Below are positions 1 to 64,000 of a stretch of 64,000 nucleotides of DNA, one piece after another. A model generated the notes under the pieces. It saw only the letters and a program-made list of their open reading frames with translations. It ran no database searches and was not told the origin of the DNA. Position 1 is the first letter of the stretch; each line of letters starts with the position of its first letter. This stretch comes from Gammaproteobacteria bacterium (GTDB lineage: Bacteria > Pseudomonadota > Gammaproteobacteria > Eutrophobiales > Eutrophobiaceae): NCBI GenBank assembly GCA_030829955.1, contig JAURNY010000003.1, forward strand, positions 1 through 64,000, in the 5' to 3' direction. A program made the position numbers and the translations under genes.

Positions 1-2
1 CG

Positions 3-1778
3 CAACACACACCTTTCTCCTGCATGAAAGGCAAATCGAAACTGAAATGGTTCCCAAGGATCAAGATGCATATTTTGCCCCCGGAAAAAATTTCTATCGA
101 CCCCGCCATTGTTGGTAATGAGAGACGCAAACAGGCCGTATTGCAAATGCAGGATATCATGTTTCGCATTATTTATAACACCACAGAACAATCCGTCACC
201 CTGTTTGAAACTCTGGCTAATTCAAGTCGGATCAATGGCAAAGACACTGTCGTTCTGGAAGATGCCACACGCGAAACACTGAGTTATAACAACCTGATAT
301 TACGCTCATTGGTGTTGAGCCGTTTGATAAAAAAACAAACCAAGGCGGATGAGCATGTCGGGGTGTTATTACCCAATGTTAATGCCTTACCCATTATATT
401 TTTTGCGTTGCAGTTTTTAGGGCGTGTACCCGCCATGCTGAATTTCACTGCAGGCATTTTCACCATTCAACGTTGTTGTAAGACAGCAACGATAAAAATG
501 ATTCTGACATCACGTCGCTTTATCGAGCAGGCTAATTTACAACCATTAGCAGAAGAACTGGAAAAAGATTACCAGTTAATCTATCTCGACGAGGCCAAAA
601 ACGAGATAACAACCGTTGATAAATTAATTTCTTTATATAAAAGTAAAAACCCTGTAAGACATTATTTAAAACAGCAAATAAATACCAATCCGGATGCCCC
701 TGCAGTCATCTTATTCACCTCGGGTTCCGAAGGTCAGCCCAAAGGCGTTGTATTATCACATAAGAATTTATTATCGAATTATGCACAAGTACGTTGTCAT
801 ATCTATTTCACAACATCGGATATTGTCTTTTGCTGTTTACCCTTGTTTCACTCTTTTGGCTTGAATGCCGGCTTTTTGATGCCAATATTTGGTGGCAGCA
901 GGGTCTTTATGTATCCCACACCACTGCATTACCGTATTATTCCTGAGTTAATCTATGAAATTTGTGCAAATATCTTTTATGCAACGAATACCTTTTTCAA
1001 AGGTTATGCAAAGCATGCCCATTCTTATGATTTTGATTCACTGGATTATGTTGTTGCCGGGGCAGAGAAATTACATGATGATACTGCGCAAATCTGGATG
1101 CAAAAATTTGGCAAACGAATTTTGCAAGGTTATGGCGTTACCGAAACCAGTCCTGTAATTTCTGTTAATAATAAAATGCAAAGCAAGTTTGGCTCGGTTG
1201 GCCGTTTTATTCCCGAGATGGATTATTACCTTGAGCCTGTAGCGGGTATAGATAAAGGCGGCAAACTGGTTGTTAAAGGGCCTAATGTAATGCTGGGATA
1301 TCTGTTACATGATCAACCCGGTGTTTTGCAACCACCTTCAACATCGAAAGGCGTCGGCTGGTACGATACGGGAGATATTGTCGACGTTGATAATGAAGGC
1401 TTTGTCACAATTCTTGGCCGTGCAAAACGTTTTGCCAAGGTCGGAGGTGAAATGGTGTCTCTCTCTGCTGTGGAAGAACTTGCTAGCTTAACCTGGCCTA
1501 ATACGCTTCATGCTGCTGTTGCGGTTCATGATGATCGCAAAGGTGAAAAGATTATTCTGGTGACTGAAAAGAAAGATGCTGAACGTAAGGCATTACAGGA
1601 AGTAGCGAGAAAACATAAGATTGGTGAAATGACCATACCCAGAGAAATACTAATCGTAAATGCCATCCCTGTACTGGGTACAGGTAAGACAGATTACGTA
1701 ACATTAAATAATCAGGTTAATGAAACCCAGTCTAATGCGCCAAAAGAAATACCGCGGTTGATTAATAAACTAAAATAG
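3..1778 (+). CDS. aas: Acyl-ACP synthetase part of an Aas-like bifunctional protein (5' partial)
   Basis: Adenylate-forming (AMP-binding) enzyme. The reading frame is open to the left edge, so the gene starts outside the window. The first visible residues, ending in ILPPEKI, look like the tail of a PlsC acyltransferase domain, which suggests the Aas architecture (lysophospholipid acyltransferase fused to acyl-ACP synthetase, used to re-acylate membrane lysophospholipid). Visible motifs, numbered from the ATG at 24, are the phosphate loop LFTSGSEGQPKG (about 230), GYGVTETSP (about 370), YDTGDIVD (about 450), and the C-terminal GTGKTDY with the catalytic lysine. Other fatty-acid CoA/ACP ligases are possible because the acyltransferase domain itself is not visible. 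Confidence 0.82.
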   Translation, partial: QHTPFSCMKGKSKLKWFPRIKMHILPPEKISIDPAIVGNERRKQAVLQMQDIMFRIIYNTTEQSVTLFETLANSSRINGKDTVVLEDATRETLSYNNLILRSLVLSRLIKKQTKADEHVGVLLPNVNALPIIFFALQFLGRVPAMLNFTAGIFTIQRCCKTATIKMILTSRRFIEQANLQPLAEELEKDYQLIYLDEAKNEITTVDKLISLYKSKNPVRHYLKQQINTNPDAPAVILFTSGSEGQPKGVVLSHKNLLSNYAQVRCHIYFTTSDIVFCCLPLFHSFGLNAGFLMPIFGGSRVFMYPTPLHYRIIPELIYEICANIFYATNTFFKGYAKHAHSYDFDSLDYVVAGAEKLHDDTAQIWMQKFGKRILQGYGVTETSPVISVNNKMQSKFGSVGRFIPEMDYYLEPVAGIDKGGKLVVKGPNVMLGYLLHDQPGVLQPPSTSKGVGWYDTGDIVDVDNEGFVTILGRAKRFAKVGGEMVSLSAVEELASLTWPNTLHAAVAVHDDRKGEKIILVTEKKDAERKALQEVARKHKIGEMTIPREILIVNAIPVLGTGKTDYVTLNNQVNETQSNAPKEIPRLINKLK

Positions 1779-1799
1779 CTGGTTGATAGCGACGATTAA

Positions 1800-2297
1800 T
1801 TATTTAAAGTTATATTTAATTTCTTTAACAATAAAATATTCTTCTTCACCATTTCTGTTCAAGGTAACTTCATCATCAACCGTTTTACCCAATATCAATT
1901 TCGATAATGGTGCATCAACAGTAATATAGTTTTCATGCTGATCAAATTCATCAGCACCGACAATGCGATACTTTTTTTCATTGCCATCTTCATCTTCCAA
2001 TGTCACCCATGCACCAAAAAATATTTTTGATTCATCCTGAACTTCTTTAACTATAGTTAATTTCGGCATGCGTCTTTGTAAATAACCGATCCGTGAATCA
2101 ATCTCTCTTAACTGTTTTTTACGGTAAATATATTCAGCATTTTCCGAACGATCACCTTCAACTGCGGCAGCAGCCAAGAACCTGGCTACTTCATGACGTT
2201 TTTCCCAAAGCGCTGCTGATTCATCCTCAAGTTTTTTATAACCAGGAGCAGTAATATATGGGGCAGACTTAGGTGCGGGTGGTCGCCAGCGTCCCAT
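1800..2297 (-). CDS. greB: Transcription elongation factor GreB
   Basis: GreB rescues backtracked RNA polymerase by stimulating cleavage of the transcript. The N-terminal coiled coil carries the GDRSENAEY tip motif with the acidic residues that enter the polymerase channel, followed by REIDSRIGYL. The C-terminal FKBP-like domain contains FFGAWVTLEDEDG and the YRIVGADE stretch typical of GreB. A longer start four codons upstream (2309) is open, but the family usually begins MGRWRPPAPKS-like, so the ATG at 2297 is preferred. It converges on the aas-like gene. Confidence 0.93.
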   Translation of the reverse strand: MGRWRPPAPKSAPYITAPGYKKLEDESAALWEKRHEVARFLAAAAVEGDRSENAEYIYRKKQLREIDSRIGYLQRRMPKLTIVKEVQDESKIFFGAWVTLEDEDGNEKKYRIVGADEFDQHENYITVDAPLSKLILGKTVDDEVTLNRNGEEEYFIVKEIKYNFK

Positions 2298-2327
2298 GAG
2301 AAAATTCAAGCATTGTCAAAAACCTGA

Positions 2328-2513
2328 TTACTCACTTGAACAGGTTTTAACACCGATCAGTTTGTATGCAGGACAAAAACTGACAGCGCCTGTTAATAAT
2401 GGCACAAGACCAATCAAACCCCATAAGGTTTTGGGTCCTAAAAATACCAGAGACAGTAATGCAAAACCAATAACCACGCGAATAGCTCTGTCTATTGTAC
2501 CTACGTTTTTCAT
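2328..2513 (-). CDS. Small DUF2892 (YgaP-type) inner-membrane protein
   Basis: A 61-residue protein with the family pattern MKNVGTIDRAIR at the start, one or two hydrophobic segments (VVIGFALLSLVFLG and LIGLVPLLTGAV) and a terminal CPAYKLIGVKTC with two conserved cysteines. DUF2892 domains are small membrane modules also found at the end of rhodanese proteins such as YgaP; their biochemical role is not settled. A good GGAGAAA ribosome site precedes the ATG. It lies upstream of greB, about 30 bases away, in the same orientation. Confidence 0.85.
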   Translation of the reverse strand: MKNVGTIDRAIRVVIGFALLSLVFLGPKTLWGLIGLVPLLTGAVSFCPAYKLIGVKTCSSE

Positions 2514-2567
2514 GACTATTTCTCCTAAAATTCTGTTGCATTTATATCATATCAATCAAACAAGTTA

Positions 2568-2581
2568 GTGATTTTAATCAC
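2568..2581. promoter_or_regulatory. Perfect palindrome GTGATTTTAATCAC, CRP/FNR-like operator candidate
   Basis: A 14-base perfect inverted repeat with the GTGA-N6-TCAC spacing of CRP-family half sites. It sits in the 185-base divergent space between the DUF2892 gene and apt. The binding protein is inferred only from the pattern. No convincing -35/-10 pair was recognised on either side. Confidence 0.4.
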
Positions 2582-2698
2582 TTGAGCATCAATTATGTCT
2601 TCCGATTAGCTTAGCAGATAAAAAATTAAAAACTCCACCCAATTAACAATTAAAGTTACACTAACATAAATCAAATATCATCAATATGAGAAATATCT

Positions 2699-3214
2699 AT
2701 GCAAGAAATAACTGCCCTGATTCGAAATATTCCTGATTTCCCGGAACCTGGTATCCAGTTCAAGGATATAACTCCTTTAATGAAAGAACCAAAAGCATTA
2801 AAACTGGCTGTGCTTGAACTTATAAAACCTTTTATTAATGAAGATATTAACTATGTAGCGGGAATGGAAGCACGAGGCTTTATTTTTGGCTCATTAGCTG
2901 CAGCAGAATTGGGCGTTGGCTTTATTCCATTACGTAAACCAGGCAAGTTACCCTATGATGTGAAAAGCCTGTCATATGATCTCGAATATGGTTCTGCTTC
3001 TCTGGAAATACACACTGATGCAGTAGATAGTGCTGATCGTATCTTATTAATTGATGATTTGATCGCAACTGGCGGCACTGCTGCTGCAAGCTGTCAACTA
3101 ATCGAACAGGCTGGTGGTGAAATTGCTGGTTGCGCCTTTGTGATCGAACTCGACTTTTTAAACGGGCGTGAAAAACTTGCTAATCATCAGGTTCATTCCC
3201 TGATTCATTATTAA
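2699..3214 (+). CDS. apt: Adenine phosphoribosyltransferase
   Basis: Purine salvage enzyme that makes AMP from adenine and PRPP in the cytoplasm. At 171 residues it has the family length. The PRPP-binding loop LLIDDLIATGGTAAA lies at about 120-134. The substrate region GMEARGFIFG and the segment FIPLRKPGKLPY are typical of Apt. The N-terminus IPDFPEPGIQFKDITPL is family-like, which supports this ATG even though the ribosome site is weak (GAGAAAT). The MFS gene follows 27 bases downstream and may be co-transcribed. Confidence 0.96.
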   Translation: MQEITALIRNIPDFPEPGIQFKDITPLMKEPKALKLAVLELIKPFINEDINYVAGMEARGFIFGSLAAAELGVGFIPLRKPGKLPYDVKSLSYDLEYGSASLEIHTDAVDSADRILLIDDLIATGGTAAASCQLIEQAGGEIAGCAFVIELDFLNGREKLANHQVHSLIHY

Positions 3215-3241
3215 TATTTAATAAAGAGATAAAAATATCTG

Positions 3242-4408
3242 ATGAATTTTCAACGCACGAAAATTTTTATTGCTGGTATTTGTAGTCTCGTTTTGACAAT
3301 GGGTATTGCTCGCTTTGCATATACACCATTGTTACAGGTTATGCAGGATGCACGACTTATTAATGATGCCGTTGGTGGATGGCTAGCCGCGTTAAATTAT
3401 GTTGGTTATTTGTCAGGCACCATTATCGCTGCTTCGATTAGCAACCTTGTTCTTAAAGATAAACTCTACAGACTCTCTTTGATTATTGCCATCATTAGTA
3501 CCGTGGCGATGGCATGGACAGAAAACTGGATCATTTGGGGAATCTGGCGCTATCTGGCTGGCTTAACTGCTGCTGGTGGATTATTACTAGGCTCCGGTCT
3601 GATTATGAACTGGTTAGTTCGCCATGGTTATAAAATGGATATGGGCATCCATTTTGGCGGTGTCGGTTTAGGTATTGTAGTCACTGCAATCGCAGTTGAA
3701 TGGATGTTGCCATCATTTAACTGGGCAGAACAATGGGAAATATTTGCCGCGATTGGACTAGTACTGGCATTACCCGCCTGGTTATGGCTACCAAGACCAG
3801 ATGGACATGATGTTACCAAATCAGGACAACAACTCACTGATCAGCTTCCAGATGCTAAATGGTTACGAATATTATCACTAAGCTATTTTTGTGTTGGTAT
3901 AGGCTATGTTGTTTATGCCACGTTTATTGTAGTGATTATTAACAACCGAGAAGAATTGATCGGTTATGGTAACTGGGCATGGTTTCTGGTTGGCATCACG
4001 ATGATGCCCTGCTGTTATATCTGGGAAAAGATAGCTGAGCGCGTTAGTGATTTCCTCGCATTTTTAATGGCATACATAATGATGACCATCAGTATCGCGA
4101 TATTAATCTTTGATGTTCCTTTATGGTTAATTGTGATCAGCGCAGTTCTTTATGGCAGTAGCATGATGGGTATCGTCAGCATGATGTTAACTCTGGTAGG
4201 TAAACTGGCACCAACCAAACCTGCAAAACTAATGGGTAAGATTTCTGTTTACTATGCGATTGCACAAATCATCGCACCTGCGTTTGCTGGTCAGGTGGCA
4301 GAGATTACAGGCAATTATTCGTCTGTTATGTTTTATTCAACGATCATTATGATGATCGGCATAGCCCTGTTAGTTCATTTGAAACTAGCAAAAACAAATC
4401 TACTCTAA
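3242..4408 (+). CDS. MFS transporter of the YbfB/YjiJ family
   Basis: A 388-residue membrane protein with about twelve hydrophobic segments. The start region MGIARFAYTPLLQVMQ and GGWLAALNYVGYLSGT match the MFS_4 (YbfB/YjiJ) group of major facilitator proteins. The substrate is unknown for this family. It follows apt closely. About 185 bases downstream separate it from the convergent decarboxylase-like gene; no clear terminator hairpin was found there. Confidence 0.85.
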   Translation: MNFQRTKIFIAGICSLVLTMGIARFAYTPLLQVMQDARLINDAVGGWLAALNYVGYLSGTIIAASISNLVLKDKLYRLSLIIAIISTVAMAWTENWIIWGIWRYLAGLTAAGGLLLGSGLIMNWLVRHGYKMDMGIHFGGVGLGIVVTAIAVEWMLPSFNWAEQWEIFAAIGLVLALPAWLWLPRPDGHDVTKSGQQLTDQLPDAKWLRILSLSYFCVGIGYVVYATFIVVIINNREELIGYGNWAWFLVGITMMPCCYIWEKIAERVSDFLAFLMAYIMMTISIAILIFDVPLWLIVISAVLYGSSMMGIVSMMLTLVGKLAPTKPAKLMGKISVYYAIAQIIAPAFAGQVAEITGNYSSVMFYSTIIMMIGIALLVHLKLAKTNLL

Positions 4409-4593
4409 ACGCATACAGCGTTTATATACTTCTGTTTAATATTTCATTTTATACAATCAACAACGATTGACATCCGTCTGTAAGGATTCATTACGCGTTC
4501 ATCGTGATCCGGCGTTCTCATGATATGGGCAATAGAATAATCGATTGGTAAAAATGTACTTCAAACTGCTGAGACTAAAGCCCATAGAGTATT

Positions 4594-4986
4594 CTATTTA
4601 TCAGCCTGTTTCTGTGAATAATCATCAATAATTTCCTGTGCCGCACGAAAGGCTTCCTGCGATGCAGGTGCACCACAATATGGAGTTGAGTGTAATAACA
4701 CTTCCTTTATCTCATCTACAGTACAACCATTATTCAATGCGCCACGAACATGGCCTTTTAATTCAGTTGGCGCTTTTAAGGCTGTCAACATGGCGATGGT
4801 GACAAGTGAACGTGTTCTTCGATCCAGTCCATCTCGTTGCCAGGTTGAGCCCCACACATGCTCATTGATAAAGTCCTGCAAAGGCTCAGTTAATTCTGTT
4901 GTATTATTTTTAGCACGTTCTACGAACTCTGCACCCATAACTTCGTTTCGAACTTTGAGCCCCTGTTTTTTAGATTCTTCTGACAT
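4594..4986 (-). CDS. Carboxymuconolactone decarboxylase family protein (PcaC-like)
   Basis: A 130-residue protein with the full PcaC-type motif: HVRGALNNG, then DEIKEVLLHSTPYCG and a terminal helix. PcaC decarboxylates 4-carboxymuconolactone in protocatechuate degradation, but many paralogues have other roles, and no other pca gene is present here. It starts two bases after the stop of the SDR gene upstream, so the two are almost certainly one operon and probably act in one pathway. The exact substrate is unknown. Confidence 0.85.
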   Translation of the reverse strand: MSEESKKQGLKVRNEVMGAEFVERAKNNTTELTEPLQDFINEHVWGSTWQRDGLDRRTRSLVTIAMLTALKAPTELKGHVRGALNNGCTVDEIKEVLLHSTPYCGAPASQEAFRAAQEIIDDYSQKQADK

Positions 4987-4988
4987 AT

Positions 4989-5744
4989 TTAAACCAACCC
5001 ACCATTAATATTAATTGATTCACCCGTGATATAAGACGCGTCATCCGACACCAGAAATAAAACCGCCGCCGCAACATCTTCCGGACGACCAAAACGACTC
5101 AAAGGGATCTCACTGATACGTGCATCATAATAATCGCGTTGCATATGTTCTTCTACAAAGGCAGTGGCTATCCAGCCAGGTGATACCACATTCGCTCGAA
5201 TGTTAGGTCCGACTGATTTGGCAAATGATCGCGTAAAGCCCAACACGCCTGCTTTAGTTGCTGCAAATATTTGCGGATTCTGTCCTTGAAAGCCATGAAT
5301 AGATAAATCCCAACTCATGTTAACAAATACACCATGTCCTAGATCTCGAAATTCTTTTTCCATCAACCAACACGCCTGCATTGTGCCTTTTAAATCTACA
5401 TCGATTAATTGTTGCAGTTTGTTATCAAAGTCTGCCTTGGCACCCTCACCTGTTAAGATATCGGCACCGGCATTATTTACCCAGCCATCTATCTTGCCGA
5501 ATCTGGCTGTTGATTGGGTTATTAAGTCCTGAATCTGTTGTTCATCACTCATGTCGGCTTGTATGGCGATAGCATTACCACCAGAACGGGTAATTTCTTC
5601 GACGACTTTTTTAGCAGATGTATTTGATTGACGATAATTAACCACAACACAGGCACCAGCATTGGCACAGGTCAGTGCAATGGCTTGGCCGATACCACTG
5701 CTGGCACCAGTTACGACAATAACTTTATCCTGAAGTTGAATCAT
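4989..5744 (-). CDS. SDR family oxidoreductase with Phe in place of the catalytic Tyr
   Basis: A 251-residue classical short-chain dehydrogenase/reductase fold: TGASSGIG nucleotide-binding motif near residue 13, NNAG at about 90, and the C-terminal SININGG. The expected YxxxK catalytic motif reads FAATK, read directly from the bases near 5260-5275, so the proton-donating tyrosine is missing while the lysine is kept. The serine position lies in NMSWD. It may have an altered reaction or a non-catalytic role. It is coupled to the PcaC-like gene. Confidence 0.88.
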   Translation of the reverse strand: MIQLQDKVIVVTGASSGIGQAIALTCANAGACVVVNYRQSNTSAKKVVEEITRSGGNAIAIQADMSDEQQIQDLITQSTARFGKIDGWVNNAGADILTGEGAKADFDNKLQQLIDVDLKGTMQACWLMEKEFRDLGHGVFVNMSWDLSIHGFQGQNPQIFAATKAGVLGFTRSFAKSVGPNIRANVVSPGWIATAFVEEHMQRDYYDARISEIPLSRFGRPEDVAAAVLFLVSDDASYITGESININGGLV

Positions 5745-5795
5745 TTATGATGTCTATTAAAAATGACTAGTTTAACCGCAAAGGCTTGTTCTGAC

Positions 5796-6629
5796 ATGTC
5801 TGATTTCAATATTAGTGTCGTGATTCCGGTGCATAACCGTGCGAAATTAATAACGCGCGCGCTTGATTCTGTACTTGCTCAGACAATTCCTGCTCAAGAA
5901 GTCATTATTGTCGATGATGGTTCAACTGACAATAATCTTTCAGATGTGCTCACAAAATATCAGGACAAAATTGTATTGATTCAGCAAGAGAATCTAGGCG
6001 TTAGTGCTGCACGAAATATAGGTATTCAACAAGCAACAGGTAACTGGATAGCCTTACTTGATTCTGATGATTCATGGCAAATCAATAAATTGGAACAACA
6101 AGTCGCAGTATTATCAGCTAAACCTGATTATAAATTGTGCCACACCAATGAGACCTGGTATCGAGATGGTGAAGAACTGATGCAAAAGAAAAAACATGAA
6201 AAGAAAGGCGGCTTTATCTTTCAAAATTGCCTGCCATTATGCGTTATCTCCCCTTCTTCAGTATTAATAGAGCGCACACTATTCGATGAAGTCGGTTTAT
6301 TTGATGAAACCCTGCCTGCCTGTGAAGATTATGATCTGTGGTTACGAATTTGCTGTCGTTATCCGGTATTATTTATCGATGAACCGCTAACGAATAAGTT
6401 TGGCGGGCATGACGATCAATTATCCAGAAAATACTGGGGCATGGATCGTTTTCGTATCGTAGCGTTACATAAATGTATACAGCATGAACCATTAAATGCA
6501 CTTGACCGCGAAGCTGCAATCAATATGCTACTTGAGAAGATCGATATTTTCCTTAAAGGCGCCGAGAAACATGGCAACACTGACGAAGCCAGGCGCTTTG
6601 AACAACTAAAACAGCAATATAGCCAATGA
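5796..6629 (+). CDS. Glycosyltransferase family 2
   Basis: A GT-A fold inverting glycosyltransferase: SVVIPVHNRA at the start, VDDGSTD for nucleotide binding, LLDSDDSW as the metal-binding DxD region, and CEDYDLWLR with the likely catalytic base. No membrane segment is seen. An ATG at 5763 is also open, but the ATG at 5796 has an AAGG site eleven bases upstream and begins directly at the conserved fold. The donor and acceptor are unknown. Its stop overlaps the next start (ATGA), so it leads a coupled run of genes to 10663. Confidence 0.86.
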   Translation: MSDFNISVVIPVHNRAKLITRALDSVLAQTIPAQEVIIVDDGSTDNNLSDVLTKYQDKIVLIQQENLGVSAARNIGIQQATGNWIALLDSDDSWQINKLEQQVAVLSAKPDYKLCHTNETWYRDGEELMQKKKHEKKGGFIFQNCLPLCVISPSSVLIERTLFDEVGLFDETLPACEDYDLWLRICCRYPVLFIDEPLTNKFGGHDDQLSRKYWGMDRFRIVALHKCIQHEPLNALDREAAINMLLEKIDIFLKGAEKHGNTDEARRFEQLKQQYSQ

Positions 6630-7453
6630 TTCATTTTTTTTGTGCATTACCCTGCGAAGCAAAACCATTGATTAATCACTTTAAGCTCAAGGTGGATCAA
6701 ACTAGTGACTTATTTAAAATCTATATTACTGATGATAAACGAATAACACTGACAATTTGTGGCATCGGCAAACTCAACGCGGCATCTGCTGCTGCTTATC
6801 ATTGCGCACATATCAATCCTGCTAAATCAGACATTTGGCTAAATATTGGCATTGCCGGTCATCAAGACGCTGAATTAGGCCATGCCTATCTGGCAAATAA
6901 GATTACTGATTCAATTACTCAAGATACGTGGTATCCCCAGTTTATTTTCAAATCACCATGCAAATCATTGTCACTGATTACTCTGGAATCACCATCGAAT
7001 GACTACCAAGCCAGTTTATTTGATATGGAGGCCAGCGGCTTTTATTCTGTTGCGAGTCGAATCGGCACAAATGAACTCATTCATTGCTTCAAAGTGATTT
7101 CCGATAATGCAACGAATGATTTTAAACACCTGAATGCAAAACAGGTGGCTCGGTATATTGAGCAACAGATTGATACGATAGAAAGCATTATTAACATATT
7201 GCAGCCCTATTCCAATGAATTAATACAGATATCAACGCCACCAGATCCGTTTAACAAATTAGTCAATCAGATTCATTTCACAGCTACTGAAAAAATACAG
7301 CTTGAGCGTTTATTGATACAATGGAAAGTCCGACTACCCGAAATAAAACCAGATAATGTTATTAATTTAGACATGAAAGCAAAAGCTGTATTAAAAACAT
7401 TAGCTAACCAACTTGAAGCATCACCATTAAACTTTCCTATGATGAGAAAATGA
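6626..7453 (+). CDS. Nucleoside phosphorylase/nucleosidase-like protein (MTAN/PNP superfamily)
   Basis: The first about 190 residues fit the phosphorylase superfamily: the start MIHFFCALPCEAKPL, GIGKLNAASAA, WLNIGIAGH, DMEASGFYS (purine/ribose contact) and ISDNATND with the likely catalytic Asp. The last about 80 residues are a helical tail of unknown role. The gene overlaps both neighbours by four bases, and the next gene is an SPL-like radical SAM protein, so a joint role in nucleoside or DNA-base metabolism is plausible but inferred. The substrate cannot be told. Confidence 0.75.
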   Translation: MIHFFCALPCEAKPLINHFKLKVDQTSDLFKIYITDDKRITLTICGIGKLNAASAAAYHCAHINPAKSDIWLNIGIAGHQDAELGHAYLANKITDSITQDTWYPQFIFKSPCKSLSLITLESPSNDYQASLFDMEASGFYSVASRIGTNELIHCFKVISDNATNDFKHLNAKQVARYIEQQIDTIESIINILQPYSNELIQISTPPDPFNKLVNQIHFTATEKIQLERLLIQWKVRLPEIKPDNVINLDMKAKAVLKTLANQLEASPLNFPMMRK

Positions 7454-8448
7454 TTGGAACGATTTATATTGAAGAAGAAATATCTTCACACCCGCGTACG
7501 CTTGAAATATTAAAACGTTATCAAGGTGCAACACTTATCGAAATCAATGCTTATGGCGAAGTGTTTAATCGCAAGTCTCAAAACTTTAGACTACAAAAGC
7601 ATCAACCATCTTTAATACTGGCAAAGAAACATAAAGGTTATGTCTTACCCACACCAAAACAATACAGCTTAGGTGCAGAATACAATTATTATTTTTCTCA
7701 TATGCTCAATTGCTTGTATGACTGTCGATATTGTTTTCTACAAGGCATGTTTCAATCTGCACATTATGTTTTGTTTGTAAACTATGAAGATTTTATTAGC
7801 GAACTAAAGCAAACCATTGCCCAACATCATAAAGAACCTGTGCACATCTTTTCTGGTTATGATTGTGATAGTTTAGCGCTAGACCCATTGACCAACTTTA
7901 CTAATTCGTTTTTACCTTTCTTTGAAGACGAACCAAATGCATTATTGGAATTGCGAACCAAAAGCACGCAAGCCAGAACATTACTCAAACGCAAAGCTTT
8001 ATCAAACTGTGTAGTAGCATTCAGTTTTACACCAGACAAGATTAGTCAGGTACTGGAGCATAAAGTGCCAAGCATTAAAAAACGCTTGAACACCATGATC
8101 GAATTGCAAAAAGCTGGCTGGCAGATCGGTCTTCGCTTTGATCCTTTAATCTATTGCGACGATTATAAGGAGCTATATAAAGCACTATTTCATGATTTAT
8201 TTAACAAACTTGATTCATCGTTAATACATTCTGCGAGCCTTGGCAGCTTCCGTTTACCCAAGCCCTACTTCCGTAAACTGGAAAAACTCTATCCTGATGA
8301 TGTTCTGTTAACATCGCCCGTTGAAGAGGAAGATAAACAGATCGGTTATCCGGCTAACATACGTGACAATATGCTTAATTTTGCAGCCGATCAGATTACA
8401 AACTATATTCCTGAGCAAAAGTTCTTCCCCTGCCATGAAATGATTTGA
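7450..8448 (+). CDS. SPL-family radical SAM protein (spore photoproduct lyase-like)
   Basis: A 332-residue radical SAM protein with the cluster motif CLYDCRYCF (CxxxCxxC, near residue 94-101). The surroundings, YFSHMLNC before and FLQG after it, resemble spore photoproduct lyase. The family splits UV-induced thymine dimers in endospores, and homologues without known function occur in non-sporulating bacteria. Further cysteines are present in GYDCDS and near the C-terminus (FFPCHEMI); which one, if any, acts as hydrogen donor is unknown. It is coupled to the nucleosidase-like gene. Confidence 0.85.
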   Translation: MIGTIYIEEEISSHPRTLEILKRYQGATLIEINAYGEVFNRKSQNFRLQKHQPSLILAKKHKGYVLPTPKQYSLGAEYNYYFSHMLNCLYDCRYCFLQGMFQSAHYVLFVNYEDFISELKQTIAQHHKEPVHIFSGYDCDSLALDPLTNFTNSFLPFFEDEPNALLELRTKSTQARTLLKRKALSNCVVAFSFTPDKISQVLEHKVPSIKKRLNTMIELQKAGWQIGLRFDPLIYCDDYKELYKALFHDLFNKLDSSLIHSASLGSFRLPKPYFRKLEKLYPDDVLLTSPVEEEDKQIGYPANIRDNMLNFAADQITNYIPEQKFFPCHEMI

Positions 8449-8450
8449 TT

Positions 8451-9889
8451 ATGTCTGAGCAAACCATCATCTATCTCACTTTCTTTGCCTATTTATTATT
8501 GATGTTTGTCATCGGTATCATGGCATGGCGACGTACGCAAACTATGTCCGATTATATTCTTGGTGGCCGCAAACTCGGCAAATGGACAACAGCTATCAGT
8601 GCCGGTGCATCGGACATGAGTGGCTGGTTATTGCTAGGGCTTCCCGGTTATGCCTATTTAGCGGGATTGGAAGCAATCTGGATTGCTATTGGTTTATTTA
8701 TCGGTACAGCCTGTAACTGGTATCTGGTAGCACCACGTTTGCGACAAGATACCGAAACATTTGATAACTCGCTCACAATACCCGAATATTTTGAACGACG
8801 ATTTAATGACAACACACATCGCTTACGATTAATTTCTGCATTGATCATTTTGATGTTTTATTTCTTTTATACGAGTTCCGGTTTAGTTGCAGGTGGTAAG
8901 TTATTTGAATCAGTATTTGGCATATCGTACACATGGGCAGTCATTCTTGGCGCAGGCATGATATTACTTTATACCTGCCTTGGCGGTTTTCTCGCGGTGA
9001 GTTGGACTGACTTAATACAAGGATTATTGATGGCGTTAGCACTCAGTGTAGTTGCTTTATTGTCTTTAAGTAAGATAGGTGGATTTAGTTCACTGACTGA
9101 TTCAATGCAGATCATTAATTTTGAACTGATCGATGCCTTTACCAGTACTAATGGTCAGGCGCTTGGCGTTATTGGAATTGTTTCCTTACTCGGCTGGGGA
9201 CTCGGTTATTTTGGGCAACCACATATACTAATTCGATTTATGTCGATTGATTCTGCATCGTATATACCATCAGCTAGACGCATCGCATTAAGCTGGACGG
9301 CATTAGGATTAATCGCTGCATTATTGATTGGTTTTTCCGGATTAGCGTTATTACCAGAACTACTCACTGGTGCTGACAGTGAAAAAGTATTTATCGAATT
9401 ACTCAGTATCCTGTTACACCCCTTACCTGTAGGAATTTGTTTGGCAGCAATACTCGCCGCCATAATGAGTACTGCTGACTCACAACTACTTGTTGCTTCA
9501 TCAGCAATCACGGAAGATTTTTATAAAGTATTTAAACAAGATGTATCTGATAAAACGCTGGTTAATCTTGGGCGTGTTACGGTTATCCTGTTAACCATTG
9601 CAGCAACTCTGCTTGCATTAAAACAGGATAATAAAGTGATCGATTTAGTTGCCTATGCCTGGGCAGGTTTTGGCGCCGCATTTGGTCCGATAATTCTTTT
9701 ATCTCTTTACTGGAAAAACCTTTTTTATCAATCAGCCATGACAGGTATACTCTCTGGAGCAATAAGCGTAATCGTATGGAAAAATATTGAATCAGCTCAT
9801 TCTATTTTTGCCTTATATGAACTTTTACCTGGATTTATTATTAGTACAATAAGTATTCTAATTTCGGAATTTATTATCAAAGCAAAATA

Positions 9890-9890
<1 letters not shown>
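8451..9890 (+). CDS. putP: Sodium/proline symporter
   Basis: A sodium:solute symporter family protein of about 479 residues and twelve to thirteen membrane segments. PutP-type signatures include SDYILGGRKLGKW, SAGASDMSGWLL, LTIPEYFERRF, GWGLGYFGQPHIL and AAIMSTADSQLL. A TTG two codons upstream (8445) is open and overlaps the previous gene, but the ATG at 8451 gives the family start MSEQTIIYL. It takes up proline with sodium for nutrition or osmoprotection. Its stop codon shares a base with the next ATG. Confidence 0.9.
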
Positions 9891-12543
<2,653 letters not shown>

Positions 12544-12588
12544 TTACCTCTTTTCATGAAAATTAAAATACGGCGCCTATCACAAGAT

Positions 12589-12661
12589 TTGCTTCCCTAC
12601 ACTGGTACTAACCAGATCAGGTAAAGAAGGGTCAATCTCAGCCCTATTGGGCGCCCCTAGC
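12589..12661 (-). promoter_or_regulatory. TPP riboswitch upstream of thiC
   Basis: Read on the minus strand, the leader has the THI-box elements in order: GGGGCGCCC, GGGCTGAGA, ACCCTT, ACCTGATCTGG, a short loop, CCAGTGTAGGGAA. These match the conserved core that binds thiamine pyrophosphate. It ends about 48 bases before the thiC ATG. A second GGCGCC at 12571-12576 could pair with the GGCGCC inside the first element, giving a possible expression platform; this is inference. Confidence 0.95.
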
Positions 12662-12740
12662 ATTCATACATGCTATATAATACGATTAATAACTACAAGC
12701 CCTAATAATCAGCCTGATGGCTCAATACGGAAACTATATA

Positions 12741-13394
12741 ATGGATATAGAACAAGCTCGCTTTAATATGATTGAACAACAGATTCGTACCTGGGAGGTA
12801 TTGGATCAATCTGTATTGAATTTACTTGGCGAAATACATCGCGAAGATTTTGTTCCAGAAGCATATCGTAACCTCGCATTTGCCGATATTCGTATCCCGC
12901 TTGGACATGAGCAAAGCATGATGTTTCCAAAAGAAGAAGCAAGATTATTACAAACTCTGGCAGTCACCGAAGAGGAAAATGTGCTGGAAGTTGGTACCGG
13001 TTCCGGTTATCTGACTGCATTACTTGCTAAAAAAGCAAAACAGGTGACAAGTATCGATACTATTGGAGAATTTATTGATATCAGCACAGCAAAGCTCAAT
13101 CAGTATCAATTAAATAATGTGACTCTGGAAAAAACTGACATCTATGTAATGCTAAATGAAACTAGAAAGTATGATGTCGTAGTTGTCACAGGTTCCATTC
13201 CCATTATGGATGGACGTTTTTTAAATTTATTGAATGAGAATGGACGTATGCTGATGATCATTGGTGAATCACCTGTGATGGAAATATGTCTTATTAACAA
13301 AAAAAATAACAATGGCTGGTCTTCGGAAAGTCTTTTTGAAACTGATATTCCTGCCTTATCAGGCGTATTAGAACAGTCTCGCTTTCAATTTTAA
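12741..13394 (+). CDS. Protein-L-isoaspartate O-methyltransferase family protein
   Basis: A Pcm-like protein of 217 residues. The start MDIEQARFNMIEQQIR with WEVLD is the usual start of this family in tolC neighbourhoods, so the ATG at 12741 is chosen over 12717. The SAM motif reads LEVGTGSGYLTALLA. The C-terminal part is more divergent than in true Pcm, and repair of isoaspartyl residues is not certain. It is followed within 9 bases by a rhodanese and then TolC, a gene set seen in several gammaproteobacteria, with thiC divergent. Confidence 0.85.
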   Translation: MDIEQARFNMIEQQIRTWEVLDQSVLNLLGEIHREDFVPEAYRNLAFADIRIPLGHEQSMMFPKEEARLLQTLAVTEEENVLEVGTGSGYLTALLAKKAKQVTSIDTIGEFIDISTAKLNQYQLNNVTLEKTDIYVMLNETRKYDVVVVTGSIPIMDGRFLNLLNENGRMLMIIGESPVMEICLINKKNNNGWSSESLFETDIPALSGVLEQSRFQF

Positions 13395-13403
13395 TTTTTT
13401 TTA

Positions 13404-13721
13404 ATGGATTTAATCACCCCTGTCGAGTTGAAGGCACGTCTGGATTCCAATGATGAACTTGTCATTCTCGATGTGCGCGAAGACTGGGAATGCTTGATTT
13501 GTACAATAAAAGGTTCAATCAATATCAGCATGTCAAATATTAATATCATGCTGGAGCAATTATCAAAGGAACAAGAAACTGTTGTAGTTTGTCATCATGG
13601 CATGAGAAGCTCTCAGGTTGGTTTCTATCTCGAACAAAATGGTTTCACGAAAATTATCAATCTGGAAGGTGGTATTGATGCATGGGCAAAGACAGTTGAT
13701 AGTGAAATGGAACAATATTAA
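13404..13721 (+). CDS. Single-domain rhodanese-like protein
   Basis: A 105-residue rhodanese module: LVILDVREDWEC, then the active-site loop VCHHGMRSSQV with the persulfide-forming cysteine, and NLEGGIDAWAK. Single-domain rhodaneses carry sulfur or act as sensors; the acceptor is unknown. It lies between the Pcm-like gene and tolC with very short spacers, so it is probably in the same transcript. Confidence 0.92.
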   Translation: MDLITPVELKARLDSNDELVILDVREDWECLICTIKGSINISMSNINIMLEQLSKEQETVVVCHHGMRSSQVGFYLEQNGFTKIINLEGGIDAWAKTVDSEMEQY

Positions 13722-13739
13722 TTAGAAAAGAAAAATATT

Positions 13740-15059
13740 ATGTATCTTAAAACTGGTCTTATTCTTTGTTTATATCTGGTTCATCTAAACGCTGTTGCGG
13801 CAAACCTTTTAGATGTATTTAATCTGGCCGAAAAGAACGACCCAACTTATATGCAAGCGGCGGCTAAATATCGTGCAACTCTGGAATCTAAACCACAGGC
13901 ATTATCTCAATTACTACCATCGATAAACCTGTCAGGTGACACTTACAGTAATGACCAGGATATTTCTAGTAATAGCAATTTTGGTGGTTCCGGCGATATT
14001 AGTTTCAATAGTCATGGCTATTCACTGAGCCTTAGCCAACCTATCTTCAGATATGACCGATATCTTTCATTACAACAGGCAGATATAGTTATCAGGCAAG
14101 CTGATACTGAACTGGCTGTAGCACAACAGGAACTTATCATACGTATCGCTGAACGCTATTTTAATGTGCTATCAAGCATCGATAATCTTGAATTTGCACG
14201 TTCCGAAGTTGAATCATTAAGTCGACAACTTGAACAAGCAAACCAACGATTTGAAGTCGGACTAAGCGCAATCACTGATGTTACTGAGGCTCAAGCAGGT
14301 TATGACCTTGCAACGGCACGAGAAATACAGGCTATAAATGCAATAGATAATGCGCGCGAAGCCATGCGTGAATTAACAGGCGAATACGTCACTGAGATTG
14401 CCAGTTTAGGTCATGATATGCCTCTAGTTAAACCTATTCCGGACACCATTGATAAATGGGCCGAGACAGCCTTGAATCAAAATTTATCCATTAGTGCCGC
14501 TAGCTTAGCGGCTGATATCGCTAGAAAAGGAATCGATATCCAAAAAGCTGGGCATTACCCTACTCTGGATTTTGCAGCATCAAAAAATTATGACTCATCA
14601 GGTGGTCGTTTAGGTGACACACAAACTCATGGCGAAAGAATTGGTTTAGAGTTAAATGTTCCGCTTTATTCAGGAGGTTTGACAAGTTCAAAAATTCGCG
14701 AAGCTTACGAAGATTATAATGTAGCCATGTATTCACTAGAACAGGTCAAACGTTCAGCTAATCGGTTAACTCGCGAAACTTATCTTGGTGTTATCTCCGG
14801 TATTAGTCAGGTAAAGGCATTGAGACAGGCTGTTGTTTCTAGTGAAACTGCACTTAAAGCGACAGAAGCGGGGTTTGAAGTCGGCACACGTACTGCGGTA
14901 GATGTAGTTGCCAGTCAGCGCGCCACATTTGAAGCAAGACGTAATTATAGTCAGGCTAAATATGATTACATTCTAAATAGTTTGAAGCTTAAACAAGCTG
15001 CCGGAACACTATCCCCTGAAGATTTACAACAAATCAATTTATGGCTTAATAATTCTTAA
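13740..15059 (+). CDS. tolC: TolC family outer membrane efflux channel
   Basis: A 439-residue outer membrane factor. A signal peptide is visible (hydrophobic residues about 4-20, cleavage likely near AVAA). Two homologous OEP repeats follow, with the typical LFRYDRYLS-like and LNVPLYSGGLTSS beta segments and long helices (QLEQANQRFEVGL and TEAGFEVGTRTAVDV). It forms the trimeric channel for type I secretion and RND/ABC efflux. It is the last gene of the Pcm-like/rhodanese/tolC set. No clear terminator is seen before the convergent glmS. Confidence 0.92.
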   Translation: MYLKTGLILCLYLVHLNAVAANLLDVFNLAEKNDPTYMQAAAKYRATLESKPQALSQLLPSINLSGDTYSNDQDISSNSNFGGSGDISFNSHGYSLSLSQPIFRYDRYLSLQQADIVIRQADTELAVAQQELIIRIAERYFNVLSSIDNLEFARSEVESLSRQLEQANQRFEVGLSAITDVTEAQAGYDLATAREIQAINAIDNAREAMRELTGEYVTEIASLGHDMPLVKPIPDTIDKWAETALNQNLSISAASLAADIARKGIDIQKAGHYPTLDFAASKNYDSSGGRLGDTQTHGERIGLELNVPLYSGGLTSSKIREAYEDYNVAMYSLEQVKRSANRLTRETYLGVISGISQVKALRQAVVSSETALKATEAGFEVGTRTAVDVVASQRATFEARRNYSQAKYDYILNSLKLKQAAGTLSPEDLQQINLWLNNS

Positions 15060-15131
15060 TATATTTCACTGACCCTTATGTAACCGTAGCCATCAAAACA
15101 ATTCTCATTCTTGCAGTTTATATTACGAAAT

Positions 15132-16964
15132 TTATTCCACTGTCACAGACTTGGCAAGATTTCTTGGTTGATCAATATCTGCGCCTTTGATGACAGCTAC
15201 ATGATAAGCCAGTAATTGTAGTGGGATAGTATAAAGTATTGGCGCTGTATGATCGTAATCAGCTTCCATTTGAACAGCTTCAAGACCATCAGAATTATTT
15301 AAATTACTATGTCTATCAGCAAACACATACAATCGACCACCTCTCGCCCTAACTTCCTGTAAATTAGATTTTAACTTTTCCAGGAGATGATTGTTAGGTG
15401 CAACAGCAATGACCGGCATGTCTTTATCTACTAGGGCAAGAGGGCCATGTTTTAGTTCACCTGCAGCGTAAGATTCGGCATGGATATAAGATATTTCCTT
15501 CAACTTTAACGCACCTTCCATTGCTACTGGCAACATACTGCCTCGCCCTAAAAATAGTGCATGATGCTTGTCCGCAAAGTCTGCTGCCAAAGTTTTTATT
15601 TCATCTTCATATTGAAGCATATGGTTGACCCTTCCAGGCAAACTTTGTAAATCCTCAACCATCTTTGCTTCATCTGCTTTAGACAGGCCATGTTGTTTGG
15701 CAATCGATATAACCAACAAATACAACGCGACAAGTTGTGTTGTGAATGCCTTTGTAGATGCGACTCCAACTTCATGACCTGCTTTTGTTAAAAACACCAG
15801 ATCAGCTTCTCGTGTCATTGAGCTTTCCGCAACATTACAAATTGCCAATGTGCTCAGGAAACCTTCCTGTTTAGCCAAACTCAAGGCCGCCAGCGTATCT
15901 GCCGTTTCTCCTGACTGTGAAATACAAACAAAAAGCGTATTATCTGATATCACGCTATTTCTGTAACGAAACTCACTAGCTATCTCAACATGACACTGTA
16001 TACCTGCTATTTCCTCCAACCAGTATGCCGCTATCAAACCAGAATGATAACTGGTTCCACAAGCCACAATTTTTACTGATTTTATTTTAGTAAAAATTTC
16101 ATCTGATTGTTCACCAAAAATATTATTTGCTATTAGTTTATTGTTTAGTCGTTTTTCAAGTGTGTCTGATATTGCAACAGGCTGTGAAAATATTTCTTTC
16201 AACATATAGTGCCGATAACCTGATTTGTCAGCCACATCTGCATTTAACCTTGAAATGTTTATCGAACGCTCGACTTTATTTCGCTTGGCATCATAGATAA
16301 TTAATTGGTCGCGATTAATATCGGCGATGTCACCTTCTTCGAGAAAAATAAATTGTTGAGTAACAGGTAATAACGCAAAGACATCAGACGCTATAAAATA
16401 TTCTCCAACACCAACACCGATCACCAAAGGACTCCCTTTTCTAACCGCAATTAAGCGATCGGGATCTATTTTACTCATGATCCCCAGTGCATAACTCCCT
16501 GAAATTTGTTCGCAAACCTTAAAAACTGCATCCAGCAAATCATCTTTTTCCTGCAAGGCGAGATAAACAGAATTAACAATAACTTCAGTGTCGGTATCAG
16601 AATAAAACTCCAGTCCTTTACTGATTAATTCTTTTTTTAGGGTTTCCTGATTTTCAATAATGCCATTGTGCACAAGTGCAACTATGTCACGACAAATATG
16701 AGGATGTGCATTTTTTACATTAGGCTCACCATGTGTTGCCCAACGTGTATGAGCTATACCAACCCGTCCTCTAAATGGATTTTCTGAAAAGGTATCAGCA
16801 AGTTCCTGAACCTTGCCTTTAACTCGTGATCTTTGAATTGTCTGATGTTCGTCAATAACAGCTAAACCCGCTGAATCATAACCTCGATATTCAAGGCGTC
16901 TTAACCCTTCGAGTAATATTTGTGTCACGTCTCGTTCAGCGACCGCACCAACTATTCCACACAT
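15132..16964 (-). CDS. glmS: Glutamine-fructose-6-phosphate aminotransferase GlmS
   Basis: Makes glucosamine-6-phosphate, the first step to UDP-GlcNAc for peptidoglycan, LPS and the surface sugars encoded further right. At 610 residues it is full length. The nucleophile is Cys2 in MCGIVGAV, the glutaminase domain shows HTRWATHGEPN, and the two SIS domains show CGTSYHSG and SQSGETADTL. It ends NLAKSVTVE as in the family. The Sel1 lipoprotein gene ends five bases upstream. No glmS ribozyme is seen. Confidence 0.97.
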   Translation of the reverse strand: MCGIVGAVAERDVTQILLEGLRRLEYRGYDSAGLAVIDEHQTIQRSRVKGKVQELADTFSENPFRGRVGIAHTRWATHGEPNVKNAHPHICRDIVALVHNGIIENQETLKKELISKGLEFYSDTDTEVIVNSVYLALQEKDDLLDAVFKVCEQISGSYALGIMSKIDPDRLIAVRKGSPLVIGVGVGEYFIASDVFALLPVTQQFIFLEEGDIADINRDQLIIYDAKRNKVERSINISRLNADVADKSGYRHYMLKEIFSQPVAISDTLEKRLNNKLIANNIFGEQSDEIFTKIKSVKIVACGTSYHSGLIAAYWLEEIAGIQCHVEIASEFRYRNSVISDNTLFVCISQSGETADTLAALSLAKQEGFLSTLAICNVAESSMTREADLVFLTKAGHEVGVASTKAFTTQLVALYLLVISIAKQHGLSKADEAKMVEDLQSLPGRVNHMLQYEDEIKTLAADFADKHHALFLGRGSMLPVAMEGALKLKEISYIHAESYAAGELKHGPLALVDKDMPVIAVAPNNHLLEKLKSNLQEVRARGGRLYVFADRHSNLNNSDGLEAVQMEADYDHTAPILYTIPLQLLAYHVAVIKGADIDQPRNLAKSVTVE

Positions 16965-16969
16965 AACTT

Positions 16970-17497
16970 CTATTTATTAATGTAAGTGTCGTGACTCATG
17001 AATCGTTTAGATTCATCAAGAATAAATTCATTTGCCTCTATCTTGGCATGAAGTTGTTGATTAGGAGATAAATTACCAGATGCAGCAATAACTTCTATTT
17101 GCTTTCCAGCACCTTTATTACCTCCCTGAAAAGCAGCAAAATACCACTTGTAAGCCTGGTAATTATCTTTTTTTGTTCCCCTGCCAAAATGCAACATATC
17201 GCCATAATTACGTTGACCATCGGCATATCCTGCTTTTGCTGCTTTTTCATACCAGTTCAATGCCTTGGTATAATCACGATTCACACCAAGACCAAGGTAG
17301 TAAATAATACCCATATAGTTTTGTGCTTCGGCATCACCTTGTTCAGCTATTGGGCGCCATAATTTATAAGCAGTTTCATAATCGCCTTTATTAAAGGCAA
17401 CTTTAGGATCGGTCTCTGCTCCACATGCGGAAAGCATAAATACGAAAATAATATGCAATATTCGCAAGTTACAATTCAGCATTTTATAAAGTCTCAT
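16970..17497 (-). CDS. Sel1-repeat lipoprotein
   Basis: A 175-residue protein with a lipoprotein signal: hydrophobic stretch about 12-22 and lipobox LSAC with the acylated cysteine near residue 25. It then has two to three Sel1-like helical repeats (AEAQNYMGIIYYLGLG, ADGQRNYGDMLHFGRG). Sel1 repeats mediate protein contacts, often at the envelope. It is placed directly upstream of glmS and just downstream of tRNA-Pro, so it may be expressed by read-through from that tRNA. The function is unknown. Confidence 0.85.
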   Translation of the reverse strand: MRLYKMLNCNLRILHIIFVFMLSACGAETDPKVAFNKGDYETAYKLWRPIAEQGDAEAQNYMGIIYYLGLGVNRDYTKALNWYEKAAKAGYADGQRNYGDMLHFGRGTKKDNYQAYKWYFAAFQGGNKGAGKQIEVIAASGNLSPNQQLHAKIEANEFILDESKRFMSHDTYINK

Positions 17498-17499
17498 AA

Positions 17500-17521
17500 T
17501 TCAAAATAATTCCATTTTGAA
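17500..17521. repeat. AT-rich inverted repeat between tRNA-Pro and the Sel1 gene
   Basis: TTCAAAAT, six bases, ATTTTGAA: an 8-bp perfect stem directly downstream of the tRNA-Pro 3' end and just before the Sel1 start. It lacks a good T-run, so it is at best a weak terminator or processing hairpin. Confidence 0.4.
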
Positions 17522-17524
17522 AAC

Positions 17525-17601
<77 letters not shown>

Positions 17602-17671
17602 ATATAGAAATGTTAAGTCAAGTCGAAAGGAACTAATAGTAACAGCGAAACAATCAGTGCAGAACAAAGAT

Positions 17672-18031
17672 CTATTGTCTTCTCAATAAATCCATTACTT
17701 CTTCGAGTTCTGATCTTAATTGACGAATGATTTGCTGACTTTGATTTGAATCATCTTTAGCCTCATCACCAGAAAGACGCTGTCTTGCGCCACCAATGGT
17801 AAAGCCTTGTTCATAAAGTAAGCTTCTGATCTGTCTTATAAGGATAACATCATGACGTTGATAATAACGACGATTGCCTCGACGTTTTAAAGGCTTGAGC
17901 TGAGGGAATTCTTGCTCCCAATAACGAAGCACATGCGGCTTAACCGCACATAAATCACTAACTTCACCTATAGTAAAATAACGTTTACCGGGTATCGCCG
18001 GTAATTCACTGTTGTTTGACGCTTCCAGCAT
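17672..18031 (-). CDS. MerR-family transcriptional regulator (ihfA-linked)
   Basis: A 119-residue protein with a winged-helix MerR DNA-binding domain: [42 protein letters not shown] coiled tail without metal-binding cysteines follows. This short MerR protein is commonly found just after ihfA in gammaproteobacteria; its target is unknown. Its start overlaps the ihfA end by 26 bases, so it is translated from the same mRNA. Confidence 0.9.
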
Positions 18032-18314
18032 ATGCCTCTACTCGTGCTTTAAGTTTTTGACCTGGCCTGAAGGTGACAACACGTCTGGCACTAATTGGAA
18101 TTTCTTCACCTGTTTTTGGATTTCGTCCAGGTCGTTTATTTTTATCACGCAAATCAAAATTACCAAATCCTGACAACTTAACCTGACTTCCTGATTCTAG
18201 AGCTGAACGAATTTCTTCAAAAAACATTTCTACGATTTCTTTAGCCTCGCGTTTGTTGAGTCCCAGTTCTTCGTACAATTTTTCAGCCATATCAGCCTTA
18301 GTTAAAGCCGCCAT
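18006..18314 (-). CDS. ihfA: Integration host factor subunit alpha
   Basis: A DNA-bending protein of the HU/IHF family; it works as a heterodimer with IHF beta. At 102 residues it shows [40 protein letters not shown]-type beta-arm and [11 protein letters not shown] at the end. It starts three bases after pheT, as in the classic pheST-ihfA operon. Confidence 0.97.
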
Positions 18315-18317
18315 ATA

Positions 18318-20690
18318 TTATTCTCTCAGTGTTGCACCGAATTTATTACTTAGGCCAGCAAGTATCGAATCCATGATGACCTCTATCTCTTCATCTCTAA
18401 GAGTGCTAGAAGTAGCCTGAAAGGTCAAGCCCATTGCAAGACTTTTTTTTCCTTTTTCAATACCTTCGCCACGATATACGTCAAACAACTCTAGGTTAGT
18501 AAGCAAATTTGTTGCCGATTTTTTTATCTCTTCCGAGACATCTTTCAATACAATATCATCATCTATCACTATCGCAATATCACGGCTGATAGCCGGAAAT
18601 TTGGAGATAGCTTGATATTGAATATGTTTACCAACACCCAGTTTTTCTATAGATATTTCGAATAGATATACTTTTTCAGGTAGTTTTAATGATTTGCTAA
18701 TTTGTGGATGAAGCTGTCCAAATACACCAATCTTTTCGCCATTAAGTTTGATTTCTAGGCACTGCCCGGGATGTAACATTGCATGTTCAGCAGCAATATA
18801 TTCCACACCTGAGTCATCAACAAACTGACAAATTAGACTCATAACATCCTGCTTTAAATCATAGAAATCACATAAACTATTATCTATACCCCATTGTTTT
18901 TTATATTTATTTCCATATAAACATCCTGACAACATTAACTTTTGCTGAAGATTATCATTTCCCTGAAAGATTAAACCTGTTTCAAACAAACGTACTCGAT
19001 CTTGTTGACGCTTGATATTATATTGCATAGTTTTAATCAACCCCGGCCATAAACTGACTCGCATCTCGGCGAGTTCAGGAGAAATAGGGTTGGTTAAAAG
19101 CATTGTTTTATCATTTATTTTCAATAACTTATTTAATTCGGGGTCGACAAAACTATAGCTGATTATTTCCTGGTAATCGCGATTAATTAATATCGATCTT
19201 GCCAGCTCTCTAGCCCGCTGATTTTTGTCAGCCGATTTAAGTGACATTCTGGAAATAGGTACAGCTGCTTTAACCTCATGATAACCATGAATTCTGACTA
19301 ATTCTTCTATTAAATCGACCTCAATATTAATATCGAAACGATGTGATGGAGCTTTTGTAAACCATTGATTTTTTTCATATCTATATTGAATATCAAGTTT
19401 ATTTAACACAGCTTCAACGAATACATTGTCAAGCTCAATACCTAAAATCCTTGAAATTTGGGATTTGCGTAAAATCACTTCAGGATTCACAGGAATAGAT
19501 GCTTTATGTTCAACTTCAACTACAGGCCCTGGTTCTCCGCCACAATATTTAAGTATTAATTCCGTTGCTCGCTCGATTGCTCGCATTTGCAGTTCAGGGT
19601 CAACCCCTCTTTCAAAGCGATGCGAAGAATCGGTGTGTAACCCATATTGTCTGGCCTTGCCTATAATTACTTCTGATAAGAAAAAAGCACTTTCAAGAAA
19701 AATACATGTACTGTCTTCGCTAACAGCACTGTCATAACCGCCCATGATGCCGGCCATAGCCAATGGACCAGATTCATCTGCTATTAATAATGTTTCAGGT
19801 TGAATCTCATATTCGTTTTCATCCAATAACCGAAGAGTCTCTCCTGCCGTTGAATATCGAACAGATATCGTGCCTTGTAATTTATCATTATCAAAAGCAT
19901 GCATAGGTTGACCCAGCTCCAGCATGACATAGTTGGAAATATCAACAATGATACTGATAGAACGAACATCTGAGCGACGTAATCGTTCAACCATCCATAT
20001 TGGAGTTTTTACAGAAGCATCTACACTTTTTATTATTCTGCCACAATAACGAGCGCAGGCGTTTTTTGCTTCAAGTGAGACATCTCGCGTACTATCAATC
20101 GTTGGTTTTATCCGTTTTAAGCTTATTTTCTGACGTTGAGTTTGATTAAGTACAGCTACTTCTCTAGCAACGCCTTGAATGCTTAAACAATCACCACGAT
20201 TTGGAGTCAGTGAAATCTCAATAACATTATCATCTGTTTCAAATATTTTATTTAGATCTTTTCCGGTTTCAAGTGACGCAGGCAACTCCATAATGCCATC
20301 ATGATCATCACCTAAACCCAATTCCTTTGCTGAACAAAGCATACCAAATGACTCAACACCTTTTAACCTGACAACTTTTACGCTAGGTAAAACAGGAATT
20401 GAACCACCAACTGTTGCTAAAGCAACCTTCATATTGGCTTTTACATTCGATGCACCACAAACAATCGTCAGTTTTTCTTTACCATTATATACCTGACATA
20501 TTTTTAATTTGTCGGCATCAGGATGAGCTTCAACAGTGAGCACTTCTGCAACAATCACACCGGAAAATTTTTCACATGCGGCTTCAACACCATCAACTTC
20601 CAAGCCAGCCATGGTAAGTTGTTCACACAGAGTTTCGGTAGTGATATCAGGATTCACCCATTCACGTAGCCACTTTTCACTGAATTTCAT
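18318..20690 (-). CDS. pheT: Phenylalanyl-tRNA synthetase beta subunit
   Basis: A 790-residue beta chain of the (alpha-beta)2 enzyme that charges tRNA-Phe. Domain order: N-terminal MKFSEKWLREWVNP, EMAP-like tRNA-binding domain (VEAHPDADKLKICQV, residues about 40-150), B3/B4 editing region, B5, catalytic-like core, and C-terminal ferredoxin-like anticodon-binding domain (KFPAISRDIAIV). It appears intact, unlike pheS. It lies 16 bases downstream of pheS. Confidence 0.97.
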   Translation of the reverse strand: MKFSEKWLREWVNPDITTETLCEQLTMAGLEVDGVEAACEKFSGVIVAEVLTVEAHPDADKLKICQVYNGKEKLTIVCGASNVKANMKVALATVGGSIPVLPSVKVVRLKGVESFGMLCSAKELGLGDDHDGIMELPASLETGKDLNKIFETDDNVIEISLTPNRGDCLSIQGVAREVAVLNQTQRQKISLKRIKPTIDSTRDVSLEAKNACARYCGRIIKSVDASVKTPIWMVERLRRSDVRSISIIVDISNYVMLELGQPMHAFDNDKLQGTISVRYSTAGETLRLLDENEYEIQPETLLIADESGPLAMAGIMGGYDSAVSEDSTCIFLESAFFLSEVIIGKARQYGLHTDSSHRFERGVDPELQMRAIERATELILKYCGGEPGPVVEVEHKASIPVNPEVILRKSQISRILGIELDNVFVEAVLNKLDIQYRYEKNQWFTKAPSHRFDINIEVDLIEELVRIHGYHEVKAAVPISRMSLKSADKNQRARELARSILINRDYQEIISYSFVDPELNKLLKINDKTMLLTNPISPELAEMRVSLWPGLIKTMQYNIKRQQDRVRLFETGLIFQGNDNLQQKLMLSGCLYGNKYKKQWGIDNSLCDFYDLKQDVMSLICQFVDDSGVEYIAAEHAMLHPGQCLEIKLNGEKIGVFGQLHPQISKSLKLPEKVYLFEISIEKLGVGKHIQYQAISKFPAISRDIAIVIDDDIVLKDVSEEIKKSATNLLTNLELFDVYRGEGIEKGKKSLAMGLTFQATSSTLRDEEIEVIMDSILAGLSNKFGATLRE

Positions 20691-20706
20691 AATGAGTTAT
20701 CGGTTA

Positions 20707-21852
<1,146 letters not shown>

Positions 21853-21880
21853 AAAAAAAGGAAAGGTTTCCCTTTCCCTT
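21853..21880 (-). terminator. Rho-independent terminator after rplT
   Basis: On the minus strand: GGAAAGG, loop GAAA, CCTTTCC, then a run of seven T residues. It separates the thrS-infC-rpmI-rplT part from pheST and may allow partial read-through. Confidence 0.88.
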
Positions 21881-21903
21881 TAATAATAAGAAAAACCGAT
21901 CGC

Positions 21904-22263
21904 TTAACTGGCTAAACTTGCTTTTGCCTGTTCTGCAAGAGTTGAAAATGCCGCTTTGTCAAATACAGCTAAATCAGCAAGTACTTTACGATCAATTTCG
22001 ATAGACGCTTTGTTTAAGCCATCAATCATTCTGCTATAAGACAAACCATTTTCACGTGCACCTGCATTGATTCTGGCAATCCACAATGAACGGAATTGAC
22101 GTTTACGCTGACGGCGATCACGATATGCATATTGACCAGCTTTGGTAACTGCTTGCGTCGCAACACGGAATACATTTTTACGACGACCTGAATAACCTTT
22201 TGCCTGGTCTATAACTTTTTTATGTTTGGCGTGGGCAGTAACGCCGCGTTTTACTCTAGGCAT
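21904..22263 (-). CDS. rplT: 50S ribosomal protein L20
   Basis: A 119-residue L20: [62 protein letters not shown]. It binds 23S rRNA early in 50S assembly, and in related bacteria represses its own operon. It lies 15 bases after rpmI. Confidence 0.98.
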
Positions 22264-22278
22264 TGCAAACTTCCTCTC

Positions 22279-22476
22279 TTATAAATAAGGAACCATTCTG
22301 GCAATTGCCTTCTGGTCACTATCATGAATCGCAAGTGTAGCGCGTAACTGGCGTTTACGCTTGGTGCTCTTTTTAGTCAATATATGACTACGATGCGATT
22401 GCTTATGTTTAAATTTTCCAGATGCAGTACGTGAAAAACGTTTTGCTGCACCACTATTACTCTTCATCTTCGGCAT
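22279..22476 (-). CDS. rpmI: 50S ribosomal protein L35
   Basis: A 65-residue basic protein with the family pattern [33 protein letters not shown] and the C-terminal RMVPYL. It is cotranscribed between infC and rplT, as in most bacteria. Confidence 0.98.
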
Positions 22477-22511
22477 GTTTTTACTCCGCTATTTAAATCC
22501 TGCATGACCCT

Positions 22512-23027
22512 CTACCGTTTAGGGGCAAGCACCATCACCATTTGTCGACCTTCAAGTTTAGGATACTGTTCAACGGTACCTAAATCATCCAAATCATTTT
22601 CTATACGCTCAAGCATTTGGCTGCCCAATTCCTGATGCGCCATTTCCCTGCCCCTAAATCTCAAGGTTACTTTTACTTTATCTCCGTTAGATAAAAACTT
22701 TATCAGACTCTTAAGCTTTACCTGATAGTCACCCTCTTCGGTGCCAGGTCTAAATTTAATTTCCTTAACCTGAATCTGCTTCTGTTTCTTTTTTGCAGCA
22801 TGCTTCTTTTTATTTAGCTCAAATAGATATTTACCATAATCCATTACTCTACATACCGGTGGTTCGGCTGCAGGTACGATTTCAACTAAATCCAGTTCAG
22901 CTTCTTCTGCAAGTTGCAGAGCGACTTCTATAGTAACTACTCCAACCTGTTCGCCATCTTTATCGATCAGTCTCACTTCACCTGAAGTAATCTCATCATT
23001 TAGGCGTGTCTCTTTATCAACAGAAAT
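22512..23027 (-). CDS. infC: Translation initiation factor IF-3 with ATT start codon
   Basis: IF-3 keeps 30S subunits free and checks start codons. The body is typical: [41 protein letters not shown], ending [13 protein letters not shown]. The frame is open upstream into thrS (an ATG at 23072), but the family N-terminus and the GGAGG at 23037-23041, nine bases before an ATT codon at 23025-23027, point to the ATT as start (171 residues). A rare AUU start, rejected by IF-3 itself, is the known autoregulation of infC. It begins four bases after the thrS stop. Confidence 0.95.
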
Positions 23028-23041
23028 AAAATTAATCCTCC
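23025..23041 (-). promoter_or_regulatory. infC initiation region: GGAGG plus ATT start
   Basis: The minus strand shows GGAGG, nine bases, then ATT. No ATG, GTG or TTG lies in frame at a fitting distance. This decides the infC start and implies IF-3 autoregulation. Confidence 0.85.
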
Positions 23042-24957
23042 AAATTAATGCGGCCGAGGCACTCAATATCATTATCTAGGCGCTGCACAAACTCTTCCAA
23101 TTGCATCGCCCCGAGGTCTTCGCCATCTCGAGTACGTACGGCCACAATATTGTTTTCTTGTTCACGTGCACCCAAAATAATCTGATATGGGACACGTTGC
23201 ATTGCGTGGTCGCGGATTTTAAGCCCGATCGTTTCATTTCTCAAGTCAACTTCGGCTCGAAAACCTTGATTTTTCAAGCTATCTGCAACTTTTTCTGCAT
23301 AATCGCTCTGCTTTTCAGTAATCGAGATGACTACAGCCTGAATTGGCGACAGCCAGACAGGAAAAGAACCCGCATAATTCTCGATTAAAATACCGATAAA
23401 ACGCTCCATTGAACCCACGATCGCTCGATGAAGCATGACAGGCACCTGTTTTGAACTATCTTCACTCACATAAGCGGCACCAAGGCGTTCCGGCATCGAA
23501 AAATCAACCTGAATCGTGCCACACTGCCAGACACGACCAATACAGTCCTTCAGAGAAAACTCAATTTTAGGGCCATAAAATGCACCCTCACCTGGTTGAA
23601 GGTTCCAGTCTAACTCTTTGTTATTTAAAGCAGTTTCTAGTGCCTGTTCCGCCTTATCCCAAATTTCATCACTACCAACCCGGTTTTCAGGTCTGGTTGA
23701 GAGTTTGATGATTACATCCTCAAAACTGAAATCGCGATAGACCTCAAACAACATATCAATGAAATTCGAAACTTCTTCCTGAATCTGCTCTTCGGTACAA
23801 AAAATATGTGCATCGTCCTGCGTAAAATTACGTGCACGCATCAAGCCATGTAAGGTGCCAGAAGCCTCATTACGATGACAGGAACCAAATTCGGCTAGTC
23901 TGATAGGTAGATCCCGGTAACTTTTAAGCCCTTGATTGAATACTTGAACATGACAAGGACAATTCATGGGTTTAATTGCATAATCCCGGCTTTCCGAGCT
24001 GGTGGTAAACATATCGGCACGAAATTTATCCCAGTGACCTGATTTTTCCCAAAGACTTCGATCAACTACTTGCGGGGTATGTATTTCCTGATAACCATGC
24101 TTATGCATTTTTTCACGAATGTACTGCTCAACTACCTTGTAAATCGTCCAACCTTTTGGATGCCAGAAGACCATACCCGGCGCTTCTTCCTGAAAATGGA
24201 ATAAGTCCTGTTTCTTGGCAAGTTTTCGGTGATCACGCTTTTCTGCTTCTTCGAGACGATGTAAATAAGCCTTTAATGCCTTTTTATCCTGCCATGCCGT
24301 ACCATAAATACGCTGAAGCATTTCATTGTTTGAATCGCCGCGCCAATATGCCCCTGCAAGTTTCATTAATTTGATGGCTTTAATCTTGCCTGTGCTGGGT
24401 ACGTGCGGTCCTCGACATAAATCGATAAAGTCGCCTTGTTTATAGAGTGATAGTTCCTCATTCACGGGAATGGATTCGATAATCTGAGCTTTGTATTCTT
24501 CGCCCAAATCACGAAAAAACTTAACGGCGTCGTCGCGAGACATGACCGAACGGGTAACTTCATAATCCGCTTTGGCAAGTTCTTGCATCTTCTTCTCGAT
24601 CTTTTCCAGATCCTCAGGCTTGAAACCGGGAGCATATTTGTAGTCGTAATAAAACCCATCTTCAATGACAGGTCCTATCGTGACCTGGGCTTCGGGATAA
24701 AGATCTTTCACCGCTTGTGCCATTAAATGTGCACTTGAATGACGAATCACTTCCAGACCTTCTGGGTCACGATCTGTAATAATCTGAAGATTGGAATCTT
24801 CATTAATGACATAAGCCGCGTCAACCAGCTTGTCATTTACTTTTCCGGCCAGAGTCGCTTTGGCAAGACCGGGGCCAATAGATTCTGCAACCTGCATAAC
24901 AGATACAGGCTGTTCATATTCTCGCTGACTATTATCAGGTAACGTAATCGTGGGCAT
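23032..24957 (-). CDS. thrS: Threonyl-tRNA synthetase
   Basis: Charges tRNA-Thr. Domain order: N-terminal TGS ([14 protein letters not shown]), editing domain with [12 protein letters not shown] and the zinc-type motif [12 protein letters not shown], class II core ([12 protein letters not shown] with the catalytic zinc cysteine, [34 protein letters not shown]) and the C-terminal anticodon-binding domain. A TTG at 24993 extends the frame, but the ATG at 24957 has AAGGAG seven bases upstream and matches the family start. It leads the operon with infC, rpmI and rplT. Confidence 0.97.
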
Positions 24958-24980
24958 TGCATGCTCCTTTATATTCAGTG

Positions 24981-25001
24981 GTGACCCCCACAAAAGGTCA
25001 C
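24981..25001 (-). promoter_or_regulatory. Hairpin in the thrS leader with UGU in the loop
   Basis: On the minus strand GTGACC, loop TTTTGTGGG, GGTCAC: a perfect 6-bp stem ending 11 bases before the Shine-Dalgarno of thrS. The loop contains UGU, a threonine anticodon. E. coli ThrRS represses its own mRNA by binding a tRNA-Thr-like hairpin at this kind of position. The role here is inference. Confidence 0.45.
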
Positions 25002-25040
25002 GTGCAAAGGATTAATTGTGGAATTATTTAACTGTTTTAA

Positions 25041-25117
25041 TGGTAGGCACGAGTGGACTCGAACCACCGACCCCTACCATGTCAAGGTAGTGCTCTAACC
25101 AGCTGAGCTACGCGCCT
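25041..25117 (-). tRNA. tRNA-Val (GAC)
   Basis: Cloverleaf on the minus strand: acceptor AGGCGCG with CGTGCCT, D-arm TAGCTCAGCTGGTTAGAGC, anticodon stem CTACC/GGTAG, loop TTGACAT (anticodon GAC), T-arm GGTTCGAGTCC, and encoded CCA at 25041-25043. It lies upstream of thrS on the same strand. Confidence 0.96.
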
Positions 25118-25177
25118 ACAAATAAAACTCAATGTTCTTAAACTTGGGCGATACTTCTATACTATGGCTCAGCTGAA

Positions 25178-25218
25178 AACCAGCTGCACCCTAAAGGGCA
25201 TAAAAGCTACGCGCCTAC
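25178..25218 (-). repeat. Interrupted partial duplicate of the tRNA-Val 5' end
   Basis: The plus-strand text AACCAGCTG then AGCTACGCGCCTAC, contiguous in the tRNA gene (25098-25119 region), recurs here but is split by an 18-base insertion at 25187-25204 that contains CCCTAAAGGG. It reads as a decayed or rearranged tRNA 5' half. The rest of the 154-base stretch 25118-25271 holds a small 7-bp hairpin at 25242-25259 and no gene. Confidence 0.6.
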
Positions 25219-25271
25219 TACTTCAAAGGCGGCATAGAATACATTACATATTTGTAATGACAAGCCCGAAT

Positions 25272-27296
25272 TTAACCTGCTTTTGTATCTACAATACCTA
25301 ATCCGTATAACTGGATTTGCTGAATCTCATCACGAACTCTCGCAGCCTCTTCAAATTCCAGATCTCGCGCATGCTGATACATTTTTTCCTCCAGATTTTT
25401 GATTTTTTTCATCAATAAATCAGGGGGGATTGACTCGTATTTGGCTTTATCTTCAGCCACTTTTTTCAATACGCTCCGTTGTTGTTCAGCTTTGTTTGAA
25501 TAGGCGCCTTCAAGTATATCTGTAATTGCCTTACTGATACCTTTCGGCGTGATGCCATGCTCCTTATTAAACGCTATCTGTTTTTCACGGCGACGTTCGG
25601 TTTCATCCATCGCATATTTCATTGAACCTGTAATCCTGTCAGCATATAAAATAGCCTTACCATTAAGATTTCGTGCAGCACGCCCTATTGTTTGAATTAA
25701 AGATGTACTAGAACGCAAGAATCCTTCCTTATCAGCATCGAGAATAGCGATTAACGATACTTCCGGCATATCCAGCCCCTCACGCAGCAGGTTAATGCCT
25801 ACCAGTACATCAAATTCGCCTTTTCGCAGGTCACGTATGATTTCAACACGTTCAACCGTATCAATATCAGAGTGTAAATAACGAACACGTACGCCATGTT
25901 CCGATAGATATTCCGTTAAGTCTTCCGACATACGCTTGGTCAACGTTGTCACTAATACCCGTTCATTGACTTGAACGCGTAAATTAATCTCTGACAACAA
26001 ATCATCTACCTGAGTAGTTACAGGTCGCACTTCGACTTCAGGGTCAATCAAGCCAGTTGGTCTGACAACTTGCTCTACAATAAGACCAGAGTTTTCTTTT
26101 TCATAAGGTCCTGGCGTTGCTGAAACAAAAATTGTTTGAGGTATCAGTTTTTCAAACTCATCAAAACGTAATGGTCGATTATCCAATGCAGAAGGCAAAC
26201 GAAACCCATATTCCACCAGATTTTCTTTTCTGGCGCGATCACCACGATACATACCACCGAGTTGTGGAACAGTTACATGACTTTCATCGATGACCAATAT
26301 GGCGTCCTCAGGTAGATAATCGATTAATGTCGGTGGTGGCTCGCCAGCTTTACGACCTGATAAATAACGAGAGTAATTTTCAATTCCGGAGCAATAACCA
26401 ATTTCATTGATCATTTCGATATCAAATTTAGTTCGCTGTTCCAAACGTTGGGCTTCAACTAATTTGTTTAACGATTCTAGTTGCTGCAGTCTCTCTTTTA
26501 ATTCTATTTTGATTTGCTCAACCGCATCTAATAGGGTTTGACGTTTAGTGACATAATGCGTCTTGGGATGAATCGTGACTCTTGGTAATTTTCTTAACAC
26601 CACACCTGTTAAGGGATCAAATTGACTTAATGATTCAATTTCTTCATCAAATAATTCAATACGTATGGCTTCACGTTCAGACTCTGCAGGAAATACATCA
26701 ATCACATCACCACGTGTTCGAAATGTACCGCGTTGCAGTTCAACCTCATTTCGTTTGTACTGCAATTCAGTCAATCGTCTGAGTAACGTGCGTTGGTCGA
26801 CCATATCACCACGATCCAGATGCATGACCATTTGCAGGTAACTGGATGGATCACCTAAACCATAAATAGCAGACACGGTCGCGACAATAATCGTGTCTCT
26901 GCGTTCAAGAATTGCCTTGGTAGCAGATAAACGCATTTGCTCAATATGCTCGTTAATTGATGCGTCTTTCTCTATATAGGTATCACTGGCAGGGACATAG
27001 GCCTCAGGCTGGTAATAGTCATAATAAGAAACAAAATATTCCACCGCATTATTGGGAAAGAATTCTTTCATTTCACCATAAAGCTGAGCGGCTAATGTTT
27101 TATTTGGCGCCAGTATCATCGCAGGACGTTGTTGTTCCTGTATCACGTTGGCAATGGAAAACGTTTTTCCTGAACCTGTTACACCTAGCAAAGTCTGGTT
27201 TGCCAGACCATCAGCAAGTCCTTCAGACAATTTTTGAATTGCTGTCGGTTGATCACCAGCTGGCACATATTCTGAAATTAGCTGGAATTCCTTCAT
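25272..27296 (-). CDS. uvrB: Excinuclease ABC subunit B
   Basis: Damage-verifying helicase-like subunit of nucleotide excision repair. 674 residues with Walker [10 protein letters not shown] (38-46), the beta-hairpin region [30 protein letters not shown], helicase motifs [24 protein letters not shown] and QTIGRAARN, and the C-terminal UVR motif ([20 protein letters not shown]) that contacts UvrA/UvrC. It is a single gene, divergent from the aminotransferase. Confidence 0.98.
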
Positions 27297-27394
27297 TTTT
27301 GCTGTTTAGTCTGCGTCATGAATCGAGTATATTACTGCGGCGCAGGAAAGTATAAATCACTCTCTTGATTATTAGTTTTTTAATTGAATAATTT

Positions 27395-27410
27395 CAATCA
27401 TGCATGATTG
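27395..27410. promoter_or_regulatory. Perfect 16-bp palindrome CAATCATGCATGATTG
   Basis: Both halves are exact complements. It lies in the 165-base divergent region between uvrB and the aminotransferase gene, about 52 bases before the latter's ATG. A dimeric regulator could bind here; no known consensus was matched. Confidence 0.45.
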
Positions 27411-27461
27411 TTAATTATTGTTTTTATTGATTTTATTATTATTTGGAGTTAATTAGCATTA

Positions 27462-28649
27462 ATGTTGGACATATCTTTATCGCATCGCGCTCAGAGCATT
27501 AAACCTTCCCCTACCCTGGCCGTCACCGCAAAAGCTGCAGAATTAAGAGCTGCTGGCAAAGATATTATCGGTTTGGGTGCAGGCGAACCAGATTTTGATA
27601 CACCCGATCATATTAAAAAGGCGGCTATCAAGGCGATTGAATCAGGACAAACCAAATATACAGCTGTTGATGGCACGACTGAATTAAAGAAAGCGATTAT
27701 CCAGAAGTTTAAAAATGAAAATAATCTGGATTATGAAATGAATCAGGTTGCTGTCCAGTCTGGCGCTAAACATAGCTTATATAATCTATTTCAGGCCTTA
27801 TTGAATCCGGGTGATGAAGTGATTATTCCTGCGCCATTTTGGGTATCATATCCTGATATGGCAAAACTGGCAGGCGCAGAACCAGTCATCATCAAGACAA
27901 CGATTGAAGATTCATTCAAGATTAGTCCAGAGCAACTGCGCGGCGCAATCAGCGATAAATCACGTTTATTTGTGATTAATAGCCCTTCAAATCCCAGTGG
28001 TGTTTGTTATTCAGAACAGGAACTTGCTGCATTGGGTGAAGTACTACTCGAATATCCGGATATTATGGTCGTAACCGATGATATTTATGAGCATATTCTT
28101 TGGGGTCAGGACAAATTCCTGAATATCCTGAATGTATGCCCCAAACTTTTTGAGCGTACGGTAGTTGTAAATGGTGTTTCCAAGGCTTATTCGATGACCG
28201 GTTGGCGTATTGGCTACGTTGGCGGCCCTGCTTCTCTTGTAAAAGGAATGAATAAAATTGCCTCACAAAGCACGTCTAACCCGACATCGATCGCACAAGC
28301 AGCAGCTGTTGCCGCTTTAACAGGTGACCAATCCTACATTCATGAAAGTACGAGCGTGTTTAAAGCACGTCACGATTTTGTTTATGAGAATTTAATGAAG
28401 ATTGATGGTATTAATTGTCTCAAAGGTGATGGTACTTTTTATAGTTTTCCAGATATGAATGGTGTGATTCAGGCTATGGACAATATTAGGAACGATATTG
28501 AGCTAGCTGAATTTTTCCTAGAAGAGGCAGAGGTTGCTATGGTGCCAGGCTCTGCTTTTGGTGCACCTGGTTGTATGCGCATCTCATTTGCCACCAGTAT
28601 GGAAAAACTGGAAGCAAGTATGGAGCGCATTAAACGGGTTTTAGCCTAA
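27462..28649 (+). CDS. Aspartate aminotransferase (class I PLP)
   Basis: A 395-residue fold-type I aminotransferase of the AspB/AspC-1b type: start LSHRAQSIKPSPTLAVTAKA, GAGEPDFDTPDHI, NSPSNPSGVCY, VTDDIYEHILW, and the PLP lysine in VSKAYSMTGWRIGY. The C-terminal CMRISFATSMEKL carries the substrate arginine. It interconverts aspartate/oxaloacetate, and members of this group can also act on prephenate. GGAG lies 13 bases before the ATG, a rather long spacing. Confidence 0.92.
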   Translation: MLDISLSHRAQSIKPSPTLAVTAKAAELRAAGKDIIGLGAGEPDFDTPDHIKKAAIKAIESGQTKYTAVDGTTELKKAIIQKFKNENNLDYEMNQVAVQSGAKHSLYNLFQALLNPGDEVIIPAPFWVSYPDMAKLAGAEPVIIKTTIEDSFKISPEQLRGAISDKSRLFVINSPSNPSGVCYSEQELAALGEVLLEYPDIMVVTDDIYEHILWGQDKFLNILNVCPKLFERTVVVNGVSKAYSMTGWRIGYVGGPASLVKGMNKIASQSTSNPTSIAQAAAVAALTGDQSYIHESTSVFKARHDFVYENLMKIDGINCLKGDGTFYSFPDMNGVIQAMDNIRNDIELAEFFLEEAEVAMVPGSAFGAPGCMRISFATSMEKLEASMERIKRVLA

Positions 28650-28708
28650 TCAGCCATTTAGTGTTGACCGGCTTAACCTGCAACAGTACCATACGCGCCT
28701 TGATTTAT

Positions 28709-28784
28709 TCCCCGGTAGCTCAGTCGGTAGAGCGGGTGACTGTTAATCACTAGGTCGGCAGTTCGAGCCTGTCCCGGGGAGCCA
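28709..28784 (+). tRNA. tRNA-Asn (GUU)
   Basis: Acceptor TCCCCGG with CCGGGGA, D-arm TAGCTCAGTCGGTAGAGC, anticodon loop CTGTTAA (anticodon GTT), T-arm AGTTCGAGCCT, discriminator G and encoded CCA. A strong terminator follows. Confidence 0.96.
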
Positions 28785-28788
28785 TATT

Positions 28789-28824
28789 GAAAGCCTTAAA
28801 GTGAAAACTTTAAGGCTTTTTTTA
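28789..28824 (+). terminator. Rho-independent terminator after tRNA-Asn
   Basis: AAGCCTTAAAG (28791-28801), loop of six, CTTTAAGGCTT (28808-28818), followed by T residues. An 11-bp perfect stem. Confidence 0.92.
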
Positions 28825-28904
28825 TTTATAAAATCGAACTACCTCATTGTTTAGGCACGGTTGCTGATTCAAGCGTAATTGTCGAGTCTTTTACAAGAAG
28901 GCAA

Positions 28905-28935
28905 ATAAAAAAAGGCTTCAATAGATGCCCTTCTT
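28905..28935 (-). terminator. Weak terminator candidate after galU
   Basis: On the minus strand AAGGGC, ten bases, GCCTT then seven T residues. The stem is short with one bulge. It lies where the end of the long minus-strand polysaccharide operon is expected, which is the main support. Confidence 0.35.
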
Positions 28936-28955
28936 CTTTATATGTAATATTGAAA

Positions 28956-29825
28956 TTAAATACTTTTTAAATAATCTTCAAAGTCTTTACTGATGTCTTT
29001 ATCTTTCAATGCATATTGCACAGATGCCTGCATATAACCAAGTTTTGAACCACAGTCATATCGTGTACCTTCGAACTGATAGGCATAAACTGCGTCTTTC
29101 TTTAACAGTAAATCAATAGCATCTGTTAATTGAATTTCATTACCTGCTCCTCTTGGGGTTTTTTCAAGACAATAGAAAATCTCAGGGCTAAGTACATAAC
29201 GCCCTACTACTGCCAAAGTAGATGGAGAGTCTTCCGGTTTTGGTTTCTCGACAATACTACTCATTTTAAATAGTGAATCATCTTCTGCAGGATCAGCTTC
29301 TATAATGCCGTACTTGTAAGTTTCTTCTTTAGGAACATCCATGCAGGCAATAACGCTTTTCCGTTGCTTTTCAAACTTATCAATCATTTGTTTAGTTGCG
29401 CCACGTTGTCCATCATCAATTAAATCATCCGGCAAAATAACAGCAAATGGCTCATTACCAATAACAGGCCTTGCGCAAAGTACAGCATGACCTAAGCCAA
29501 GAGGTTCTGCCTGACGAATATATATACAAGTGACATTATCAGGAACTATATTTCGTAAAATTTCCAGTTGCTGTGTTTTCCCTTTCTTTTTAAGCTCTGT
29601 TTCCAATTCATACGCTTTATCAAAATGATCAGTAATTGACCTTTTTGTTCGACCAGTAATAAAAATCAATTCCGTAATGCCAGCTGCAACAGCTTCTTCA
29701 ACAGCATATTGAATAAGCGGTTTATCTACGATAGGCAACATTTCCTTAGGGTTAGCTTTAGTTGCTGGTAAAAATCTCGTTCCTTGCCCAGCAACAGGGA
29801 AAACTGCTTTGTTGACTTTGTTCAT
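28956..29825 (-). CDS. galU: UTP-glucose-1-phosphate uridylyltransferase
   Basis: Makes UDP-glucose. 289 residues: nucleotide-binding start [42 protein letters not shown] and [11 protein letters not shown]. It is the last gene of the minus-strand polysaccharide array, three bases after the WbpM-like gene. UDP-glucose is the substrate of the SQD1-like enzyme encoded at 48370-49560, which may be why galU is included. Confidence 0.96.
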
Positions 29826-29827
29826 AT

Positions 29828-31699
29828 TTATTTTGCTTTGTTGATAGATGTAATATTGTTATTAGACGCTTGATATGGCACCAAGTCATTTAAAAGTATT
29901 TCAGCAGCAGGCATATCAAGTTTTTCACTGTAATCGATTAATTGGTCGATCTTTTCAATAATAAGTTTTTCATTGAGAGCAGGATATTTAGCAATAAATA
30001 TTTTTTTATGTGCTGTTTTATCCCTTTCTTCGTATTCATAAAAAAGCTCTTCGAACATTTTTTCACCAGGTCTTAGCCCTGTATATTCAATTTTTATATC
30101 TTTATTAGGCGTTAACCCGGAAAGTAAAATTAATTGTTCTGCCAAAAAGCTTATTTTTACAGGTTCCCCCATATCCAGCACAAATATTTCACCGCCACTC
30201 CCCATAACACTGGATTGCATAATCAACTGACAAGCCTCAGGGATAGTCATGAAATAACGAATGATATCTGGATGTGTTACCGTTACCGGCCCACCATTTT
30301 TAATTTGCTCTTTAAACAATGGGACAACGCTACCTATTGAACCCAAAACATTACCAAAACGTACAGTCATGAATTTAGTGCTGGATTTTCCATTTTTAGT
30401 TTCAACATACATTTCAGCAACACGTTTACTTGCACCTAAAACATTACTGGGATTTACTGCCTTGTCTGTTGAAATAAACACAAATCGATCACATCCAAAT
30501 TCAGAGGCAGCATCTGCAACATTTCTTGTCCCTAATATATTATTTTTGATACCTTCTCTTGGTTGCCTTTGAAGAATGGGAACATGTTTATATGCCGCAG
30601 CATGAAAAATCATATCTGGTTTTAAGTCGCTTACTAATTTATTGATAAATGCTTTGTCACATACATTGCCTAAAATAAATTCAATTTCTAAATCAATCTC
30701 CTTTAATGTTTCTTCCAATTGATACAAATAGAATTCACTGTGATCAAGCACACACAGTTTTTTAGGTTTCATAGCAGTTATCTGGCGACAAAGCTCTGAT
30801 CCGATTGATCCTGCCCCTCCAGTTACTAATATTTTTTTATTAAATAAACCATACCTAATCATTCCCCAATCAAGCTGTATTTTTTCTCTTCCTAATAAAT
30901 CTTCAATTTGAACTTGTCTTAATTGTTGCAAGGTAAATCTGCCAGATACCATGTCTTGCATAGTAGGCAGTGTTCGTAATTGACAAGTAGTTTGCTCACA
31001 GATATTAATAATGCGACGCATATCTCTATTAGATGCTGATGGAATAGCAAGAAGAATTAAGTCTACTCCATGTTGTTCACACAGACTTGGTATTACATCA
31101 GTATTACCTATTACTCTAATTCCGTGAATTTCTGAATCCAGAAGATTAGCTCCATCATCAATAAAGCCTACTACTTGATAACCAGGTTCTCTCAAAATTT
31201 CTCGAGCCAACATATCTCCTGCAGTACCCGCACCTACTATTAACACTCGCTGATCATCATTTTGAGCAATCAATTTTAATGAGTGATCTTTAATCATCCT
31301 GTATGTCAATCTTGACCCACCTAGCATGAAGATCAGTAGAATTGGATAAATAACCAATATTGAACGTGGAATACCTTCCAGTCTAAACCACATGAAAAAT
31401 ATCAATGTTAGTGCTAAAGAACCCACAATTGATGCACGAATAATATTCCAAAGATCAGCCAAGCTAGCAAAACGCCATATCCCTTTATGCAATTTATATC
31501 GTTTATAGACTAACCCTTGCACCAGCATCACAACGGGCAATACATAAAGGCTCATTTGCCAATTAAAGTAAGGAAAATCCAGATTAAAACGGAGACACCA
31601 GGCAAAGACCCAGGCAAACATTGCAATAATGAAATCATGCGCAATGATTACCTTTTTAGGGTTTGCTTTTTTTAAAGTGGCTAGTAATGATTCAACCAT
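29828..31699 (-). CDS. WbpM/PglF/CapD-type membrane nucleotide-sugar 4,6-dehydratase
   Basis: 623 residues. The N-terminal third has about four membrane segments (residues about 18-125). A first Rossmann motif [14 protein letters not shown] (about 150) and the catalytic SDR domain with [14 protein letters not shown] (about 295) follow. The active-site block is [16 protein letters not shown], where the classical tyrosine is replaced as is usual in this family. Members convert UDP-GlcNAc to the 4-keto-6-deoxy sugar at the inner membrane, for QuiNAc, FucNAc or diNAcBac-type residues. Confidence 0.92.
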
Positions 31700-31715
31700 A
31701 ATATTAGATGGCTAT

Positions 31716-32384
31716 TTATGTTGTCATTCGTATTACATGAAATGCTTCGCCATAACGAAAGCCAGCTTGAGTGCCACGAAATGTTGCCAGTGATTCAATA
31801 GCTAATAATGAACGTGGCCCGTCACTTTCTGACACCTGACTTTCATAACAAGTCAAAGCCTTTTTCTTCACATCAAAATAGTTAGATATATCAACAACCC
31901 AGTTAGGCGTAAAATTTGGTTCTATATGAGGCGCATTCCAATGTGTCTCTGATAGAGTTTCATAAGCGGCTATGAGTTTAATATTTAAACCGGATTTCAC
32001 AGGGCGTGTTGCCACCATGGCACTATCGAATATCACACGATGGTCAATATGTCGATCAGGATAAGGACAAAGTACAACTTCAGGCTTCAGCTTATCTACA
32101 GCATCACAAATCTTTCTATTTAAAATATGAACAGGTTCATTTCCTACCTGTGTGGCAGGAATATCCAGAAACTCGAAATCGGCTACGCCTAAAATTTTAT
32201 ATGCTTCTTTCGCTTCATTAACTGTTATTTCATATGATTCTTTTTTATAAAGTGGCGGTAAATGCCCGGATACTGTTAACACAAAAACACGATCGCCTTG
32301 AGCAGCATATTTAGCAATGACACCACCTGCCCCTAATGTTTCATCATCTGGGTGGGGGGAAATAATTAGTACTGTTTTTGTCAT
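31716..32384 (-). CDS. PIG-L (LmbE-like) deacetylase
   Basis: A 222-residue zinc-dependent N-deacetylase family protein: metal motif PHPDDETLGAGG at the start and HIDHR later, both typical. In polysaccharide loci such enzymes remove an N-acetyl group from a sugar intermediate, or act on lipid-linked sugars. It lies next to a C-methyltransferase gene (gap 5 bases), suggesting the two work on the same sugar. Confidence 0.9.
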   Translation of the reverse strand: MTKTVLIISPHPDDETLGAGGVIAKYAAQGDRVFVLTVSGHLPPLYKKESYEITVNEAKEAYKILGVADFEFLDIPATQVGNEPVHILNRKICDAVDKLKPEVVLCPYPDRHIDHRVIFDSAMVATRPVKSGLNIKLIAAYETLSETHWNAPHIEPNFTPNWVVDISNYFDVKKKALTCYESQVSESDGPRSLLAIESLATFRGTQAGFRYGEAFHVIRMTT

Positions 32385-32389
32385 AATAA

Positions 32390-33652
32390 TCAGTTTAGTG
32401 AATTGATAATTTCAGGCTTAGGCATTGGCAAAATAAATTGACCTATTTCTTCAAGATACTTTTTATGCGTTTTCATAATAGGCTCAGCGAAATTCCATGC
32501 GAGTATCAATAAATAATCCGGCTTTTTCTTATAAATATATTCTGATGATAATACAGGGATATGGGTGCCAGGTGTAAATAAATTCTGCTTTAATGGATTA
32601 TCATCAACTATGAAACTGATATCATTTCCATCTATGCCAAAATGTGCCATTAATGTTGTTGCTTTTGTAGGTGCACCAAATCCCGCTATCAATTTATTAT
32701 CTTGCTTTATATTATCTATTAGAACGCGTAAATCATCCCTAACCTGATCTATTCGTTTTTGATAATTAAGTAGTTGGGAAACATCATTTAAACCTGCATC
32801 ATGTTCCAACTTGATTAGTTCATTTACAGTATCATCATGTTTTATAGTGGCAGGAGACTTTTGTACAAATACTCTTATTGAACCACCTTGTGGAGAAACC
32901 CTTTCTACTGAAATAACTTCCATACCATGTCTCTTAAACAGGGCTATAAATGGTTCAACCGTATGAAAATCGACATGCTCATGGTAAATCGTGTCAAACC
33001 AGATATTTGTAAAAACGTCATAAAAGTAACCAACTTCTAGTATAAAAACACCATCGTCATCTAGTAATGTTTTTACACCTTTAATAACGCTATCGAGATT
33101 ATCAATATGTGCACATGCATTATGTGATGTAATTATTTTAGCTGGACCCTTTTCAAACAATAAGTTTTTAGCAACAGAATGCGAAAAAAAGTCTGCAATT
33201 GTAGGAATGCCTGCAGCAATCGCGATATCCGCAATATTAGCGGCAGGATCAACACCTTGAACTGTCATACCTAATTCTTTAAAGAACTTCAGGCAAGCAC
33301 CATCATTAGATCCAATATCAATAACCAGATCACTTTTATTTAATTGAAAACGATCGACAATGTATTTCGCATAATCGCGCAAATGAGACAAAAAGTGTGA
33401 TGACGTTGAGGAAACATAAGAATAGTCTTTTTGATATAGTATTTCTGGTTTTACAACATGTCCTAATTGAACATGATGACAGTTTTTACAGAAATAAAGC
33501 TCTAGCGGATAACAAGCCTGCGTAATATTTAATTCAGCCTTAGTAACAAAATCATTACCCGGCGGTGTAGGCGTTAATTCCAGAATGCGCTCCAAATCCC
33601 TTGAAAGACACATACGACATGTATCTCGAAAATAGAAATCCTCCAGACTCAT
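32390..33652 (-). CDS. Sugar C-methyltransferase (TcaB9/EryBIII-type) with N-terminal zinc site
   Basis: 420 residues, the length of NDP-sugar C-methyltransferases. Order: N-terminal zinc-binding CRMC and CKNC pairs (about 12-58), SAM domain with LVIDIGSNDGACLKFF (about 108-122), the active-site stretch DTIYHEHVDFH (general base Glu/His), and the C-terminal Rossmann-like domain with AGFGAPTKATTLM. The family adds methyl to a carbon of a 4-keto NDP-sugar, giving a branched sugar. It overlaps the cupin gene by four bases. Confidence 0.87.
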   Translation of the reverse strand: MSLEDFYFRDTCRMCLSRDLERILELTPTPPGNDFVTKAELNITQACYPLELYFCKNCHHVQLGHVVKPEILYQKDYSYVSSTSSHFLSHLRDYAKYIVDRFQLNKSDLVIDIGSNDGACLKFFKELGMTVQGVDPAANIADIAIAAGIPTIADFFSHSVAKNLLFEKGPAKIITSHNACAHIDNLDSVIKGVKTLLDDDGVFILEVGYFYDVFTNIWFDTIYHEHVDFHTVEPFIALFKRHGMEVISVERVSPQGGSIRVFVQKSPATIKHDDTVNELIKLEHDAGLNDVSQLLNYQKRIDQVRDDLRVLIDNIKQDNKLIAGFGAPTKATTLMAHFGIDGNDISFIVDDNPLKQNLFTPGTHIPVLSSEYIYKKKPDYLLILAWNFAEPIMKTHKKYLEEIGQFILPMPKPEIINSLN

Positions 33653-34092
33653 ACTTTTACAGAATCTGGCTCTATTAATATCACTCTTTTTACATCTGAT
33701 TCATATGCTTCCTGATCACGAGGATTACGGCTCATTGCTAACAGTTGAGTATCTTCCAGAAAAACAGTGGCATGATCTTCCATTGGAGGGGTGAACACCA
33801 TCTCTCCTGCTGTCACAGTAATTTTGTCCGGCTCAGCTTCTGAGCCTGTCGGACGAAAATAATAATCAAAACCACCAGATAACACATACATGTAATGCCA
33901 GTCTGTTTGATGATAATGATTAGATCTAACCGTACCTTTTTTAGATGTTATCAATGATAGGTTTTTCATTGGGAAGTTAACTAGGCACTGAATTGCACCT
34001 CTAGCATCAACATGTGGTTCTTCAAGATCTATAATACCTGATGCTGGCCACATATTTTCATCATCTAAATGTATGTCTTTCCACTTTTCCAT
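33649..34092 (-). CDS. Cupin-fold protein, probable sugar epimerase or isomerase
   Basis: 147 residues with a single cupin barrel: RSNHYHQTDWHYMYVLSG carries the metal-binding histidines, and GEMVFTPPMEDHA the second motif. Small cupins next to sugar C-methyltransferases often resemble 3,5-epimerases or WxcM-type isomerases; the reaction is not known. It overlaps the methyltransferase and follows the Gfo/Idh gene, forming part of one sugar cassette. The ribosome site is AGGATAAAT. Confidence 0.75.
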   Translation of the reverse strand: MEKWKDIHLDDENMWPASGIIDLEEPHVDARGAIQCLVNFPMKNLSLITSKKGTVRSNHYHQTDWHYMYVLSGGFDYYFRPTGSEAEPDKITVTAGEMVFTPPMEDHATVFLEDTQLLAMSRNPRDQEAYESDVKRVILIEPDSVKV

Positions 34093-34114
34093 ATTTATCC
34101 TGCCATATTAATAG

Positions 34115-35113
34115 TTAAGGTGAATCTAGTTTTGCAATTTTTTCAAGCAAGCTCACACGCTTACATATCTGTTCATATTCTTTCTGTCTTTCGAGTGGTT
34201 TATTCATCATCACTGCAAAAGCATTAAACATCAGTTGAAAGTGATTAGCGTTATCAATTTTTAGTGATTTTTTATTTCCAAAATTATCCCTGATTTCAAA
34301 TGACGGTTCATAGTCTTCAGGCTTAGAAAATATTTTATCTGAATAAAACGACCCCTCTTCTCCCCAAATATCGATTTCGTTACGATATGCTGCGCCGATC
34401 TTCCATTCTAAAAAAGCTTTTATGCCTGATTGATAACTGAGCACAACATGACCATGCATATCAACATCATAATTTTCAATAAATTCTAGCTTACCTTCTA
34501 TTAATACAGGAGAAAGACCGGACACTAGTGCATTTATTATTGCTATTGGATAGCAGCCTACATCGTACAGGGCCCCACCACATAATTCCTTATTGTACCT
34601 GAAACTAGATGCTTCCAAAGCGGGCAATCCAAATCGACAATAAATAGTAGAAATATCACCAAGTGTCTTTTTATCTAATAAATCAATCATTGTCAGATAT
34701 TGAGGGTGGTAAAAAAACATGAAACCTTCAAATATAGATAGATTATTTTGAAGCGCTAATTGCCACAGTGATTCTAAATCAGTTAAATTTGTACATAATG
34801 GTTTTTCACACCAAAAATGCTTTCCTGCACCTAATATGCGCCTGCCTTGTTCAGCATGTAGACCAATCGGGGTACTTAAATAGATGACATCAAGACGATC
34901 GTCATTTAGGAAATCATCTTCTGATGCCCATGATTGACAATCAAAGTTATCACATGTTTCTTGAACAGTTGTTGAGTTGCGGGAATACACACCAAGCAGT
35001 TTGAAATGATCATTCTTTGCTATGACTGGAATAATATTATTGAGCGCATGCTTACCAAGTCCCCAGACTGCGATATTGATTGGTTTAGAAATACTTTCTG
35101 GAGTAAGACTCAT
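34115..35113 (-). CDS. Gfo/Idh/MocA family oxidoreductase
   Basis: 332 residues. N-terminal NAD(P)-binding domain (INIAVWGLGKHALNNIIP), the conserved EKPL motif in FWCEKPLCTN with the active-site lysine, and the substrate region GGALYDVGCYPI. It resembles NDP-hexose 3-ketoreductases and related sugar dehydrogenases. With the cupin, C-methyltransferase and acyltransferase it suggests synthesis of a modified deoxysugar. The exact substrate is unknown. Confidence 0.87.
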   Translation of the reverse strand: MSLTPESISKPINIAVWGLGKHALNNIIPVIAKNDHFKLLGVYSRNSTTVQETCDNFDCQSWASEDDFLNDDRLDVIYLSTPIGLHAEQGRRILGAGKHFWCEKPLCTNLTDLESLWQLALQNNLSIFEGFMFFYHPQYLTMIDLLDKKTLGDISTIYCRFGLPALEASSFRYNKELCGGALYDVGCYPIAIINALVSGLSPVLIEGKLEFIENYDVDMHGHVVLSYQSGIKAFLEWKIGAAYRNEIDIWGEEGSFYSDKIFSKPEDYEPSFEIRDNFGNKKSLKIDNANHFQLMFNAFAVMMNKPLERQKEYEQICKRVSLLEKIAKLDSP

Positions 35114-35125
35114 TACTAATTTATT

Positions 35126-35794
35126 TCAATCTTTTTTTTGTTTCTTACTAGAGGGTTGCCAATTTTTTTTTACGCATTGTCGTGATCTGGCGATCGCGAG
35201 TACATCATCAGCAACATCTTCGGTAATAGTAGAACCCGACGCTATAGTTGAATTTTCGCCTATTACTATTGGGGCAATTAAATTAGAACCAGAGCCAATA
35301 AATGCGTTTTTATTTATGATTGTTTTTTGACTTTGTTCGCCATCAAAATTACAAGTAATAGCACCAGCACCAATTATCACACCTTCTGCAAGTTCAGTAT
35401 CTCCAACGAAAGAAAGATGGTTGATTTTACAACCTGCACCAATATTAACGTTTTTTACTTCTACGAAATTACCAAGCTGCACATCATCTCCGATGACGCT
35501 ATTCTCTCTCACACGACCATATGGGCCTATAAATGTATTGGAACCAATCTTTGCACCCTGCAATAATGAAAAAGGTCTAACTTGTGTATCTGAATCGATA
35601 CTAGAATCTGTGATAAGACAAAAAGAATTGATTTTTACTCTATCGCCTAGGATTACGTGTCCTTCGAAAACAACATTAATATCAATTTCGACTCCTTTTC
35701 CACACTCCAGCTTACCTCTGATATCAACTTTATTCGGATCCCGAAATGAAACACCTTGATTAACCAGTTCTTCAATTGTTGTTATTTCAGTCAT
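35126..35794 (-). CDS. Stand-alone GlmU C-terminal-like acetyltransferase (left-handed beta helix)
   Basis: 222 residues that align along their whole length with the acetyltransferase half of GlmU: VSFRDPNKVDIRG, VEIDINVVFEG, GNFVEVKN, NHLSFVGD, IGAGAITCNFDG, KTIINKNAFIGS. The uridylyltransferase half is absent. Residues matching GlmU Arg333, Lys351, His363 and Lys392 are present (R96, K114, H126, K157), but two tyrosines are Phe (F129, F150). It is probably a sugar N-acetyltransferase of the cassette rather than a housekeeping GlmU. Confidence 0.85.
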   Translation of the reverse strand: MTEITTIEELVNQGVSFRDPNKVDIRGKLECGKGVEIDINVVFEGHVILGDRVKINSFCLITDSSIDSDTQVRPFSLLQGAKIGSNTFIGPYGRVRENSVIGDDVQLGNFVEVKNVNIGAGCKINHLSFVGDTELAEGVIIGAGAITCNFDGEQSQKTIINKNAFIGSGSNLIAPIVIGENSTIASGSTITEDVADDVLAIARSRQCVKKNWQPSSKKQKKD

Positions 35795-35821
35795 AGTATT
35801 CTCTCATAGTAATCAATATAT

Positions 35822-36859
35822 CTAACTACTCGATAATAGTGGCCCGTATTTTAATGTCCAAATCACAACTGGGGTAACAGCAAGCACACAAAAATATAGT
35901 TGAAATATGGGATAGAAAAAAGCAAGTAAAGACAAAGGAAATAACCATATTAGCTGATAAGTAATAATTATAAGCAATACTCGTTTATGATCATCCCAAA
36001 TTCTGGCCAAATTTTGATATGCATGACTACGATGTGCGCCATACCACTTGGGAACAATTAATAACCTGCATATTAAAGTAACAGTGGTATCGATAGCAAA
36101 ATAACCAAAAATAATTAACCAGTTCCATATGGACATAAATTCCTGTCCTAAAGTATAAAATATAAAAACGCCATGTATGTAGCCTAAAAAGACACTTCCT
36201 GCATCACCCATAAACACTGAAGCAGGCGGATAATTAAAAACAAGAAAAGCAATGCAACATACTGCACTTAGTATTGGCAATGAGATTAAAGCAAGCTCAT
36301 TCTGTGCTAAAAAAAGAACAACTGCCAAAGTTAAAAAAATAAGTGATGAACCACTCGCCGCCAGACCATCAGAACCATCCATAAAATTGGTCAAATTTAT
36401 CAACCAAACGAGAAAAAAAATGGATATACCTACATCAATTAAATTGATAATCACATTTGATGGAAGCCATAAAGCGAGAAAATCTATATGTCCAAATAGT
36501 ATAACTGTGAAAATTGATAGTGATATTTGTATAATGAGTTTTATTTTTGCAGATATATCCAAAATATCATCAACAAAACCAAAGCTTGTCGCTATTAGCC
36601 CGCCTGCTGATATTGCTATTGCAATTTGATTATTTACCCAGCCTAAAGACCAAAAATAAATAGTAAATAAAATAATGACTAAAGAAAAGATTAAACCGGC
36701 ACCTTTAGGTACAGAATGTTTGTGTAATGTCCTAGAGTTTTTAGTTGCGACTATAGAAAAATGTTCAGCGTAACGACGAAATATCAGCGTGCATAATATT
36801 GTAGTAATAAATGCAGCGATCAATAAAGATGATAAAACAGGCAGTGTTAGGGGTGACAT
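35822..36859 (-). CDS. WbpL/WecA-type undecaprenyl-phosphate sugar-1-phosphate transferase
   Basis: 345 residues, about ten membrane helices. Active-site features: SRTLHKHSVPKGAGL near the start, NFMDGSDGLA (acidic pair), VFMGDAGSVFLGY, and the cytoplasmic HRSHAYQNLAR loop. It starts repeat-unit assembly by moving a HexNAc-1-phosphate to the lipid carrier at the inner membrane. It resembles WbpL (FucNAc/QuiNAc initiation) more than MraY; the sugar is not certain. Confidence 0.9.
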   Translation of the reverse strand: MSPLTLPVLSSLLIAAFITTILCTLIFRRYAEHFSIVATKNSRTLHKHSVPKGAGLIFSLVIILFTIYFWSLGWVNNQIAIAISAGGLIATSFGFVDDILDISAKIKLIIQISLSIFTVILFGHIDFLALWLPSNVIINLIDVGISIFFLVWLINLTNFMDGSDGLAASGSSLIFLTLAVVLFLAQNELALISLPILSAVCCIAFLVFNYPPASVFMGDAGSVFLGYIHGVFIFYTLGQEFMSIWNWLIIFGYFAIDTTVTLICRLLIVPKWYGAHRSHAYQNLARIWDDHKRVLLIIITYQLIWLFPLSLLAFFYPIFQLYFCVLAVTPVVIWTLKYGPLLSSS

Positions 36860-36866
36860 AATTTAA

Positions 36867-38081
36867 CTAATTACTACCTGCATCTATCAAAACCTTTTCC
36901 ATTCGTGTAACCAGCATATCTTTACTATAATTTTCTCTAAATACTGTTAACGCCAGCTTCCCCATTTGCTCACGTTTTTCAATTGGCAATTCACGAAGTT
37001 CTTTAATTTTATTAGCTAATAATTCAGGATTCTCGGGATCGCACTGAATAGCGCAACCTTGTTCTTGTAAAAACTCTGCATCAATGCCTCTTTTCACAAT
37101 TAATACGGGTTTGCCGCAAGCAAGATATGACTGAGTTTTAGCCGGCAGTGTAATTGCAAACAAAGGTTTATCTACCAAAGAAACAAGCAATAAATCTGCT
37201 ATAGAAAAATAGCGAGCCATGACATTAGCAGGCTGTCTTTCAACAAACACCACATTATGTATATTAAGCTCATCAACCTGTTTTTTTGCCAAATCTAAAC
37301 AATTTCCTCCTCCAACAATAATAAAACGTATGTCAGGAACATCTTCACATTCAGCTGCAGCATTAATGATATTGTCTATACCTTGAGCTATACCGATGTT
37401 TCCTGCAAACATAATATTAAATTTGCCTGTGACGTTAATAGAATCGGCCAACGCCTGATCATACTCAATCGGAAAGTAGATATTTTCATTCGCCCAGTTT
37501 TCAACAATATGCAATTTATTATCAGGCACATTCCTTTCAATTAAGGTCGTTTCAAAACCGGGATTTTGTACGGTTATCGCAGCCGATTGTTCATAACCAA
37601 AGTTTGCCAGATATTCAAGCAGCTGAGTCACTTTCCCTTTACGTATCATACCTGTTGCTTCAATTGTATCTGGCCAAAGATCAGCAATTTCCAGCACAAA
37701 GTTTTTTTTGAATATGAATTTGTATAAAACGGCAGGTAGTACCGAGAAAGGTGTGTAAATCCAGAAAACGTCCGGCTTTTTGATATGCCATGTCCCCAGC
37801 AATATAGCTGACAACATAAAGCTGATATAATTTAGTGCGCGATTTATGGCTCTTTGACTATGATCCGGATATAAAGGCAATCGAATCACCTGCACACCTT
37901 TTATTACTTCTTTTTTAAATAAAGTTATTTTGTAACCCGGATAAACCTTACCTATCGGATAATTTGGAAAACCAGTTATAACACTGACATCATGTCCTTT
38001 TTTTACTAAAGCTTCAGCTAACTCGCTGACTCTTCCATCTGGCTCAGGAAAATACCACTGTGATAAAAAATAGATTTTCAT
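36867..38081 (-). CDS. Glycosyltransferase family 4 (WbuB-like)
   Basis: 404 residues, GT-B fold. Start MKIYFLSQWYFPEPDGR, then HDVSVITGFPNYP, LEIADLWPDTIEATGM, and donor site FAGNIGIAQGID with the E-x7-E-like region near the end (LACGKPVLIV). WbuB transfers L-FucNAc in E. coli O26; this gene lies next to a CapE/CapG/CapF-like set, which supports transfer of a 2-acetamido-2,6-dideoxy-L-hexose. There is no signal peptide. Confidence 0.88.
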   Translation of the reverse strand: MKIYFLSQWYFPEPDGRVSELAEALVKKGHDVSVITGFPNYPIGKVYPGYKITLFKKEVIKGVQVIRLPLYPDHSQRAINRALNYISFMLSAILLGTWHIKKPDVFWIYTPFSVLPAVLYKFIFKKNFVLEIADLWPDTIEATGMIRKGKVTQLLEYLANFGYEQSAAITVQNPGFETTLIERNVPDNKLHIVENWANENIYFPIEYDQALADSINVTGKFNIMFAGNIGIAQGIDNIINAAAECEDVPDIRFIIVGGGNCLDLAKKQVDELNIHNVVFVERQPANVMARYFSIADLLLVSLVDKPLFAITLPAKTQSYLACGKPVLIVKRGIDAEFLQEQGCAIQCDPENPELLANKIKELRELPIEKREQMGKLALTVFRENYSKDMLVTRMEKVLIDAGSN

Positions 38082-38157
38082 CTAAATAAATGAATGTTTA
38101 ACTAGAAAAGAATTAATGCTGATTTATTGTAGTTATTTATGACATATTGAATTTATG

Positions 38158-39219
38158 TCAGGCTAACAATTCTCCGCCCTCGGAATATTTTTCTAAACCC
38201 GGCATTAAATGATTATTCTTTAGTAATGCTATCGTGTCTTCTAAAGTAAGCACATTATCAGCTGAACTAAACTCTTTTTTTAATGCATTAGGTCTAGAAC
38301 CATCATTTAATTCAGGCAGCATAGAACAAATAGCATAATAGTTATCCCGTTTTATTGTGTGATTAATTTCTTCTTCGGAAACCATAATTTCATGAATTTT
38401 TTCGCCGGGACGAATACCATTAATTTTAATTTCTATATCTCTGTCGCCAATTATCGCCTTTGCAATATTTAACACAGTAGCGGATGGTGCATTTGGCACC
38501 AGAATTTCTCCTGATTCAGCAGTGTTTATAGCTGCAAAAACTGTGTCCACCGCTTGATTTAGTGTTAGTAAAAAACGTGTCATATCAGGCAGAGTAAGAT
38601 TAACTGGTCCTCCAGAAGCAACTTGCTCAATAAAAAGCGGAATAACAGACCCTCTTGAAGCCATTACATTGCCATATCGAACACAAATAAATCGTGTATC
38701 ACTATTCAGTATATTTGCAGAAGTAAAAATTCTTTCCTGTATAGCTTTTGACATACCCATAACATTAACAGGCTTTGCTGCTTTATCAGTACTTATTCCT
38801 ACAACTGTATTCACACAATAATTATGTTCTCGAATAGCTCTGACTATATTCATTGCCCCAATGCAATTAGTTAAAACTGCTTGTTCCGGAAAATATTCAC
38901 AAGTAGGTACTTGTTTTAACGCTGCAGCATTAATCACATAATCTACTTTGCTTACAGCAGAGCACACGTCAGCATAATCCCTAACATCTCCAATACGAAA
39001 CTCTAGCTTATTTAAGAAATTATTATAAATGATTTCATCTGTAGTGACTTTTTTATGTAAATAAGCAATGCGCATATCATGCTGTTTAGCTTCATCTCTG
39101 GATAAAACAATGACTTTTTTTGGGTCCCCCATTTCGCCACTGAGTAACCGTCTAACCAATACTTTGCCAAGTGACCCGGTGCCACCTGTTATCAAAATAC
39201 TTTGACCATCGAATATCAT
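38158..39219 (-). CDS. CapE/FnlA/WbvB-type UDP-GlcNAc 4,6-dehydratase/5-epimerase
   Basis: 353 residues, extended SDR. GGTGSLGKVLVRRLL binds NAD; the active-site block is STDKAAKPVNVMGMSK with the Met typical of CapE-like enzymes in place of Tyr. It makes UDP-2-acetamido-2,6-dideoxy-L-arabino-4-hexulose, the common precursor of UDP-L-FucNAc and UDP-L-QuiNAc. It overlaps the RmlD-like gene by four bases. Confidence 0.92.
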   Translation of the reverse strand: MIFDGQSILITGGTGSLGKVLVRRLLSGEMGDPKKVIVLSRDEAKQHDMRIAYLHKKVTTDEIIYNNFLNKLEFRIGDVRDYADVCSAVSKVDYVINAAALKQVPTCEYFPEQAVLTNCIGAMNIVRAIREHNYCVNTVVGISTDKAAKPVNVMGMSKAIQERIFTSANILNSDTRFICVRYGNVMASRGSVIPLFIEQVASGGPVNLTLPDMTRFLLTLNQAVDTVFAAINTAESGEILVPNAPSATVLNIAKAIIGDRDIEIKINGIRPGEKIHEIMVSEEEINHTIKRDNYYAICSMLPELNDGSRPNALKKEFSSADNVLTLEDTIALLKNNHLMPGLEKYSEGGELLA

Positions 39220-40094
39220 ACAAGACCTCTTATTCTATTTTTTATGTTTAATGCTAATTCTTCTATCATCAATTCCCAGGCAGGAGCAATATATCCAGTA
39301 AATTTTGAAAACAAAGTTGAATCAAGTGAACGATCGCAATAATAATTATGCTCTTCTACAACTCTGACATTTGTTAATTCTAAATTATCAGCTAGCATAG
39401 TAAGCAGTTTATACTTTGATATTGGCATTGACGACACATGTAGAAGTCCGGTTAAGCCCTGATGGTTGTCTATTATTGAACTAATTATTCTCGCCATCTC
39501 AAAAGTCGTTAAGCCAGAATAAATCGCATTACAAAAGCCTTTAACTTCGCCAGATTGAGATAAAAACCATTCAATCAAGCTCTTCTTATGTATCAATTCT
39601 AATCCTAAAATCGAAGTTCGTATGGTTAACAAATTATTATCAGATAACTCGCCAAGATATTTTGAACGCCCATAAAAGTCTTTAGCATCTGCTATATCAT
39701 TTTCCTTATAGTGACCTTTATTACCAGAAAACACACAATCTGTACTCATATGAATCATTTTCACATCGAATTTGTCACAGATAGCTTTTAATTTATGAGG
39801 AAAGAGAGAATTAATTTCAATACACAATCCTTTATCTTTAACTTCCTCTCTTTGTTTTATGATGCCTATACAATTAATAACTATATCAGGATTAAAGTTG
39901 CTAATTACGTTACCTAGATTTTCGTAATTCAGAACATCTAGGTTGCATATGCTATTTTGCGAGTTAAAAATTCCAAATGGCTTATATGATTCCAAGGCAT
40001 TTTTGAGTGTTACCTTCACTTCGTATTTATCTTGAAAGCTTATTAAAAGTTGGTGGCCTAACATCCCGTTACCACCTAGTATGAGTACGCGCAT
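39216..40094 (-). CDS. RmlD-like nucleotide-sugar reductase (WbvR-like)
   Basis: 292 residues, SDR of the dTDP-4-dehydrorhamnose reductase type: LILGGNGMLGHQL, INCIGIIKQ, MSTDCVFSG and FYGRSK carrying the YxxxK pair. Placed between the CapE-like and CapG-like genes, it matches WbvR-type enzymes that reduce the 4-keto sugar to UDP-L-RhaNAc on the way to L-QuiNAc. That role is by context; L-FucNAc-type loci use CapF instead, and a CapF-like gene is also present here. Confidence 0.84.
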   Translation of the reverse strand: MRVLILGGNGMLGHQLLISFQDKYEVKVTLKNALESYKPFGIFNSQNSICNLDVLNYENLGNVISNFNPDIVINCIGIIKQREEVKDKGLCIEINSLFPHKLKAICDKFDVKMIHMSTDCVFSGNKGHYKENDIADAKDFYGRSKYLGELSDNNLLTIRTSILGLELIHKKSLIEWFLSQSGEVKGFCNAIYSGLTTFEMARIISSIIDNHQGLTGLLHVSSMPISKYKLLTMLADNLELTNVRVVEEHNYYCDRSLDSTLFSKFTGYIAPAWELMIEELALNIKNRIRGLV

Positions 40095-40098
40095 AGTA

Positions 40099-41232
40099 TT
40101 AATTCTGATTATTATTTTTTTTCCATACGTAACTATTAATATAGTCAGTATAGCTGTGTATTATTCGTAACACTTTATGAGAAACATTATCAACATTATA
40201 GTCATCGACTAACTTCAATAGTCTTGATTCATCTCTTGATTGATTATTAATAATTTTTAAACTATCAACTATACGCTCAAGGTTTAATCCGGAAAGTATC
40301 ACTGCTCCTTCTTCCATAGCTTCGGGACGCTCATGTGTTTCTCTTATATTTAATGCAGGGAAATTCAATATTGATGATTCTTCCGATATTGTTCCACTAT
40401 CAGAAAGAACAGCTAATGCATTTTTTTGCAAGTAAATATAATCAGTAAAATTTAGTGGTTTGCTGAATACAATATTACTATTAAATTCAACATTGGATTC
40501 ATCAAGTCTTTTCCTTGTCCTGGGGTGTGTGGTAAATATTATTTTTTTATTTAAATCATCACTAAGATACTTAAGTAGCAGCATCAATTTCGAGAAATTA
40601 TTGTCATTATCCACATTCTCTTCACGATGACTACTGACAACATAATAGTCTTGCCTATTTAACCCTAAATCAGTTATTACATTAGATTGATTTATTTTAT
40701 TCATATAATAACTAATAATTTCCTTCATAGGACTACCAGTTTTTATAATTCTATCTGTAGGTATGCCTTCGCGAATAAGGTTTTCTCTTGCCAATTTACT
40801 ATATGGCATGTTTATGTCGCTTAAATGATCTACTAAAATTCTATTTGACTCTTCCGGTACTCGCTGATCAAAACAACGATTGCCTGCTTCCATATGAAAT
40901 ACAGGGATCTTCCTTTTTTTAGCAGGTATTACACTTAAACAACTATTTGTATCACCTAATAATAAAAGGGCATCCGGTTTAATTTCCGCTAACAAGTCAT
41001 CAAATTTTGAAATTATTTTACCTATAGTTTTTGCAGCATTTTCTTCTGCAGCATCAAGATAATAATCTGGCTGTTTAATGCCTAAATCATTAAAAAATAT
41101 CTCATTGAGTTCATAATCATAATTTTGGCCTGTGTGAACTAATATATGATTAGAATTATTGTCAAGCACACTAATTACTCGTGATAATCTGATAATTTCA
41201 GGTCTAGTTCCAACAACAGTTACTATTTTCAT
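40099..41232 (-). CDS. Non-hydrolysing UDP-HexNAc 2-epimerase (WecB/CapG/FnlC family)
   Basis: 377 residues: MKIVTVVGTRPEIIRLS, VHTGQNYDYELNEIFF, LLLGDTNSCLSV, HMEAGNRCFDQRVPEESNR and SDSGTISEESS. The family moves the 2-acetamido group between epimers. Next to CapE- and CapF/RmlD-like genes it most likely makes UDP-L-FucNAc or UDP-L-QuiNAc rather than UDP-ManNAc. An ATG seven codons upstream (41253) is open and overlaps the previous gene, but the conserved start is at 41232. Confidence 0.9.
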   Translation of the reverse strand: MKIVTVVGTRPEIIRLSRVISVLDNNSNHILVHTGQNYDYELNEIFFNDLGIKQPDYYLDAAEENAAKTIGKIISKFDDLLAEIKPDALLLLGDTNSCLSVIPAKKRKIPVFHMEAGNRCFDQRVPEESNRILVDHLSDINMPYSKLARENLIREGIPTDRIIKTGSPMKEIISYYMNKINQSNVITDLGLNRQDYYVVSSHREENVDNDNNFSKLMLLLKYLSDDLNKKIIFTTHPRTRKRLDESNVEFNSNIVFSKPLNFTDYIYLQKNALAVLSDSGTISEESSILNFPALNIRETHERPEAMEEGAVILSGLNLERIVDSLKIINNQSRDESRLLKLVDDYNVDNVSHKVLRIIHSYTDYINSYVWKKNNNQN

Positions 41233-41236
41233 AGTA

Positions 41237-42283
41237 TTATTTTTCAACCTCATTGAAAGTAATTATTTTAAATGCCGCACTATTATCAGATACATTTTTT
41301 AGTTTAAACAAATGATAAATTGGCAAATCCACATACTGTTTATAAATTTCATCCATATCGAATGTATTTAATGATTGCGTTAGCGGTGAAGTAACAGATA
41401 ATGTCAAGCTGCCATTAATTATTTGTATTCTAACCATAGAAGTGCCACAGACCCCAGAATATTCTGATTGAGCTTTAATTTCCAAGATTTTCCCCACTCC
41501 ATTATCTAGACAATTATACATAGGAAAATTATCAGGGTATTTATAGCTGGAAAGCGTTTTAAACAAATTCATAGAATGTGTGCCAGTCAACAAGGCAGGA
41601 TTAACATCACTATAATTAGTATTATATGTAATTAGTTGATCTCGCAGCTCACTAATCGTTATATGGTCACCATTAATTTTTACATTACCTGTAATGTACT
41701 TTTTAATAATTTCATATATTTGAGCCGATAGATTTTGAGCATAAATTAGCTCTATTTCTATATCATCAATAATTTTAGTTTCTTGATTTTCAACTATTTT
41801 CTTACAAAAAGTAGCTACAACCGAATTGTAATATGGCTTGCCCCATTCACCGAAAACATTAGGGATCACCAGATTACAAAACTGATTATCAGTACTGCTT
41901 GACCATGATTCAAACAATTCAGAGCATTTACGCTTGGAGGCTGCATAAATGTTATCTCTATTAATTTGAGTAGAAGAAGAAAATAACAAATATGTTGGAT
42001 CTTTCTTGCTATTTAATTTAGTAATTATTCTCTCTGCAAGCTCAATATTAACATTGTATATGTCACTCTCTTCACCACGATTTACACCTGCAAAATGTAT
42101 TATACAATCAGATTGATTTATAAAATCACAAAATAAGTTATCGTTATTAATAATGGTGCGATCAGCATATTTAATATTAGTTAAGTTTTGATCAGACAAA
42201 TACATGCACATGTGCTTACCAAGCAGCCCTGCGGATCCGGTTATGCCGATAATCATATTTTTAACATTAAATTCATTATTCAT
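41237..42283 (-). CDS. CapF/FnlB-like reductase with degenerate C-terminal cupin
   Basis: 348 residues. The N-terminal SDR matches CapF: IGITGSAGLLGKHM, IIHFAGVNRGEE, YAASKRKCSELF (YxxxK), IPNVFGEWGKPYYNSVVATFC. In CapF a cupin follows that needs zinc bound by a GNHWHHTKNEKF-type motif. Here the matching region (about 255-345: NCLDNGVGKILEI to LPIYHLFKLKNV) is shortened and lacks that histidine cluster. CapF reduces the 4-keto sugar to UDP-L-TalNAc; this copy may only keep the reductase, or be decaying. Confidence 0.78.
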   Translation of the reverse strand: MNNEFNVKNMIIGITGSAGLLGKHMCMYLSDQNLTNIKYADRTIINNDNLFCDFINQSDCIIHFAGVNRGEESDIYNVNIELAERIITKLNSKKDPTYLLFSSSTQINRDNIYAASKRKCSELFESWSSSTDNQFCNLVIPNVFGEWGKPYYNSVVATFCKKIVENQETKIIDDIEIELIYAQNLSAQIYEIIKKYITGNVKINGDHITISELRDQLITYNTNYSDVNPALLTGTHSMNLFKTLSSYKYPDNFPMYNCLDNGVGKILEIKAQSEYSGVCGTSMVRIQIINGSLTLSVTSPLTQSLNTFDMDEIYKQYVDLPIYHLFKLKNVSDNSAAFKIITFNEVEK

Positions 42284-43751
42284 ATTGTTTGTTGAAAAAA
42301 TAATATATTAATTTATTAATCATATATATGAGAAATACATTTAATATAATTGCACCAAATAATAAATAACTTTGAGCAGGCACGTAACCAAAATGGCATA
42401 ACCTATATGCAATGACCTGAGATAATAATGAACATAAAATAATATTTTCACTTGTTAGTTTATAAATAACATACTCTGCAAAAGACATCACAATACCAAT
42501 CAAAAAAGTAGAAACAATCACAAATAAAGTTGAACCAGTATAAAATAAAAACGCAATAATCCCTGGTATGGATACGAAATGGTGTTTATTAGTATCTATA
42601 TTGCTATAGGGACTATTAATCATCGTCTGGTCATAAAAACTAGTGCCATAACCTTTATATCTTTCCCCCCATGCCCTCTTGAATAGTAAACCACCCTTTT
42701 CTGGATATGATGTAACAACAACCACTCCCTCAATGCCTATCCATCTATTGACAACCAATTTATATATTTTTTTAAAAAACTTTTTAGCATCAAGCATCTG
42801 AAAGTTTCTTGAATAATTAAGATGGGAAACATTTTCACTAACATAAGTTGTATTATTAATAGGCCTCTTTGAATGACTAGTGCTCCTAGCACTTGACACA
42901 ACATACAATGACAACATAAAAGCAAATGAAAAAACTAAACATGATTGAAAAAGTATTTTCTTATTTATAATAAAGTGATTAATTTTTAAATATTTAAAGG
43001 CCCCTAAAAATACAGATAAAGAATTTAATAGCATGCCTCTACTTAGAATCGACACATTACTTATAAAAGACTCTAAGAAATTTAAAACTATTGGCTGTAA
43101 AGTTAAACATTTATTTTGTTTAATTTCATATTGAATAATTATTGTTACAAAAGTGGCAAATCCAAACAAAAGTAGCCATGTAATAACGCCATTTAATTTA
43201 TAAGGCAACACATAATTGGCCACCATGCCTCTTTGGTATATTGAATAATTATAATTAAATAAGGCAATAGTTAAGATCATCAATATCAATGATGCTAAAA
43301 TATATTTTTTATACTTAATATACACATGGTAAGAATAATCTATGCTTTGAGTGCTATTAAATGAGATGAATTTCAAGTAATTACTTCTAAAATAAGATGC
43401 CAAAAGAAAACCTGCTATACCGAATGTAGATACTAATAAGGATTGATCAACGATTTCAGTACTTCCATCAAAAAATCTATATGCTTTGATTTCAAATGTA
43501 TTTTGAAAAATCATTATCACAAAGAAATGCTTCAACCAGAATCCAAGCCATATGAATATGCCAATGAACGTATCAAAAAATAAAGCTTGTCTCCTAAACC
43601 CAGAATATAATAAAAAGTGTGCAGATATACTAAATAGTATGTATATATATGGATCGCCCGAATATTTCAGCATTGAGCACAAAGTTAGAAATAAAAGAAT
43701 TGTGGCAAGTGACAGCCTAATGTAGTTAATATTCTTTATATGCAGAGTCAT
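42276..43751 (-). CDS. Multi-spanning membrane protein, probable oligosaccharide repeat-unit polymerase (Wzy-like)
   Basis: 491 residues, about ten to twelve hydrophobic segments, with a larger loop around residues 285-370 (WGERYKGYGTSFYDQ). No enzyme motif is recognised. The size, topology, position beside a flippase and very AT-rich coding are typical of Wzy proteins. It overlaps both neighbours by a few bases. Another polymerase/ligase-like gene is next to it, so which one polymerises is unclear. Confidence 0.65.
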   Translation of the reverse strand: MTLHIKNINYIRLSLATILLFLTLCSMLKYSGDPYIYILFSISAHFLLYSGFRRQALFFDTFIGIFIWLGFWLKHFFVIMIFQNTFEIKAYRFFDGSTEIVDQSLLVSTFGIAGFLLASYFRSNYLKFISFNSTQSIDYSYHVYIKYKKYILASLILMILTIALFNYNYSIYQRGMVANYVLPYKLNGVITWLLLFGFATFVTIIIQYEIKQNKCLTLQPIVLNFLESFISNVSILSRGMLLNSLSVFLGAFKYLKINHFIINKKILFQSCLVFSFAFMLSLYVVSSARSTSHSKRPINNTTYVSENVSHLNYSRNFQMLDAKKFFKKIYKLVVNRWIGIEGVVVVTSYPEKGGLLFKRAWGERYKGYGTSFYDQTMINSPYSNIDTNKHHFVSIPGIIAFLFYTGSTLFVIVSTFLIGIVMSFAEYVIYKLTSENIILCSLLSQVIAYRLCHFGYVPAQSYLLFGAIILNVFLIYMINKLIYYFFNKQYE

Positions 43752-45040
43752 TTACTACCTGTATTCAAAGTATATTTATCGAAATATGAATATAATAAGC
43801 CCCACATAAAAAATATTAATATCCCAGGGTATGGCTGCTTCATTCCAACTTTAAATAAGCTATCAATAATCACTATAAATAAAAAAAATAATATTAGACC
43901 TATTGATTCTGGGTACTCAATAAAATTATTCGTATTTTGATATATCTTGATTGTGGTTTTATAAATTAAATACATAATAGGAATTAATGCAAAAATACCA
44001 AAATTATAAATAATTTCTAAATAATAATTATGAGCACTATGATATTGCACACTTAGCGCATCATCAGAATAACCGAAAAACAAAACACGTGGATTGTTTT
44101 TTATTGTATTAATATATTCTTTATATACCTCATGTCTTACAATCACATGATTTAAAGAGTTAGTTTTATTAAGATTCTTTTCCGCAACAAATCCTCTATT
44201 AATAGTAAATTGCTCATAAAGTTGATTAGTATCGGTTTTATGCGCACTAAGATTACTAGAATCAATGCTAAAAATTAAAAAAGGCAATAAAAAAGCAACA
44301 GCTATATTTTTAGTGTTAATTTTTTTATAACTTAAATATATTATAAAAAACACATAACCTACTACATATATAAGTAGCGCCATTCGTGACAATGACAAAA
44401 TAGCGCACAAGCCTATTAATATTATAAACAAGCAATAAATATACTTATATTTTATATGATAATCACTGAAACATATGTATATTCCTAAAGCAACAAATAT
44501 AGATGTCACATACTGCATATGTTGGTAAACAGACAAAACATAAGCATTCGGTGATAAAACCAGAATATTGCTTTGATATGTAGATATCAATTGAAGCAAC
44601 ATTATAATGAAAATTACAACAGCAAAAACGCATCTAATTATTTGAGTGTTATTATCTTTTTTGTATATCATGCACCCTAAAATGAACGCTGGTACTGGTA
44701 TTATAGTTTGCACGGCATTTAGTATTTTTGAATAATCGTGTTGTTGAAAAAAATAATGAAATATTGATATTAAAAGCATAATCAATACATATACCAACAA
44801 TATGATAAATGATTGCGAATACTGAAAGTGTTTTGCGAATAAAAGCAAACCTACGTAACATGCCATTAATGAGATTGGTAATGGTAATTTTAATATATCT
44901 CCGCCAGAAGAATAATTATAATTAGCAGAATGTATAAAAAAATCGCCATTAATAAAAAAAAATACCGGAATTATCAAAAAGAATGCAACTACAATTACTG
45001 AATATTTTGCCAACATATTATTGCTTGGAACAATATTCAT
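43748..45040 (-). CDS. O-antigen ligase/polymerase family (Wzy_C) membrane protein
   Basis: 430 residues, about eleven membrane segments. The periplasmic loop after residue 280 includes VLFFGYSDDAL and SAHNYYLEIIYNFGIF, the His-containing pattern of WaaL/Wzy proteins. It either polymerises repeat units or ligates glycan to an acceptor. The start is ambiguous: ATG 45040 overlaps the flippase gene by 23 bases, and ATG 45016 would follow it directly. Confidence 0.8.
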   Translation of the reverse strand: MNIVPSNNMLAKYSVIVVAFFLIIPVFFFINGDFFIHSANYNYSSGGDILKLPLPISLMACYVGLLLFAKHFQYSQSFIILLVYVLIMLLISIFHYFFQQHDYSKILNAVQTIIPVPAFILGCMIYKKDNNTQIIRCVFAVVIFIIMLLQLISTYQSNILVLSPNAYVLSVYQHMQYVTSIFVALGIYICFSDYHIKYKYIYCLFIILIGLCAILSLSRMALLIYVVGYVFFIIYLSYKKINTKNIAVAFLLPFLIFSIDSSNLSAHKTDTNQLYEQFTINRGFVAEKNLNKTNSLNHVIVRHEVYKEYINTIKNNPRVLFFGYSDDALSVQYHSAHNYYLEIIYNFGIFALIPIMYLIYKTTIKIYQNTNNFIEYPESIGLILFFLFIVIIDSLFKVGMKQPYPGILIFFMWGLLYSYFDKYTLNTGSK

Positions 45041-46145
45041 AAACTAACAGATTAATTATTGCGCTTCCGATATATAAAGCCACAAATGATTCACTACCAA
45101 AAATCATATACAACACAGGAACCTGCAATAAAATTAAAAAATTTGAAATAGAGTCAGGCACCAATACCGACTTATCTTTTAATAGCTGCAGTATATTAAG
45201 TCGTTTTTCTATAGCATAAACCATAATAAAGCTACCAACTAAACTACAGCCCAGCGCAGTCCAAAAGAATTCTGTTTTTCCAAAAAATTCAGCAGCACTA
45301 TTGAATACCCAAAAATAGCAAATCAAAGCTATGCCGATTAATAAAGTTAACGTGTTTGCAAAGTTGATAATTAAAGGCAATTTATTCTCTGAATTTCTAG
45401 CCTTATGCAATACAACGCTAGGCCCAAACGAAGTTGAAAACAAATTCGCCACAAGCCCCCCAATTGCAATCGCTACAAATATTTCTCCTGAAATGTTTTT
45501 ATTTGTAAAAAATAGAATCATATTTCTAAATATAAAAACAGTCATGCCAATTATCAGGGTGGAAGTGATATGAGGCATTATTAATTGTAGCTTTAAAGCT
45601 CCAGATTGTTTTTCTCTATCCAAATGCAAAAGAAAATGTATTACTAACAATAACGGCAATATGCTCCATATCAATATAACTTTAATTGTTAACGCAGGCG
45701 CAAGAAAGATACTAATGACTGTGGCGAATAAAAAGATTACTTCTATAGTTAAGACTATCGAGATTATAATATTGTTTTGTTGCTTCTCATAAAGACTAAG
45801 CACAATCTCACTTAGCCATTCACTAGATTTCCTAATTGAAATAATTGCAGCTATAAATATACCAACACCAGAAACGTACATACTGATAAATATCGATATT
45901 ATCATTAAAGGCATTACAAGAATTGTTCTTTTTTTAAAAAAAGATATTGGCGAATGATGATTATCATCGGACAAAATTAAACTTCTTGCATTAGCAGACA
46001 GCGAAAAAAAAAGCGCCATTAAAGCTGCTTGTGTCAATGCTATATCTGCCGCCAGTAAATTATATCCTGCAATTCCACAAACTACGATAATCCCGGTGGT
46101 AGAATATGAGTTAAGCGCATGTGCTATCGGATAGATATAATTCAT
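45018..46145 (-). CDS. Putative Wzx-type flippase
   Basis: 375 residues, about ten to twelve hydrophobic helices, no catalytic motif (start MNYIYPIAHALNSYSTTGIIVVCGIAGYN cut to its first part here: GIIVVCGIAGYNLLAADIAL). Position beside polymerase genes and glycosyltransferases supports a lipid-linked oligosaccharide flippase. It is slightly short for Wzx (usually about 420-480), and similarity to MATE/MOP transporters is inferred from pattern only. Confidence 0.62.
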   Translation of the reverse strand: MNYIYPIAHALNSYSTTGIIVVCGIAGYNLLAADIALTQAALMALFFSLSANARSLILSDDNHHSPISFFKKRTILVMPLMIISIFISMYVSGVGIFIAAIISIRKSSEWLSEIVLSLYEKQQNNIIISIVLTIEVIFLFATVISIFLAPALTIKVILIWSILPLLLVIHFLLHLDREKQSGALKLQLIMPHITSTLIIGMTVFIFRNMILFFTNKNISGEIFVAIAIGGLVANLFSTSFGPSVVLHKARNSENKLPLIINFANTLTLLIGIALICYFWVFNSAAEFFGKTEFFWTALGCSLVGSFIMVYAIEKRLNILQLLKDKSVLVPDSISNFLILLQVPVLYMIFGSESFVALYIGSAIINLLVYEYCSKQ

Positions 46146-46170
46146 AAATTTTTTATTGTTAATCTAAAAA

Positions 46171-47256
46171 CTATACCGCTGCGTTTTTCATAACATCGCT
46201 ATATATTTGCAAATGTTTTTCAGCGCAATTAATTACATCTAGTTTTGATATAGCTATTTCCCTTGATTTTTGTTTATAACGCGGAATTACACTCTTGTTA
46301 TTTAATATATTTATAACTTTTTCAGCCATAGACATATAGTCACCTGGCTCGACAATCGCGCCATTTTTATTCTCTATAACAAAATCAGCCACATCTCCTA
46401 CTTTAGTAGTTACAACAGGTTTTGACATGCTTAAAGCTTCAAATAAAGTAATAGGTCCAGATTCAGAAAATGAAGTGCAAACAAAAATATCAAAAGATTT
46501 TAAATGCGACCGCACATCAAACACATCCAATATAAATGTAATATTATTAATTTTATTGTTTGTTATCTGATCAAGACATTTTTGATAATAACTTATCTGA
46601 TTCTCATAAACTTTACCTACTACAACAAACAAAAAATCATTTCTGACTTTATTTAACTCGGCAACCATTTTGACGAAAACATCAATTCCTTTTATTGGGT
46701 TTATATTTGCCACAGTGCCTATGACTATTTTGTCTTTAATAATTTTTTTAAAGGATGGTTCTATAGCTATATTCTCATCACAATATCTGCTTGTATTTAC
46801 AGGAGGATGAATAACTTCATATAAATATGATGATTTGCTTATTTTATCTGCATAATATTTTTTGGTGTTTTCCGAAGAAAATATGAAAGCATCAGGTAAT
46901 GCCGATAATATTTTTAAAACCCACAATATAAAACCAGGCATAGATGTGTCATTCAAATGCCATATTATTTTACGTCTGGCAAACCAACCAGACAAAACAC
47001 CTTTAATTTGCCAAGCGCCTCCGCTGACGTGAATAATATCGAATTGATTGCGCTTAAAATATAGTGTTAAGAATACTAATTCGGGGATGAAATTAATGAT
47101 GTATAAAAAAATATTTTTTTTATTTCGAGATAGAGATCTAATGTTTAATTTTTTATATTTAAGGTTATTTTCTTTTATTTTCTGAACAAATAAATTTGAA
47201 TTATAACTAGATACAATGATCTCAGTATCTATTCTGTCTTGAAGAGCATTTGCCAC
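46171..47256 (-). CDS. Glycosyltransferase family 4, start codon apparently lost upstream
   Basis: 361 residues from the first usual start (GTG at 47256). GT-B donor side: VIGTVANINPIKGIDVFV and the catalytic glutamates in CTSFSESGPITLFEALSMSKPVV. However, the frame is open upstream to 47331 and reads KIANILEEGKYGGPHSR, the conserved N-terminal nucleotide-fold start of such enzymes. The expected ATG there is ATA, in ATAA overlapping the stop of the previous gene. The true product is therefore probably 25 residues longer, or the gene is damaged. Confidence 0.82.
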   Translation of the reverse strand: MANALQDRIDTEIIVSSYNSNLFVQKIKENNLKYKKLNIRSLSRNKKNIFLYIINFIPELVFLTLYFKRNQFDIIHVSGGAWQIKGVLSGWFARRKIIWHLNDTSMPGFILWVLKILSALPDAFIFSSENTKKYYADKISKSSYLYEVIHPPVNTSRYCDENIAIEPSFKKIIKDKIVIGTVANINPIKGIDVFVKMVAELNKVRNDFLFVVVGKVYENQISYYQKCLDQITNNKINNITFILDVFDVRSHLKSFDIFVCTSFSESGPITLFEALSMSKPVVTTKVGDVADFVIENKNGAIVEPGDYMSMAEKVINILNNKSVIPRYKQKSREIAISKLDVINCAEKHLQIYSDVMKNAAV

Positions 47257-47327
47257 ATCAATTACTCTTGAATGAGGCCCGCCATACTTGCCTTCCTCAA
47301 GTATGTTAGCAATTTTGATAGATTTTT

Positions 47328-48344
47328 TTATAATAAATTGTAGTTAGTTAAAAAAGAACGTATTTCTTCTTTGTTAAGTTTTTTCGATTTGCTAGAAACA
47401 TAAGGCTGAGTGACTTTGTCAGATATCTTGTTTTTATAGACATATTTAATATCTTTATATAATTCTCTAAAAGCAGGCAACACAGAAAAATAGTTTTTTA
47501 ATTCTACAGATCTATTCATCTCTTCTTCGCTCATTAATTCTTCATATAACTTTTCACCAGGTTTCGAGCCGATTATCTTTATTTTTGGCTTATTTGTACT
47601 TTTATTATTAATGTGCTCTTTTAGCATGACTTCAGCCAAATCTTTAATGCTAATTACAGGCATTTTTGTTACAAACACTTCGCCGCCTTTTCCAATCCTG
47701 GCAGAATTAACGACAAGTTCGACAGCCTGCTCAATCGACATTACAAATCTGGTCATTCGTTCATCAGTAAGCGTTATATCTTGGCCGTATTGCAACTGTT
47801 GTTTAAATACAGTAATGACTGAACCACTGGATCCCAGCACATTTCCAAACCTTGTTGAAATAAATATCGTTTTTCCCGGATTATTGAGGTTTGCAGCTGA
47901 AATCAAACGCTCCCCCATCAACTTTGTTGTGCCCATAACATTTGTAGGGTTTACAGCTTTATCTGAACTCGTAAAAATTACTTTTTTTATTTTATTATCT
48001 TTAGCTGCAGCTATTATGTTGCTCACACCGGATATATTAGAACTCACTGCTTCCATTGGTGATAATTCATTAATATAAACATGCTTTAATGCTGCAGTAT
48101 GATAAACAATATCTACTTGTTGCATTACATGCTTTAATCTATCCAGATCCCTGACATCTCCCAATAAAACTTGCGTAGACGAATCATTAATATATTTTTG
48201 GTCCTGCATGAATACATTATTTTCATTGTTGTCCATGCAAATGATTTTACCTGCTAATTTGTTAGTTCTCAGATACTCAACTAAAGCGCTGCCTATAGTC
48301 CCACATGAACCAGTTATAAGTGTTGTTGGCAATTCTTTTTTCAT
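47328..48344 (-). CDS. Soluble nucleotide-sugar 4,6-dehydratase (FlaA1/PseB-like SDR)
   Basis: 338 residues: LITGSCGTIGSALVEYL binds NAD(P), TAALKHVYINELSP, and active-site block SSDKAVNPTNVMGTTK with Met for Tyr, then [13 protein letters not shown] and GEKLYEELMSEEE. The family acts on UDP-HexNAc. It is the third enzyme of this superfamily in the locus (besides 29828-31699 and 38158-39219), so at least two different 6-deoxy sugars are likely. The substrate is unknown. Confidence 0.87.
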   Translation of the reverse strand: MKKELPTTLITGSCGTIGSALVEYLRTNKLAGKIICMDNNENNVFMQDQKYINDSSTQVLLGDVRDLDRLKHVMQQVDIVYHTAALKHVYINELSPMEAVSSNISGVSNIIAAAKDNKIKKVIFTSSDKAVNPTNVMGTTKLMGERLISAANLNNPGKTIFISTRFGNVLGSSGSVITVFKQQLQYGQDITLTDERMTRFVMSIEQAVELVVNSARIGKGGEVFVTKMPVISIKDLAEVMLKEHINNKSTNKPKIKIIGSKPGEKLYEELMSEEEMNRSVELKNYFSVLPAFRELYKDIKYVYKNKISDKVTQPYVSSKSKKLNKEEIRSFLTNYNLL

Positions 48345-48369
48345 TATTTTTTATAAACCCCTTTAGATA

Positions 48370-49560
48370 TTAAATCCACTTTATCCCCTTAAATATAATA
48401 TCTTTTTTAATATTATCTCTATATTTAATTACCTGATTAAACATTCCTTCTAGAACTAAATCGTCGAGATAATGTGGTTTCACGCCTAACTCTAATAAGC
48501 CTTGATATTTAGGATTATAATAATGCTCCTCTGCTTCTTTTCTTGGGTTCTCAATAGATTCTATCATTACATTGAAGCCAAGTTGCTGCCCTACATTATA
48601 TACTTTATCAGCAAGTTGATTGACACTAAATGTTTCTGTAATTTGATTAAATATTCTTAACTCACTATCTTTTGCCGGGTTTATAACCGCCTTCTCAATG
48701 CATTGCATTGTATCTTTTATGTTTAAATATCCTCGCGTTTGTCCACCTTTTCCATATACAGTCAATGGGTAATCAATTATGGCTTGAGTTATAAAACGAT
48801 TTAAAATAGTGCCAAAAATCTCATCATAAAAGAAAATGATTGATAGATCTTTATCAATTATAGACTCTTCAGTTTCGATTCCATATACCGGTCCTTGCAT
48901 TAAGTCTGTTACTTTTAACTCCCATGTACGAACTGCAAACCAGATTAGATCCGTATCCATGACTTTTGTCGTATGGTATATAGATGAACCCTGACGCGGA
49001 AATAAAAACTTTCCGTTTCTTCCATTGTGTTCTATATCAATCCAACCTTCTTCAATATCGATATTAGGCGTACCATATTCGCCCATTGTACCTAGTTTTA
49101 TAATGTGGCTATCTCTAGAATACTCTTTAACGCTATATAAAAGATTATTAGTGACAAGCAAGTTGTTCGAAATCGTATTATTTGCCGTAGTATTATTCAT
49201 CAATGAATATGGTGCAGATGGTTGCTCAGCATAATGAACAATAGTGTCAGGTATACCTGTATATTTTTTTTCTACACACCAGTCATAATTACATTTTCCA
49301 TTAAAAAGTGCATTCATGCTGTTAATATTAGTTAAATCAGATACACAAACTTTAATTTCTTTTCCTGTGATTTCATGCCATCTCTTCGCTCTTACAGATA
49401 AATCCGGAACTTCATAAAGTGGATTAATATGGAGGTCCTTACATATCGCTCTCTTGTAGTAATTATCAACAACCGTTACTTCATGCCCTCTGCTTGATAA
49501 GTGCATTGCGGTAGGCCATCCCAAATAACCATCTCCGCCCAGTATTAAAATATGACTCAT
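48370..49560 (-). CDS. SQD1-like UDP-sulfoquinovose synthase
   Basis: 396 residues, extended SDR with the SQD1 signature set: GGDGYLGWPTAMHLS, VHYAEQPSAPYS, KLGTMGEYGTPNIDIEEG (catalytic Thr), IYHTTKVMDT (Tyr and Lys), MQGPVYGIET, LTVYGKGGQTRGYLNIKDT. SQD1 joins sulfite to UDP-glucose to give UDP-sulfoquinovose. In a polysaccharide locus the product would be used as a glycan donor, as proposed for archaeal Agl3, since no sulfolipid synthase gene is seen here. galU in the same array supplies UDP-glucose. Confidence 0.88.
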   Translation of the reverse strand: MSHILILGGDGYLGWPTAMHLSSRGHEVTVVDNYYKRAICKDLHINPLYEVPDLSVRAKRWHEITGKEIKVCVSDLTNINSMNALFNGKCNYDWCVEKKYTGIPDTIVHYAEQPSAPYSLMNNTTANNTISNNLLVTNNLLYSVKEYSRDSHIIKLGTMGEYGTPNIDIEEGWIDIEHNGRNGKFLFPRQGSSIYHTTKVMDTDLIWFAVRTWELKVTDLMQGPVYGIETEESIIDKDLSIIFFYDEIFGTILNRFITQAIIDYPLTVYGKGGQTRGYLNIKDTMQCIEKAVINPAKDSELRIFNQITETFSVNQLADKVYNVGQQLGFNVMIESIENPRKEAEEHYYNPKYQGLLELGVKPHYLDDLVLEGMFNQVIKYRDNIKKDIIFKGIKWI

Positions 49561-49580
49561 TTAATCACCAATCTAATTGT

Positions 49581-50390
49581 TTAAAAATTATTAACCCAGG
49601 TTTCATTATTTTCGTAACCTAGTTTAATTAATGCTTTACCATGTATTTTATTAAATGTATGTGCAATTTCATGATTAAATATTTCTCTCCAACCACCATA
49701 TCCACCTTTTCTAACAAAAGAAAGGATATCTGAGTTTGACTCAGGATTAATTGCACGTTGTTTATTTTGTATGTTTTTTATTGAAAATTTGGATACGATT
49801 TCATTTATATTTTCATTGCTTTTTTTAATGTCATGCCAATCTAGTATTTTGCCTAATGTATCTAATGGTTTATCAAAAAGTTCTTCATACTTGATTTGTA
49901 TATTTTTATTATCTTCATGCCAATTATCAACGAAATCGCTCCAGTTATAATTAGGCTTACATAGTTTTTCATCCCAAGTTTCAAGAAACACAGAAAGATT
50001 CTTTTTTATATTAATATAGTCATCAAAGGGCATAAGTCTTCTAACATGATCAACCAGTAATTTATTGTGCTGATCATTATAAAATAATGAATGATAATAC
50101 AGAGAAATCACGACATCGCGACCATCACGCCAAAGTATCACTTGTTTAATAGGGACATAATTTAAATAATGACCATGAAATATTTGTTTATTAGTTATAA
50201 ATGGCAGCCTGTTTTTTGCAAAAGGCAATGCCATCAGATCCGAAAGCATTTTGGTAAGCCAAGTTCCGCCTGATTTAGGATACTCATTCACAAGTAAACT
50301 CTTACTATACATAACTGGCAAATTAACCATTGCATGTCTAAGTGCTGAATTAAATAAAACCCACGCCCTATTATCTTTTTGCAACAGCAT
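49581..50390 (-). CDS. PAPS-dependent sulfotransferase
   Basis: About 269 residues. The 5'-phosphosulfate loop is NEYPKSGGTWLTKML, the 3'-phosphate region WRDGRDVVISLYYHS, and the late RKGGYGGWREIF resembles the RKGxxGDWK motif. It transfers sulfate from PAPS to a hydroxyl, here probably of a sugar or lipid-linked glycan. An in-frame non-ATG start at 50420 would overlap the GT2 gene by 50 bases; the ATG at 50390 is preferred. The neighbour is the SQD1-like gene. Confidence 0.86.
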   Translation of the reverse strand: MLLQKDNRAWVLFNSALRHAMVNLPVMYSKSLLVNEYPKSGGTWLTKMLSDLMALPFAKNRLPFITNKQIFHGHYLNYVPIKQVILWRDGRDVVISLYYHSLFYNDQHNKLLVDHVRRLMPFDDYINIKKNLSVFLETWDEKLCKPNYNWSDFVDNWHEDNKNIQIKYEELFDKPLDTLGKILDWHDIKKSNENINEIVSKFSIKNIQNKQRAINPESNSDILSFVRKGGYGGWREIFNHEIAHTFNKIHGKALIKLGYENNETWVNNF

Positions 50391-51243
50391 TGTTTCTAAA
50401 ATAACTAATAAAATAACCAATAGTATTAATAAGATAAAAAAGATAAATTCTCATACTACTTACAGATGCCAAGTTCATATAATACTTTCTGACTTTATAA
50501 TTATCCTTCATGCGTTTAAAGTATTGTGCAGGTGTATAATTGAATTTCTCATTTATCTCTGCATACGCGATTGCGTTTGGATCTAGATATAACTCAACAC
50601 CTTTCTGTTTTAGCAGATAAGAATGCAGAATATCCTCATATGTCGCGCGTCCATTAAAAGGATAATAATTTTCATAATACAAATTATTTTTTTGATGCAA
50701 TATACAACCACCTGGAACCCAGTCTACATTCATAACTTTACGGACATCCTGCTGACGAAACGCTATAGGAGTACCGCATTTATCAATCTTGCCTGGCTGA
50801 TATCCTGCTTTTCCATTCATAAGAAAATAGTAAAGCTTATGAAATATTGTTTTTTTATTATTATGTTGGACAGGATTTGAATTAATTATTATTGGCGCAA
50901 TAGAACAACTTTCGCCGTATGTTTTAATAGTATTTATTAATGTTTCTATGCATTTTCCATCAAGAACTATATCGTCGTCCATTTGCAATACATATTTCGT
51001 TTTGGCATGTTTAAATCCCTCTGCTCGCTGGGGTACTTGCCCCATGCAATCAACAACAAGCACGCTGACGTTATCCGATAACTGCATGTCAATATTTTCT
51101 TTGTATTTTTCAGGTATTACAAAAAATATTTTTTCAGGTATTACACTCCCGCCATTTATAATTTCTACTGTTTTTCTTAAACCACTTCCCCCGAGTGTGG
51201 GTATTACAACAGATAATTCACTATTAGTATTACTTTCATTCAT
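50371..51243 (-). CDS. Glycosyltransferase family 2
   Basis: 290 residues. GT-A fold: LSVVIPTLGGSGL, VLQMDDDIVLDGK as the metal site, WVPGGCILHQK and RATYEDILHSYLL as acceptor-side motifs with a likely catalytic acidic residue. A short hydrophobic C-terminus (YLFYLINTIGYFISYF) may touch the membrane. The sugar specificity is unknown. It lies between the sulfotransferase and the 621-residue surface-carbohydrate gene. Confidence 0.83.
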   Translation of the reverse strand: MNESNTNSELSVVIPTLGGSGLRKTVEIINGGSVIPEKIFFVIPEKYKENIDMQLSDNVSVLVVDCMGQVPQRAEGFKHAKTKYVLQMDDDIVLDGKCIETLINTIKTYGESCSIAPIIINSNPVQHNNKKTIFHKLYYFLMNGKAGYQPGKIDKCGTPIAFRQQDVRKVMNVDWVPGGCILHQKNNLYYENYYPFNGRATYEDILHSYLLKQKGVELYLDPNAIAYAEINEKFNYTPAQYFKRMKDNYKVRKYYMNLASVSSMRIYLFYLINTIGYFISYFRNNAVAKR

Positions 51244-51247
51244 TTTT

Positions 51248-53113
51248 TTATATCTGATTTAATATTTCGTTTAGTTTTCTGTGGTTTTTATCTAAGTAGA
51301 AAAAAGAATCAAGATTAGATGGAATTTGATACTCACCATTAATTGTAGTTTCAATAAATTTTATTAAGTCGATATCATTCGTTATAAAATTTATATTATC
51401 CTCGCCTCTTAATGGACTAAAATTAAAGTTATTTGAATCCAGAAAAACTGCAGTTGGTAATCCAGCAATATACATATCCACAGATCCGGAGGTCATATTG
51501 CCAGAAAATCCTATGTCGTTTGACTCAATGAGTGTACTTAAAGATTCATTACATATATTAATTGAAATATTTCGAAAAATATTAATATCAAGTTTCAATG
51601 ATGGATGACTCTTGAAATTAACAATAATTTCATAATCCAAATTCAGACAAGCTTTATTTACGCACTCAAGCATTAATCTCGTATGTGTCTCATCAAAATC
51701 ACCAAGCACCAATAATTTAATATTCTGTTTTTTTATTGACTTATTTGCGTTCTTTTTTGGAATTTCAAGCAAATACTGATAGCGCATTGCCTCAATTTCA
51801 ATCATTCTTTCTTCTGGCAAACCTGATGTTATAAACATTTCTTTAGACTTTCTCCCATTAACAGCAAACTTAAATGGAAGTGGTTTATGTAGTTTCATTT
51901 CATTGTTAATATCATCAACATGATCGTATGCATTAGTCCCCCAGAATCTAATAGCTGCATGTTGAATTGCTATTAATTTACCATGACCATATTTAGACCA
52001 AGCATAATTAAGTGCACATTCCCAACCTTGATTTTCCCATAAATAAAAACCAATTTTCTGTTTCGGCATATTCTCCAAAGCAGATTCAAATAGATGAGCC
52101 CATAGTAGATTTGTTATACAAATAGGTCCGCACAAAGATGTTTTCCAGTCATGTCGCAATAGGGGCCAAAAATTATTAGCTGAATTGTCAGGTCTAAATG
52201 CTTTTTCTATATTATTTAATTTAATTTTAATTAAACAAAATCTTATCCATTTAGTAATTACTTTAAAGAGTATCTTTGATGTTAAATAAGCATCTAAAAA
52301 TACATGTGATGATAATGATTGATAATTATTCAATTTATTCAAGTAATCTATTGAGTCTGATACTGAGGACTTTACCCCTTTATCTAAATAATGATGAATC
52401 CAGTTACCTTTGTAACCTGATTCTTCCAAATAGACAGGTAGTCCTTCCCATTGCCTTGAATAAAAACTGGCTTCGCCAGAATTAGAAGTAATTAAATTAT
52501 AAAAGTAACTACAATAAAAAATACTTTTATTATTATGCCAAGCAGGAATTTTAACTTTTTTTAATTCCCATTTTTTTAGCACATGCCTTAAACTGATTGC
52601 ACCTCTTATAATATAAGGCAGCCGATCATATATAGTACGTAGCGTATTGGTTTTATTACAATCAAGTAATTTTCCAGTAAAAGTATAATTTTGATTTGTA
52701 GAATATATATATATTGATTCGTAAAGATTTTTGTTTGCAGTTATTAATAAAATACTAGTATATTTTTTTGTTTGTAATAATTCTTCTAATGCAAACAATT
52801 TTATACAGTTATTAATTTCTTTTGACTTGAATGGACTCTTTTCTGCAAGTTGACTCATCCACCACATACTAAAGTCATCATGTAATGCAAAATGTTCTAT
52901 CAGGGATTTATTTTTTATTCGATAACGTCCTAGTCTGGAAATAAAGGATATGTATTTACCCCTCAATCTTTCACCATGTGCTTCAACTAAAGCCGGTATA
53001 GAAATACACGATTCATCATTCGAATACTGCGACCATAATGCAATATCAGCATTGCAAATATCAGGTTCAGGATCCAGATTAGAATCTAGAATTTTCAGGG
53101 TATCATGAGTCAA
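51248..53113 (-). CDS. Large surface-carbohydrate biosynthesis protein, probable GT-B transferase
   Basis: 621 residues, not assigned to a characterised enzyme. The C-terminal half shows GT-B-like order: YLWENQGWECALNYAW, LIAIQHAAIRFWG, KLLVLGDFDETHT, NFKSHPSLKL and GFSGNMTSGSVDMYIAGLPTAVF. The first half is mixed alpha/beta without a clear motif. It resembles uncharacterised proteins of LPS/capsule loci. It directly follows the KdsB-like gene, so transfer of the CMP-activated residue made there is a possible job; that is inference. Confidence 0.6.
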   Translation of the reverse strand: MTHDTLKILDSNLDPEPDICNADIALWSQYSNDESCISIPALVEAHGERLRGKYISFISRLGRYRIKNKSLIEHFALHDDFSMWWMSQLAEKSPFKSKEINNCIKLFALEELLQTKKYTSILLITANKNLYESIYIYSTNQNYTFTGKLLDCNKTNTLRTIYDRLPYIIRGAISLRHVLKKWELKKVKIPAWHNNKSIFYCSYFYNLITSNSGEASFYSRQWEGLPVYLEESGYKGNWIHHYLDKGVKSSVSDSIDYLNKLNNYQSLSSHVFLDAYLTSKILFKVITKWIRFCLIKIKLNNIEKAFRPDNSANNFWPLLRHDWKTSLCGPICITNLLWAHLFESALENMPKQKIGFYLWENQGWECALNYAWSKYGHGKLIAIQHAAIRFWGTNAYDHVDDINNEMKLHKPLPFKFAVNGRKSKEMFITSGLPEERMIEIEAMRYQYLLEIPKKNANKSIKKQNIKLLVLGDFDETHTRLMLECVNKACLNLDYEIIVNFKSHPSLKLDINIFRNISINICNESLSTLIESNDIGFSGNMTSGSVDMYIAGLPTAVFLDSNNFNFSPLRGEDNINFITNDIDLIKFIETTINGEYQIPSNLDSFFYLDKNHRKLNEILNQI

Positions 53114-53124
53114 TATAGAAAACG

Positions 53125-53895
53125 CTATTTTACATTAGTTAAAATGTTTTCAATTTTCTTTAGATCTGTTGGCACGTCTACTGATACAGACATTACTATT
53201 GTTTCTTTCATTTTAATTTTGTGGCCAAGATCAATGAATCGTAATAACTCAATATCCTCAAATTGTTCATTGATAGTTTTATTGCTATTTGAAAATAGTT
53301 TTAGTGCTTTTTTTGTATATCCATAGACAGGTATTTGTTGCTTGTATATAGATTTTTTATCTGAATTTGAATAAGGAACAGGCAATCTTGACATATATAG
53401 TAGATCATCATTTTCATTAACAATAACTTTTATAATTGTATTACTATTAATTTCATTCAAGTCTGTAATTATTTTATAGAGATTGTATGCCATATACCCT
53501 TCAGGGTAATTTTGATAAAGATCCACAATTTGTTTTATCGCTAATGGATCAATAACTGGTTCATCACCCTGTATGTTGATATAAATATCAAAATTATTGT
53601 ATGCATCCATTTCAACAACTTCTGCAAGTCGATCAGTACCTGTTAGGCAGTCATCAGATGTCATAACAACTGGAATATTTTCAGAATTACAGTAATCACT
53701 GATACGTAAATCATCGGTAGCTACTATAAGTTTATCAAGTTGATCTGATTTACTAGCTTGTAAGAAGGTGCGCTTAATCATTGGGATACCATTAATCAGT
53801 GTTAATGGCTTTCCAGGGAATCTGGAAGATTTATATCTGGCAGGAATGATACCAAGCGCGCTAAACGGTTTACCAGGCACTCCATCCACCATCAA
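53125..53895 (-). CDS. KdsB-family cytidylyltransferase
   Basis: 256 residues, CMP-Kdo synthetase family: IIPARYKSSRFPGKPL (CTP loop), ATDDLRISDYC, TGTDRLAEV, INIQGDEPVIDP and VDVPTDLKKIE. Housekeeping KdsB activates Kdo for lipid A core, but this copy sits in a sugar cassette after an AroB-like gene and an SDR, so a different 2-keto acid or cyclitol is plausible. The start overlaps the SDR end by 26 bases. Confidence 0.87.
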   Translation of the reverse strand: MMVDGVPGKPFSALGIIPARYKSSRFPGKPLTLINGIPMIKRTFLQASKSDQLDKLIVATDDLRISDYCNSENIPVVMTSDDCLTGTDRLAEVVEMDAYNNFDIYINIQGDEPVIDPLAIKQIVDLYQNYPEGYMAYNLYKIITDLNEINSNTIIKVIVNENDDLLYMSRLPVPYSNSDKKSIYKQQIPVYGYTKKALKLFSNSNKTINEQFEDIELLRFIDLGHKIKMKETIVMSVSVDVPTDLKKIENILTNVK

Positions 53896-54625
53896 CGGTT
53901 ATCACATCACCAGTTACATAGGAAGATAATTCCGACGCTAAAAATAAACAAACATCTGCAACTTCTCGACTTTCACCCCATCTACGCATAGGTGTTCTAT
54001 CTATAGTAAATTCATAAAGATCTGATTTCTCTTTAAAGTTATCAAAATAAGAAGTTTTACAAAATCCCGGGGCTACAGCGTTTATTTGAATATTTTTCTC
54101 AGCATACTCAAGCGCCAATGATTTGGTAAACCCAATGATAGCTGCTTTAGATGTGACATATGCATTTAATTCTGGCAAGCCATTTATCCCTGCTACTGAT
54201 GAAAGATTAATAATTTTTCCTTGATTTTTCCCAAGCATATAAGGCAACACTCTTTGGCTAAGCATAAACATGCTCGAAACATTTACCCGAAAGACTGTTT
54301 CAAATTCTTCTAATGATGTGCTACTGAACTCTTTCCTAAACCTCATTCCAGCATTATTTACCAGTATATCTATGCCACCAAAATGCTTGATTACATTCTG
54401 AATAAAATTGTCGCAGGTTGCTTCATTAGAAACATCTCCGTCCACACTAAACAACCTTGAATCATCAGCAGATAACTCATCTTGTAGGCTGGATAAATCT
54501 TCATTGCTTCTGGTAATGACAGCTAACTTAGCTCCCTCTTCATAAAATCTTTTAACAATTGATCTGCCAATTCCTTTGCCTGCGCCCGTAACAATACATA
54601 CTTTGTTTTCTAATAACTCAGTCAT
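53870..54625 (-). CDS. SDR family oxidoreductase (FabG-like)
   Basis: 251 residues with all classical SDR sites: TGAGKGIG, NNAG, SSVAG, YVTSK (YxxxK intact), VAPGF and VDGGWS. FabG-like SDRs in sugar loci oxidise or reduce a ring or chain hydroxyl. It lies between the AroB-like cyclase (gap 1 base) and the KdsB-like gene, so it probably acts on the product of the cyclase. It is distinct from the defective-Tyr SDR at 4989-5744. Confidence 0.88.
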   Translation of the reverse strand: MTELLENKVCIVTGAGKGIGRSIVKRFYEEGAKLAVITRSNEDLSSLQDELSADDSRLFSVDGDVSNEATCDNFIQNVIKHFGGIDILVNNAGMRFRKEFSSTSLEEFETVFRVNVSSMFMLSQRVLPYMLGKNQGKIINLSSVAGINGLPELNAYVTSKAAIIGFTKSLALEYAEKNIQINAVAPGFCKTSYFDNFKEKSDLYEFTIDRTPMRRWGESREVADVCLFLASELSSYVTGDVITVDGGWSAW

Positions 54626-54626
54626 T

Positions 54627-55748
54627 TTATAAGATCACTTTCTCACAAGCTTTTTGAATGATTGAATTATCTATTCCAGAATATGTATCTGCTGAGCCTA
54701 ATTCATCCAACAAGACAAAACGTATTTGATTAGCTTTTCTTTTCTTATCTTTATGCATCAGTTTCATAACTTTTTTTATCAACTCACTACTTTCTAGCTC
54801 AAGATCATATGACTGAAGTGAAACCGGTAGTTTAAGCTTCGTCAAGATATCTCTTGCATAGTCAGATTTAGTTTCAGAAAAATTCAGATGTTTTTCACCT
54901 AGCTCAAGAACTGCTGATATGCCTAAAGCAACCCCTTCGCCATGCCTAAGTAACTCATGCTTATCAGTTTGAGTCGCCATTTCTATTGCATGACCAATTG
55001 TATGTCCATAATTTAGAAGCAATCTTTTTCCAGATTCCTTGATATCACCCTTAACATGATCAATTTTTATTTCTAGTGAACGTTTAATACAGTGTACTAA
55101 ATGTTGTTGGTCTTTATTCAAAATACTTTCAGAATTATTGCTGAGAAAATCTAATAATTCAGTATCAGCTATCAAACCGCATTTTACGACTTCAGCCAAA
55201 CCAGAAATATAATCTCTATCAGGCAATGTAGTAATAAAATCCAAATCCATAAAATTTGCTATTGGATGATAGTAGTTTCCAACGGCATTGATGGTATCTC
55301 GAAAGTTAATGGCTACTTTGCCTCCTACACTGCTATCAACCATACCCATCAGGGTTGTTGGCATGTGTACCAGATTCATACCACGATACCATGTACTAGC
55401 TACAAATCCGGCCAAGTCGCCAACAACACCTCCACCAACAGCAATTATCGTTGAATCTCTGGCATAATCTTTGGTTTCAAGCAAACCATATAATTTCAAG
55501 ACTTCATTAAAAGTCTTACTGATTTTACCTCCTGGCATAACATATATATCCGTATCAAAACCAGTATCAGTCAGTTTGTTAGAAAGTTCCTGCGCGTATC
55601 CGCTTGAAAAATACTCATCTGTTACTATTAGAACTTTTGGATTACTTGTATTACTAGAAAGAAAGTTTGCCACTTCATTTTGCAAGCCTTTCTTTATCCA
55701 AATGTCATAAGGCTTATCGGAAATATCTACGTTAAGTTTGCTCATCAA
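54627..55748 (-). CDS. 3-dehydroquinate-synthase-like sugar-phosphate cyclase
   Basis: 373 residues, AroB superfamily. NAD site GGGVVGD (105-111), metal ligands in AEVVK (E186), GHTIGH (H249) and RHGEG (H269), and catalytic VGGK (K144) are kept. The DHQ-synthase substrate stretch HPxGKN is changed to FRDTIN (149-154), losing the phosphate-contact lysine. No other shikimate gene is nearby. Sedoheptulose-7-phosphate cyclases belong to this superfamily, so a cyclitol or related ring product is possible; ordinary AroB is not excluded. Confidence 0.82.
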   Translation of the reverse strand: MMSKLNVDISDKPYDIWIKKGLQNEVANFLSSNTSNPKVLIVTDEYFSSGYAQELSNKLTDTGFDTDIYVMPGGKISKTFNEVLKLYGLLETKDYARDSTIIAVGGGVVGDLAGFVASTWYRGMNLVHMPTTLMGMVDSSVGGKVAINFRDTINAVGNYYHPIANFMDLDFITTLPDRDYISGLAEVVKCGLIADTELLDFLSNNSESILNKDQQHLVHCIKRSLEIKIDHVKGDIKESGKRLLLNYGHTIGHAIEMATQTDKHELLRHGEGVALGISAVLELGEKHLNFSETKSDYARDILTKLKLPVSLQSYDLELESSELIKKVMKLMHKDKKRKANQIRFVLLDELGSADTYSGIDNSIIQKACEKVIL

Positions 55749-55750
55749 AC

Positions 55751-56428
55751 TTATTTATCAAAGCCCGCATTAATAAGTAGATCAGCAATTTCATAATCAT
55801 CCTCACTTTCAATATCAAAACCTTCATATTTACCAACAAGCTTGATAAAAGGCTCATCGGCAATTCTTCTTTTTTTTGTGTTAAACAGATTTTTGCTAAA
55901 CACATATACTGCTGAAGATTCGAGCATAACAGGATCAACTGAAGCTAAATTAGGCGTCTTGCCATTAGTTTCTATACTATAATTCAGTGGTTTATTTTTA
56001 ATCCAGGCAAGTTTTTTATGCTGAGTGGCAACAAACGCAGAATCAAAATTCCCATTAACAACAGCGGTAATGCACTCCTGAACAGTATTAGCTTTTATGA
56101 AAGGACATCGTGGATGCATTAAGACAATAAAATCGGCATCTGAAACCTGCAAAAATCTCTCTATAATTTCTTCAATAGAAGTATCTTGATTATCAAGATC
56201 CAAATCTCTTTTTATCACAGTGAAATCTAGCGCATCATCTATATGTTTTGCAACATTTGTATTGGATGTGTAAATAACAACATCCTGAACACTCTCAACT
56301 TCATTACATAATTTAATTGTTCTTTCTAGCAATGAGTGTCCACCGACTGTCAATGTGTCACGATCTTTAACACTGCCAACTGGAAATTGATAATTTGACC
56401 AATATGGAATTAAAGCGATTATTTTCAT
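55751..56428 (-). CDS. Acylneuraminate cytidylyltransferase-like protein
   Basis: 225 residues of the NeuA/CMP-sugar transferase family: IIALIPYW at the start in place of the usual IPARGGSK, then TLTVGGHSLLERTIKLC, DVVIYTSNT, FIVLMHPRCPFI and FDIESEDDYEIA. The altered first loop suggests an unusual nucleotide or sugar. It is the second cytidylyltransferase of the block. Two residues separate it from the AroB-like gene. Confidence 0.8.
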   Translation of the reverse strand: MKIIALIPYWSNYQFPVGSVKDRDTLTVGGHSLLERTIKLCNEVESVQDVVIYTSNTNVAKHIDDALDFTVIKRDLDLDNQDTSIEEIIERFLQVSDADFIVLMHPRCPFIKANTVQECITAVVNGNFDSAFVATQHKKLAWIKNKPLNYSIETNGKTPNLASVDPVMLESSAVYVFSKNLFNTKKRRIADEPFIKLVGKYEGFDIESEDDYEIADLLINAGFDK

Positions 56429-56453
56429 ATTCTACATACCATAGCGTATATTC

Positions 56454-57245
56454 CTAACCATGAAACACATCCAAACTATCATTCTTAAATTTAAAAATAA
56501 TAGGCCTTGGCATAACCATTTTTGCAGAAGTAATAATTCTAAATTTCTCAAATTCAATATTTTCTACTTTGACTGAGACAACTTGACCAGGCCGAAGTAT
56601 CCTTTTGATTTGATTTTTATCCGCACTTAAAGTCAAAGAATCAATAATTTTCAAATTTAAACATTGTATTCTTTCAGTTGGATTAACGAATACTATTTCA
56701 TATTGATTATTATTTTCAAATTGATACTGAATTCTATATTCACGCTTTAAAAAACTCTTGCCACCAAGATATTGAATTTCGCCATTAGCATTAATACTAA
56801 CCGCATCAAAGTTTCCGTGCACATAAGAACGAAGCGGTGAATTATTATGTAAATATGAAACATAACCTCTCTCCGCTAAATAAGAACCCAGCTCTTGAAT
56901 TTTTGCAGGTGTTTCAGAATGAAAAATACTGAAAGTGCCATATTGCCCATCAGCATCAATTACATAATCAGATAAATCTACAATACAACGTTTATTTGCT
57001 ATTAACTGAATATCCCGTTTCCTGAGCAAGTTACCATTTGCATCAAATATAATTAATGTAATAGTTCTCGAAGTTTCAATATTCATAAATAAACTTACTA
57101 CATCCAATAGCTCAAAATATGTTTTCCAATTTGATGATACACGCCAGATAAACAAGTCACTTGTCGTTAGTTCAGGTGTATATGGCTTGGCAGTTAAAGG
57201 TTGCTTATATCGCCATATTATTTTATTTAATAAGTTATTTTGCAT
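56454..57245 (-). CDS. Uncharacterised beta-rich protein, paralogue of the next gene
   Basis: 263 residues, not recognised. Mostly beta-strand-like alternation without signal peptide or membrane segment. Residues about 45-160 (SLFMNIETS to YVHGNFD) resemble a region at about 150-245 of the upstream neighbour (LLMNIEKSA to VIHGNRW). It lies between a methyltransferase/unknown pair and the cytidylyltransferase, so it is probably a partner in making or handling the CMP-linked residue. No function is claimed. Confidence 0.55.
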   Translation of the reverse strand: MQNNLLNKIIWRYKQPLTAKPYTPELTTSDLFIWRVSSNWKTYFELLDVVSLFMNIETSRTITLIIFDANGNLLRKRDIQLIANKRCIVDLSDYVIDADGQYGTFSIFHSETPAKIQELGSYLAERGYVSYLHNNSPLRSYVHGNFDAVSINANGEIQYLGGKSFLKREYRIQYQFENNNQYEIVFVNPTERIQCLNLKIIDSLTLSADKNQIKRILRPGQVVSVKVENIEFEKFRIITSAKMVMPRPIIFKFKNDSLDVFHG

Positions 57246-57250
57246 GGATG

Positions 57251-58033
57251 TTATAAACTTAATCTTTTAAACCAATAATCTTTCATTATTTTTTGCACTC
57301 CCCATCTATTACCATGAATTACCATAGATGCTGGTGGATGCGTATGCTCAAGACTTAGATGTTTTTTATCTTTTGTAATAGAAAAATATAATGGGATACC
57401 ACACATATCTTTACTCAGATTCAGGATTAAATCTTCCTCAGTGAAATTAAGGTTATCTAGTGAAATTACATTAATCATGTTATTTTGAAGTTTAAATGTA
57501 TTTCTATGTTTTTTATCATGGGCATTATAAATATCAAGAGTACCTTCTCTGTATTTTGCACTTTTTTCAATATTCATCAGTAATAGATAATTGTTTATTT
57601 GGGGATTAAATTGATGAAATGTACAAAATGACAACATGGAACCAGGCGATGGAAATGGATCAATTTCTCCCTGATAACTTGTTTCTGAAAATTCCGATGA
57701 CAGTCCTAGACTTGCACGCCATGCGGGCATGGCAGTTTCTGATTTATTTATTGGAAGCATTTCAGACACTTCAGGTAATGCACTGTCAGTCATTGATAAC
57801 AATACTATTGATGATTGTTGTTTTACTTCAATTAAATCATTGCCAGCTATTCTCATTAAGCAATCTGATTTAATGCTATCAAAAACTCTACTTCGCCATA
57901 CTTCACCATCACTATATGTAATATTGATATATTTACTATTACATGTTTTATTCTCCCAGTTATTAGGTGCGTAGTTGCATAGCGTTATCCACCCTGTGCA
58001 TTCTGGTGCTAATAACAATGGATAGTAAGACAT
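57251..58033 (-). CDS. Uncharacterised beta-rich protein
   Basis: 260 residues, not recognised. It begins MSYYPLLLAPECTGWI, shows a middle PSPGSMLSFCTFHQFN and ends with a region like its downstream neighbour (LLMNIEKSA, SMVIHGNRWG). It has no signal peptide and no membrane helix. The two genes are five bases apart and three bases after the methyltransferase gene, so they are co-translated. They may form a heteromer; this is inference. Confidence 0.55.
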   Translation of the reverse strand: MSYYPLLLAPECTGWITLCNYAPNNWENKTCNSKYINITYSDGEVWRSRVFDSIKSDCLMRIAGNDLIEVKQQSSIVLLSMTDSALPEVSEMLPINKSETAMPAWRASLGLSSEFSETSYQGEIDPFPSPGSMLSFCTFHQFNPQINNYLLLMNIEKSAKYREGTLDIYNAHDKKHRNTFKLQNNMINVISLDNLNFTEEDLILNLSKDMCGIPLYFSITKDKKHLSLEHTHPPASMVIHGNRWGVQKIMKDYWFKRLSL

Positions 58034-58036
58034 ATT

Positions 58037-58966
58037 TTATAACTCCGGTTTTTTTGCAATTGCTCGCAACCACCAAGCTGGTTCTTTTGATTCGATATGT
58101 GCTTTGTGGGGAATAATAGCAACACGTTCCAGATCATTTTGCATAATCTCCAGACCTGGTTCATCACGTAAAAATAAACGAACGAACCCTAAAGATATTA
58201 ATTTATTTCTAACTCTTCTAAATATATTTTGAAAATAACTATTACATTTTAATTTATTAATCAGATTGCCATAATAACCCATGTAAACCGTTTTAAAACC
58301 AGTAGTTTCAAGTAATACTTCCATTGATTTTTTATCGAAAAAAAGAAGATGAGGCTCATCTAGATTCTTGTGAAGAAAATCCAGACAGGGTACTTCTATA
58401 AATATAGCTCCTCCTACATTAAGAGTTTTGAATGCTTTCAACAGAAATTCTCCAGGATCCGTAACATGTTCGAGAACATGAGACATAATTATTAAATCAA
58501 TATTTCTAAGATTATCCAGCTCATCTTCATCAATAAGAGTTATATTCATATCTTGAAGTTTTGAATGACATGATTTATCTGTTTCAAGGGCTAGATATGT
58601 AGTCTGAGGATGTTTTTCCTGCCAGATATTTGCAAGATATCCATCTCCTGGACCAAACTCCAGAACTCTTTTTACTCTACCTTCTGCTGCACCAAGATAT
58701 TTAGAAATTGTAGCTACTCGAATCCTCGCAATAGCTGAAAAGAAAGCTTTACTTATAGTGTCTTTTGCTTTGCCTCCATGCGCACTATGAAAATACTCGT
58801 GATTAAACTCTCGTAATTCATGCATGTCCGGCATAGGTGAAGCAAACGTCAATGTGCAGTCTTGGCAATAAATCAAATTCATATTTTTGAAACAATCATG
58901 ATCACCACGGTAGGCAGCGGATTGTTTGGTATTGTTACTATTACAAATGGGACAAACTACATCCAT
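58037..58966 (-). CDS. SAM-dependent methyltransferase with N-terminal zinc ribbon
   Basis: 309 residues. CPICNSN and CQDCTLTF form a zinc-ribbon at the start. The Methyltransf_23-like domain has VLEFGPGDGYLANIW for SAM, then IIMSHVLEHV and GGAIFIEVPC. Similar proteins in capsule and LPS loci methylate sugars or their precursors. It lies between the acetyltransferase and the unknown beta-rich pair. Confidence 0.85.
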   Translation of the reverse strand: MDVVCPICNSNNTKQSAAYRGDHDCFKNMNLIYCQDCTLTFASPMPDMHELREFNHEYFHSAHGGKAKDTISKAFFSAIARIRVATISKYLGAAEGRVKRVLEFGPGDGYLANIWQEKHPQTTYLALETDKSCHSKLQDMNITLIDEDELDNLRNIDLIIMSHVLEHVTDPGEFLLKAFKTLNVGGAIFIEVPCLDFLHKNLDEPHLLFFDKKSMEVLLETTGFKTVYMGYYGNLINKLKCNSYFQNIFRRVRNKLISLGFVRLFLRDEPGLEIMQNDLERVAIIPHKAHIESKEPAWWLRAIAKKPEL

Positions 58967-58985
58967 ATCTTATTATGTATTGATA

Positions 58986-59534
58986 TCATTGCCTTTCTCC
59001 AATTTTACGCGCTGGCACACCAGCTACAATTGAGTAAGGCTCTGTTGATTTAGTCACTACCGCACCCGCCGCTACGACGGTGCCATTAGCTAAAGAAACA
59101 TTCGCAGTAATAACTGCATTTGATGCAATCCATACATCATCACCAATAGTAATCTCACCTTTGAGATGAGCTTGTTCATTTATCTTGCATGAACGTTTGA
59201 AATCATGATCACAACACCTTATGACGACATTAGGTGCAATTAAAACATCATCGCCAATCGTAACCTTCCCGCCAGATGCATTTATGTGCACGTTGGTATT
59301 TAATCTGACATTATTACCAATAATCATTTCACCTTGATTACTATACAAATACATAGAGCCCATAGATGAAAAATTGTTGCCAATATTAATATTGTCTGGT
59401 GAAACTATTGTAGAACTGAGTTTAATTCTGAAGTTATTTCCACAATTCTTTAGTAATCTACTTATTATTAAGCTATATAATTCATTTATTAATCTAACTG
59501 ACCAAATTCTGAGTGTATTCAAATATTGAAACAT
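58986..59534 (-). CDS. Hexapeptide-repeat O- or N-acetyltransferase
   Basis: 182 residues. An N-terminal helix is followed by left-handed beta-helix repeats (IGNNVRLNTNVHIN, IGDDVLIAPNVVI, IGDDVWIASNAVI), the catalytic His in CCDHDF and the end SIVAGVPARKIGER. It belongs to the maltose-acetyltransferase-like group common in O-antigen modification. It shares a base with the stop/start of the upstream gene. Confidence 0.88.
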   Translation of the reverse strand: MFQYLNTLRIWSVRLINELYSLIISRLLKNCGNNFRIKLSSTIVSPDNINIGNNFSSMGSMYLYSNQGEMIIGNNVRLNTNVHINASGGKVTIGDDVLIAPNVVIRCCDHDFKRSCKINEQAHLKGEITIGDDVWIASNAVITANVSLANGTVVAAGAVVTKSTEPYSIVAGVPARKIGERQ

Positions 59535-60889
59535 TAATTACTCTTTAATAATGAATGTGTAATTTCTAGTAATTTCAATTTTCCTGAAGCAAAGTGAATT
59601 AAAGAATCACGTTCACCAAAGTGATGTTCAATTACATTTCCTGTTGGATCATAATAAATGGATTGTTTGTTTAAGGAATCACTTATATATAATGCTGATG
59701 TAAATGGATATGCAATTACAATATTAGCGCCAAATATTAATTTATAAGGGTTCTCATTATGATTTGCTAATGTGATAACACGTTTTGAATCAAGATTCTC
59801 AAGATACTCAAAATACTCCTTATCATACAATGGGTTATAGCCACGTTTGGTTTTAATAGTCAATTTAACAGATTTGCCAAATTGACTCTCTAAATTACTG
59901 GATAATTCAATAATATCATTTATAAATTTAAATAAATTAGCAGGATTATGATAATTAGTTATTTGCCCGTTTCTTAGAGCTACTTCATCACTAAATGGAG
60001 AAGCATCAAAAACGACTAAATTAATACTATTTGTATTTATCTCTGTATATTCTGGCATGCACCATACAATAGGACCTACTACTTTAATATTATCACCGAG
60101 CCCAAGTTCCATTAAATAATCTGCAAATGGTTTAGTCCAAACCCAATGCGTATCTGCCCTGATCCATTTCAAATTTGGGACATCAGTATCTAAAGGAGAG
60201 TCTTTGTAATTAATTGGCTTCCATGCCTGAGCATACCAGATCATATGAGTATTCACATTTTGTAGTACTCGTGTAAAAAGCGATTGGTTCGTATAGCTTG
60301 AGCATGTTAATACTATAGCTTGCAGTTTTTCTGATTCTGTCAACAATTCTGCTAATCTTGCGTACACAAATTCATGGGCTATAAGTAGTAATTCAGGATT
60401 ATTTTTAGTTGCTCTATAACAAATAAAAAATAACGAGAGAAAATCTATAAAATATCGACACCGAAGTAAAAAACCTATTTTACTTTCACGCAACAATGAA
60501 ACTAGAGGGTCAGTGCAGTAATTAAATTCATTATTACTGCTTTTAAATAAATTACTGCTTTTGATAAAATAATACTTATTTTCATTTAAAGGCTCTACTT
60601 GACCACTTTTACAAAACTCGACGAAACGCGAATCGTCATTGTCCTGAAATAGATTTTCATCTCCAATGCCATAAACCAAGATGGCACCATTACTCATATC
60701 TGTTTTTTTTCTTATACTAACTATAGAGAATAAAACATAAGCCAAATGCTTTGTCATGTTAAGCAAATGTTTTAACGTTTGTTTAAAAGTAAAAGTAATG
60801 TTTCCATTATCACAATTTAATATTGCATCATTTAAGTCGATAGAATCATTAATTTCAGAAAAAGATGAAACTTTATTGTCTTCTGTCAA
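59534..60889 (-). CDS. Uncharacterised surface-polysaccharide protein, probable GT-B transferase
   Basis: 451 residues from a TTG at 60889. It is not assigned to a known enzyme. The C-terminal half has a GT-B-like order (WYAQAWKPI, VVGPIVWCMPEYT, IVFDASPF-like strand, TIKTKRGYNPLY, VIAYPFTSALYISDSLNKQSIYYD). The frame stays open without a stop from 60889 back to the phyH-like stop near 61091 (about 66 codons, for example NRLEVSVHCFSTNDIKERL), yet has no ATG, GTG or TTG there. The real start may be rare, or the 5' end may be damaged. Confidence 0.6.
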   Translation of the reverse strand: MTEDNKVSSFSEINDSIDLNDAILNCDNGNITFTFKQTLKHLLNMTKHLAYVLFSIVSIRKKTDMSNGAILVYGIGDENLFQDNDDSRFVEFCKSGQVEPLNENKYYFIKSSNLFKSSNNEFNYCTDPLVSLLRESKIGFLLRCRYFIDFLSLFFICYRATKNNPELLLIAHEFVYARLAELLTESEKLQAIVLTCSSYTNQSLFTRVLQNVNTHMIWYAQAWKPINYKDSPLDTDVPNLKWIRADTHWVWTKPFADYLMELGLGDNIKVVGPIVWCMPEYTEINTNSINLVVFDASPFSDEVALRNGQITNYHNPANLFKFINDIIELSSNLESQFGKSVKLTIKTKRGYNPLYDKEYFEYLENLDSKRVITLANHNENPYKLIFGANIVIAYPFTSALYISDSLNKQSIYYDPTGNVIEHHFGERDSLIHFASGKLKLLEITHSLLKSN

Positions 60890-61090
60890 AATACACTTAA
60901 TTTTTCTAGCGTACGACTGATAACTAATTTCTACTATTTTTTGTATTAATCGTTCTTTAATATCATTTGTAGAAAAACAATGGACTGAAACTTCAAGTCT
61001 ATTAATAGAACTATGTACTTTCGAAATACTATTTTCGAAAGCTTGATTGCAATGATTAGAATTTATAGTTTGAATAATAAAAATTATCGA
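60890..61090 (-). other. Open in-frame stretch upstream of the 451-residue gene
   Basis: 201 bases between the dioxygenase stop and the TTG start of the next gene. They are open in the same frame as the downstream gene and protein-like, but have no usual start codon. No promoter or terminator hairpin was recognised. Confidence 0.4.
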
Positions 61091-61984
61091 TTAAAAATCA
61101 GGCTTAAATTTAATAGCCTTATTTAAACTGTTATTAATATAATCCGGCCAATTAGAATTTTTAATGTAAGTTTTTATATCATCAGGGTCGTCATATACTG
61201 ATGTCATATGATGACCAGTTGTAAAATTTAAATGCATGATTTTTCTTGAGTTTCCTTGTTGATAATTACCACAATGAAAACCACTAGTATCAAAGATATA
61301 TAACGTTCCTTTTTTACCTGTGAAATGAACTCTATTAGAATAAGATTTTACTAGCTCCATCGATTTTTCAACTGGCATTTGTATCCCATGACGTAAAAAT
61401 GAACGTTTATGTGAACCCGGAACATACTCTGTATGTGTATCATTCATAGAAATATCAGATACATTTAAGATAATCGATACTTGATGAAGATGGTCAACAT
61501 GCATGTTTCCATTGTTTATTTTATTTACTCCTTTATAGTCAACTTTCATTATTCTGGGTTGGTTTCTAAAATAATGTTGTCTTTTATAGTATCCATATAG
61601 AATTGAATGTATTTCATCATCAAACAATAGCGAAGAAAGTTTCTCATCTAATAATGAAATATATGCTGAAATTTGCATTCCACCTGCTACATATTCATTT
61701 TTTTTAAGTTCTTTAATTGAAAATCTTCTATTAGGATTTTGAAAATCACTTTCGACAATAACATTGTTATGTTCTTCTATTTTTTTGAAATACGCATCAT
61801 CGAGATATTTTGCAACGTCAAGAAACCTATCACACTCTAGTTTCAAAAAGCCATTTTCGTTAAATTCTTCAATTTTTTTTCTAACTTTGTTATTTATACT
61901 TAGAGGTCTAATAGCAGGAGTTTTATATTTGGCAATTGCATAGCAATCTTTTATGAAACGTTTACTATTTTTTATGATTTCCAT
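61091..61984 (-). CDS. Phytanoyl-CoA dioxygenase (PhyH)-like Fe(II)/2-oxoglutarate oxygenase
   Basis: 297 residues. The iron site is visible as HVDHLHQ (H-x-D) and, later, the distal His in SGFHCGN, with the 2-oxoglutarate-binding Arg in NSRKIMHLNF. VPGSHKRSF is the usual PhyH loop. PhyH-like enzymes hydroxylate or oxidise varied substrates, including sugars and lipids. Its place in the CMP-sugar block suggests oxidative tailoring of that residue; the substrate is unknown. Confidence 0.85.
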   Translation of the reverse strand: MEIIKNSKRFIKDCYAIAKYKTPAIRPLSINNKVRKKIEEFNENGFLKLECDRFLDVAKYLDDAYFKKIEEHNNVIVESDFQNPNRRFSIKELKKNEYVAGGMQISAYISLLDEKLSSLLFDDEIHSILYGYYKRQHYFRNQPRIMKVDYKGVNKINNGNMHVDHLHQVSIILNVSDISMNDTHTEYVPGSHKRSFLRHGIQMPVEKSMELVKSYSNRVHFTGKKGTLYIFDTSGFHCGNYQQGNSRKIMHLNFTTGHHMTSVYDDPDDIKTYIKNSNWPDYINNSLNKAIKFKPDF

Positions 61985-62001
61985 AAATAAAAAATATAGA
62001 A

Positions 62002-63444
62002 TTAGTAATTGATTGATTGTTTGATTGTGCTACATATTTTTTCAATATCTATATCTCGTAATTCAGGTGAACTTGGTAAACTAAGACCGGTTGAAGAAAT
62101 ATACTCTGAGTTAGGCAATGATTGTCCTGTATTATAGACAGGCTGTTTATGAACTGGCGGGAATACTGGTCTTGAGTCTATTTTAACCTCGCGAAGTTGC
62201 AACATCAGATTCTCAGCAGAAATACCTGCAATATCTGGATCAATCAATATTGTATAAAGCCAATAAACATTTGACACATGCGGCAACTCAACTGGTAATG
62301 TTATACCAGGTAAATTACCCAGATATTGTTTATATTTACTTGCAATATCTTTTTTCCTTTCCAGTATATTTTCAAGTTTAGACATTTGAGCAACACCAAT
62401 AGCTGCCTGCAAATTTGTCATTCGATAATTATATCCTATAACCTCATGCCAATATCTTTTTTCAGGCGTCATGCCGTGATCACGTAACAATCTACATTTA
62501 TCAGCAAACTCTTTATTATTAGTAACTATCATACCCCCTTCCCCAGTAGTAATAATCTTATTACCAAAAAAACTATATACTCCCATATTTCCTAATGAGC
62601 CTGTTGGTTGATTCTTATAGGTTGAGCCCTGTGCTTCTGCGACATCTTCAATTACAACAAGATTAAATTCTTTGGCTATGGCGTTAATCCCATCCATTTC
62701 TGCAGGATGACCATATAAGTGGACTGGAATAATTGCTTTAGTTTTTTTTGTGATTGATCCACGTATTTGTGCCAGACAGATATTCCATGTGGATTTGTCT
62801 ACGTCTACAAAAACTGGTTTTGCACCCGTATATGTAACAGCATTTGCAGTAGATATGAATGTCAATGATGGAACAATCACTTCATCACCTTCGCCCACTC
62901 CAGCAGCTAACAATGATAAATGTAAGCCTGTTGTTGCTGAACTACAGGCTACTGCATATTGACAATTTGTAGAATCAGCCATCAACTCTTCAAATTTCGT
63001 GACAAATGGACCGCCAGAGGATACCCAACCAGTTATGATGCATTCACTGACTAACTGAAGTTCTTCGTCATCTAATAATGGTTTAGCAACTGCAATATGT
63101 CTGCGTTTATCGTACAGATGAAAATCTATTACTTTTTGCTCGCTATCCAGGACTGGTATTAGTCGAATTTTGTCACTAAATAATTGTGATATTTCTTCAA
63201 TAGAATTTGACTCATGTGCAACAATAGCTTCCTTAAACGGTATGACATTTATGTTTGATTGAAGTCCATGTCCTTCTAATAAGGCTCTACGTATGTCTCC
63301 GTCTGTTAATACGCGTTGAAATTTGCCTTTCGAATTAGTTACAAAAGTTGCGCCGATTTCACCTCTACCAATTGCCTGCATTGCCTGCTGTATAGTGCAA
63401 GTTGATAATACTGAAATATCTAAAATGATATTTTTATTAGTCAT
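62002..63444 (-). CDS. CBS-domain fused DegT/DnrJ/EryC1 sugar aminotransferase
   Basis: 480 residues, about 110 longer than the usual DegT aminotransferase. Residues 1-115 form a CBS pair (VLTDGDIRRALLEG, IRLIPVLDSEQKV). The aminotransferase follows: GWVSSGGPFVTKFE, CSSATTGLHLSLLA, VIEDVAEAQGS, FFGNKIITTGEGGM with the PLP lysine, and YNYRMTNLQAAIG. It makes an amino sugar from a keto sugar, as in perosamine synthesis. The CBS part may sense adenosyl or cytidyl nucleotides. Genuine fusion: the frame is continuous. Confidence 0.9.
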   Translation of the reverse strand: MTNKNIILDISVLSTCTIQQAMQAIGRGEIGATFVTNSKGKFQRVLTDGDIRRALLEGHGLQSNINVIPFKEAIVAHESNSIEEISQLFSDKIRLIPVLDSEQKVIDFHLYDKRRHIAVAKPLLDDEELQLVSECIITGWVSSGGPFVTKFEELMADSTNCQYAVACSSATTGLHLSLLAAGVGEGDEVIVPSLTFISTANAVTYTGAKPVFVDVDKSTWNICLAQIRGSITKKTKAIIPVHLYGHPAEMDGINAIAKEFNLVVIEDVAEAQGSTYKNQPTGSLGNMGVYSFFGNKIITTGEGGMIVTNNKEFADKCRLLRDHGMTPEKRYWHEVIGYNYRMTNLQAAIGVAQMSKLENILERKKDIASKYKQYLGNLPGITLPVELPHVSNVYWLYTILIDPDIAGISAENLMLQLREVKIDSRPVFPPVHKQPVYNTGQSLPNSEYISSTGLSLPSSPELRDIDIEKICSTIKQSINY

Positions 63445-63447
63445 ATA

Positions 63448-63999
63448 TTACTTACTTAAATTGGACAATAAGGCAATGCTTGATTTTACACTCTGAAGGC
63501 CATCATAGACTTCCAAAGTCAAAGTTCTACCTTTTAAATTATTGTTTTTCAATACCGCTTGAATTTCATGTTCATTAGAAATCCCATGATTCTGATCATG
63601 TTTGCCATCGTTTCCACTGATATGCAAATAATCAGTTAGCGAGATTAATTTATTTGCTTCTTCTTGAAAATTTAGGGCTAACGTATTGGTGCTTACCTTG
63701 AGATGAGCAAGATCAAGCAAAAGCTTAAAATCCAGATACTCTTTTAATTCTTCATAAGTTGAATAATCCGTTAACAAAAAAGGATTATTGCTTTTATAAG
63801 TTTGATAGTTAGTGCTTGAAAGCACATTATTTTCTACATAAAGTTGAACTTTATCTTCTGCATGATCCAATAATTTTTCCCAAGCATATTTAAATCTTTG
63901 CAATGCTTTTTCTCTTGAATTTAGAGTTCTATACTTAATTTCTTTCCCTGCTTCATGTGCAGAAAAATCCATTAAAAATCCAGCATGTACCCCATACTT
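63448..63999 (-). CDS. Sugar phosphate isomerase/epimerase (TIM barrel), 5' partial
   Basis: The C-terminal part of an AP-endonuclease-2-like TIM-barrel protein: HAGFLMDFSAHE, VQLYVENN, LLLDLAHLKV with metal-binding acids and His, LHISGNDGKHDQNHG, and LTLEVYDG. The frame runs to the right edge, so the start lies outside. An internal ATG at 63972 is not the start, because the conserved sequence continues upstream. Such enzymes move keto groups in sugars or inositols. It is four bases from the CBS-aminotransferase gene. Confidence 0.8.
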   Translation of the reverse strand, partial: KYGVHAGFLMDFSAHEAGKEIKYRTLNSREKALQRFKYAWEKLLDHAEDKVQLYVENNVLSSTNYQTYKSNNPFLLTDYSTYEELKEYLDFKLLLDLAHLKVSTNTLALNFQEEANKLISLTDYLHISGNDGKHDQNHGISNEHEIQAVLKNNNLKGRTLTLEVYDGLQSVKSSIALLSNLSK

Positions 64000-64000
64000 A

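Follow-up and report, generated by a model that had tools for sequence, protein, structure and literature searches.

A recurrent gene module that may couple an AroB-type enzyme to the CMP activation of an acidic sugar

Can an enzyme related to dehydroquinate (DHQ) synthase serve the making of a CTP-activated sugar acid? The question is raised by a block of genes at one end of the window, that is, the whole stretch of 64,000 nucleotides analysed here, in which an AroB-like cyclase stands among genes for the activation and modification of sugars. The combination of an AroB-type enzyme with CTP activation is a recurrent and apparently uncharacterised module, and literature searches for its gene combination returned nothing. 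The module probably makes an acidic, CTP-activated building block that decorates the cell surface or flagella.

Extent and recurrence of the module

As originally claimed, the block is co-directional and contains the enzymes named for it, the exception being a PhyH oxygenase, for which Pfam matches stay below threshold (Table 1). Three of its proteins, not two, lack a family. The lack of a condensing synthase turned out to be an effect of the window edge: three NeuB-family genes lie just outside.

Table 1. Features of the block and of its immediate surroundings.
Feature	Positions	Strand	Remarks
TIGR04326-family surface carbohydrate biosynthesis protein	51248-53113	-	429.8 bits, cut-off 250
KdsB-like cytidylyltransferase	53125-53895	-	predicted active CTP:sugar-acid enzyme of the module
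SDR oxidoreductase	53870-54625	-	predicted ketone reductase acting after the cyclase
AroB-like sugar phosphate cyclase / phospholyase (aroB paralogue)	54627-55748	-	TIGR01357 (aroB) 329.9 bits, curated cut-off 305; TIGR04425 214 bits, curated cut-off 400
NeuA-like protein	55751-56428	-	Pfam CTP_transf_3, E 1.8e-5; predicted inactive as cytidylyltransferase
Protein without family	56454-57245	-	
Protein without family	57251-58033	-	
Methyltransferase	58037-58966	-	
Hexapeptide acetyltransferase	58986-59534	-	
Protein without family	59534-60889	-	
Gene noted as 'PhyH'	61091-61984	-	sub-threshold Pfam: 2OG-FeII_Oxy_5 E 0.03, PhyH E 0.07
CBS-fused DegT/LegC-like aminotransferase	62002-63444	-	
TIM-barrel (xylose isomerase-like) gene	63448-64302	-	first 302 bases beyond the window
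NeuB-family gene	64299-65378		outside the window (contig positions)
NeuB-family gene	66111-67115		outside the window (contig positions)
NeuB-family gene	77839-78900		outside the window (contig positions)

The reading of the whole 11-kb block as one pathway was dropped. Only four genes (53125-56428), encoding the NeuA-like protein, the AroB-like cyclase, the SDR and the KdsB-like protein, form a unit that is conserved in other genomes; the aminotransferase, TIM barrel, oxygenase, methyltransferase and acetyltransferase do not accompany them at the other loci compared. A NeuB-like synthase is absent from the conserved unit and stands separately upstream in the window locus. The upstream NeuB genes could supply other substrates in this genome.

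Genomes were scanned with the cyclase loop pattern alone, followed by tblastn, which yielded 12 further cyclases of the window-cyclase clade, spread over several phyla. Inspection of their neighbourhoods found a NeuA-like gene adjoining the cyclase in all 12 loci, which is more than chance because the scan had used only the cyclase loop. An SDR, 52-57% identical to that of the window, lies beside the cyclase in ten loci, an aldo/keto reductase takes its place in one (L086), and an orthologous KdsB-like gene is present in four. This supports the original prediction that a dedicated AroB-type enzyme is linked to CTP activation. The smallest version is a five-gene operon in Oleiphilaceae (L085), which holds a TPR protein and the genes for the NeuA-like protein, the cyclase, the SDR and the KdsB-like protein; as it contains just these, no dedicated synthase is needed. 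In a Pseudomonadales MAG (L093) the module sits amid flagellar genes, with flgK/flgL on one side and fliC/flaG/fliD/fliS on the other.

The module is rare and patchy, as judged from the Sulfurovum family, where three of 175 genomes carry it. Large class and phylum samples of Pseudomonadota gave no close relatives at strict E-values. Viral contigs held no relatives, and their matches to the loop pattern were due to chance; in the pattern scan of genomes, L049, L055 and L058 are likewise chance matches, and L056 and L060 are different AroB-like proteins. That the four genes form a self-contained unit which has spread horizontally is part of our best explanation, and we consider it evenly balanced.

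An AroB paralogue and an unequal pair of cytidylyltransferase-like proteins

The window cyclase passes the curated cut-off of the aroB model and falls below that of TIGR04425. In the tree, the 13 module cyclases do not group with true DHQ synthases but form their own clade with support of 100/100. The window copy is not the only aroB-like gene of its genome, which has a separate canonical aroB next to aroK. The altered loop is real: it reads FRDTIN in the window and [IV]N[FY]RxTxNxxGNYYHP in the module consensus, and the lysine of the GKN motif (K161), found in 40 of 40 AroB sequences, is replaced by Ile or Val in all 13 module cyclases. All 11 residues listed for the DAHP pocket of DHQ synthase (PMC6262012) are kept in the 13 proteins, one of which is truncated at the last (K356), and with these contacts fully conserved a changed loop need not mean a changed substrate. 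A single-sequence AlphaFold model of the cyclase was unusable (pLDDT 37.7). The neighbouring SDR shows the motifs TGxxxGIG, NNAG and YxxxK.

The original prediction counted two different cytidylyltransferases, and two active enzymes making two donors were considered; the active sites did not uphold this. The window NeuA-like protein has an altered CTP loop, as had been noted, from which the P-loop KN is missing, and it also lacks the equivalent of Asp211. Together with Asp209 this residue forms the metal site of NeuA, and its exchange for alanine lowers kcat 15,000-fold (PMC2901514). The Asp211 equivalent is lost in all nine degenerate copies (the window and eight others), by two separate losses on the tree, and some NeuA-like relatives have both CTP loop and metal Asp intact. 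The modelled fold is that of a CMP-sialate synthetase (pLDDT 84.5; best PDB match the CMP-Kdn synthetase 9t4z, E 8.9e-17). From these residues we predict a protein inactive as a cytidylyltransferase that has kept its sugar-side half.

The KdsB-like protein, 63-68% identical to the module KdsB proteins of Sulfurovum, Oleiphilaceae and Pseudomonadales, belongs with them to a separate clade (support 100/100). A canonical kdsB, whose product is 36% identical to it, lies elsewhere in the window genome (C28), and a separate kdsB is likewise present in each of the four other genomes with a KdsB-containing module. The catalytic lysine and two metal-binding aspartates of KdsB (K19, D95 and D219; PMC3149649) have equivalents in all five module proteins, in whose C-terminal half a conserved His has given way to Gln and a conserved Gln to Leu. 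The module is accordingly predicted, on sequence grounds, to hold one competent cytidylyltransferase, the KdsB-like one. KdsB-like genes (32-34% identity) are also found 7-10 kb from L087 and L091, two loci with an intact NeuA. Since surface-glycan loci often hold several cytidylyltransferases, it is partly to be expected that a degenerate NeuA has another in its vicinity.

A proposed route and its alternatives

We give an even chance to a pathway in which the module would draw a phosphorylated C7 2-keto-3-deoxy sugar acid from central metabolism, DAHP being the likeliest candidate, and convert it to an acidic glycosyl donor activated with CMP. The substrate, order of steps, product and acceptor that we infer are as follows. 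The AroB-type enzyme, using NAD and zinc, would transiently oxidise the sugar and eliminate phosphate, to give either a DHQ-like carbocycle or a ring-opened 3,7-dideoxy-2,6-diulosonate; the SDR, or the aldo/keto reductase in one locus, would reduce the new ketone, and the KdsB-like enzyme would place CMP on the hydroxyl next to the carboxylate. A neighbouring glycosyltransferase could then attach the product to flagellin or a surface glycan. The candidate in the window is the TIGR04326-family protein, whose gene begins 11 bases past the end of the KdsB-like gene and whose position suggests this role; elsewhere TPR, GT29-like or polysialyltransferase-like proteins are candidates, the last of these standing at the same position in L088. 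The NeuA-like protein may represent the ancestral cytidylyltransferase, whose function the KdsB-like enzyme would have taken over as the CTP and metal sites were lost in the window and its relatives, and it may be kept for a second role, perhaps holding the sugar acid.

As to the product, a 3,7-dideoxy-heptulosonate donor is a tentative choice. It is placed slightly ahead of a carbocycle because an ester of CMP with a quinate-type tertiary alcohol would be unable to serve as an ordinary glycosyl donor; the remaining probability belongs to other C7-C8 acids or to a wrong pathway. The carbocyclic product, which we regard as unlikely, would arise if the SDR reduced a DHQ-like or epimeric keto acid to a quinate-like cyclitol acid, on which CMP at the tertiary hydroxyl beside the carboxylate would mimic Kdo C2. 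The likeness of quinate C1 to the anomeric centre of Kdo argues for it, as do an SDR or AKR gene after the cyclase and the conservation of all DHQ synthase active-site residues, including those of the aldol step. Such an ester, however, has no anomeric centre, so the oxocarbenium-ion route by which CMP-sialate and CMP-Kdo donate would be closed to it, and the neighbours include sialyltransferase-like proteins, albeit with weak scores. Plain DHQ as the product would make a second DHQ synthase superfluous, and the kept DAHP pocket stands in tension with the need for a new product.

It is improbable that the cyclase is a second, ordinary DHQ synthase boosting DHQ supply, with the adjoining SDR and cytidylyltransferases serving unrelated surface sugars. 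Its aroB score and DAHP pocket would suit this, and two module MAGs (G786 and G791) yielded no further strong aroB, so the cyclase might serve as AroB there. A separate aroB is, however, present in the window genome and in 10 of the 12 others, and the linkage to NeuA-like and SDR genes across several phyla, the conserved loss of the GKN lysine and the copy among flagellin genes speak against it. Still more doubtful is that the entire locus encodes a single large pathway to a legionaminic or nonulosonic acid, with the acid coming from the upstream NeuB genes and the cyclase on a side branch. Upstream there are indeed NeuB-like genes together with genes for a PtmE-like CBS nucleotidyltransferase and a CBS aminotransferase of the LegC type, but the module also occurs without nearby NeuB, as in L085 and L093. 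A cyclase acting on sedoheptulose 7-phosphate, as in EEVS-type pathways with a neutral C7 cyclitol as product, is very unlikely despite transaldolase-family genes near L087, L091 and a TIGR04425 cyclase in Legionellales SP289, given that the DHQ synthase-type pocket is fully kept, that the enzyme matches EEVS in the PDB (4p53, E 1e-32) far less well than DHQ synthase (E 4e-59), and that KdsB-like activation suggests a carboxylate.

Returning to the diversion of DAHP, we propose with less than even confidence that the route is new: by way of a specialised AroB-type enzyme, DAHP would give a CMP-activated acidic donor, either a 3,7-dideoxy-heptulosonate or its carbocyclic counterpart, with which flagellin and the cell surface would be glycosylated, and a CMP-sialate synthetase without catalytic activity would be retained as a partner protein. 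If true, the CMP-activated sugar acids would gain a new class, and aromatic biosynthesis would be linked to surface glycans. Current models would label the module genes as ordinary aromatic-pathway and LPS genes; genes called aroB, kdsB and neuA in scattered genomes would then have other functions. The five-gene operon and the flagellar copy lend themselves to direct tests.

Comparison with known systems

The module cyclase has in common with AroB its fold family, its zinc ligands, the DAHP pocket and a score above the TIGR01357 cut-off. It differs by its clade and its loop, and its gene is tied to CMP transfer genes rather than to those of the shikimate pathway. Similarly, the KdsB-like proteins retain the family and catalytic residues of CMP-Kdo synthetase and depart from it in clade, identity and the His/Gln exchange. 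The NeuA-like protein has the fold of the synthetases for CMP-Neu5Ac, CMP-Kdn and CMP-Pse, which are its best PDB matches, with CTP loop and metal Asp missing in the window copy and eight others.

EEVS, DDGS, DOIS and EboD belong to the same superfamily as the cyclase, and we know of no case of CMP activation in their pathways. Compared over the whole protein, secondary-metabolism cyclases with solved structures are much less similar to the window enzyme. For EEVS, DDGS and DOIS a set of 14 active-site residues serves as a fingerprint (Kean et al. 2014, as cited in PMC4426668), and EboD, whose clade is likewise uncharacterised, belongs to a conserved operon and has been mislabelled as DHQ synthase (PMC5133447). 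TIGR04425, an AroB-related putative sugar phosphate phospholyase (cyclizing), likewise comprises AroB paralogues beside an SDR, and of five loci inspected three also have a cytidylyltransferase-like gene. Unlike the module, these loci mostly carry an SIS isomerase and Gfo/Idh, often with a phosphoglycerate-dehydrogenase-like gene, and the one cyclase aligned keeps the loop lysine (INFRSYKN) that the module cyclases have lost.

A conserved unit around an AroB paralogue

Judged by its sequence, the window cyclase is a paralogue of AroB. Its genome holds a second DHQ-synthase-family copy (contig C29, 35% identical) that adjoins aroK and has the canonical HPLGKN loop, and in the tree the module cyclases split from AroB at 100/100 support. 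Scanning 84,980 species genomes for nothing but the cyclase loop, as the DNA pattern of [IV]N[FY]RxxxNxxGNxYxP, yielded 18 loci, 12 of which encode cyclases 44–52% identical to that of the window. Ten of the 12 other genomes carrying such a relative have a separate AroB; none was found in genome G786 and only a weak partial match in G791, which may reflect incomplete assembly or a real exception.

A NeuA-like gene adjoins the cyclase in all 12 neighbourhoods, and an SDR follows it in ten, once with a methyltransferase in between. Of the remaining two loci, one meets a contig end and the other (L086:11098-12823, Sulfurovum) has an aldo/keto reductase in the SDR place and a different NeuA-type enzyme in the KdsB place. 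Four loci (L085, L088, L089, L093) resemble the window in having an orthologous KdsB-like gene after the SDR. The titles of the carriers name Pseudomonadales, Oleiphilaceae, Alphaproteobacteria, Deltaproteobacteria, Sulfurovum, Ignavibacteriae, Omnitrophota, Saganbacteria and other MAGs; of the Sulfurovum family, only 3 of 175 genomes have the module. This pattern fits horizontal spread. One Saganbacteria MAG encodes a CBS-fused transaldolase (L087:4755-5777) close to the module.

The settings of the module vary. In the Oleiphilaceae locus L085 a TPR protein, NeuA-like, cyclase, SDR and KdsB-like genes form a tight five-gene set flanked by unrelated genes on the opposite strand. In a Pseudomonadales MAG (L093) the module, with a TPR protein, is preceded by flgK and flgL and followed by flagellin, flaG, fliD and fliS, a position where genes for flagellin glycosylation are usually found. 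A TPR protein near the module in L086 has a weak GT29 sialyltransferase match, and in L088 a polysialyltransferase-like protein directly follows KdsB, the position of the TIGR04326 protein in the window; each of these glycosyltransferase assignments is weak.

Gene content of the window block and beyond its edge

The other genes that the original prediction had assigned to the pathway do not accompany the module in other loci, and the three family-less proteins are likewise not conserved with it. The contig is 97 kb long, of which the window is the initial 64 kb, and the genome measures 1.89 Mb. The condensing synthase noted as missing was an edge effect, since three NeuB-family genes lie just past the edge; they are outside the module. 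With these, extra cytidylyltransferases and a PtmE-like gene, the locus probably makes several nonulosonic acids. Within a surface glycan locus, the protein at 48370-49560 resembles UDP-sulfoquinovose synthase below cut-off (411 versus 575 bits) and possibly serves a different sulfo-sugar.

Features of the block and of the same locus past the window edge (contig C32)
Feature	Position	Strand	Basis
TIGR04326 surface carbohydrate protein	directly after KdsB-like gene		
KdsB-like cytidylyltransferase	53125-53895	minus	family scan
SDR	53870-54625	minus	family scan
DHQ-synthase-family cyclase	54627-55748	minus	family scan
NeuA-like protein	55751-56428	minus	family scan
No family match, first	56454-57245	minus	family scan
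No family match, second	57251-58033	minus	family scan
Methyltransferase and hexapeptide acetyltransferase	between second and third	minus	family scan
No family match, third	59534-60889	minus	family scan
Oxygenase-like protein (weak)	after third	minus	family scan
CBS-fused LegC-like aminotransferase	after oxygenase-like protein	minus	family scan
TIM-barrel gene, 284 aa, partial at window edge	63448-64302	minus	
Three different NeuB-family synthases	C32 64299-65378, 66111-67115, 77839-78900	minus	
Two further cytidylyltransferases	C32 65368-66114, 76512-77201		
PtmE-like CBS-fused nucleotidyltransferase	C32 70960-72024		

Active sites of the cyclase and the cytidylyltransferases

All 11 residues of the DAHP pocket described for S. 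aureus DHQS (PMC6262012) are present in the 13 module cyclases, one of them truncated at the last position, and all 13 keep the zinc ligands. The sole change among the classical active-site positions checked is the GKN loop lysine, which is Ile or Val in 13/13 as opposed to Lys in 40/40 AroBs. Together these features favour AroB-type chemistry on a DAHP-like substrate, but with a changed outcome.

The module KdsB-like enzymes retain the Lys and two metal Asp of the two-metal mechanism (PMC3149649). They form their own clade (100/100), carry in 5/5 Gln and Leu in place of the His and Gln found in nearly all canonical KdsBs, and occur in genomes that each also contain a canonical kdsB; their sugar is thus probably not Kdo.

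The NeuA-like family has the CMP-sialate synthetase fold and exists in two states. The SxRxxxKN loop and DxD metal pair are intact in L087, L090, L091, L092 and one copy of the tandem pair in each of L094 and L095, versus degenerate in the window, L085, L086, L088, L089, L093, L096 and the other tandem copies. Degenerate copies have always lost the second Asp and mostly have a disrupted CTP loop; the equivalent D211A exchange in N. meningitidis lowers kcat 15,000-fold (PMC2901514). Two cytidylyltransferases had been noted in the window block, but the active sites point to one CYTIDYLYLTRANSFERASE in the module, not two: the NeuA-like copy lacks the second metal Asp and the KdsB-like enzyme keeps its catalytic residues.

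The NeuA-like tree requires two separate losses. In complete loci with a degenerate copy, a putatively competent enzyme is adjacent, namely the module KdsB (five loci), the NeuA-type L086b or the intact tandem copy. Reading these as replacements is tempered by KdsB-like genes 7–10 kb from intact NeuA-like copies in L087 and L091, and surface-glycan clusters often contain several cytidylyltransferases. The sugar-side half is kept, with invariant Lys139, Trp142, Glu170 and Tyr175. We infer that the NeuA-like protein has a second function that outlasted catalysis. The tandem pairs (L094:8483-9807, L095:10620-11957), each with one copy having and one lacking the metal and CTP sites, suggest a division of labour after duplication.

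Possible chemistry and relation to known systems

In the 12 neighbourhoods no NeuB, aldolase or DAHP synthase is found repeatedly beside the unit, and the L085 five-gene set contains none. The substrate is therefore expected to be drawn from general metabolism, and DAHP is the best candidate because its pocket is kept. AroB chemistry on DAHP would remove phosphate and form a ketone that the SDR could reduce. If the ring does not close, reduction of the 6-ketone would give a 3,7-dideoxy-heptulosonate, which is of a type that KdsB-like enzymes normally accept and would be an ordinary donor. Ring closure would instead give a quinate-like product; CMP could be attached to its hydroxyl next to the carboxylate, but such an ester would not be a normal glycosyl donor. 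We tentatively rank the open-ring 3,7-dideoxy-heptulosonate slightly higher.

The NCBI family TIGR04425, AroB-related putative sugar phosphate phospholyases, is a different AroB paralogue from the module cyclase. Five such loci were seen, with SIS, Gfo/Idh, SDR and cyclase genes; L118, L119, L120 and L121, which share SDR and cyclase and mostly have SIS and Gfo/Idh, represent a second uncharacterised AroB-paralogue pathway. In Legionellales bacterium SP289 (L037:497-11970) a TIGR04425-type cyclase is flanked by an SDR and an HpaI-like aldolase, and a PseF/NeuA-like gene comes next. Upstream of them lie genes for a SIS isomerase, Gfo/Idh, a phosphoglycerate-dehydrogenase-like protein and a transaldolase. 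A literature search, with most subscription journals outside its scope and therefore weak as evidence, found no published description of the module or of the TIGR04425 pairing. Because three of the five TIGR04425 loci carry a cytidylyltransferase-like gene, an AroB relative seems to have been paired with CTP activation in two lineages.
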